In this document: positions 1 through 34,776 of the stretch, one piece after another
Layout of the letters: each line of letters starts with the position of its first letter
Numbering within the stretch: position 1 is the stretch's first letter
NCBI GenBank assembly: GCA_021790515.1
Contig: JAJYHV010000038.1
Span: 1 to 34,776, forward strand
DNA length: 34,776 nucleotides
Direction: 5' to 3'
Source: Pseudomonadota bacterium
GTDB lineage: Bacteria > Pseudomonadota > Gammaproteobacteria > Burkholderiales > Sulfuriferulaceae
The notes under the pieces: model-generated
What the model saw: only the letters and a program-made list of their open reading frames with translations
The model's database searches: none
What the model was told of the DNA's origin: nothing
Program-made: the position numbers and the translations under genes

Positions 1-551
1 AAGCCGGAATAGTGCGGAATCAGATGCAGCACCCAGTGTTTGGCAACCGGACCTAACGCGAGGTCGATGCCGGACAGCAGCGTGCCTTTACCCACCAGTT
101 CGCGCATTCCGCCCAACACCAGCAGTACCAGCGTGACGCCCATACCCATCATGAAACCGTCGAGCAGAGAGGGTAGAAAAGTATTTTTGGACGCAAACGC
201 TTCGGTGCGCGCCAACACGATGCAATTGGTGACGATGAGCGGGACAAAGATGCCGAGCACCAGATACAGTGGGTGGACGAATGCGTTCATGCTCATGTCG
301 ATGATGGTGACCAGTGCGGCGATGATGAGAATATAGACCGGAATGCGGGTGTCATGGCTGACGTGGTTGCGGATCAGGGATACGCCAGCATTGCTGAACG
401 CCATGACCAGCGCGGTGGCAATGCCCAAACCGAGTGCATTCACGACACTGGTGCTGATGGCCAGCAGAGGGCACATACCCAGAATTTGCACCATGCTGGG
501 GTTTTGTTTCCATAGGCCGTTGACGATAATTTCACGGTAGCTTGGGTTCAT
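1..551 (-). CDS. rnfE: Electron transport complex subunit RnfE (RsxE), C-terminus cut by window edge
   Basis: Membrane subunit of the Rnf/Rsx complex, which couples electron flow between NADH and ferredoxin (or reduces SoxR) to ion movement. The reading frame opens at ATG 549-551 with MNPSYREIIVNGLWKQNP and stays open to base 1, about 183 codons. The family is usually about 230 residues, so the C-terminus lies outside the window. The GMCPLLAISTSVVNALG stretch and the later IFVPLIVTNCIVLAR stretch are typical of the RnfA/RnfE pair of related integral membrane proteins, and several hydrophobic helices are visible. The start overlaps the rnfG stop by 4 bp (ATGA), so it is the last visible gene of the operon rnfA-B-C-D-G-E. 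Identity is secure; the ion used cannot be read from sequence. Confidence 0.93.
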   Translation of the reverse strand, partial: MNPSYREIIVNGLWKQNPSMVQILGMCPLLAISTSVVNALGLGIATALVMAFSNAGVSLIRNHVSHDTRIPVYILIIAALVTIIDMSMNAFVHPLYLVLGIFVPLIVTNCIVLARTEAFASKNTFLPSLLDGFMMGMGVTLVLLVLGGMRELVGKGTLLSGIDLALGPVAKHWVLHLIPHYSG

Positions 552-1189
552 GGCTTTGCTCCTGTGGCCGGTGCGAACAGTTGCGTGTGGTACTTCGAGG
601 CGTATTGCAGTGCGCGGTGGACTGCGGCAATCACAGCGCGTGGAGTAATGGTGGCGCCGGTGACATAGTCGAATTCTCCACCATCTTTCTTCACTTGCCA
701 AGCTTCGTCGGGCGTGTTGCGCAGGGACTTTCCATCAAATATATGAATCCATTGGCTTTTTGCAATATCAATGTAGTCACCGAGACCGGGAGTTTCGTGG
801 TGTTCGACCACCCGAACACCAGTGATTTGTCCATCATTGCTGATACCGACGAGCAATTGTATCGCGCCACCATAGCCGTTGGGTGCGGTGACGGGCAGCA
901 CGATGGCAATCGGGGTCTGGTTCATGCGGGCCTGCCAGCCTTGGGCAGGTTTCGCATCGTTGCCCAACAAGTTGTTGCGGGGCAGGTGGACGGCGCTGGC
1001 AATCAGGTCGTTATTGTAGCTGTGAGGTATCAGGGTTTCTGCCACCAGTTTGCGTTGTGCGTCGGCGTCATTTTTTTCAATGGCGGTATGGGTCATGGCA
1101 TAGACGGCAGCCAGAATCGCCGTACCGACAAAGGCGTACGCCAGCAAAATACCGGAAGACTTGAAGATTTGTCGCCAAAGGGGGGTCAT
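548..1189 (-). CDS. rnfG: Electron transport complex subunit RnfG (RsxG), FMN-binding
   Basis: 213-residue RnfG subunit. One N-terminal transmembrane helix (about residues 12-32) anchors a periplasmic FMN-binding domain. The flavinylation motif TGATIT is at residues 177-182; in this family a Thr of the motif carries FMN through a phosphoester bond. The HHETPGLGD stretch at about 130-138 is also characteristic. Start and stop each overlap a neighbour by 4 bp (rnfD upstream, rnfE downstream), indicating translational coupling within the operon. Length is normal and no anomaly was seen. Confidence 0.95.
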   Translation of the reverse strand: MTPLWRQIFKSSGILLAYAFVGTAILAAVYAMTHTAIEKNDADAQRKLVAETLIPHSYNNDLIASAVHLPRNNLLGNDAKPAQGWQARMNQTPIAIVLPVTAPNGYGGAIQLLVGISNDGQITGVRVVEHHETPGLGDYIDIAKSQWIHIFDGKSLRNTPDEAWQVKKDGGEFDYVTGATITPRAVIAAVHRALQYASKYHTQLFAPATGAKP

Positions 1190-2214
1190 GCTGCATCCTT
1201 TTTGTGGCCGTAAGGGGCAGGTTGCGTCCAGGCGTCGATCAGGGGGACGGCAATGTTCATCAATAGCACACCGAACGCCACGCCGTCCGGGTAAGCGCCA
1301 AATTCGCGGATGAGATAAACCAGAATACCGATGCCAGCACCGTAAATGAGTTTGCCGTGTGGCGTGGTGGCGGCAGATACTGGATCGGTGGCGATGAAAA
1401 ATGCCCCAAGCAGGCTGCCGCCTGCCACAAGCTCAAACAGCGGGCTGGCATAATATTGTGGGTCAATCAGCCAGAAAATACCGGAAACAAGCGCCAGTGC
1501 ACCCAACATGGCGAGCGGGATGTGCCAGCTGATGATGCGTTTGGTGAACAGGAACAAGCCACCGGCCAGATAGGCCAGTGCGACCATTTCACTGCCACGC
1601 CCGGCTAATTGGCCGAACATCGGCATCTGACGAATCATGCTGACACTGTGGTGCAATTTTAGTTGTGTGCGCAGAGTGTCCAATGGCGTGGCGCTGCTGA
1701 TGGCATCGAGCGACCAGCCGTCGGGTAGCCGGTGGTTGAAAATATAATGGATGGCATCGATGCCGTCCAGATAATGGTGAGCCAAACTATCAGGTGCTGC
1801 CCATTGCGTCATGGGTACGGGAAAAGAAACAATCAGTGCAGCATAACCAACCATGGCAGGGTTGAACACATTGTTGCCCAATCCCCCATACAGGTGTTTG
1901 GCAATCACGATGGCGAAAAAAATTCCCGTTACGGTCAGCCACCACGGTGCAATCGACGGAATCGACAGAGTCAGCAGCCATGCAGTCAGAATGGCGCTGC
2001 CGTCGCTGATGGCTGGCCATATCGGACGTTCGCGCAGGTTTAATACGAAAGCTTCGAATCCCAGTGCGCTGATGGTGGCAATGGCAAGCGAGATCAGGAT
2101 GGCGGGGCCAAACAGCCAAATTTGAACCGCAATGGCAGGCAATAGCGCCAGCAACACGGTAAACATGATGCGCGATACGCTGTTGGGCGCCAGAACATAG
2201 GGAGAGGACTGCAT
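1186..2214 (-). CDS. rnfD: Electron transport complex subunit RnfD (RsxD)
   Basis: 342-residue polytopic inner-membrane subunit of the Rnf complex. Hydrophobic helices run through most of the length. The covalent-FMN site is in SSATPLD at residues 173-179, with Thr176 the expected attachment residue by family knowledge. NVFNPAMVGYAALI (about 115-128) and FIATDPVSAATTPHGKLIYG near the C-terminal third are family signatures. The start is 6 bp downstream of the rnfC stop and the end overlaps rnfG by 4 bp. Length is normal for the family. Confidence 0.95.
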   Translation of the reverse strand: MQSSPYVLAPNSVSRIMFTVLLALLPAIAVQIWLFGPAILISLAIATISALGFEAFVLNLRERPIWPAISDGSAILTAWLLTLSIPSIAPWWLTVTGIFFAIVIAKHLYGGLGNNVFNPAMVGYAALIVSFPVPMTQWAAPDSLAHHYLDGIDAIHYIFNHRLPDGWSLDAISSATPLDTLRTQLKLHHSVSMIRQMPMFGQLAGRGSEMVALAYLAGGLFLFTKRIISWHIPLAMLGALALVSGIFWLIDPQYYASPLFELVAGGSLLGAFFIATDPVSAATTPHGKLIYGAGIGILVYLIREFGAYPDGVAFGVLLMNIAVPLIDAWTQPAPYGHKKDAA

Positions 2215-2220
2215 CGGAGG

Positions 2221-3735
2221 TTACTCGCTGGTGGTTTTTTGGGTTTGCGCGCGTGCGATGGCAGCATCGATGGCTGCCTGTTTTGCTTCATCGCCGGCAG
2301 GTTTTGCAGCTGATTTCTGCGCCAATCGTTCTGCGCGTTCACGCGCTTCGCGCTCCAGACGAGCTGTACGGGCATCATGACGCTGGCGGGCAAGGTTGGA
2401 CGCACGTTCGTTGGCTTCGGTGGCGGCAATTTCGCTTTTGGCGAAGCGGTAGTACTGCACCAGTGGAATGTGGCTGGGGCAAACATAACTGCAACAACCG
2501 CATTCAATGCAATCGAACAACGCATACTCGCGCGCTTTGTCGAAATGTTTGCTGCGTGCAAACCAGTATAGTGCTTGCGGTTGCAGTTCTGCCGGACAGA
2601 CTTCCGCGCAGCGCGTACAGCGGATGCATTCCATGGCAGGTGGCGGCGATGGAAACATGGTGCCGGATTTGACCAATATGCAATTGGTAGCCTTGACGGC
2701 AGGGGCATGTAAATCTGTTATTTTGATACCCATCATCGGTCCACCCATGATGACACCGGAAACAGGTTCGGGTGGTAACCCGGTGAGTGCGATGAGGTCT
2801 TGCATCGGCGTACCGATCATCACGTCAAAGTTTTGCGCCTGACCGACGTTGCCGGTGACGGTGACTACTCGCGAAACCATGGGTTCGCCCAGATTGACCG
2901 CACGGTGTACCGCCAGCGCAGTACCGACATTGAATGTGGCAACGCCAATGTCGGTGGAACGTCCACCGGAAGGAACTTCGCGTCCGGTAATGATTTTGAT
3001 GAGCTGTTTTGCCCCGCCGCTCGGGTAGAGTGTCGGGATGCTGATGATGCGCACCGGAATATCGGACTGTTGGGCGGCGGTACGCATGGCAGCGATGGCC
3101 TGTGGCTTGTTGTCTTCAATGCCGACAAGAATTTCGTCGGATTGCAGCAGATGACGCATGATGGCAGCGCCACGAAGAATGTCATCCGCTCGTTCACGCA
3201 TGACCATGTCGTCGCAGGTAATCCAGGGCTCACATTCGCCTCCATTGAGCAACAGGGTCGGAATTTTGACGGCCTTGCCGGGGTTGAGTTTGGCGAAAGT
3301 TGGAAACACGGCACCGCCAAGCCCTGCAATCCCCATGTCGCGCAGCAGATTACGCAGGGTGGATGGATGCATGGATTGGTAATCGCTGGCGCTGTGTTCT
3401 ATCCAGATGTCCTGCCCATCTGGTTCGATGTGAATACATAAATCACTCAGCCCGGACGGGTGTGGCACCGGATGCGGGGCAATGGCGGTGACGATGCCGG
3501 ATGTCGGAGCGTGCGCCGGGAGAGAAACATAACCATCTGCCTGGGCGATGATTTGCCCTTTGCGTACTTTTTCTCCAATACTGACACAAGGGCGTGCCGG
3601 CTCGCCGATGTGTTGGCGAACCGGGACAATCAGACGGGCAGGAATGGGTGCTTGCGCAATGGGATGGGTAGTAGATAAGGTTTTGTGCTCTTCCGGATGA
3701 ATGCCACCGTGAAAAGTATGTAATCTGTCGGTCAT
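2221..3735 (-). CDS. rnfC: Electron transport complex subunit RnfC (RsxC), NADH/FMN/Fe-S
   Basis: 504-residue peripheral subunit that resembles the NADH-binding subunit of complex I. A Gly-rich segment GLGGAVFPTFAKL (138-150) and NGGECEPWI (164-172) form the nucleotide/FMN region. Two 4Fe-4S clusters are given by Cys370/373/376/380 and Cys409/412/415/419. After about residue 430 the protein ends in a charged, Ala/Arg/Glu-rich tail likely to form a coiled coil. The tail is much shorter than the long repeat tail of E. coli RsxC (about 740 residues) but within the variation known for the family. It lies 24 bp downstream of rnfB in the same operon. Confidence 0.95.
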   Translation of the reverse strand: MTDRLHTFHGGIHPEEHKTLSTTHPIAQAPIPARLIVPVRQHIGEPARPCVSIGEKVRKGQIIAQADGYVSLPAHAPTSGIVTAIAPHPVPHPSGLSDLCIHIEPDGQDIWIEHSASDYQSMHPSTLRNLLRDMGIAGLGGAVFPTFAKLNPGKAVKIPTLLLNGGECEPWITCDDMVMRERADDILRGAAIMRHLLQSDEILVGIEDNKPQAIAAMRTAAQQSDIPVRIISIPTLYPSGGAKQLIKIITGREVPSGGRSTDIGVATFNVGTALAVHRAVNLGEPMVSRVVTVTGNVGQAQNFDVMIGTPMQDLIALTGLPPEPVSGVIMGGPMMGIKITDLHAPAVKATNCILVKSGTMFPSPPPAMECIRCTRCAEVCPAELQPQALYWFARSKHFDKAREYALFDCIECGCCSYVCPSHIPLVQYYRFAKSEIAATEANERASNLARQRHDARTARLEREARERAERLAQKSAAKPAGDEAKQAAIDAAIARAQTQKTTSE

Positions 3736-3759
3736 TGTATGAGAATGAAAATGAAGATG

Positions 3760-4314
3760 CTATGAATGGGCGACGGTAATCGGGGTCACTGGATATTTCC
3801 ATTTCCAGGTTTTGATGGTTTCCGCGAGTGGTTCCATGTGGATACAATCCACCGGGCAGGGTGCGACACATAATTCACAACCAGTGCATTCACTGGCAAT
3901 GACGGTGTGCATCTGTTTGGCAGCACCCAGAATGGCATCCACCGGACATGCTTGCAGGCACAAGGTGCAACCGATGCACGTATTTTCATCAATGATGGCG
4001 ACTGCTTTTGGTTTTGGTTCACCTACTTCCGCATTCAGGGGTTTGAATTCCATGCCCAGCAACTCGGCCAGTTTGTGAATGCCTGCCTCACCGCCGGGAG
4101 GGCAACGGTTGATGTCTGCCTTGCCGGCGGCAATGGCTTCGGCATAAGGACGGCAACCGGGAAAGCCACACTGACCGCATTGAGTTTGTGGCAGAATGGC
4201 ATCGATTTTTTCTACCAGTGGATCTTCTTGTACTTTATAACGCACTGCAGCGAAACCCAGCGATGCGCCAAGCAGGATGGCCAAGCCGGACATGACCAGA
4301 ATGGCAGTAATCAT
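3760..4314 (-). CDS. rnfB: Electron transport complex subunit RnfB (RsxB), ferredoxin-like
   Basis: 184-residue electron-entry subunit. An N-terminal membrane helix (residues 2-23) is followed by a Fe-S domain with Cys46/49/54/71 (the CGQCGFPGC motif and a later Cys). Two ferredoxin-type 4Fe-4S motifs follow, with Cys113/116/119/123 and Cys143/146/149/153. Length and domain order match the family. The start overlaps the rnfA stop by 4 bp. The gene is the second of the operon. Confidence 0.96.
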
Positions 4315-4895
4315 GGCCTGACCATACCGGAGAAACCCATGAAGGCCAGACTCATGATGCCCGCTGTGATCATGGCGATACTGGTGCCACGGAAAACAGC
4401 CGGCAAATCAGCACCATCCAGACGCTCACGCAAACCGGCAAACAGAATCAGCGACAGGGAAAAACCGATTGAGCCACCAAAACCGAAAAACAATGATTGA
4501 ATGAAGTTGTGGTGTGCTTGAACATTCAGCAAAGGGATACCCAATACCGCGCAGTTGGTGGTAATGAGAGGCAGATAAATACCCAGTACGCGGAATAAGA
4601 CCGGGCTGGTCTTGCGCACAAACATTTCGGTGAAACCAACAATGCCGGCAATGACGACGATGAACGATAGTGTGCGCAGGTAGGCCAGATCATTGCCAAG
4701 CAAGTATTGGTTAATCAGATAACTGGTGCCGGAACCCAGTGTGAGCACAAAAGTGGTCGCCGCACCCATGCCTATGGCGGTTTCCAGTTTTTTGGAAACG
4801 CCGAAAAACGGGCACATGCCCAGAATTTTCGCCATCACGATATTATTGACGAATACCGTACTGATCAGAATCAGTAAATAGGATTGGATGTCCAT
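4311..4895 (-). CDS. rnfA: Electron transport complex subunit RnfA (RsxA)
   Basis: 194-residue integral membrane subunit, first gene of the rnf operon. [20 protein letters not shown] and [20 protein letters not shown] at the N-terminus are near-diagnostic of RnfA. Later [17 protein letters not shown] corresponds to the conserved second half, homologous to RnfE. Six hydrophobic segments are apparent. Length is normal. Upstream is a 333-bp gap in which I found no convincing promoter on this strand. Confidence 0.96.
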
Positions 4896-5228
4896 GTTTT
4901 TTACGCCAGGTTGTTACAAAGTGTTTCACCGTAAATTTTTTGTCAGGGGCTATGCTAGAATCCAAAGCAAGCTGACGATTGTCCGATTATCCGACGCTTG
5001 GGTGTGATTTTCAACTATCTTTATCAGTATTTCATGAAATTCCCCCGTTTTGTTGGGCGTTTTGTTGGGTTGAGTTTTGCTGGATTCGACCGTATGTGGA
5101 AAATCAGGGCACGTCGAGGCGTTCGCCCCAAACATTTCATGAATGGTTGCGATGGACGCCGAATATCGTGTTGCACCTCAAGATTATGACGCAGGCATGT
5201 TGCCTGTTATGAAAATGAGAGGAGAAAT
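4896..5228 (+). other. Intergenic region with divergent control of rnfA and the first secreted-protein gene
   Basis: No believable gene in this 333-bp gap. On the plus strand TATGCTAGAAT at 4951-4961 looks like an extended -10 box (TGn plus TAGAAT), but no good -35 accompanies it. If used it would give the gene at 5229 a leader of about 260 nt. From about 5133 onward the sequence is a copy of the segment upstream of the second paralogue (from about 5769), including a small hairpin and a strong ribosome-binding site GAGAGGAG before ATG 5229. Confidence 0.4.
5192..5206 (+). promoter_or_regulatory. Leader hairpin, copy 1
   Basis: CAGGCA-TGT-TGCCTG, a perfect 6-bp inverted repeat with a 3-nt loop, 22 nt before the start codon and just ahead of the Shine-Dalgarno sequence. 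The identical palindrome is found at the same place ahead of the downstream paralogue (5833-5847), although the sequence around it has diverged. It may be an RNA hairpin affecting translation or a protein-binding palindrome. The role is inferred from conservation between only two copies. Confidence 0.45.
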
Positions 5229-5705
5229 ATGCGTTTTATGAAGAAGTTGGTGGGAGTGATGTTGTTGTGTTGGGCATCATCATCGTTTGCCTGGATGAAT
5301 ATCCAATTTTCTGTGCCGGGAGTGAGCATTGGTTTTACCGCGCCGGCATATCCACAGTTTGCACCGGTGCCAGGCTATCCTGTGTATTATGCGCCAAATA
5401 TGGGAGCGAATTATTTTTATTATAATCGCATGTACTGGTTGTACCGGAATGATAACTGGTATGCTGCTGCCCGGTACAATGGGCCGTGGGGCGTGGTGCC
5501 TCCGATGGAAGTGCCAGGTATGATATTGCAGGTTCCTGTCAGGTATTATCGTTATCCGCCTGCTTATTTCAGAGGATGGGCGCGCGATGAACCGCCTCGT
5601 TGGGGTGAGCGTTGGGGGCCTGGTTGGCAACGTCGCCGTGAAGGATGGGATGCCGGATGGCGGGGGCGTTGGCATCCGGATGGATATCGACGCGACTGGC
5701 GATGA
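5229..5705 (+). CDS. Secreted Trp/Tyr/Pro-rich protein of unknown function (copy 1)
   Basis: 158 residues. A signal peptide is clear: basic MRFMKKL, a hydrophobic core to about residue 17, and a likely cut near SSFAW (about 21-22), so the product should be exported to the periplasm or cell surface. The mature part is dominated by aromatic residues, Pro and Gly, for example MYWLYRNDNWYAAARYNGPW and YRYPPAYFRGW, then a basic Trp/Arg-rich end (PPRWGERWGPGWQ). Similar conserved hypothetical proteins occur in betaproteobacteria, but I know no assigned function. Compared with its paralogue at 5870 it stops about 60 residues earlier and lacks the His-rich tail. GAGAGGAG gives a strong ribosome-binding site. 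Confidence 0.85.
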   Translation: MRFMKKLVGVMLLCWASSSFAWMNIQFSVPGVSIGFTAPAYPQFAPVPGYPVYYAPNMGANYFYYNRMYWLYRNDNWYAAARYNGPWGVVPPMEVPGMILQVPVRYYRYPPAYFRGWARDEPPRWGERWGPGWQRRREGWDAGWRGRWHPDGYRRDWR

Positions 5706-5832
5706 TGGCCGCGAGCATCATACAAGTATCATACACGCATCATAAAGAATGATTGTTTCGGTTTGAGTCAAACATGTCATGAATGGTCGCGATGGACGTT
5801 GAATACGGTGCGACATATCAAAAATGATAACA

Positions 5833-5847
5833 CAGGCATGTTGCCTG
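5833..5847 (+). promoter_or_regulatory. Leader hairpin, copy 2
   Basis: The same CAGGCA-TGT-TGCCTG palindrome as at 5192-5206, again about 22 nt before the start codon. Flanking bases differ (different bases upstream, GGGAGAGGGG downstream), so the palindrome has been kept while its surroundings drifted. This supports, but does not prove, a regulatory role. Confidence 0.45.
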
Positions 5848-5869
5848 TGATGAAAGGGAGAGGGGAAAT

Positions 5870-6535
5870 ATGCGTCTTATAAAAAAATTGGCAGGGGTGG
5901 TGTTGCTGTGTTGGGCATCGTCATCGTTTGCCTGGATGAATATCCAATTTTCCGTGCCGGGAGTGAGCATTGGCTTTAATGCGCCAGCATACCCGCAGTT
6001 TGCGCCGGTACCGGGCTATCCTGTGTATTATGCGCCAAATATGGGGGCAAATTATTTTTATTATGATGGCATGTATTGGTTGTATCAGGATGATAACTGG
6101 TATGCGGCTTCCTGGTATAACGGACCATGGGGGATGGTGTCACCGATGGAAGTGCCGAACATGATATTGCAGGTTCCTGTCGGGTATTATCGTTACCCAC
6201 CTGCTTATTTCAGAGGATGGGCGCGTAATGAACCGCCTCGTTGGGGCGAGCGTTGGGGACCTGGTTGGTTGCATCGTCGTGAAGGGTGGGATGCAGGGTG
6301 GCGGCGTGGGCATCCAGATATCAGGCGAGCTCCTTTGCCTGATTACCAGCGCCGGTTTCAGGGGGCGCATTATCCCCATGACGTGCGACAACAGTACATG
6401 TTGCATACTCGGAATTTCCACTATCGCCCCCATGAACCCATGGTGCGAGCGCAGTATCATCAGATGCATGGACGAATGATGGGTGGACATCCGGAAGGAC
6501 ATCCACACGGCAATGCAGGTGATCACGGCCATTAG
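5870..6535 (+). CDS. Secreted Trp/Tyr/Pro-rich protein with His-rich tail (copy 2)
   Basis: 221 residues. Signal peptide MRLIKKLAGVVLLCWASSSFA, then a mature region nearly identical to copy 1 over about 120 residues (YDGMYWLYQDDNWYAASWYN, then the WGERWGPGW segment). It differs by an added C-terminal region of about 75 residues rich in His, Arg and Met, ending GGHPEGHPHGNAGDHGH. About 20 His in the tail suggest metal binding or a pH-sensitive surface; this is inference from composition only. It lies 164 bp after copy 1 with its own leader hairpin and ribosome-binding site. A conserved hypothetical; no function is claimed. Confidence 0.86.
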   Translation: MRLIKKLAGVVLLCWASSSFAWMNIQFSVPGVSIGFNAPAYPQFAPVPGYPVYYAPNMGANYFYYDGMYWLYQDDNWYAASWYNGPWGMVSPMEVPNMILQVPVGYYRYPPAYFRGWARNEPPRWGERWGPGWLHRREGWDAGWRRGHPDIRRAPLPDYQRRFQGAHYPHDVRQQYMLHTRNFHYRPHEPMVRAQYHQMHGRMMGGHPEGHPHGNAGDHGH

Positions 6536-6859
6536 AAAAAAGCGCTGATTCATTCCTGCATGGTCTCGGGCGACCTGACGGGATGCCAGCGGCGGGAAAC
6601 AGACCCTATGACCTCACGCGTGATGAAATTATCCAAAGATTGTTTGGTTGAGTGACCCGGCGCGCGGGCAGGCCGTGCATCATCTTGTTGATACGTGTGT
6701 GTGAATATCGCCCGGCCAATTGGCCGGGCGGATTGAAACGATTGTATCCGTGGTAATATGGTGTTGATGTTCGTATCGCCCGACCAATTGGCGGGGCGTG
6801 GATTGAAACGGTGAGTTGATGGCATTTACCGGGGAGTAACGGGTGAGTAACAACAGCCT
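6536..6859 (+). other. Gene-free region holding a CRISPR remnant
   Basis: No supported gene. Bases 6536-6705 hold nothing I recognise; they would be the leader side if the repeats at 6706-6810 are a CRISPR remnant. The last 49 bases (6811-6859) lead to the ATG of the flippase-like gene. GGGGAG at 6831-6836 is the only Shine-Dalgarno-like sequence and lies rather far from that start. Confidence 0.5.
6706..6810 (+). CRISPR. Two-repeat CRISPR-like remnant (one spacer)
   Basis: Two near-identical units (6706-6740 and 6774-6810) share TATCGCCCG, a CCAATTGG centre flanked by complementary C/G-rich arms (a stem), and the end GATTGAAACG. That end is typical of repeats of several type I and type III CRISPR systems. 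Unit 1 lacks the TG before GATTGAAAC and each unit carries arm substitutions (CGGCC versus CGACC; GGCCGGGCG versus GGCGGGGCG). The 33-nt stretch between them has spacer length and is unrelated to the repeats. No cas gene is in the window. It is probably a decayed or minimal orphan array; a chance hairpin pair is the alternative. Confidence 0.6.
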
Positions 6860-7864
6860 ATGAGGCGGTCTCTTTTGCTTTTTGCAGTCGGGCTGGTACT
6901 GGGCCTGAGCATTGTCTTTATATATGGCGGCAACGGTTTGTTCCATCGTCTGGCGGTATTTCCATTGTCCGTATTGTGCACGGCGCTGGCGATGATTTTC
7001 TTCGGCTGGAACTTCAATGCCGGTCGCATGCGCCTGATGCTGAGCGGGATCGGAAAGCCGATGGGACATAGTCGTTCACTGGCTACGGTCATGGCCACTG
7101 AATTCGCCATTAGCGCAACACCTTCCGGTAGTGGTGGCCTGCTCACTTATGTTTATTTGCTGAAACGGCATGGCGCATCTGGTACAGCTGCAGCCGCGAT
7201 GTATGCGACGGACATCATGATCGACATCCTGGTGTTTAATATCGCCCTGTTGGTTGTTACGCTCGCGCTCTTCATTCATCCGGCGCAACTGCATATTGGC
7301 TGGGAAATCGCGATGCTGGCAGGATTTATATTGGGCATGCTGTTGCTGGCCTGGGTCGCGGTGCAGCATTATCGCTCGGTGCTGTTGTGGGTCGGTCGAC
7401 ATATCCTGAATCGGCGCATTTCTGCGGCGAACAGGCGCATACTGGCCCGTGGCGTGCTGCGCTTCCGTCAGGCGGTGCATCTGATTCTAGGGTTTTCCCG
7501 CTTGAGGCTTTTCGGGATATTTTTGTGCTGCCTCGGTCACTGGGTGCTGCGATACAGCGTGCTGTACGTGATTATTGTCGGGATGGATCGCAATGTTTAC
7601 TGGGCATATACCTTTCTTGTCCAGATGCTGGCTTTTACCGCGGGCCACTTCACGATGCTGCCCGGAGGCAGCGGCGGGGTCGAATTGAGCTTCACCGCGC
7701 TGCTCGCGCCAGTGCTCGATCATGCGACGCTGGGTGCGGTGTTGCTGATGTGGCGCTTGACTACCTACTACTTTTACCTGATCGCGGGCGCTCCGGTATT
7801 CTTCCTGTTTGTGGGCAAGGCACTGTGGCAACTGCTGGGCAATGGGCAGTCAAAAGAGCCTTAA
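6860..7864 (+). CDS. Flippase-like membrane protein (YbhN/UPF0104, LPG-synthase TM-domain family)
   Basis: 334 residues with about eight to nine hydrophobic helices. FFGWNFNAGRMRLML near residues 48-62 and ATEFAISATPSGSGGLLTYVYLLKR at about 78-102 match the family's first half. The signature PGGSGGVELSFTALLAP lies at about residues 270-286. Members are inner-membrane proteins related to the lysyl-phosphatidylglycerol flippase domain and several are linked to lipid or hopanoid trafficking; the substrate here is unknown. The start is fixed by an in-frame stop 12 bases upstream. The 3' end abuts a transposase fragment on the opposite strand, so the last few residues (KEP) may derive from the insertion junction. 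The gene is flanked by a CRISPR remnant and insertion-sequence debris, so this is an accessory spot. Confidence 0.82.
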   Translation: MRRSLLLFAVGLVLGLSIVFIYGGNGLFHRLAVFPLSVLCTALAMIFFGWNFNAGRMRLMLSGIGKPMGHSRSLATVMATEFAISATPSGSGGLLTYVYLLKRHGASGTAAAAMYATDIMIDILVFNIALLVVTLALFIHPAQLHIGWEIAMLAGFILGMLLLAWVAVQHYRSVLLWVGRHILNRRISAANRRILARGVLRFRQAVHLILGFSRLRLFGIFLCCLGHWVLRYSVLYVIIVGMDRNVYWAYTFLVQMLAFTAGHFTMLPGGSGGVELSFTALLAPVLDHATLGAVLLMWRLTTYYFYLIAGAPVFFLFVGKALWQLLGNGQSKEP

Positions 7865-7865
7865 C

Positions 7866-8051
7866 CCGATCATCAGGCACCTTTCCTGTTTCTGGCTCTG
7901 CCATTCCTTCCGCTTTGACCTGTTTGCGCCAGGCATACAACGTTACGTCAGAAATACCTTTCTGTTTTGCGACGTTCATTACCGTCATGTTCATCGGCAG
8001 CAATAATTCTTTTAAAATCGCCGGCTCCCTCTCATCCGAACACCGCTTCAT
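7866..8051 (-). pseudogene. Truncated transposase orfA (helix-turn-helix, IS3-like) fragment
   Basis: Reading left from ATG 8049-8051 the frame gives MKRCSDEREPAILKELL, then VAKQKGISDVTLYAWRKQVKAEG, a classic transposase orfA helix-turn-helix. The similarity ends after about 62 codons at PETGKVPDD; beyond that the frame merely runs into the reverse complement of the flippase gene. The remainder of orfA and all of orfB are missing, so the element is dead. AGAGAG upstream of the ATG is the old ribosome-binding site. Confidence 0.75.
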
Positions 8052-8237
8052 TTTCGCTCTCTAAAATCAAGCTGACCCAATTTAGTCGAAGCGACAACCA
8101 TTCTGACACCGGCGAGTTCCTCTGAACGGTAAATTAAGCGACTTTTTATGCTTTGTTCACGCAATCGTTCGCTGGCGCTGTCGGTGATAATGAACCCGTA
8201 CTGCGCAAAATAGCGATGGATATTGGGGTGACGGGCA
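8052..8237. other. Scar region between IS fragment and flhB
   Basis: No firm gene. On the minus strand the frame from about 8235 to 8052 is open and protein-like (NIHRYFAQYGFIITDSASERL, then LIYRSEELAGVRMVV) but has no start of its own here and only continues into the reverse complement of flhB. It could be the tail of a gene lost when the insertion sequence moved in. I see no consensus sigma-54 or sigma-28 promoter for flhB in this piece. Confidence 0.3.
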
Positions 8238-9422
8238 ATGGCTGAGGATAGCGATCTTGAAAAGACGGAACAGGCGTCACAGCAACGGCTGGATAAGGCG
8301 CGTGAGGAGGGTGATGTTCCGCGTTCACGCGAATTGTCGGTGTTTGTCAATCTGCTGGCTTCGGGTGGCGGTATCTGGCTGTTGGGTGGGGGGTTGGTAG
8401 CAGCGTTGCAAACTTTTCTGGGGAGCAATTTGCGTATCGATCGTGCTGAAGCCTATGACACATCGGCTTGGTATGGTCATTTTAGTCACAGTCTGGTTGG
8501 CGTGGCATTGGCCTTTGCGCCGCTCGCCGGAGTGGTCGTGCTGGGTGCAATTCTGGCGCCGGTATTGTTGGGTGGTTGGCTGTTCAGCCTGCAGGCAATC
8601 AATATAGACCTCGCACGTATCAATCCATTGAGTGGATTGGCAAATATTTTTACCATTCGTACGGTGGTCGAACTCGGCAAGGCGACTGCCAAGGCGGTGC
8701 TGGTGTCTACTGTGGCATGGTTGATGCTGTCGCACAATATCCTGAGCATGCTTGGTCTGGGTCTGGAGAGCACTCGCGCCGGTTTGGGGCACATGGCAAG
8801 CATCATGTGGCGCATTTATGTTTTTGTGACACTGTCGCTAGGTATTGTGGCGTTGATCGACGTGCCTTATCAATTGTGGAGTTACGCGAATAAATACAAG
8901 ATGACTCGGCAGGAGTTGCGTCAGGAGGCGCGTGAATCGGAGGGTGATCCACAGATTCGCGCCAAAATTCGTAGTCAGCAGCGTGAAATGGCGCGGCGGC
9001 GCATGATGACAGAAGTGCCGAAGGCGGATGTCGTCGTCACGAACCCAACACACTTCGCCGTGGCGCTGAAGTATGCCCAACAGGGAAACCGGGCACCGGT
9101 GGTGGTCGCCAAGGGTGCGGACGAAGTTGCGGTTCGTATTCGTGAACTGGCGGCGGAACATGCCGTTCCGTTGCTGGAAGCACCTGCGCTGGCGCGCGCA
9201 TTGTATCGACATGTGGAGTTGGCGCAGGAAATCCCGGATACGTTGTACAGTGCCGTGGCGGAAGTGCTGGCGTACGTGTTCCAGTTGCGTGCCTGGCGCG
9301 ATGTCGGCGGCAGAATGCCCGTGATCCCAGACAAAATCGTGGTGCCGGCGGGAATGGATCCTTTTGAGGAAGTGGCGGCAAAGTCATCGGCTTATCTGGT
9401 TGCGGAGGGTGAGTTGTCATGA
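8238..9422 (+). CDS. flhB: Flagellar type III export switch protein FlhB
   Basis: 394 residues. Inner-membrane component of the flagellar export gate that switches substrate from rod/hook to filament type. The N-terminus EKTEQASQQRLDKAREEGDVPRSRE is the family hallmark; four transmembrane helices follow to about residue 210. The cytoplasmic autocleavage site NPTH is at residues 269-272, intact, followed by FAVALKY. The C-terminal tail is slightly long. GGGGTGAC precedes the ATG. It begins a run of seven flagellar genes in one direction, and its stop overlaps flhA by 4 bp. Upstream DNA is disturbed by a transposase remnant, so the native promoter may have been replaced. Confidence 0.97.
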   Translation: MAEDSDLEKTEQASQQRLDKAREEGDVPRSRELSVFVNLLASGGGIWLLGGGLVAALQTFLGSNLRIDRAEAYDTSAWYGHFSHSLVGVALAFAPLAGVVVLGAILAPVLLGGWLFSLQAINIDLARINPLSGLANIFTIRTVVELGKATAKAVLVSTVAWLMLSHNILSMLGLGLESTRAGLGHMASIMWRIYVFVTLSLGIVALIDVPYQLWSYANKYKMTRQELRQEARESEGDPQIRAKIRSQQREMARRRMMTEVPKADVVVTNPTHFAVALKYAQQGNRAPVVVAKGADEVAVRIRELAAEHAVPLLEAPALARALYRHVELAQEIPDTLYSAVAEVLAYVFQLRAWRDVGGRMPVIPDKIVVPAGMDPFEEVAAKSSAYLVAEGELS

Positions 9423-11494
9423 ACGCCATCAAGTTTCCTGCCTGGCTGATGAATGTGACCAGTTCGATGATTATTGGGCCGTTCATCATCGTGATGATGT
9501 TGTCGATGATGGTGCTGCCCTTGCCGCCCTTTGTGCTGGACATTTTTTTCAGCTTCAATATCGCCTTGGCCATCATGGTGCTGCTGACCAGTCTGTATAC
9601 CGTGCGACCGCTGGATTTCATGGCTTTTCCGACGGTATTGCTGGTGAGCACCATTCTTCGTTTATCGTTGAATGTGGCGTCAACACGGATTGTGCTGACG
9701 CAGGGACATACCGGACCTGCCGCTGCGGGTAAAGTGATTGAATCATTCGGCCATTTCCTGATTGGCGGTAACTATGCTGTAGGAATCGTGGTGTTTATCA
9801 TTTTGACCATCATCAATTTTGTGGTGGTCACCAAAGGCGCCGGGCGGATTGCCGAAGTTGGCGCCCGGTTTACGCTGGATGCAATGCCGGGCAAGCAGAT
9901 GGCGATTGATGCCGATTTGAACGCCGGGCTCATCGGTGAACAGGATGCGCGCAGGCGGCGTACTGAAGTGGCTCAGGAAGCTGAATTTTATGGCGCGATG
10001 GATGGCGCCAGCAAGTATGTGCGCGGTGATGCCGTGGCAGGCATCATGGTGACAGTGATCAATATCGTGGGTGGTCTGATTGTTGGAGTGGTGCAGCATG
10101 ATTTGAGTGTTGCCGCGGCGGCAAAGGATTATACGCTGCTGGCAATTGGTGATGGTCTGGTGGCGCAGATTCCATCGCTGGTGATTTCCACGGCTGCCGG
10201 TATCGTAGTCTCCCGGGTGGCGAGTGATCAGGATATTGGTAAACAATTGCTCAGTCAGTTGCTGGCAAAACCCAACGTATTATGGATTGCTGCCGGATTG
10301 CTGGGTTCGATGGGCATTATTCCTGGCATGCCGCATGTTGCTTTTCTGTTACTGGCCGGTATTCTGGGTGGGGCAGCCTATCTGCAGCGGTATCGCAACC
10401 AGCAATCTGCTGAAGTGGTGCCGGAAACGGTGACGCCACCGGCCGACGCAGAGGAGGCAACGTGGAAAGATATCATTCCTGTCGATACGTTGGGGCTGGA
10501 AGTGGGATATCGTCTGATTCCGCTGGTTGACAAAGGGCAGGGTGGTGAGTTATTGAAACGTATCAAAGGTTTGCGCAAAAAATTCGCTCAGGAAGTGGGC
10601 TTTTTGCCGCCATCGGTACATATTCGCGACAATCTGGAACTGAAACCCAATGTGTACCGAATTACCTTGAAAGATGTCGAGATCGGTCGGGCTGAAGCGC
10701 ATGTCGGCCAGTTGATGGCCATCAATCCTGGCATGGTGAACGGAACGTTGCCCGGTATTGCCGCTACCGATCCGGCCTTTGGCCTGCCTGCCATCTGGAT
10801 CGATCCGAATTTGCGCGATCAGGCGCAATTGTTGGGTTATACCGTGGTGGACACATCGACCGTGATCGCCACACATTTGAACCATCTCATTACGGAAAAT
10901 GCGGCTGATTTGCTTGGGCGGCGCGAAGTTCAGCAGTTGCTGGATCATCTGGCGACCGATTTCCCCAAACTGGCGGACGAATTGATACCGAAACTGCTTT
11001 CGGTGGCAGCATTACAGAAGATTTTACAAAACCTGCTGGCAGAAGATATACATATCCGTGACATGCGGAGCATTATTGATGCGTTGAGTGAAGCAGCACC
11101 GCGTACGCAGGATATCAATGAATTGACGACAGCCGTGCGCGTGGCGTTGGGACGGTCGATTGTGCAACAGATTTTTGGCAGTCATCAGGAATTGCCGGTA
11201 TTGATGCTCGATACCCGCCTTGAACGCTTGCTGTTCCAAGCTGTACAGGCCAGCGGTGAGCAGGCAGCCATTGAGCCAGGACTTGCCGACACGCTGGTCA
11301 AACAGGTCATGCAGGCTGCACAGCAACAGGAAAAACTTGGGCAGCCTGCCGTATTGTTGGTTCCGGCTGCATTGCGTTGGTTGTTGACGCGCTTTTTGCG
11401 GCGCATGGTGCCTCAACTCAAGGTGTTGTCGCAAGCAGAAATTCCCGATGGTAAATCTGTACGGGTCAGCCATCTCATTGGAGGTCAGACATGA
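9419..11494 (+). CDS. flhA: Flagellar export gate protein FlhA
   Basis: 691 residues, normal for the family. Eight N-terminal transmembrane helices (to about residue 330) form the export gate ring; the rest is the cytosolic docking domain for chaperone-substrate complexes such as FlgN-FlgK/FlgL (flgN is at 33814). Signatures include the DIFFSFNIALAIMVLLTSLY helix and the TKGAGRIAEVGARFTLDAMPGKQMAIDADLNAG loop split around residue 140-165, the cytoplasmic FHIPEP loop equivalent. It starts at ATG 9419 within the flhB stop and ends with a 4-bp overlap onto flhF. Confidence 0.97.
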   Translation: MNAIKFPAWLMNVTSSMIIGPFIIVMMLSMMVLPLPPFVLDIFFSFNIALAIMVLLTSLYTVRPLDFMAFPTVLLVSTILRLSLNVASTRIVLTQGHTGPAAAGKVIESFGHFLIGGNYAVGIVVFIILTIINFVVVTKGAGRIAEVGARFTLDAMPGKQMAIDADLNAGLIGEQDARRRRTEVAQEAEFYGAMDGASKYVRGDAVAGIMVTVINIVGGLIVGVVQHDLSVAAAAKDYTLLAIGDGLVAQIPSLVISTAAGIVVSRVASDQDIGKQLLSQLLAKPNVLWIAAGLLGSMGIIPGMPHVAFLLLAGILGGAAYLQRYRNQQSAEVVPETVTPPADAEEATWKDIIPVDTLGLEVGYRLIPLVDKGQGGELLKRIKGLRKKFAQEVGFLPPSVHIRDNLELKPNVYRITLKDVEIGRAEAHVGQLMAINPGMVNGTLPGIAATDPAFGLPAIWIDPNLRDQAQLLGYTVVDTSTVIATHLNHLITENAADLLGRREVQQLLDHLATDFPKLADELIPKLLSVAALQKILQNLLAEDIHIRDMRSIIDALSEAAPRTQDINELTTAVRVALGRSIVQQIFGSHQELPVLMLDTRLERLLFQAVQASGEQAAIEPGLADTLVKQVMQAAQQQEKLGQPAVLLVPAALRWLLTRFLRRMVPQLKVLSQAEIPDGKSVRVSHLIGGQT

Positions 11495-12804
11495 ACGTGA
11501 AGAAATTTATTGCGGCCAATTCGCGCGAGGCATTACGTAAAGTACGTGATGCGCTGGGGCCTGAAGCGGTGATTTTGTCCAATCGCAGCGTGGCAGAAGG
11601 GGTCGAGATCATGGCCATGGCCGATGCCGATATCGCGTCTCTGGCCAATGCACGGGTAGAGCCTGAAGCCGAGGCGGCACTGGATTTTGGTCAGACAGCG
11701 GCTGCTTTTCGCCCTTCTTCGAGCAAGGATGCGTCACGTCAATTTCCGGCCGGGGGGCGCGAGTTTGCAGGAACGAGCACGGCATCGGCTACGCCTGCCA
11801 CGTCTGCCGCGTCTTCTGTGACCGGTCATTCCACTGCCATGCCTGCCGATATGGCGCGAATGATGCAGGAAGTGCGTGAAATGCGGCAGATGCTGGCGCA
11901 GCAGATGGCGGATATGGCTTGGGACAGTCAGCGTCAGCGAAACCCTGCACACAGTGTTTTGTTGCGAGAACTGTTGTCTGCCGGATTCAGCCCGGCGTTG
12001 TCCCGGCATGTGTTGGCGCATTTGCCCGAGGGGAAAACTGCGGAATCTGGTCTGGCATGGGTGAAATCAGCGTTGGCACGCAATCTTCAGGTGCTGTCGA
12101 ACGAGCAGGATGTGCTGGACCGCGGCGGAATTTTTGCGCTGGTGGGACCGACCGGCGTCGGCAAGACAACCACAACTGCCAAGCTGGCGGCACGTTGTGT
12201 CATGCGCCATGGTGCGCATAATCTGGCGCTGATTACGACTGACGGTTATCGTATCGGCGGGCATGAGCAATTGCGTATTTATGGCAAGATACTCGGTGTC
12301 ATGGTGCATACGGTGCGCGATGAAAGCGATTTACGTATTGCACTGGCGGAACTGCGCAATAAACACACCATTTTGATTGATACCGTTGGCATGAATCAAC
12401 GCGACCAGATGGTAGCCGAGCAGGTTGCCATGCTATCTGGCGCCAATGCGGACGTGCAACGCCTGCTATGTCTGAATGCCACTTCGACGGGCGAAACGCT
12501 CAACGAAGTGGTGCGTGCTTACCAAGGGTCAGGGCTGGCGGGTTGCATCGTGACCAAGCTGGACGAAGCGGCTACCATGGGAAATGTGCTGGACGTCATG
12601 ATTCGTAACAAATTGTTGTTGTACTATGCGGCCAACGGGCAGCGCGTACCCGAAGATTTGCATTTGATGAACAGGGAATTGCTGGTTGATCGAGCATTTC
12701 GCGTGCGGCGCGAAATGGCAGCATTTCGTTATGACGAAGATGACTTGTCGGTATTGATGGGTAGTGTTTCCACCCAGTCGATGCGTGAGGTGTCCTTTGG
12801 TTGA
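11491..12804 (+). CDS. flhF: Flagellar biosynthesis GTPase FlhF
   Basis: 437 residues. SRP-family GTPase that marks the cell pole and helps place the flagellar basal body. Domains in order: a short N-terminal B domain starting MNVKKFIAANSREALRKVRD, a low-complexity Ala/Ser linker (about 65-125), an N domain and a G domain. The P-loop GPTGVGKT is at 219-226; ITTDGYRIGGHEQL follows, then the LIDTVGMNQRD G3 region and TKLDEAATMGN (G4). Translation is coupled to flhA (ATGA). flhG overlaps its 3' end. Confidence 0.96.
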   Translation: MNVKKFIAANSREALRKVRDALGPEAVILSNRSVAEGVEIMAMADADIASLANARVEPEAEAALDFGQTAAAFRPSSSKDASRQFPAGGREFAGTSTASATPATSAASSVTGHSTAMPADMARMMQEVREMRQMLAQQMADMAWDSQRQRNPAHSVLLRELLSAGFSPALSRHVLAHLPEGKTAESGLAWVKSALARNLQVLSNEQDVLDRGGIFALVGPTGVGKTTTTAKLAARCVMRHGAHNLALITTDGYRIGGHEQLRIYGKILGVMVHTVRDESDLRIALAELRNKHTILIDTVGMNQRDQMVAEQVAMLSGANADVQRLLCLNATSTGETLNEVVRAYQGSGLAGCIVTKLDEAATMGNVLDVMIRNKLLLYYAANGQRVPEDLHLMNRELLVDRAFRVRREMAAFRYDEDDLSVLMGSVSTQSMREVSFG

Positions 12805-13582
12805 TTTCTACAATGATCAGGCTGATGGTTTGCGGCGCATGCTGGCGACGCCGAAACCGCGTTGTGTCACCATTCTTTCGACGCTGGAAGATACGGCACG
12901 TCATCTGATGTTGGGCAATTTGGCTGCTGGCCTCAAGGCAATGGGTAGTCAGGCACTGTTGCTGGACGCTCGCCGTTATCCACGCGTGGGCGCCAGCCTG
13001 GGAGCAAGACAATCACCTTGTTTGCTGGAAATGGCAACGGATGGCAGGCCGGCCATGATGGCGGTGCAGAAAATTGATGCCGGTTTTTCCTTTGCATCCA
13101 TCAGTCACGGGCGCTGTCATGACCTGAGACGCGAAGATCGGGACGGCGCCATGTCGACGCTGTTCGGAGAATTGGCGCGACGTTTCGATATCGTGTTGAC
13201 CGATGCCGAGATTGATGAACGAGATGAGTTGCCGTTGTTTGCGCTCGATCAGACACAGTTGGTGATACAGGTCAGAGGACAGACAGAATCCATTAAATCC
13301 GGCTATATGTTGATAAAGCGTTTGAGTGCGGTATCCGGTCGCACTCGTTTTGGCGTGCTGGTAACGCAAACAGAAGAGCATCGCGCACGGATGATTTATG
13401 CTAATCTTGCACAAACCGCCAAACGTTATCTGGCCACGCCACTGACCTACATGGGATTCGTTCCACCGGACGATCACCTGTCGCGTGCGGCGCGGGCGGG
13501 GCGTTCCGTGATTGATGCCTTTCCTTCGGCGGTGGCATCAGTGGCTTTTCGGCAGATAGCAGGGCAGTTTAGTCTGCTTTGA
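12797..13582 (+). CDS. flhG: FlhG-like flagellar number regulator lacking the P-loop
   Basis: 261 residues from TTG 12797, preceded by GTGAGG at 12785-12790; an ATG at 12764 in the same frame is possible but would add 11 residues inside flhF. The position between flhF and fliA and the N-terminal DQADGLRRM (residues 7-15) identify it as FlhG/YlxH/FleN. In the family the DQAxxLR helix stimulates FlhF GTPase activity. The rest is MinD-like in pattern (NLAAGLKAMGSQALLLDAR), but the deviant Walker A KGGxGKT is absent: residues 28-36 read STLEDTARH. The usual DxAG-type switch is also degraded (VLTDAEIDERDEL). ATP binding and dimerisation are therefore doubtful. The frame is intact, so this is divergence rather than decay. 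Confidence 0.85.
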   Translation: MVDFYNDQADGLRRMLATPKPRCVTILSTLEDTARHLMLGNLAAGLKAMGSQALLLDARRYPRVGASLGARQSPCLLEMATDGRPAMMAVQKIDAGFSFASISHGRCHDLRREDRDGAMSTLFGELARRFDIVLTDAEIDERDELPLFALDQTQLVIQVRGQTESIKSGYMLIKRLSAVSGRTRFGVLVTQTEEHRARMIYANLAQTAKRYLATPLTYMGFVPPDDHLSRAARAGRSVIDAFPSAVASVAFRQIAGQFSLL

Positions 13583-13604
13583 GTGCCAGATATCTTATTG
13601 ATAC

Positions 13605-14339
13605 ATGTATACCCTGAGCGGAAAATCCGATAAAACACAAGTATTGATTGACCATGCTCCGATGGTGAAACGTCTGGCTTACCAGTTAAAGGCAAAGCTT
13701 CCGCCCAGCGTTGAAGTCGACGATTTGATACAGGCTGGCATGATCGGCTTGCTTGATGCGGTTGAACGCTATGAATCGACCCATGGCGCACAGTTTGAAA
13801 CCTATGCCGTGCAACGCATACGGGGAGCGATGCTCGACGAGTTGCGGGGAATGGACTGGTTGCCGCGCAATGTGCGACAGGATATGCGCAAAATTGAAAC
13901 AGCCATAACCAAGTTGCAACAAAAGATGGGGCGTGCGCCAAGTGAACTCGAACTTGCGCGTGAATTGGGTTTGAGTCTGGCTGAGTATCAGGACAAGCTG
14001 TCTGATGGCGGCGGGCATCAATTGGTCTATTATGAAGATTTTCAGGATGAAGGTGACGAACGCGACAGTTTTCTGGAGCGTTACATGGTGTCGGAGGACA
14101 GTGACCCTTTGTCAGGATTGATGGAGGAAGGATTCAAACTGGCGGTGGTGGAAGCTATTGACGATTTGCCGGAGCGAGAAAAAATCCTGATGGGATTGTA
14201 TTACGAGCAGGAAATGAATTTGAAGGAAATCGGCGCCGTCATGGGTGTGTCTGAATCGCGGGTCTGTCAATTGCACAGCCAGGCCATTGCGCGTATCCGT
14301 GCCAAACTCAGGGGGCAGGAATGGACTGGAGCGGACTGA
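13605..14339 (+). CDS. fliA: Flagellar sigma factor FliA (sigma-28)
   Basis: 244 residues, typical FliA length. It directs RNA polymerase to late flagellar and motility promoters. Region 2 is seen in YQLKAKLPPSVEVDDLIQAG and ERYESTHGAQFETYAVQRIR; region 3 in MGRAPSELELARELGLS; region 4 (-35 recognition) near the C-terminus in NLKEIGAVMGVSESRVCQLH. It follows flhG by 22 bp and overlaps motC by 19 bp. Its antagonist FlgM is encoded at 34354-34686 behind a near-perfect sigma-28 promoter. Confidence 0.97.
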   Translation: MYTLSGKSDKTQVLIDHAPMVKRLAYQLKAKLPPSVEVDDLIQAGMIGLLDAVERYESTHGAQFETYAVQRIRGAMLDELRGMDWLPRNVRQDMRKIETAITKLQQKMGRAPSELELARELGLSLAEYQDKLSDGGGHQLVYYEDFQDEGDERDSFLERYMVSEDSDPLSGLMEEGFKLAVVEAIDDLPEREKILMGLYYEQEMNLKEIGAVMGVSESRVCQLHSQAIARIRAKLRGQEWTGAD

Positions 14340-15061
14340 TTGGGGTCCTGCTGGCGTTTGTCGGTATTTTGGTATCGTATGGTCTCGATGGCGGGCATGT
14401 TGCGTCATTGCTGCAACCGGCGGCTTTTGCGATTGTGTTTTCAGGTACGGTTGGCGCCGTCATCGTGCAGACCCGCTTGCCGGTTTTTGTGCGCGGACTG
14501 AAGTTGACGCGCTGGATGGTGTATCCGCCAACTGATCAGCGGCAGAACATGTTGCATAACGTGGCGGTCTGGGGGCAGAATGTACGCCGCGAGGGTTTGT
14601 TGAGTCTCGAATCACACATGCGTGCCAGCAATGACGAATTCGTTGCCAAAGGTTTACGGTTGATGATAGACGGTATCGATTTGGTAAAATTGCGTGAGAT
14701 TCTGGAGGCTGAAATTCAGGCATATGAGTTTGAGTTGCGCCAGGCGGTTAAAATCTGGGAAGCCGCCGGTGGTTATTCGCCCACTATCGGCATTTTGGGC
14801 GCGGTGCTCGGGTTGATTCGCATCATGGAGCATTTGTCTGATCCGACCAAGCTTGGCGGGGGTATCGCCGTGGCGTTCGTCGCCACGGTGTATGGTGTCG
14901 GATTGGCCAATCTGGTTTATCTGCCGATTGCCAATCGTATCAAGGCAATGATTGCTCAGCAGGTGCGCGGCAAAGAATTGGTCATGGAAGGCTTGCTGGC
15001 AATCGGTTATGGTGAGCACCCCCGCGTGATTGAAGACCGCTTGACCGCTTTTCTCAAATAA
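14321..15061 (+). CDS. motC: Flagellar motor stator protein MotC (MotA/PomA family)
   Basis: 246 residues with four transmembrane helices. Proton- or sodium-channel stator subunit of the MotA/TolQ/ExbB superfamily. The short form beginning MDWSGLIGVLLAFVGILVSY is the MotC/PomA-like type encoded next to fliA rather than the classical MotA. The central cytoplasmic part holds REGLLSLESHM and DGIDLVKLREILEAEI; GGYSPTIGILGAVLGLI starts the third helix. Overlap with the fliA end shows coupling. It pairs with motD directly downstream. Whether a second stator set (motAB) exists elsewhere cannot be seen. Confidence 0.93.
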   Translation: MDWSGLIGVLLAFVGILVSYGLDGGHVASLLQPAAFAIVFSGTVGAVIVQTRLPVFVRGLKLTRWMVYPPTDQRQNMLHNVAVWGQNVRREGLLSLESHMRASNDEFVAKGLRLMIDGIDLVKLREILEAEIQAYEFELRQAVKIWEAAGGYSPTIGILGAVLGLIRIMEHLSDPTKLGGGIAVAFVATVYGVGLANLVYLPIANRIKAMIAQQVRGKELVMEGLLAIGYGEHPRVIEDRLTAFLK

Positions 15062-15121
15062 TGCCCGGGTTGCGATTTCTGTCACTTTTCAGGATAAAAA
15101 TCATGTTTCAAGATGGAAATC

Positions 15122-15892
15122 ATGGCACGTAAACATTTTGAGGATGACGAAGACAACCCCGAGCGCTGGATGGTGTCATACGCCGATTTCATTACCCTTT
15201 TGTTCGCTTTTTTTGTGGTGATGTATGCCATTTCCGCTGTAAATGTCAACAAATACCGTATTTTGACGGCATCGTTGGGTACCGCATTCGGGCGGAATCC
15301 GGCGCTTGGCGTGACACCAAAACCGATTGCCAAACCAGCTGGCATCATCAATCGGCCGTTGCCAAAGGCCAATGTCGTCAAGCGGGATGACGAAGCAAGG
15401 AAAATGGATGATATGGCCAAGAATATTTCCAGCAGTCTGAGCAATCTGGTGCAGCAGGGTATGGTGCGCGTCAGCCAGACTTCACGCGGCGTCGATGTGG
15501 AAATCAATGCCAGCTTGTTGTTTCCTTCCGGCGAAGCCAAATTGAGCCCGGAGTCGTTGCGTGCCATACAGGCGATTGCAACAACATTGCAATCACAACG
15601 GTATGATATGGAAGTTGATGGTTATAGTGATGATCAGCCGATTAAAAGCCCGTTGTTTCCTTCTAACTGGGAATTGTCTGCGGTAAGAGCCAGCAGTGTG
15701 GCGCGCGCCTTGGTGGCGGATGGTATTGCGGAAAACAGACTGAAAGTGGTGGGTTACGGTTCAAATGATCCTGTTGTTCCCAATGACACCCCGGAAGACC
15801 GGGCGCGTAACCGGCGAGTGGAATTGGTGATTCTTTCTCCGCATTATGAAGCGGCACGAGAAACGTTGTATCACATGGGGCATCCGCAGTAG
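15122..15892 (+). CDS. motD: Flagellar motor stator protein MotD (MotB family)
   Basis: 256 residues from ATG 15122, chosen because GGA sits 5 bases before it and because homologues begin MARK; an ATG at 15113 would add three residues. A charged N-terminus ends in ERWMVSYADFITLLFAFFVV: the single membrane helix with the conserved channel Asp in SYAD. The C-terminal OmpA-like peptidoglycan-binding domain shows DGYSDDQPI, LSAVRASSVARAL and NRLKVVGYGSNDPV, then RARNRRVELVI. It binds cell wall and anchors the stator. It follows motC by 60 bp. Confidence 0.94.
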   Translation: MARKHFEDDEDNPERWMVSYADFITLLFAFFVVMYAISAVNVNKYRILTASLGTAFGRNPALGVTPKPIAKPAGIINRPLPKANVVKRDDEARKMDDMAKNISSSLSNLVQQGMVRVSQTSRGVDVEINASLLFPSGEAKLSPESLRAIQAIATTLQSQRYDMEVDGYSDDQPIKSPLFPSNWELSAVRASSVARALVADGIAENRLKVVGYGSNDPVVPNDTPEDRARNRRVELVILSPHYEAARETLYHMGHPQ

Positions 15893-16015
15893 AATCTGGT
15901 TTTTCGCCTCTTTTTGCTTCGTCCTGGCTGATCTCATGACCTTCTTCAACGGCATGTTAATAGCACGCCATGTCATATCAGTCGTATCAAATATCAAATA
16001 TCAGGAGATTTTGTA

Positions 16016-17590
16016 ATGCACAGCGATCTCGATACGCTGGAATTTGACGCCATTCGTCGTATTCTGGCGCGTTTGACATCCACTCCCTATGGCGATGAGG
16101 CGGCACGCGGCCTGGAACCCGCGCCGGACATCGCACTGGCTCAGTGTATGCAGACCGCTGTCACAGCAGCGCGACAAGTGGTTGATGCAGGGGAACAACC
16201 CAACTTGGGGCAAGTGCCTGACATTCGTGCCGCCATGCGGCAGGTTGCGCAGGCAGGATCGGCGCTCTCGGCGCAGGCATTGCATCATATCCGCAGTCTG
16301 AGCAAAATGGCCGCGTTGTGGCAACGATTGGTAGCCGATTATCGTGATTTGTATGCGCAACCTGAATGTTTGCGGGCGCCGGATGATCTGTTGTCGGCAA
16401 TCGATCGGGTGGTCAATGAGCAGGGGCGTCTGCGTGAAGATGCCACGGCAGAACATGTCGAGTTATATCGCCTTTTCCATGCGCAGCAGGCGGAAATTCA
16501 ACGCCAGCTCAAGGAGATGATACAAGATGCCGCGTTCAAAGGCGCGTTCAGTGGATCGGAGTCCATACAATGGCATGGCGTACGCGCGGTGCTGGCGGTC
16601 AAGACTGCCTTTGCTGATCGCATCAAGGGCGTGCGGCGAGGCAACGTGGCAGGTGGCCGCGAAGTCCTGATGGAGCCGATGGTTGTGGTTGCGGGTAATA
16701 ATCGGCTGGAAACCTTGCATGGACAGATTGAGGCACAGAATCAGCGCGTATTGCGTGAAACAGCTGATGTGGTACGCGTTTATTTACCCGCATTGCAGCA
16801 AATGATTGACGCCATGGCATGGGTTGATCTGGCGCTGGCGGCAGGTCAGTTTTCCGCTGCCATGAACGCCAGCGCGCCAATGCTGGTGGCCGAGGCCAGG
16901 TTATCTTTGCAACAGGTATATCATCCGCAATTGCTGTTACAGTTTCAGCAACGTCAGGTACAGCAATTGGTGCCCTTGACGGTGACATTGGATACTGATT
17001 CACCGATGCTGGTCATTACTGGCCCCAATACCGGCGGAAAAACCGTGGTATTAAAAACGGTTGGGGTGCTCGTTACCATGGCGCATTGTGGTTTGCACAT
17101 TCCCGCTGAAGGATTGTGTGTCATTGGCGATTTTTCGCGCGTCATCATCGATGTGGGCGATAAACAAAGCCTGCATCACCACTTGTCGACATTTGCCGGC
17201 CATGTTGCGGTATTGCGCCGTTTGCTTGATGAAGCGGATGCCCGCACGCTGGTTTTACTGGACGAACTGGGAACCGGCACCGATCCGGAAGAAGGCGCAT
17301 CGCTCGCGATGGCGGTATTGGATGAATTGGCCTCCCGGCAGGTGCGCGGCATCGTTACAACCCACCTCTCGCCACTCAAGGTCTTTGCCAGCGAGCATGC
17401 CTGGTTACATAATGCTTCGATGCGGTTTGACCATGAACATCTGACGCCGACCTATCAACTGGAGCTGGGCAAGCCAGGGCAGTCTCTGGGGCTTATCATT
17501 GCGGAAAAAAATGGATTACCCGCACCGTTGCTGGCACACGCGCGAGTCTATCTTGCCCGTCTGCAACAAGGCGGGTTCGACGTGTCCTGA
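16016..17590 (+). CDS. MutS2-like ATPase without Smr domain
   Basis: 524 residues. The N-terminal core and lever helices begin TLEFDAIRRILARLTSTPYG, as in MutS2. The ATPase domain has Walker A GPNTGGKT at 336-343, the segment DIGDKQS-like VDVGDKQSLHHHLSTFAGH (read as IDVGDKQSLHHHLSTFAGH), and Walker B TLVLLDELGTGTDPEEG. The protein ends shortly after the ATPase, with no KOW or Smr nuclease domain; full MutS2 is about 780 residues. The stop is followed by AT-rich DNA with no trace of an Smr coding remnant, so the short form is probably natural rather than a fresh truncation. MutS2 acts in recombination control and, in some bacteria, on stalled ribosomes; without Smr the role here is open. The ribosome-binding site is AGGAGA. 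It appears to be a single-gene unit. Confidence 0.85.
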   Translation: MHSDLDTLEFDAIRRILARLTSTPYGDEAARGLEPAPDIALAQCMQTAVTAARQVVDAGEQPNLGQVPDIRAAMRQVAQAGSALSAQALHHIRSLSKMAALWQRLVADYRDLYAQPECLRAPDDLLSAIDRVVNEQGRLREDATAEHVELYRLFHAQQAEIQRQLKEMIQDAAFKGAFSGSESIQWHGVRAVLAVKTAFADRIKGVRRGNVAGGREVLMEPMVVVAGNNRLETLHGQIEAQNQRVLRETADVVRVYLPALQQMIDAMAWVDLALAAGQFSAAMNASAPMLVAEARLSLQQVYHPQLLLQFQQRQVQQLVPLTVTLDTDSPMLVITGPNTGGKTVVLKTVGVLVTMAHCGLHIPAEGLCVIGDFSRVIIDVGDKQSLHHHLSTFAGHVAVLRRLLDEADARTLVLLDELGTGTDPEEGASLAMAVLDELASRQVRGIVTTHLSPLKVFASEHAWLHNASMRFDHEHLTPTYQLELGKPGQSLGLIIAEKNGLPAPLLAHARVYLARLQQGGFDVS

Positions 17591-17731
17591 TGCACAATTC
17601 TTTCATCATAATTTAACGTAAATTCTCACGATGATTGTATATCATATTGTTTTTATATAAAGCTCGTGAAGATTATCCTGGCCGAAAGCACGGTCTTCAT
17701 GTCCGTTAAGGTGCATAAGGTGCAGGGATAG

Positions 17732-17754
17732 AAAAAGGGGGGCTTGCGCCCCCC
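17732..17754 (-). terminator. Rho-independent terminator of metE
   Basis: Read on the minus strand, GGGGGGC and GCCCCCC form a 7-bp GC stem (17737-17743 with 17748-17754) around a 4-nt loop, followed by TTTTT. It lies 24 bases past the metE stop. It faces the end of the MutS2-like gene on the other strand. Confidence 0.85.
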
Positions 17755-17778
17755 TGCTCATGCGTTAGTGTCACGCCA

Positions 17779-20097
17779 TCAGACGGCTTCCCGCAGAATT
17801 TTTGCGGCGGTGACCATGTTGGCCAAAGCTGCTTCTGTTTCTGGCCAGCCGCGGGTTTTCAGGCCGCAATCCGGATTGACCCACAGATTTTCCGCTGGAA
17901 TGACGTCGCGGGCTTTTTTCAGCAAGCGCACGATTTCATCTACCGACGGGACATTCGGGCTATGGATGTCATAGACGCCAGGGCCGATTTCATTGGGGTA
18001 GTTGAATTCGCCGAATCCGGTGAGCAATTCCATGTCGGAACGTGACGTCTCGATGGTGATGGCGTCAGCATCCAGTGCGGCGATGGCAGGCAGAATGTCA
18101 TTGAATTCCGAATAGCACATGTGCGTGTGAATCTGGGTTTCGTCGCGCACGCCGGAGGCCGAAATACGGAAGGCGCGACCGGCCCAGTCGAGGTATTCGT
18201 TCCATTGTTTGCGGCGCAACGGCAGACCTTCACGGATGGCAGGCTCGTCAATCTGAATGATGCCGATACCTGCCTGTTCGAGATCGACGACTTCATCACG
18301 GATGGCAAGCGCGATTTGCAGCGCAGTAGTGCTGCGTGGCTGATCGTTGCGCACGAAGGACCATTGCAGAATGGTGACAGGACCGGTCAGCATGCCTTTC
18401 ATGGGCAGGCTGGTCAGGCTTTGTGCGTAGGTGGTCCAGGTAATGGTCATCGGGTGCGGGCGTGATACATCGCCGTAAATGATGGGCGGCTTGACACAGC
18501 GCGAGCCATAACTTTGTACCCAACCGTTCTGACTGAAGGCAAAACCGGCGAGTTGCTCACCGAAATATTCCACCATGTCGTTGCGTTCGGCTTCACCATG
18601 TACGAGCACATCAAGACCCAGTTCAATCTGTTTTTCCACTGCCAACCGAATCTCGGCCTGCATGGCATGGGTGTAGTCGGCTTCGCTCATTTCGCCGCGT
18701 TTGAACGCCGCGCGGGCAGCGCGGATGGTTTTGGTTTGCGGGAAAGAACCGATGGTGGTAGTCGGGTAAGCCGGCAGTTTGAAGCGGTTACGTTGTACGG
18801 CTTGACGGATTTTGAAATCAGCATGGCGTTGATCGGCATTCGCTGGCAATTGCGCCAGACGTTCTGCGACGGCCGGGTTGTGCACGCGTGGACTGGTGCG
18901 GCGTGATTCGGCAGCCGCACGAGAGGCATTGAATGCAGCCTGAACGGTGTTTATGCCATGATCGAGTGCTTGACGGGTAGCGCTGATTTCATCGAGTTTC
19001 TGTACGGCGTACGCCAGCCACGAGCGCAATTCGCTGTCCATGGCGGTTTCTGTGGATAAATCGACCGGCACGTGTTGCAGTGAGCAGGAAGAAGCCAGCC
19101 ACAGACGGTCACCGAGTGTTTCGCGTGCTTTTTGCGCGGTGGCGAGGGTGTGGTCAAGATTGGCGCGCCAGATGTTACGTCCGTCGATAACACCAAGAGA
19201 GAGAATGCGGTCGTGCGGCAAAGAGGCCAATACGGTATCGAGCTGTTCCGGTGCGCGTACTACGTCGATATGCAAACCTTGAACGGGCAGGCTATTGGCG
19301 ATGCTCAGGTTGTCTTCCAGTGCGCCAAAGTAGGTGGCAAGCAGCAATTTGACTCCCTGACCATTCAGTTGCGCGTAGGCGGGAGCAAAGGCGTTTTTCC
19401 AGTTGTCCGGCAGGTCGAGACTCAGGATGGGTTCGTCAATCTGCACCCATTCCACGCCTTGTGATGCCAGGCGGGACAGAATGGACTGGTACACGGGCAG
19501 CAGTCTGGCGAGCAAATCCAGACGATGCAGGCCGGCTGTTTTTTCCTTGCCGAGGTACAGGAAAGTCAACGGGCCGATGAGTGTTGCCTTGACCCGATGA
19601 CCTTGTGCATGCGCTTCAGCGACTTGATCGAACAGGCGTTGCGAGCTCAAGCTGAATGAGGTGTCAGCGGTAAATTCCGGAACCAGATAATGATAATTGG
19701 TATCGAACCATTTGGTCATTTCCAGCGCGTGGGTCGCCGTGGGTGTGCTGCTGCAACCACCACCGCAACAGGCGGTTTCTGCTTCACTTGCAATGCCGCG
19801 AGCGAGAGTGAAATGGCGGTTGAGCTCGCTGGTGCCAGGCGTGAACCGAAAACGTGCCGGTTCGCAGCCCAGCAGTTGAATGTGATTCAGCATCTGATCG
19901 TAGAAAGCAAAATCGCCAACACTGACTACATCCAGTCCGGCGTTGCGCTGCAATAGCCAATGGCTGGCACGCAGCTCACGTGCGGTTGTTTCCAACGTAT
20001 CGGCGCTGATTTCACCATGCCAGAACTTCTCTAGCGCGAATTTGAGTTCACGGTGTTTGCCGATGCGGGGAAAACCCAGGGTATGTGCAATGGTCAT
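17779..20097 (-). CDS. metE: Cobalamin-independent methionine synthase MetE
   Basis: 772 residues. Transfers a methyl group from 5-methyltetrahydropteroyl-polyglutamate to homocysteine, the last step of methionine synthesis, in the cytosol. The start [23 protein letters not shown] and the C-terminal barrel are canonical. Zinc ligands predicted from alignment with E. coli MetE: His659, Cys661 (in HTHMCYSEF), Glu683 and Cys744 (NPDCGLK). An unusual Cys-rich loop, [11 protein letters not shown] (Cys110, Cys111, Cys115), lies before [13 protein letters not shown] ribosome-binding site GGAG precedes the ATG. A perfect MetR box lies about 90 bp upstream and the gene ends in a good terminator. Confidence 0.97.
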
Positions 20098-20185
20098 TGT
20101 GTGCTCCGAGAGAGATGGCTGATAATGCCGTGCATGATGCAGCAGGATGGTTTATGATGCAAACGAATTGTTTTGATAGTTTTTA

Positions 20186-20198
20186 TGAAAATTTTTCA
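20186..20198 (-). promoter_or_regulatory. MetR-binding site upstream of metE
   Basis: TGAAAATTTTTCA fits the MetR consensus TGAANNNNNTTCA at every fixed position. It lies 89 bp upstream of the metE start in an AT-rich stretch, where MetR acts as homocysteine-responsive activator in enterobacteria. metR itself is 1.35 kb away past an inserted gene. The match is seen directly; binding is inferred. Confidence 0.7.
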
Positions 20199-20277
20199 TA
20201 TTTATATTCGAGATGTTTTTTTGTTATGGGGTGAATTGATGAATAATGAATTTTTAGTTGGTGCTGACAAAAACTGC

Positions 20278-20306
20278 TTACGGTCGGACAAGCCCCGATC
20301 TATAAT
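20278..20306 (+). promoter_or_regulatory. Possible promoter of the dam gene with GATC next to -10
   Basis: A perfect -10 TATAAT at 20301-20306 lies about 65 bp before the likely dam start. A 17-bp spacer puts a weak -35 (TTACGG) at 20278-20283. GATC occupies 20297-20300, directly touching the -10 box. The -10 is convincing by sequence and the -35 is not. Confidence 0.45.
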
Positions 20307-20371
20307 GACTTGCGAAATGCGTGCTTCCTAGAGCATTTGCCAATTTTAATACTCTAATTCAATTAGTTATC

Positions 20372-21190
20372 ATGGTAATACAATATAAGATGAAACCGTT
20401 TCTAAAGTGGGCAGGGGGAAAATTCAAGATAATTGATCGTATCCAGCAGGCATTGCCGCATGGAAAACGATTGATTGAACCTTTCTCGGGATCCGGTGCT
20501 GTTTTTTTAAATGTTGATTTTGAAGAGTACCTGATCGCCGACATGAACGCAGACTTGATATGCCTCTATAAGCAGGTTCAAGCATATGGCGAGGATTTTG
20601 TGAACTATGCTTCGACCTTGTTCACGTCGGACAATAATACGGAAGCAGCATACTATGAGTTACGCATGGAGTTTAATACGTGTGCAGACCATGCCAGAAA
20701 ATCGGCGCTTTTCGTTTATCTCAACAGACATTGCTTTAATGGGTTATGTCGTTACAACGCCAAAGGGGCGTTTAATGTTCCCTTTGGCCGTTACGCCAGG
20801 CCGGTTTTTCCGAAAATAGAGATGCTTGATTTCCACGAAAAAAGCCAACGCGTTATTTTTGAAGTTGCGGATTTCAGGGCCGTAATGGAAAAGGCGGATA
20901 TTGGATCGGTGGTTTATTGCGATCCACCTTACACACCTTTATCCACCACTGCAAATTTTAGCAGCTACACAAAAGATGGATTCACAGCAGATGACCAGCA
21001 AGCATTGGCTGATTGTGCCAAAAAACTGATTGCGCGGGGGATCCCTGTCGTGATTAGCAATCACGATACAGTTTTAACGCAATCACTGTATGCAGAAGCC
21101 AGGATCATATCGTTTGATGTCCAGCGTTTCATCTCGGGCAATACCGGCAAAAGAAACAAAGCATCTGAATTGATCGCAATATATGCCTGA
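20372..21190 (+). CDS. dam: DNA adenine-N6 methyltransferase (Dam family, GATC-type)
   Basis: 272 residues from ATG 20372; ATG 20390 (MKPFLKWAGGK) or a GTG at 20321 are alternatives, none with a clear ribosome-binding site. SAM motif FLKWAGGK at 10-17, FSGSGAVFLNVDFEEYLIADMNADLI next, catalytic DPPY at 184-187 and SNHDTVLTQ further on. The close pattern match to E. coli Dam (FNVPFGRY, NRHCFNGLCRYN) suggests GATC as target. It lies between metE and metR, which are normally adjacent and divergent, and its base composition and codon use are more AT-rich than its neighbours. This suggests a horizontally acquired, solitary methylase; no restriction gene is seen next to it. Confidence 0.93.
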   Translation: MVIQYKMKPFLKWAGGKFKIIDRIQQALPHGKRLIEPFSGSGAVFLNVDFEEYLIADMNADLICLYKQVQAYGEDFVNYASTLFTSDNNTEAAYYELRMEFNTCADHARKSALFVYLNRHCFNGLCRYNAKGAFNVPFGRYARPVFPKIEMLDFHEKSQRVIFEVADFRAVMEKADIGSVVYCDPPYTPLSTTANFSSYTKDGFTADDQQALADCAKKLIARGIPVVISNHDTVLTQSLYAEARIISFDVQRFISGNTGKRNKASELIAIYA

Positions 21191-21200
21191 GCAATTAGGT

Positions 21201-21330
21201 CACCGGCCTTTAGGCCGGTGGATATTTGGTCAGGGAGGGGTATGCATCCCCTCCCTGACCGCGCCTTTAAAACCTCGCCGTTCAGGGCGAGGTTCGGCGC
21301 TCCTTCCGGCCTGAAGGCCGGGGTTTTAAA
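21201..21330. repeat. Cluster of strong inverted repeats, possible remnant of an IS200/IS605-type or palindromic element
   Basis: Four hairpins follow dam directly: CACCGGCC/GGCCGGTG (21201-21220, loop TTTA); a 13-bp perfect stem GGTCAGGGAGGGG (21228-21240) with its complement at 21248-21260; AACCTCGCC/GGCGAGGTT (21271-21294); CCGGCC/GGCCGG (21306-21321, loop TGAA). The last two are enclosed by TTTAAAACC (21266-21274) and GGTTTTAAA (21322-21330), giving a branched fold. GC-rich hairpins of the CGGCCTTTAGGCCG kind are common at ends of IS200/IS605-like elements. There is no transposase. The first hairpin could also end dam transcription, though no T-run follows it. Confidence 0.55.
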
Positions 21331-21543
21331 CCAGCAAGGAAATAGGATAAATCAATTCAATATGATCAAAAGGAAGAAGCGGTCCATTCTGGAAGTTTCG
21401 GTTTCGACGTGCCTTGTGCAGTGTCGGAACCCACTTCAACTTCACAAAATTCACTCGCAATCAGTGATCGGCTTCGAGGCTGTCAGCGAGTCTTGAAGCC
21501 AAATGCTGCTATTTGGGTAAAAATTTGAGATGAATTGCGATCT
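21331..21543 (+). other. Gene-free stretch upstream of metR
   Basis: No supported gene; a 44-codon frame from ATG 21362 resembles nothing and has no convincing start signal. No full MetR palindrome is present, only loose TTCA/TGAA half sites. Together with the palindrome cluster this is the remainder of the 353-bp gap between dam and metR. Confidence 0.4.
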
Positions 21544-22458
21544 ATGTTGACCTTAAAACACTTGCGCATGATTGAGGCCATTCATGAGCATGGCAGCATC
21601 ACCCGGGCGGCCAGTCGGCTGTACCTGACGCAATCAGCTTTGTCGCATCAGTTGGTGGCACTGGAAAAGCATTACGACGTGGCGTTGTTCGAGCGGGTAC
21701 GTCCGCTGCGGTTGACAGCGGCGGGAGAGCGTCTGCTGACGCTGGCGCGTGAAATTGCGCCGAAAATCGATGCGGCTGAGCGCGAGTTGGCACGATTGGC
21801 CGGCAATTTTGCCGTCGGACGCTTGCGGTTGGCGGTGGAATGTCATACTTGTTACGATTGGCTGATGCCGGTGATGGATAGCTATCGGCGCGACTGGCCG
21901 GAAGTAGAGATGGATCTGGTGGGCGGTTTTCATACCGATCCATTGGCGTTACTGGACGAAGACCGGGCAGATCTGGTAGTGGTTTCATCTGCGGAATCAC
22001 ACCGTCAGGTAACGTTTTTTCCATTATTTGCTTATGAAATGTTGGCATTGATGGCGGCAGATCATCCGCTGGCAGCCAAGACATGGCTGACGGCAGAAGA
22101 TTTTGCCCATGAGGTGCTGATTACTTATCCGGCGCCTGATCGTTTGCTCGACGTGGTGCAACGGGTGCTCAAACCCGCCGGGATTCATCCGGAGCGGCGA
22201 CAGGCGGAGTTGACCATCGCCATCGTACAACTGGTAGCGAGCAAAAAAGGATTGACGGCATTGCCGGCATGGGCAGTCGCTCCCTATCTTGAACGCGGTT
22301 ATGTGGTCGCACGACCGATTGGCGAACAGGGTCTGTGGAGTCATTTGTATGCCGCGACGCGACGGACAGATGCGCAGAGTGCCTGGTTGCAGGATTTTGT
22401 GACCCTGTTGCGGGAGCAAGTGTTTCGCAATCTGCCGGGGATTGAACCCTTGGCATGA
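21544..22458 (+). CDS. metR: LysR-type regulator MetR
   Basis: 304 residues from ATG 21544; an upstream TTG at 21535 is possible. The N-terminal LysR helix-turn-helix reads HLRMIEAIHEHGSITRAASRLYLTQSALSHQLVALEK. The effector domain contains VECHTCYDWLMPVMDSYRRDWPEVEMDL, very like the E. coli MetR segment AIECHSCIQWL, and WLTAEDFAHEVLITYP. MetR responds to homocysteine and activates metE (and often metH, glyA, metF). The usual arrangement, metR divergent from and next to metE, is broken here by dam and a palindrome cluster. metR is convergent with panC. Confidence 0.92.
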   Translation: MLTLKHLRMIEAIHEHGSITRAASRLYLTQSALSHQLVALEKHYDVALFERVRPLRLTAAGERLLTLAREIAPKIDAAERELARLAGNFAVGRLRLAVECHTCYDWLMPVMDSYRRDWPEVEMDLVGGFHTDPLALLDEDRADLVVVSSAESHRQVTFFPLFAYEMLALMAADHPLAAKTWLTAEDFAHEVLITYPAPDRLLDVVQRVLKPAGIHPERRQAELTIAIVQLVASKKGLTALPAWAVAPYLERGYVVARPIGEQGLWSHLYAATRRTDAQSAWLQDFVTLLREQVFRNLPGIEPLA

Positions 22459-22513
22459 CGGGTAGTCCTGCGTTTTGTCGCTTCTCCAATATTATTACAT
22501 TATCATTATACTG

Positions 22514-23362
22514 TTATTGAATGCGCGGTCCGGTTGTCAGGGATGCTTCTACATTATCAATCAGTCGCGTATTGCCTATTCTGGCAGCAGCGAGTATCAC
22601 CAGATGCGCGCTGTCCGGTTTGGGACGGGTGAGTGTGGCATCCCGAATGCTGATGTATTCTGTTTGCCAGCCCGATTGCGCCAGATTGTTCAGGGCGGTC
22701 TGCTCCAGCAATGTGTAATGTTTGTTTCCGCTTTGCAGTTGGTTTTTGATGCGATTCAGCTCGGCATATAGTTGCGGTGCCTTGTCGCGCTCGTGCGGGG
22801 CGAGGTATTGGTTGCGTGATGAAAGTGCGAGTCCATCGTCAGCTCGCATGGTCTCGCCTGCCATGATGGTGACCGGCAGGCAAAATTGTTGACACATCAG
22901 GCGGATGATCGCCAGTTGCTGGTAATCTTTTTTGCCAAAAATGGCGTGGGTGGGTTGTGCCATCTGCAGCAGTTTCATGACGACGGTTGCCATGCCGCGA
23001 AAGTGCCCGGGACGGAATTCGCCGCACAGTTGCTGCGCCAGATCGGGTAATTCGATGAAACAGGTTTGCGGTTCGGGGTAGACATCATGGGCTTCGGGCA
23101 CGAAAACAGCGTCGACGCCGGCTTGTTCCAGCTGTGTCAAATCTGCGTCCAGTGTACGCGGGTAGCGGGAAAAATCTTCTCCCGCACCAAACTGTAACGG
23201 ATTGACGAAAATGCTGGCCAGAACGGGGAGCTGTGTCTGTTTGGCCTGTTGCATCAGCGACAGGTGTCCTGCATGCAGATTGCCCATGGTGGGGACGAAG
23301 ACGATGCCCGTCTGTCGGGCTCGCCAGGCGCGCAATGTGGTGATGTCGTGCAGAATCTTCAT
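22514..23362 (-). CDS. panC: Pantothenate synthetase PanC
   Basis: 282 residues. Joins pantoate and beta-alanine with ATP to make pantothenate (coenzyme A pathway). The nucleotidyltransferase HIGH-type site is PTMGNLHAGHLSLM near residues 24-37, followed by FVNPLQFGAGEDFSRYPRT; KKDYQQLAIIRLM and the KMSKS-like ALSSRNQYL are further on. Length is normal. It lies 16 bp downstream of panB in the same direction. No terminator was found in the 55 bp facing metR. Confidence 0.96.
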   Translation of the reverse strand: MKILHDITTLRAWRARQTGIVFVPTMGNLHAGHLSLMQQAKQTQLPVLASIFVNPLQFGAGEDFSRYPRTLDADLTQLEQAGVDAVFVPEAHDVYPEPQTCFIELPDLAQQLCGEFRPGHFRGMATVVMKLLQMAQPTHAIFGKKDYQQLAIIRLMCQQFCLPVTIMAGETMRADDGLALSSRNQYLAPHERDKAPQLYAELNRIKNQLQSGNKHYTLLEQTALNNLAQSGWQTEYISIRDATLTRPKPDSAHLVILAAARIGNTRLIDNVEASLTTGPRIQ

Positions 23363-23378
23363 GGCGTCAAAGGGTGTG

Positions 23379-24176
23379 TCAACCGGGTTGAAAGCTGTGT
23401 GCCGCGCCTGGGAAAGTTCCTGACTTTACTGCCTGGATGTAGTGGGAAATGGCTTCTTCGATATTGTGGCTGCCGGCCATGAAGTTGTGGGCGAAACGCG
23501 GAATTTTGCCGGGTGTGATGCCTAGCGCGTCGTACAGCACCAAAACTTGTCCGTTGCACGCTGATCCTGCCCCGATGCCGATGGTAGGGATGGGGACTTG
23601 TGTCGTGATCTGTTCGGCCAGACGGGCAGGAATGGCCTCCAGCACCATCATACCGGCGCCGGCGAGCGTGAGTCGTTTGGCGTCATTGAGCAATTGTTGG
23701 GCCGAGGCGTCGTCTTTTCCTTGTACGCGATAGCCGCCCAGTGCATGCACGGATTGCGGCGTGAGGCCCAGGTGGGCGCAGACGGGAATACCACGTTCGC
23801 TCAAAAAAGCGGCGGTTTCTACCATCACGTCACCACCTTCCAGTTTGACCGCGTGCGCGCCTGCAGCGAGCAGACGTGCCGCAGAACGCAGGGCTTGTCC
23901 CGGATTTTCTTGATAACTGCCGAAAGGTAAATCAGCGATGATGAACGTATGGCGAGCTCCGCGTGCCACAGCGGCCGTGTGGTATGCCATTTCATCCAGA
24001 CTGACTGGCAGGGTGGAGGTCTGGCCTTGAAATACCATGCCAAGACTATCGCCAACCAGTAATGCGTCGATGCCGGCCGCTTCCAGTCGGGCAGCAAAGC
24101 TGGCGTCGTAACAGGTGAGCATGGCCAGTTTTTCATCACGGTTGGCACGTTGTTGCAAATCAGGTAAGGTGGACAT
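23379..24176 (-). CDS. panB: 3-methyl-2-oxobutanoate hydroxymethyltransferase PanB
   Basis: 265 residues. First committed step of pantothenate synthesis: adds a hydroxymethyl group from methylene-THF to ketoisovalerate. TIM-barrel signatures: KLAMLTCYDASFAARLEAAG, VGDSLGMVFQGQ, VKLEGGD, HLGLTPQSVHALGGYRVQGK and PTIGIGAGSACNGQVLVLYD, the last including metal and substrate contacts. Normal length. Operon partner of panC, and 24 bp after the deoxynucleoside kinase gene. Confidence 0.97.
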   Translation of the reverse strand: MSTLPDLQQRANRDEKLAMLTCYDASFAARLEAAGIDALLVGDSLGMVFQGQTSTLPVSLDEMAYHTAAVARGARHTFIIADLPFGSYQENPGQALRSAARLLAAGAHAVKLEGGDVMVETAAFLSERGIPVCAHLGLTPQSVHALGGYRVQGKDDASAQQLLNDAKRLTLAGAGMMVLEAIPARLAEQITTQVPIPTIGIGAGSACNGQVLVLYDALGITPGKIPRFAHNFMAGSHNIEEAISHYIQAVKSGTFPGAAHSFQPG

Positions 24177-24200
24177 GTTGCCTCCCAGGTATCAGATGGA

Positions 24201-24845
24201 TCAGATGGACTGGTTGAAAAATTCCCGTGCGCCGCGCATATCTCGGACGTGTTGTATCAAACGTTCAAAATGGACGTCGTCGTTGACAAAGTCAAGTTGT
24301 TCACAATTCACAATAAGCAAGGGCGTATTTTCGTAGTGGTGAAAATAGTGGGTATAACGTTCAGTCAGGCGGGTCAGATAGTCGATGGATATGGATTGTT
24401 CGCAGGTAATACCGCGTTTGCGAATGCGTTCCAGCAAAATGCCTGGGCGTGCCTGCAGGTAAATGACCAGGTCTGGTTTGGCCGTTTGGGGGCGTAGTTG
24501 TTGATAGACCGTTTGGTAAAGGCGAAATTCGTCGCCTTCCAGATTCAGTTCGGCAAACAGAGGGTCTTTGTCGAGCAGAAAATCGGCGACCAATGCGCGG
24601 CGGAACAAGTCGTTCTGGCGTACTTCAGCGAGTTGTGTGCTGCGCTGAAACAGGAAGAAGAGTTGGGTTGCCAATGCGTAGCGCTTTGGTTCGCGGTAAA
24701 AGCGGGTGAGAAAGGGATTTTCTTCTGCCTGTTCGAGCAACAGATCAGTATCCAGGTATTGCGCGATGCGGCGCGACAGGCTGGTTTTTCCGGCTCCGAT
24801 GGGGCCTTCGACTACGATGTAAGGGTTTTTGTCGAGCAGGTTCAT
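24201..24845 (-). CDS. Deoxynucleoside kinase family protein (dGK/dAK-like)
   Basis: 214 residues from ATG 24845, which overlaps the folK stop by 4 bp. The frame continues far upstream without a stop, but only as the shadow of folK. P-loop GPIGAGKT at about 14-21, acidic EQAEENPFLTRFY, FFLFQRSTQL, and the ERIRKRG lid segment identify the dNK/thymidine-kinase-2-like family that phosphorylates deoxynucleosides. The order folK, this kinase, panB, panC is common in beta- and gammaproteobacteria. Which deoxynucleoside is used is unknown. Confidence 0.9.
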   Translation of the reverse strand: MNLLDKNPYIVVEGPIGAGKTSLSRRIAQYLDTDLLLEQAEENPFLTRFYREPKRYALATQLFFLFQRSTQLAEVRQNDLFRRALVADFLLDKDPLFAELNLEGDEFRLYQTVYQQLRPQTAKPDLVIYLQARPGILLERIRKRGITCEQSISIDYLTRLTERYTHYFHHYENTPLLIVNCEQLDFVNDDVHFERLIQHVRDMRGAREFFNQSI

Positions 24846-25354
24846 GGCAGGGTGGGGGCAGACAATCGTTCGATGCGTTGTTTGCGCACGGCGGTGAGCA
24901 GGGCACTGGCTGCCCCGTGGCCGGGAATATGAATATCGGGGGCAATCTCCAGCAGAGGTCGCAGGACAAAGGCGCGCTCGTGCATGCGAGGGTGCGGCAG
25001 AATGAGTTGTGGAGAGTTGTGCATGATCTGATTGTACAGCAAGATGTCGATGTCTATGGTGCGTGGTGCATTGCGAAATTGGCGGGTACGTCCAAGTTGC
25101 TGCTCGATTGACAACAAGCTGTATAGCAAATCTTCGGGGGGAATCGGGGTGCTGACGCAAACAACGGCATTGATGAAGTCTGGTTGTGCATCAAACCCAA
25201 CCGGTTGGCTGCGGTAAAGCGACGAGCGTCCGGTTATGGTGATGCCGGGAAGTTCGGCAATGTGGTTGACGGCCTGCCGGATTTGTTCTATCGGCTGTTC
25301 GAGATTGCTGCCCAGTGCCAGATACACGCCAGCGGTGGCCACACGATCACTCAT
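24842..25354 (-). CDS. folK: 6-hydroxymethyl-7,8-dihydropterin pyrophosphokinase FolK
   Basis: 170 residues. Transfers pyrophosphate from ATP to hydroxymethyl-dihydropterin in folate synthesis. YLALGSNLEQPIEQI at about 12-26, SSLYRSQPVGFDAQPDFINAVV at 44-65, and the signature RNAPRTIDIDILLY (about 94-107), followed by LPHPRMHERAFVLRPLLEI. Overlaps pcnB by 8 bp and the kinase gene by 4 bp, so translation is tightly coupled. Confidence 0.96.
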   Translation of the reverse strand: MSDRVATAGVYLALGSNLEQPIEQIRQAVNHIAELPGITITGRSSLYRSQPVGFDAQPDFINAVVCVSTPIPPEDLLYSLLSIEQQLGRTRQFRNAPRTIDIDILLYNQIMHNSPQLILPHPRMHERAFVLRPLLEIAPDIHIPGHGAASALLTAVRKQRIERLSAPTLP

Positions 25355-26696
25355 GTTGTTCGGGTTCTGTACGGGGTTGCGGCGCCGTTTTTTTGCGGCG
25401 CCGTTTTTTTGGGTTGGCCGTTGGCGCCAGCGCGGTAATCATTGTTTTTCGTTCGTCATCATCGGCGAGCTGAAAATGCGTCCACCAGTCTGCCAATGCT
25501 TGTTCGACTTCACCGGTTTCAGCGCGCAACAGTAAAAAATCATACGCGGCACGAAAACGTGCTTGTGACAACAGTCGCCAGGCACGATCTCCACCACGTT
25601 GCTCAAACCGGTTTTGCAGCAGCCAGATTTCCTTGATAGTGCCATCCAGTCGGCGAGGAATCGCCATGTCATGGCGTTCCCGTTCCAGTACATCCTGCAT
25701 TGCTGCGTGCCATGCCGGATGTTCATCTTCTTTGGCTGCAAGCCGGACCTGATATTGCGCCAATAGCGGGCGCCACAGCAGTGTAGCAAACAGAAAGGCC
25801 GGGGATGCCGGTTTACCCGTTTGAATGCGTTCGTCCGTATTGCGCAGGGCGGCAAAAATGAATTCGCGGCTGTTTTCATTTTCCAGCAATGGACTCAATA
25901 CGGGCAGAATGCTGTGTTGCAAGCCTTCGCTTTGCAGTTGTTCGATGACACTGACCGCGTGGCCGGATAGCAATAATTTAAGCGTTTCATCGAATAATCG
26001 TGCCGAAGGTACATTTTTCAGCAGGCCGGCCAGTTCTGCAATCGGCGCGCGTGCGTGAGCGTCGATGGTGAAATCAAGTTTGGCAGCGAAGCGGGCTGCG
26101 CGCAACATGCGCACAGGATCTTCACGGTAACGTGTGCCCGCATCACCGATGATGCGCAAGGTTTTTTGACGGATGTCTTCCATCCCGTGACAATAATCCC
26201 ATATTTCTTCTTTGCCGGGGTCGAAGTACAGGGCGTTAATGGTGAAATCGCGCCGGTTGGCGTCGCTTTCGTGGTTGCCAAATACGTTATCCCGAACCAG
26301 TCTGCCACTGGCGTCGCTTAGTTGCGCATGGTGCTCATGTTGGGCGCTGGCGCGAAAAGTCGAGACCTCGATCGTGTCGTTGCCACACAGGACATGCACC
26401 AGTCGAAAACGACGGCCAATGATGTGCGAACGCCGGAACAGCGTATGCACTTGTTCTGGTGTGGCGTTGGTAGCAACGTCAAAATCTTTCGGTATACGCG
26501 AAAGCAGCAAATCGCGCACAGCGCCGCCAACGATAAAAGCCTGATAGCCGTGTTGCTGCAGGGTGTCCGTCACCTTGAGTGCGCATTGGGTAATATGATT
26601 TCGGGTAATGCCATGCTCGCGGACGTTAATGCGCTTGAGGCGGCTGGAACGGGTAATTTTTTTGCCGAGTAATCGGGCAAGAAAGCGGGCAATCAT
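25347..26696 (-). CDS. pcnB: Poly(A) polymerase PcnB
   Basis: 449 residues from ATG 26696, which overlaps the preceding phosphatase stop by 4 bp; the longer open frame is the phosphatase gene's shadow. Adds 3' poly(A) tails to RNA and promotes decay and plasmid copy control. Nucleotidyltransferase motif GGAVRDLLLSRIPKDFDVAT with catalytic Asp71 and Asp73; RRFRLVHV, RRDFTINALYFDP and GDAGTRYREDPVRMLRAARFAAKL follow as in bacterial PAP I rather than CCA-adding enzyme. The C-terminus is basic (KKRRRKK). Confidence 0.93.
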   Translation of the reverse strand: MIARFLARLLGKKITRSSRLKRINVREHGITRNHITQCALKVTDTLQQHGYQAFIVGGAVRDLLLSRIPKDFDVATNATPEQVHTLFRRSHIIGRRFRLVHVLCGNDTIEVSTFRASAQHEHHAQLSDASGRLVRDNVFGNHESDANRRDFTINALYFDPGKEEIWDYCHGMEDIRQKTLRIIGDAGTRYREDPVRMLRAARFAAKLDFTIDAHARAPIAELAGLLKNVPSARLFDETLKLLLSGHAVSVIEQLQSEGLQHSILPVLSPLLENENSREFIFAALRNTDERIQTGKPASPAFLFATLLWRPLLAQYQVRLAAKEDEHPAWHAAMQDVLERERHDMAIPRRLDGTIKEIWLLQNRFEQRGGDRAWRLLSQARFRAAYDFLLLRAETGEVEQALADWWTHFQLADDDERKTMITALAPTANPKKRRRKKTAPQPRTEPEQHE

Positions 26697-27379
26697 GAAT
26701 CGTGGCGCGCTGTGGTGGTTTGCCAGTGGAGAACGGGCCATTGATGCTGGTTGGCATGCTGTTGCAGGGTAGGGTCCGGATTGACGGCCACGGGATGGGT
26801 AACTTGCTGCAGTAAAGGCAAATCGTTGCGTGAATCGCTGTAAAACCAAGATTCATCGAATTGATCCAGCCGAACGTTCAGGCTGGACAACCATTCATGC
26901 AGACGGGTGATTTTTCCCTGTTGGAAACAGGGCGTGCCTTGCACCTTGCCTGTATAGCGATTATCGATTTGTTCGGGTTCTGTTGCGATCAGGTGTCTGA
27001 CACCGAAGGCGGCGGCGATGGGAGCCGTGACAAAACGATTGGTCGCTGTGATGATGGCAACGTACTCGGTGCTGGCCAATGCTGCGTCGACGGCGGCTTT
27101 GGCATCGCTTGTCATCATGGGAAAAATGTACTGCTGCATGAATTCTGCGTGCCAGGTGTCGAGCTGTTTGATATCGTGGCACGCCAGTGTCTGGAGTTGG
27201 AATGCCAGGAATTCCTGGATGTTTAGCGTTCCTTGTCGGTATTGCTGATAGAAATACTCGTTTTTCTGCTCGTAGTTTGTGCGCTCGACGATACCCCGAT
27301 CGATGAGGAATTGTCCCCATGCATAATCGGAGTCACCAGCCAGTAACGTGTTGTCAAGATCGAATAGAACCAGTTTCAT
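26693..27379 (-). CDS. HAD-superfamily (SerB-like, HAD-IB) phosphatase
   Basis: 228 residues from ATG 27379. Motif I DLDNTLLAGDSDY (catalytic Asp8 and Asp10), motif II IITATNRF, a Lys in QQGKITRLHEWL, and motif III YSDSRNDLPLL. This is the HAD-IB group typified by phosphoserine phosphatase; genes like this sit next to pcnB in many betaproteobacteria. The substrate is unknown. Translation is coupled to pcnB. Confidence 0.87.
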   Translation of the reverse strand: MKLVLFDLDNTLLAGDSDYAWGQFLIDRGIVERTNYEQKNEYFYQQYRQGTLNIQEFLAFQLQTLACHDIKQLDTWHAEFMQQYIFPMMTSDAKAAVDAALASTEYVAIITATNRFVTAPIAAAFGVRHLIATEPEQIDNRYTGKVQGTPCFQQGKITRLHEWLSSLNVRLDQFDESWFYSDSRNDLPLLQQVTHPVAVNPDPTLQQHANQHQWPVLHWQTTTARHDS

Positions 27380-27410
27380 GTAATGATGAGATGTATATGA
27401 CTTTTCCAGA

Positions 27411-28253
27411 TCAGGAAGCCCAGATTTTCCACCAGGATTTCTTTGGCTGTGTGCTGCCATGATAAACGAGCGGATTTTTTGGGTTTAACCATGCGCTATG
27501 CGGGAAATTGAGTTTTAGTACGTGCAGGCTGTCCTCAGCGAGATTTTTTACCCCCATTTGATCATAGGAGCGGGTCATGATGGCCAGTGCCAATTCATTG
27601 GTGGGGGATTGCGGAAAATGTGTAATGGTATCTTGCGAACGCTCGACAGCCGCAATCCACGCCCGGCGGTTGTAATAATACAGCGCAATGTGAACATCGT
27701 GTTCTGCCAGCAGATTGGATAAATACACCATGCGCAACAAGGCGTCTGGTGTGTACTTGCTGTGTGGGTATTTGGTCGTCAGTTCGCGAAAAGCATTGAA
27801 CGAGTCGATGATGGGTTGTGTGTCGCGCTCGGAAGGATCCTGATCGGCGACGTCGGAAAACACTGTTTCGTTGGGTACGAAGTTTGACAGTCCTTTCAGA
27901 TAATAGGCATAATCGGCGTTCGGATGGTTCGGGTGCAGTTTGATGAAACGATTGCAGGCATCCACGGCTGATTGTGGATCAGCGTCTTTGTAATAGGCGT
28001 AAGCGACTTCCAGTTGTGCTTGTTGCGCGTAGTGTCCGTATGGATAACGCGCTTCCAGATTTTCCAGTAATTTGATGGATTTGGCGTAATTTTCAGCCTG
28101 CAGTTCATCCATGGCCTGACCATACAAGTGTTGTGCCGACCAGTTTTTGGTTTCGTCTTCTACCGGTTTGGTGGCGCAGGCACCCAGTAACAGGGTGAAC
28201 GCCAAGGCAATGGCTGATGTGACAGTTAAGGTGACAGGAAAGCCGTATTTCAT
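27411..28253 (-). CDS. bamD: Outer membrane assembly lipoprotein BamD
   Basis: 280 residues from ATG 28253. Lipoprotein signal with lipobox LLGAC (Cys26) places it on the inner face of the outer membrane. TPR-like repeats follow: AQHLYGQAMDELQAENYAKSIKLLENLEARYPYGHYAQQAQLEVAYAYYK is the canonical BamD/ComL start. It is the essential partner of BamA in inserting outer-membrane barrels. A TATAAT on this strand (28280-28285) and TGGA before the ATG suit this start. It is divergent from rluD, whose first possible ATG overlaps this one. Confidence 0.95.
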   Translation of the reverse strand: MKYGFPVTLTVTSAIALAFTLLLGACATKPVEDETKNWSAQHLYGQAMDELQAENYAKSIKLLENLEARYPYGHYAQQAQLEVAYAYYKDADPQSAVDACNRFIKLHPNHPNADYAYYLKGLSNFVPNETVFSDVADQDPSERDTQPIIDSFNAFRELTTKYPHSKYTPDALLRMVYLSNLLAEHDVHIALYYYNRRAWIAAVERSQDTITHFPQSPTNELALAIMTRSYDQMGVKNLAEDSLHVLKLNFPHSAWLNPKNPLVYHGSTQPKKSWWKIWAS

Positions 28254-29253
28254 GGTGGTATCCAAAAATCAATTGCCTGATTATACCGTAAACCCGTCGG
28301 TTCATCCTCATGTGTCATTGGAAATCCCGTTTGATTATGCGGGAGAACGTATGGATGTGACGTTATCGGCGTTGTTGCCGGATTATTCCCGTAGCCGGAT
28401 TCAGGATTGGATTCGTCAGAAGGAAGTCAAAAGCAATGGTCAACCGGTCACCGCCAAACAACGCGTGAGCGGTGGTGAGCGGATAGAGATCATACTGGTT
28501 CCGCACCCTTCCGAACAGTTGACGTCAGCGGAAGATATCGCGCTTGATGTGGTGTTTGAGGACGATAGTCTCCTGGTGGTCAACAAACCGGCTGGTCTGG
28601 TGGTACATCCGGGCAGCGGTAATTGGCAGGGGACGATGATGAATGGTTTGTTGCATCATGCTCCGGCTCTGGCGCAGATTCCGCGTGCGGGCATTGTGCA
28701 TCGACTGGACAAGGATACCAGCGGTTTGTTGGTTGTAGCCAAAACGCTGCCTGCGCAGACTGCCCTGGTGCGGCAGTTGCAGGCGCGACGTGTCAAGCGT
28801 CAATATCTGGCAGTGGTCGAGGGACGGGTGGTGTGCGACGGCAGGGTAGATGCCCCCATCGGGCGTCATCCTGTGCAGCGTACCTTGATGTCGGTTCAGG
28901 GCAATGGCAAGGAGGCAATCACGCATTATGCTGTGGAGCAGCAATTTGCGCGGCATGCCTTGTTGCGTTGTACGCTGGAAACCGGACGTACGCACCAGAT
29001 TCGGGTACACATGCAGCATATCGGACATCCTCTGGTGGGAGATTCAACGTATAATCGCCGGCGTGCGCAGGTTCTGTTGTGTGGCGAGCCTTTTTCCCGC
29101 CAGGCGTTGCATGCGACACAATTGGGATTGTTGCATCCTGTCACCGGAGAGCCGATGCAATGGCAATGTCATCCTCCGGCAGATTTTTTGGGGTTATTGC
29201 ATTGTTTGAGTATCTTGCAGGAACGTACACATGGCGAATTGGATATATCCTGA
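28252..29253 (+). CDS. rluD: 23S rRNA pseudouridine synthase RluD
   Basis: 333 residues from ATG 28252. Makes pseudouridines in helix 69 of 23S rRNA. N-terminal S4 domain (PDYSRSRIQDWIRQKEVKSNG), then the catalytic domain with HRLDKDTSGLLVVAKT (catalytic Asp153) and ETGRTHQIRVHMQHIGHPLVGD. The start is uncertain: ATG 28252 overlaps the bamD start on the other strand. GTG 28312 would remove 20 poorly conserved residues and leave room for promoters. ATG 28351 has a good ribosome-binding site but would cut into the S4 domain. Confidence 0.92.
   Translation: MVVSKNQLPDYTVNPSVHPHVSLEIPFDYAGERMDVTLSALLPDYSRSRIQDWIRQKEVKSNGQPVTAKQRVSGGERIEIILVPHPSEQLTSAEDIALDVVFEDDSLLVVNKPAGLVVHPGSGNWQGTMMNGLLHHAPALAQIPRAGIVHRLDKDTSGLLVVAKTLPAQTALVRQLQARRVKRQYLAVVEGRVVCDGRVDAPIGRHPVQRTLMSVQGNGKEAITHYAVEQQFARHALLRCTLETGRTHQIRVHMQHIGHPLVGDSTYNRRRAQVLLCGEPFSRQALHATQLGLLHPVTGEPMQWQCHPPADFLGLLHCLSILQERTHGELDIS
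28280..28285 (-). promoter_or_regulatory. Possible -10 box for bamD
   Basis: A perfect TATAAT on the minus strand, 27 bp before the bamD ATG. The -35 region (GGATG-like) is poor, so this is a tentative call. It lies inside the longest possible reading frame of rluD on the other strand. Confidence 0.4.
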
Positions 29254-29968
29254 CTGGCCTGCCCCATCACGGGTGAAGTCATTGGTCTCGACACGCCTCG
29301 GAGGTGGTAGTACCGGGGTGTACGCCAGTCTGAACCTGGGGGAGCACGTTGGAGACGATGCGATTGAAGTAGCGCAGAACCGTACGATTCTGCGCGAGAT
29401 GTTGCCCAATGAGCCGGTATGGTTGAATCAGGTGCATGGCAATACCGTGGCATATGCGGATCATGTGCGTGAACGTGTGCAGGCTGATGCGGCGGTGGCG
29501 TGGCGAAGAAAAACGGTTTGTGCCGTATTGACGGCAGATTGCCTGCCGGTGTTGTTGTGTGATGATGAAGGCAGTGTCGTGGCGGCAGTGCACGCTGGCT
29601 GGCGCGGCCTGCTGGCGGGTATTCTGGAACAGACCGTATCGACCATGCGCCAACCGCCTGCGCGTTTGATGGCGTGGTTGGGGCCGGCGATTGCGCAAGA
29701 GCACTACGAGGTTGGTCATGAAGTACGGCAAGCGTTTGTGAATGATTTGCCGCAAACGGCAGCGGCGTTCCGGGGGCATGGCAGCGGTAAATGGTTGGCG
29801 GATATGTATTGGCTGGCGCGCCTGCATTTGCAACGTGCGGGTGTCACGCGAATTTTTGGTGGCGATCTGGATACATTTGCCGATCAGGAGCGGTTCTATT
29901 CCTATCGGCGGGATGGCGTGACCGGACGCATGGCCAGTCTGATTTGGCTGAATGAAGAGCAGAATTGA
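29231..29968 (+). CDS. pgeF: Multi-copper polyphenol oxidase/purine nucleoside phosphorylase family protein PgeF (YfiH)
   Basis: 245 residues, DUF152 family. Metal-site residues His69 (in NQVHGN), Cys104 (TADCLPVLL) and His121 (VHAGWRGLL) are all present. The family was first called laccase-like; more recent work assigns purine nucleoside phosphorylase/deaminase activity and a role in peptidoglycan fidelity in E. coli. It overlaps the 3' end of rluD by 23 bp, the usual arrangement in proteobacteria, and overlaps or abuts rimO. Confidence 0.92.
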
Positions 29969-29978
29969 GGAGAACGAT

Positions 29979-31301
29979 TTGTCATCGACCAGCGCGGTGC
30001 CCAGAGTAGGCTTTGTATCACTTGGTTGTCCCAAGGCAACGTCGGATTCCGAGCGTATTCTGACGCAATTGCGTGCCGAGGGTTATCAGGTATCAGCCAG
30101 TTATGATGATTCTGACGTGGTGATTGTCAATACCTGTGGCTTCATTGATGACGCCATCGCTGAATCACTGGAAGCAATTGGCGAGGCGTTGACTGAAAAT
30201 GGTAAAGTTATTGTTACCGGATGTTTGGGTGCGCGCGCAGAATTGGTAAAAGAGGCGTGGCCGGATGTGTTGGCCATCACGGGTCCCAATGACGTAGGTT
30301 CTGTCATGGCGGCTGTGCATGCCGGTTTCCCCAAACCACATGATCCTTTTCTGGATTTGGTGCCGCCACAAGGCGTTCGCCTGTCGCCGCCACATTATGC
30401 CTGGCTCAAGATTTCCGAAGGCTGTAACCATCGTTGCAGTTTTTGCATTATTCCTTCTCTGCGTGGCGATTTGGTCAGTCGCCCTGTGCATGAAGTCATG
30501 CAGGAAGCGGAGCGCCTGGTTGACGCCGGGGTCAAGGAATTGCTGATCATTTCGCAGGACACCAGCGCCTATGGCGTCGACGTGCGTTACCGTACCGGAT
30601 TCTGGCAGGGGCGGCCGTTGAAGACGCGCATGACAGAACTGGTGGAGGCGTTGTCGACATTGGGCGTCTGGGTACGCTTGCATTATGTGTACCCATATCC
30701 ACACGTGGATGAAATCATTCATTTGATGGCGCAGGGTAATGTGCTGCCATATCTGGATATTCCCTTCCAACATGCCAGTCCGACTATTTTGCGGGCGATG
30801 AAGCGACCTGCTGCGGCAGAAAATGTATTGGCGCGCATACGGGCGTGGCGAGAGATTTGTCCGGATTTGGTCTTGCGTTCGACGTTTATTGCTGGTTTTC
30901 CGGGTGAAACCGATGCGGATTTTGAACGGTTGATGGATTTTATCGACGCTGCGCAACTGGATCGGGTGGGTTGTTTTACATATTCACCGGTAGATGGAGC
31001 AACGGCCAACGCTCTGCCAAACCCCGTGCCCGATGAGGTAAAGGAAGCGCGCCGTGAACGTTTGATGGAACGGCAGGCCGAGATTAGTGCCGACCGGTTG
31101 GGTAAACGTATTGGTCAGGAGTTGGTCGTTCTGGTGGATGAGGTAACGGAGCGGGGCGCGATAGCACGTAGTTATGCGGATGCACCAGAAATCGATGGCG
31201 TGGTCATTCTGGAAGACGAAACGGACGTGAAGGTCGGTGAATTTGTGACGGTGCGGGTGACGGACAGCGGTGAATACGATTTGTGGGCGGAACTGGTTTG
31301 A
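29979..31301 (+). CDS. rimO: Ribosomal protein S12 methylthiotransferase RimO
   Basis: 440 residues from TTG 29979, chosen because GAGGAG (29967-29972) lies 6 bases ahead; ATG 29952 in the same frame adds nine residues but has no such signal and overlaps pgeF. Radical-SAM enzyme that methylthiolates the conserved Asp of S12. N-terminal UPF0004 domain [19 protein letters not shown] with Cys ligands at CPK, NTCGF and TGCLG; radical-SAM cluster in [22 protein letters not shown]-terminal TRAM domain ends EYDLWAELV. RimO-specific rather than MiaB by SLGCPK and PSLRGD. Following rluD-pgeF in the same direction. Confidence 0.95.
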
Positions 31302-31333
31302 TGCGTTTGACCAGACACAGTAAAAGTCCGGAT

Positions 31334-31375
31334 ACGCAGGTCAATTCATTTATTTATAAATGAATTGACCTGCGT
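31334..31375. repeat. 42-nt perfect palindrome (20-bp arms, TT centre)
   Basis: The arm ACGCAGGTCAATTCATTTAT at 31334-31353 is followed by TT and by its exact reverse complement at 31356-31375. It lies 33 bp after the rimO stop and its right arm contains the -35 box of a promoter (31365-31370). It could be an operator, a cruciform or a terminator-like RNA hairpin; no T-run follows on either side. Confidence 0.85.
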
Positions 31376-31394
31376 TGTATCGTTTCGGTATAAT
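31365..31394 (+). promoter_or_regulatory. Sigma-70-type promoter of the Rpn-like gene
   Basis: TTGACC at 31365-31370, an 18-bp spacer and TATAAT at 31389-31394. The strongest consensus promoter seen in the window. Transcription should begin near 31401, about 24 nt before the start codon at 31425. The -35 box is part of the palindrome, so anything bound to or folding the palindrome would affect it. Confidence 0.7.
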
Positions 31395-31424
31395 GAGCTG
31401 GTTTCTTTATGACAGCCTGTTTAT

Positions 31425-32429
31425 ATGCCAAGCGCTGCGCTCAACCATCATCTTGACCGCTGTGTTGATAATCGCTCCAGCGACAATAATCACGATAATC
31501 CGTGGAAATTGGTTATTGACGGATATGCGAATGATTTGATGTTGTTTTATTTCAATTCCGTGAGTCGGCATATCAATTGGTCCATTGGGTATGAATCACT
31601 GGATGATGAATTGCCTGCCTTGATTCGTGATGAGGAGTTGGGTAAATGCTATGCCGACAAGCTAATCAAAGTCACGACATTAGATGGTGAAGCAAGCATT
31701 GTGTATATTTACGTTGAGGCGAATGGTTGCGCGGACAATAATTTCGCGCAACGCATGTTTACCTGCAACTATCGCATCTACGATAAATTCGGCACATATC
31801 CCGTATTGCTGGCGGTATTGGCTGATAATGACTCCAACTGGAAACCGGTTCAATATCATCGGCAACGTTGGGGGTGTGGTATTACCTTTACTTTTCCTGT
31901 GGTCAAACTTACGGATTATCGTGGACAATTGGCCGAATTGCTTGATAGCAATAATCCTTTTGCCACACTGACTGCTGCACACTTTTTGACCCGCTGTACC
32001 CGACATGACATGGCGGAGCGTTTGCAGACCAAAATCAAACTCACCAAGCTGCTTTACCAGAAAGGTTGGGACAAACAAGAGTTACTTGATTTTTTTTCGG
32101 TTATCGATTGGTTGATGCATTTGCCTCACATATTGACTGTGCAATTCCACCAGCACATTGCCAGTTATGAGCGGGAGAAAAAAATGTGCTATGTGACCAG
32201 CATTGAACAGATTGGTTTTGAGAATGGTATGCAGCAGGGTATTGAAGCAGGAAAATTGAGCGGGTTGATTGAGGCCGTGCAAGGGTTGATTCGTAGAAAA
32301 TTTCCTGATGCCGATGAAGGGAAATGGATATCCATTCTTCATGCGGCGGATAAAAACACGCTGCACCATTATCTCTTACGGGTACTGGATGCCAGTAATA
32401 CGGATGATATCTTCGGTGCGAAGCACTGA
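31425..32429 (+). CDS. Rpn/PD-(D/E)XK family nuclease-transposase-like protein
   Basis: 334 residues. The layout matches proteins annotated as Rpn-family recombination-promoting nuclease/putative transposase: DDELPALIRDEELG, a DKLIKV segment (Asp78, Lys79), a beta-strand VYIYVEANG and CNYRIYDKFGTYPVLLAVLADND, then FTFPVVKLTDYRGQ and a helical C-terminal part with KMCYVTSIEQIGFENGMQQG. In relatives the core motif is E-V-Q; here it is Glu98-Ala-Asn100, a conservative change that may weaken activity. Low-GC codon use compared with the preceding genes. No ribosome-binding site is obvious. Likely a selfish or recombination-related accessory gene. Confidence 0.75.
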   Translation: MPSAALNHHLDRCVDNRSSDNNHDNPWKLVIDGYANDLMLFYFNSVSRHINWSIGYESLDDELPALIRDEELGKCYADKLIKVTTLDGEASIVYIYVEANGCADNNFAQRMFTCNYRIYDKFGTYPVLLAVLADNDSNWKPVQYHRQRWGCGITFTFPVVKLTDYRGQLAELLDSNNPFATLTAAHFLTRCTRHDMAERLQTKIKLTKLLYQKGWDKQELLDFFSVIDWLMHLPHILTVQFHQHIASYEREKKMCYVTSIEQIGFENGMQQGIEAGKLSGLIEAVQGLIRRKFPDADEGKWISILHAADKNTLHHYLLRVLDASNTDDIFGAKH

Positions 32430-32586
32430 CTTGTTCGGGGTAATCCCCCCAGCTGAAAGTGAGGGAATTACTGTGCGAACCGTTATTATATATTGTTTGT
32501 TGCGTTGCAGGCATTTCGAGCAGGTTGCTTTTCGAAAGTCCAGATAAACGATCGTTTTATCGAATCATTGCAAATGCCGCCGATAA

Positions 32587-32614
32587 GGTGTATAAACACC
32601 TATGTGTATAAACA
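32587..32614. promoter_or_regulatory. Putative operator of the PIN toxin-antitoxin operon
   Basis: GGTGTATAAACACC (32587-32600) is an inverted repeat with 5-bp arms, and TGTATAAACA is repeated directly at 32589-32598 and 32605-32614, 16 bp apart. It ends 17 bp before the antitoxin ATG. Ribbon-helix-helix antitoxins commonly bind such short repeats to repress their own operon; binding here is inferred. Confidence 0.5.
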
Positions 32615-32631
32615 TTGAATTTGGAGGCGTT

Positions 32632-32871
32632 ATGAATTCCGTTCGCTGGAACATCGCCGTGTCCCCGGACACGGATCAGTCTGTCCGCATGTTCCTTGCA
32701 TCGCAAGGTGGCGGCCGCAAGGGCGACCTGTCGCGTTTCATCGAGCAGGCGGTGCGCGCCTATATCTTCGAGCGTGCCGTTGAAGAGGCCAAGGCGGCAA
32801 ACGCCAACGTGAGCGAGGCTGACTTGACCGCTATCGTGAGCGAAGCTGTGCAATGGGCGCGTGAGCACTGA
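32632..32871 (+). CDS. Antitoxin of a PIN-domain toxin-antitoxin pair (ribbon-helix-helix-like)
   Basis: 79 residues from ATG 32632, which has GGAGG at 32623-32627; an upstream in-frame ATG at 32602 lacks such a signal. The N-terminus RWNIAVSPDTDQSVRMFLAS looks like a CopG/Arc-type beta-strand followed by helix, then GDLSRFIEQAVRAYIFERAV, and an acidic/Ala-rich C-terminal helix that would bind the toxin. The stop and the toxin ATG share bases (TGATG), the usual coupled layout. Expected to neutralise the PIN RNase and repress the operon. Next to Tn3-family debris, so probably a transposon passenger. Confidence 0.8.
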   Translation: MNSVRWNIAVSPDTDQSVRMFLASQGGGRKGDLSRFIEQAVRAYIFERAVEEAKAANANVSEADLTAIVSEAVQWAREH

Positions 32872-33290
32872 TGCGGGTTGTTCTCGACACTAACGTGCTA
32901 CTCAGTGCCTTGCTTTCGCCGCACGGCTTGCCGGACGTTATCTACCGTGCATGGCAGAAGGATCGTTACGAATTGGTGACTTCGGAAGTGCAAATCGACG
33001 AACTGCGCCGCGCGAGCCGCTATGCGAAATTCAAGGATGTGCTTCAGCCGCATCGTGTCGGCACGATGGTCAACAACATGCGGCGTTCGGCCGTGCTGGA
33101 TACGTTGCTGTCTCTGCCGGACGGCATTGGGGCCAATGATCCGAACGATGCTTTTCTGCTGGCGATGGCGCTCGCTGGCGAAGCCGTTTACTTGGTGACT
33201 GGCGACCATCGCGCCGGACTGCTGCAACGAGGCAGCATCGGTCGCACGCGCATCGTCACGCCAGCCGCCTTCTGCGCCGAGGCGCTTTGA
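32871..33290 (+). CDS. PIN-domain toxin (putative ribonuclease, COG1569 type)
   Basis: 139 residues. PIN-domain acidic residues are present: Asp6 in [12 protein letters not shown], Glu44 in IDELRR, Asp90 and Asp93 in [13 protein letters not shown], and Asp112 in VTGDHRAG. Such toxins cut RNA when the antitoxin is lost. The gene appears intact. Translation is coupled to the antitoxin upstream. The Tn3-type transposase remnant starts 5 bp after its stop, an arrangement known for Tn3-family transposons carrying PIN modules. Confidence 0.86.
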
Positions 33291-33294
33291 CGCC

Positions 33295-33679
33295 ATGCCG
33301 GTCAGCTTCCTGTCCGTTACGCAACGGGAACGCTACGGCCGCTATCCAGATATCCTTTCCGCCGATGAATTGGCGCGTTACTTCCATCAGGATGACGCAT
33401 CAGGATGACGACGACTGCGACTGGATTGCCACCAAGCGGCGCAACAGCACCCGTCTGGGCTATGCGCTGCAACTGACGACAGCGCGCTTTCTCGGCGCTT
33501 TCCTGGAAGACTCGACCGCTGTATCCGGCCCGGTGTGGCAGGCGCTGTCGTCGCAACTCGACATCGCGGACGCGGCATGCGCTTCGTGGTGCCGGTGCGC
33601 ACCATGGCTTGGCGCGTAAGGTCTTCCACGGCAAACGCGGTGAACTACGTCCGTTACATGACGAAACACCCCCCGTTAA
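33295..33679 (+). pseudogene. Tn3-family transposase (TnpA) remnant: N-terminus and C-terminal scrap
   Basis: From ATG 33295 the frame reads [19 protein letters not shown], then [11 protein letters not shown], the DUF4158 N-terminus of Tn3 transposases. A 13-bp tandem repeat CATCAGGATGACG (33385-33397, 33398-33410) shifts the frame. The other frame continues with TKRRNSTRLGYALQLTTARFLGAFLED up to about 33570. From about 33600 a different frame gives HGLARKVFHGKRGELR, which resembles the C-terminal end of TnpA. So about 850 internal codons are missing. The element is inactive. Confidence 0.75.
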
Positions 33680-33813
33680 AACCGGGATGATTCAGTACTG
33701 TAAGCCAATTTCAATCATGAAAACGGATGCCCGTAAATTGTTCGGATTTTCCGAGTCGCTTCTCGTTGGTTTCTGGTGATAACGGGCATGGCAAGCCGGA
33801 CAGGTTTTTGATT
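33680..33813. other. Short gap between Tn3 scar and flgN
   Basis: No gene. ATGCCCGT (33726-33733) and ACGGGCAT (33782-33789) form an 8-bp inverted repeat enclosing about 48 bp. No terminator for flgN was recognised. The sequence next to the Tn3 scrap may mark where the transposon joined the flagellar locus. Confidence 0.35.
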
Positions 33814-34290
33814 TTAGCCGATGACATGTCCGCGATTAAACACTGGTCTGTTCGGTTGCCCGTCGGCGCCATATAATTTTTCCAGTGCAGCGTTACCGGT
33901 GAGTACATGCAGCGCCTGATGTTTCCGATTCAGTTGTGTGTTGATGATGAGTCCGTTGGTATGATTGAGATCTTTCGCCAGACGAACTTGAGCGAGCAGG
34001 GTATTCCAGGTATCTGATACGGTGGTATCGGGATGCGCTTCCAGCCAGGCTTGCATGCCAACTTCTCCATTCGGCCAGCCGTGTTGCACGAGCAGAGCAT
34101 GACGTCGTGCAGACAGGTTGGCGAGTTGGGCGATCAGTGCCGCTTTTTGTTCGAGCAGGGCAGAAACTTCTTGCAGGTTGTCTTTTGTCAGGCTTTGTTG
34201 TTCGCCACGAATGCAGTCGAGGAGATTTTGCATGACAACCCTTTCGGCCTGGAGGGTTGTGAGTAGATCAGTGACAGAAATGGATTCCAT
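33814..34290 (-). CDS. flgN: Flagellar export chaperone FlgN
   Basis: 158 residues from ATG 34290; the frame can be extended to a TTG at 34320 but homologues begin near here. Mostly helical: ISVTDLLTTLQAERVVMQNLLDCIRGEQQSLTK split over residues 4-36 is the FlgN pattern, followed by NLQEVSALLEQKAALIAQLANLSARR. It carries the hook-filament junction proteins FlgK and FlgL to the FlhA gate. The position directly after flgM is the usual order (flgM-flgN). No clear ribosome-binding site; probably co-transcribed with flgM. Confidence 0.87.
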   Translation of the reverse strand: MESISVTDLLTTLQAERVVMQNLLDCIRGEQQSLTKDNLQEVSALLEQKAALIAQLANLSARRHALLVQHGWPNGEVGMQAWLEAHPDTTVSDTWNTLLAQVRLAKDLNHTNGLIINTQLNRKHQALHVLTGNAALEKLYGADGQPNRPVFNRGHVIG

Positions 34291-34353
34291 GTAGAAGTCG
34301 TGGTTGGCGCGTTCTTTCAATCAGGGTTCGCGCGCTGACAAAACATTAGAATG

Positions 34354-34686
34354 TCAGGCGTGCGTACCACCGGCCTGCAGCAGGCCGCGAACCGAAGTGA
34401 TGAGACCCGTGGCAACTTTGTTGGTGTCAACGGAAAACTGGCCGTTGGCAATGGCTTGTTTGATGGTTTCGACTTTTTGTACGTCAAACGTGCTGGTGCC
34501 GGCAATGCTGGACTGCAGCGCTTGCAATTGCGGCGAACTGGAAGCTACGCCGGCAGCGGCCGGTTTGGCTTCCGAAGGCGCGGCGGATGGTGCGCTGCCA
34601 GAAATGCCGGTTCCGGGTGTTTTGCCGGTCGAAGCCGAGCCCGTGGGGCGGGGCGACAGATTTTTCACGGAGTCAGTAATCTTCAT
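34354..34686 (-). CDS. flgM: Anti-sigma-28 factor FlgM
   Basis: 110 residues. It holds sigma factor FliA inactive until the hook-basal body is complete, then is exported. MKITDSVKNLSP at the N-terminus and the C-terminal sigma-binding helices FDVQKVETIKQAIANGQFSV, then DTNKVATGLITSVRGLL, are characteristic; the Ser/Ala/Pro-rich middle is disordered as usual. A sigma-28 promoter lies at 34735-34761. Its partner FliA is encoded 20 kb away in the same window. Confidence 0.94.
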   Translation of the reverse strand: MKITDSVKNLSPRPTGSASTGKTPGTGISGSAPSAAPSEAKPAAAGVASSSPQLQALQSSIAGTSTFDVQKVETIKQAIANGQFSVDTNKVATGLITSVRGLLQAGGTHA

Positions 34687-34734
34687 GGCATCATCTCTGG
34701 CATAACGATCCGGAACATCCGGGGTACGAAGTTG

Positions 34735-34761
34735 TTTTCGGCAGTAATTTTCAAAACTTTA
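34735..34761 (-). promoter_or_regulatory. Sigma-28 (FliA) promoter of flgM-flgN
   Basis: On the minus strand TAAAGTTT (34754-34761), exactly 11 bases of spacer, and GCCGAAAA (34735-34742). This matches the enterobacterial FliA consensus TAAAGTTT-N11-GCCGATAA at 15 of 16 positions. Transcription would begin about 40-45 bp before the flgM ATG, giving a FliA-FlgM feedback loop. Confidence 0.85.
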
Positions 34762-34776
34762 ATCATTTTACCTTTA

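Follow-up and report, generated by a model that had tools for sequence, protein, structure and literature searches.

An FlhG protein that retains the FlhF-activating helix and has lost the ATP-binding loop in a flagellar gene cluster of the Sulfuriferulaceae

The window, that is the whole analysed stretch of 34,776 nucleotides from a metagenome-assembled genome (MAG) of the family Sulfuriferulaceae (order Burkholderiales), carries a flagellar gene cluster in which flhG sits directly downstream of flhF and is followed by fliA, the position expected for an FlhG gene. The cluster is completed by flhB, flhA, flhF, fliA and two stator genes (Table 1). The open frame around flhG spans 12764–13582 (+), and by the most likely reading the gene starts at TTG 12797, just 3′ of the sequence GTGAGGTG and with an 8-nt overlap with the end of flhF. 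A TTG is also the nearest start codon in 10 of the 15 flhG orthologs of the genus. The first residues of the product are LVDFYNDQADGLRRM, and its translation reads exactly LVDFYNDQADGLRRMLATPKPRCVTILSTLEDTARHLMLGNLAAG.

Table 1. Genes of the flagellar cluster in the window and features of its FlhG
Feature	Position	Strand	Description or basis
flhB	8238..9422	+	
flhA	9419..11494	+	FHIPEP family
flhF	11491..12804	+	SRP-type GTPase; G1–G4 motifs present
flhG	12797..13582	+	CDS, pseudo-ATPase form, 261 aa, TTG start; frame, homology
Enhancer helix DQADGLRRML (residues 7–16)	12815..12844	+	9 of 10 residues invariant in 14-row genus alignment
Former P-loop STLEDTARHLML (residues 28–39)	12878..12913	+	aligned to SGKGGVGKTNVS
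Arg59, at the catalytic switch I Asp position	12971..12973	+	Arg in 15 of 15 genus sequences
Former switch II DAEID (residues 136–140)	13202..13216	+	residue alignment
Y170..K174 of the post-switch helix	13304..13318	+	conserved in nearly all FlhG; adjacent ATPase-controlling Asp lost
Conserved C-terminal module (residues 201–257)	13397..13567	+	alignments
fliA	13605..14339	+	sigma-28; Sigma70 r2/r3/r4 domains
motA-type stator gene	14321..15061	+	
motB-type stator gene	15113..15892	+	

By position, homology and enhancer helix the protein is an FlhG, whereas the Walker A motif, the catalytic Asp and the membrane helix of this family are missing. A Pfam search with the protein yielded no family at E≤1, and NCBIfam returned only a weak match to minD_arch (TIGR01969) with 24.3 bits against a cut-off of 201.75, which does not make the protein a MinD. 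In single-sequence phmmer comparisons residues 40–256 matched FleN of Pseudomonas aeruginosa (PDB 8pb9, E 7e-17) and residues 7–258 matched FlhG of Geobacillus (PDB 4rz3, E 2e-8). A profile of 22 rows of the family matched FleN with an E value of 2.6e-79.

A preliminary description of this DNA had noted an FlhG-type helix DQADGLRRM in the protein between flhF and fliA, the replacement of the deviant Walker A motif by STLEDTARH, and a degraded switch region. All three observations are confirmed. The helix occupies residues 7–15 of the translation, and its Gln8 aligns with the Gln that is co-catalytic in FlhG proteins characterised so far. Where KGGxGK[ST] is expected, the protein indeed reads STLEDTARH, the deviant Lys, the Walker Lys and the Walker Thr being replaced in the alignment by Leu, Arg and His, respectively. 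The catalytic Asp of switch I has become Arg, the Gly of switch II has become Asp, and the regulatory, ATPase-controlling Asp of the 'ITDAY' helix has become Ser. Thus, all catalytic positions that were checked are changed except for two Asp residues, namely the first Asp of switch I and the Asp of switch II. Loss of ATP binding by the window FlhG is strongly indicated by these replacements.

A further loss, absent from the preliminary description, concerns the C-terminus. The protein ends four residues past the conserved C-terminal module, and the C-terminal membrane-targeting helix is absent. In the genus the tail after the conserved Pro comprises 16–22 residues, whereas the median is 47 for sequences from outside the order and 48 for classes B and C within it; the latter two are minimum values, as the longer rows had been trimmed near the end of the domain match. 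An AlphaFold2 model computed from a two-row alignment of the window FlhG and one relative reached a mean pLDDT of 33.4, with values below 50 at every residue, too low a confidence to argue against a pocket built in some unorthodox way.

The gene was found in 14 of the 17 relatives of the genus that were searched, so that 15 sequences including that of the window could be compared, all of them with open frames and none with a P-loop. One member of the genus (G017) has neither a match to the window FlhG nor an flhF. A sequencing error as the source of the missing P-loop is ruled out because open P-loop-less frames are also present in a second MAG (L034/G015, 95% identical) and in 13 further genomes of the genus. 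The statement of the preliminary description that the frame is intact holds, and the genus gene is under purifying selection, with dN/dS ratios of 0.077–0.184 in seven within-genus pairs, some of which have a dS above 1. In the genus alignment of 14 rows, from which the short ortholog L018 was left out, the former pocket (residues 29–135) is the least conserved part with 8 of 107 residues invariant, whereas the helix has 9 invariant positions out of 10 and the stretch 201–257 has 30 out of 57.

The ITDAY helix gives a finer picture of what was lost and what was kept. Its Asp is retained in 63 of 63 sequences from outside the order, in none of the 15 genus sequences and in 2 of 33 P-loop-less rows of the order. 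Its Tyr persists in 62 of 63, 15 of 15 and 31 of 33 sequences of these three sets, and the Lys of the post-switch helix in 63 of 63, 15 of 15 and 30 of 33. Loss of the Asp together with retention of Tyr and Lys is as expected if a partner surface outlives a catalytic surface. In Vibrio alginolyticus FlhG, D171 is reported to correspond to D152 of Escherichia coli MinD (PMC7226244). We take these residues to be the counterparts of the ITDAY Asp column, a mapping that is our own.

A second, canonical FlhG elsewhere in the genome had been named as a finding that would speak against the proposal of an FlhG without ATP control. With canonical FlhG as query no second FlhG was found in the 15 genus genomes. 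In each of them the best match is the flhF-adjacent gene, which is also the sole match reaching the enhancer helix, as all others begin at query position 9 or later. In the window's genome (MAG 96% complete) nine places match the CbiA/ParA/MinD family. By eye six of these are of ParA-like, BioD, Ffh or CysNC types and three are of no recognised type.

The alignment of FlhG across the order, which the preliminary description had proposed, upholds the P-loop loss as real and at the same time reveals that it is common to the genus and two related families. Our sample of the order comprised 300 genomes, 196 of them with flhF, and FlhG could be read in 190 of these 196. A first set of 139 had been picked by profile matches that mostly start at the helix, a selection that favours the helix, and the set was therefore completed from flhF in two batches of 43 and 8 sequences. 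The flhF frame lay in the same fetched locus for 145 of 147 rows of the first set. None of the 190 FlhG has the canonical deviant Walker A motif. Of the first 139, 37 have GK[ST] as part of an incomplete deviant motif, 76 are without the Lys and 26 without a P-loop, and GK[ST] is found in none of the 43 sequences of the first completion batch and in one of the last eight (GVGKS). The catalytic Asp is missing in all 37 GK[ST]-bearing sequences, where Asn, Gln, His, Phe or Ser takes its place, and is present in the corresponding column in 9 of the 76 Lys-less ones; the last eight FlhG stand outside this residue table. On the other hand, the enhancer Gln is present in 190 of 190 sequences and the complete DQA..[LIM]R motif in 183, the remaining seven helix variants (e.g., HQAQGLR) having been judged by eye. 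Thus, the preliminary interpretation of an intact FlhG with an FlhF-activating helix and no ATP site stands, but it had missed that other proteins share the loss. The window FlhG is the far end of an ATPase decay that extends over the order.

In two genomes (G037 and G162) the decay has gone as far as a 133-aa open frame in which the helix is directly followed by the C-terminal piece and the ATP half is missing. In five genomes of the order (G227, G113, G150, G271 and G242) no FlhG was detected in the stretch read after flhF. In G227 fliA follows flhF directly, and the other four belong to the family f4. So in these five genomes, which appear to lack an FlhG by flhF, even the helix is dispensable or replaced. 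One locus (G221) ends before the FlhG position and was left out of the 190. Outside the flhF set, G250 of the same order has a divergent flhF, next to which a FleN-type protein is encoded; this protein carries canonical GKGGVGKT and lacks the helix.

For the rest of the class, 66 flhF-anchored loci yielded 64 FlhG/FleN proteins, 63 of them readable for both motifs. The two loci without FlhG are G445, at a contig end, and G436, and the FlhG of G361 is without its N-terminal part. Walker A is canonical and the catalytic Asp present in 63 of 63, whereas DQAxxLR is found in 40 of 63. The helix contrast between the order and the rest of the class is nevertheless less sharp than the P-loop contrast, as the Gln in the enhancer column is also commoner outside the order (47 of 63) than the full motif. 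The reverse loss, that of the helix in Pseudomonas FleN, has already been published (PMC12713375). Single records of named species show the various combinations. In Aeromonas caviae both helix and P-loop are present, in P. aeruginosa the P-loop only, and in Cupriavidus metallidurans and Burkholderia glumae the helix only, with a loop devoid of Lys. The C. metallidurans FlhG is 76% identical to that of G170 from the window's order, and on this identity we equate the order with GTDB Burkholderiales, the classical Betaproteobacteria. A Paraburkholderia plasmid protein, beside which no flagellar gene is annotated, has neither the helix nor the Lys.

The history of the loss was read from a tree of 151 FlhG rows with the P-loop columns removed. 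Its order rows came from the first set only, 12 of them at least 90% identical to others having been dropped, and 16 outside rows were included. The window's P-loop loss is old and shared, not recent, since the genus falls in a clade of 22 P-loop-less rows together with f8, f26 and one row of f30 (SH-aLRT 99). Parsimony counts seven changes for complete P-loop loss and eight for loss of the Lys. Supported branches force only two changes for complete loss, and several P-loop-less rows stand on long, unsure branches. Much of the contrast between the order and the rest of the class may be a single event at the base of the order, and Fisher p-values, which disregard relatedness, are given no weight here.

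Two candidate drivers of the loss were considered and rejected. FlhC is carried by 20 of 26 genomes with P-loop-less FlhG and by 33 of 113 others in the raw counts, but on the tree FlhDC has no association with the loss (sign test p = 1, with as few independent supported pairs as two for complete loss and six for Lys loss). Absence of FleQ is not sufficient either. A FleQ match is absent in 21 of the 64 FlhG-bearing genomes outside the order, and all 21 retain the P-loop. Among the 300 genomes of the order no FleQ was found at E≤1e-9, the best match having 5.8e-9; PF06490 at its own cut-off is unspecific here, as 130 of 300 genomes pass it with at best 37 bits.

How might such an FlhG work? 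According to the published work the Gln of the FlhG helix is co-catalytic in the FlhF dimer (PMC12826062), and FliG bound to FlhF is unable to take FliM/FliN before FlhG has acted (PMC12826062; PMC11236974). We consider it probable that the window protein is an FlhG turned pseudo-ATPase, a monomeric adaptor independent of nucleotide which would trigger GTP hydrolysis by FlhF and probably hands over FliM. In this mechanism the MinD-like scaffold would be kept but would neither bind nor hydrolyse ATP in the usual pocket, nor would it form the ATP sandwich dimer or dock to the membrane through a C-terminal helix. The N-terminal helix would put its Gln into the FlhF GTPase dimer, GTP would be hydrolysed and FliG released, while the conserved C-terminal half probably brings FliM/FliN to the nascent C-ring. 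Timing would then come from GTP loading of FlhF, availability of FliM or gene expression instead of an ATP cycle of FlhG. Stimulation of the FlhF GTPase is predicted here from just the conserved Gln, and that the C-terminal half carries FliM is suggested by its conservation only. The preliminary description had supposed that flagellar number would be set by a constitutive activator; an effect on flagellar number may be expected, but a constitutive activator needs another source of regulation, and we found none.

We favour this adaptor because the window FlhG kept the helix and the C-terminal half and lost hydrolysis and the membrane helix, a pattern that matches the effects of mutants in Bacillus subtilis. 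There the distribution of hooks is not discernibly altered by the hydrolysis-dead D65A and only modestly altered when the membrane helix is removed, whereas the phenotype of Q8A is like that of the deletion (PMC12327844). As the same study describes D65A as a constitutive dimer, this mutant bears on hydrolysis only. In addition, the adaptor is favoured because binding of FliM to FlhG is independent of nucleotide, whereas FlrA requires the ATP dimer (PMC11236974), and because the partners are in place: FlhF has its G1–G4 motifs, and FliM carries the N-terminal motif LSQxEVDALL in all 8 genomes that were read. Several mutants count against the adaptor. Mutation of the deviant Walker A motif of V. 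alginolyticus FlhG impairs the protein and leads to hyperflagellation (PMC7226244), K36A, a mutant of Geobacillus FlhG in ATP binding, no longer interacts with GpsB (PMC12327844), and P. aeruginosa FleN K19A neither dimerises efficiently nor binds the AAA+ domain of FleQ, although it still inhibits significantly (PMC10723142). The five genomes of the order without FlhG adjoining flhF also count against it.

The remodelled site might have retained affinity for a nucleotide or some other small ligand, with the Arg or Lys at the Walker position as one possible contact, so that control by a ligand persists. A basic residue does occupy the Walker Lys position throughout the genus (Lys in 10 and Arg in 5 of 15), it is often preceded by acidic residues in the genus and in the related family f8 (AEKN, DEEK, EDDK), and of the 15 genus sequences 14 have the first Asp of switch I and all have the Asp of switch II. 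Nevertheless, we think this unlikely, as the phosphate-wrapping glycines have been lost, in many orthologs to acidic residues, the former pocket is the part of the alignment that has drifted most, and the 133-aa form does without that half altogether. More doubtful still is that the C-terminal half has acquired a new partner and that the main role is other than activation of FlhF, for instance control of transcription via another regulator. The strong conservation of residues 201–257 in the genus would suit such a role, but the helix Gln is present in each of the 190 FlhG read in the flhF set of the order, a 133-aa remnant included, which indicates that the constant target is FlhF.

Proteins of the ParA/MinD type form face-to-face dimers, and the window's genome encodes ParA-type ATPases. 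A pseudo-ATPase could accordingly be controlled by ATP in trans, paired with and positioned by an intact MinD/ParA-type protein. We regard this as very improbable, since the deviant Lys and the other catalytic residues are gone on the FlhG side and none of the window genes searched stood out as a candidate partner. The least probable reading is that flhG is decaying and has little function left, as might be supposed from the spread of motif erosion over the order, from fliA following flhF directly in G227 and from FlhG not being found after flhF in the four f4 genomes, but low dN/dS, open frames in all genus orthologs, the conserved helix and C-terminal half and the overlap of the flhG start with flhF speak against it.

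The adaptor reading can be extended beyond the window. With nearly the same confidence as for the single protein we propose that in the classical Betaproteobacteria, the order of the window, FlhG is a pseudo-ATPase across the clade, in which hydrolysis was lost early and ATP binding several times, until at the extreme the helix and the C-terminal module remain. In related gammaproteobacteria the reverse would have happened, the ATPase being invariant and the helix often lost. FlhG would thus combine a trigger for FlhF with a MinD-type regulator, two machines that can be separated and that evolution has dissected in opposite directions. This suggests that the ATP cycle of FlhG is optional and that the helix switching FlhF off is the part that matters. 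In the open-access literature available to us we found a description neither of an ATP-dead FlhG in betaproteobacteria nor of opposite losses of the FlhG halves in neighbouring clades.

Models of flagellar number and placement put the ATP cycle of FlhG at the centre. Should the FlhF/FlhG switch of an entire order operate with an ATP-dead FlhG, this cycle would be an accessory, possibly serving FlrA/FleQ and polar landmarks, and the triggering of the GTPase and the assembly of the C-ring would form the core. The natural variants including the 133-aa form would then be ready-made reagents for assigning functions to the two halves. For patterns other than monotrichous flagellation, Bange and colleagues leave that question open in their 2025 review.

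The window FlhG belongs, as a variant, to a known family, and the opposite losses in neighbouring clades are of wider interest than the single gene. With FlhG/YlxH of Bacillus and Geobacillus (PDB 4rz2, 4rz3) it has the DQAxxLR helix and the MinD-like scaffold in common; those proteins dimerise in dependence on ATP and carry a C-terminal membrane helix, whereas the window FlhG is without P-loop, catalytic Asp and tail. P. aeruginosa FleN (PDB 5j1j, 8pb9) matches as a family member at the same operon position and is at the same time the mirror image, as it has kept GKGGVGKT and has no DQAxxLR, the opposite of the window FlhG. Closer to it are the proteins of B. glumae BGR1 (annotated as FlhG) and C. 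metallidurans CH34 (unannotated), which have kept DQAEGLRR and DQAESLRR, respectively, and lost the Walker Lys (GVGCT and GAGAT), and which differ by remnants of the glycine loop and a longer tail. Pilus systems also have degenerate ParA/MinD relatives of the SIMIBI class (TadZ/CpaE), whose ATP sites are atypical and which act in localisation; to our knowledge these are without the DQAxxLR helix. Finally, the V. alginolyticus K31A mutant of the ATP-binding site, the B. subtilis D65A mutant of hydrolysis and the deletion of the membrane helix each mimic one of the natural losses that are combined in the window FlhG. D65A differs from it in being a constitutive dimer, and K31A is non-functional, whereas the P-loop-less form of the window is under purifying selection.

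Among the forms of FlhG encountered at these loci, two genomes (G162, locus L254; G037, locus L274) carry a frame of 133 aa in which the enhancer helix is followed by a C-terminal fragment and the ATP-binding half is missing. In family f49 of the window's order (G108, L278; G146, L280; G210, L259), the enhancer motif itself is eroded to HQGxxL with retention of the Gln.

Four genomes of family f4, namely G113 (L265/L308), G150 (L282/L309), G271 (L290/L310), and G242 (L262/L311), have an flhF frame which is much longer at the C-terminus. In three of the four this frame comprises 749–1009 aa and reaches the end of the locus, and in the remaining genome 554 aa were counted from the middle of the gene. 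In the stretch read downstream of flhF, no FlhG was found past the extended frame in any of the four. FlhG might be replaced in these genomes by the extension of FlhF. At a separate locus (G227, L260), fliA directly follows flhF and flhG is absent from between them.

A single exception of the FleN type was found in the 147 FlhG-type sequences of the order: the protein of G250 (L163) has a canonical SGKGGVGKT motif and lacks the helix, and its gene adjoins a divergent flhF as well as a sigma-28-type gene.

FlhC gave no match in the window's genome, whereas seven of the nine genus genomes of the same sample contain one. As this MAG is 96% complete, the absence may reflect a gap. A further gene of the window is listed below.

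Additional feature of the window
Feature	Position	Length	Model match
MutS2-like protein	16016-17590	524 aa	positions 3-513 only of the 790-position MutS2 model

Core flagellar genes are also present on two records labelled as plasmids, flhA-flhF-fleN-fliA-cheY-cheZ in P. aeruginosa (L307, NZ_CP131792.1) and flhA-flhF-flhG-fliA on a 23 kb record of B. glumae (L305, NC_010879.1).
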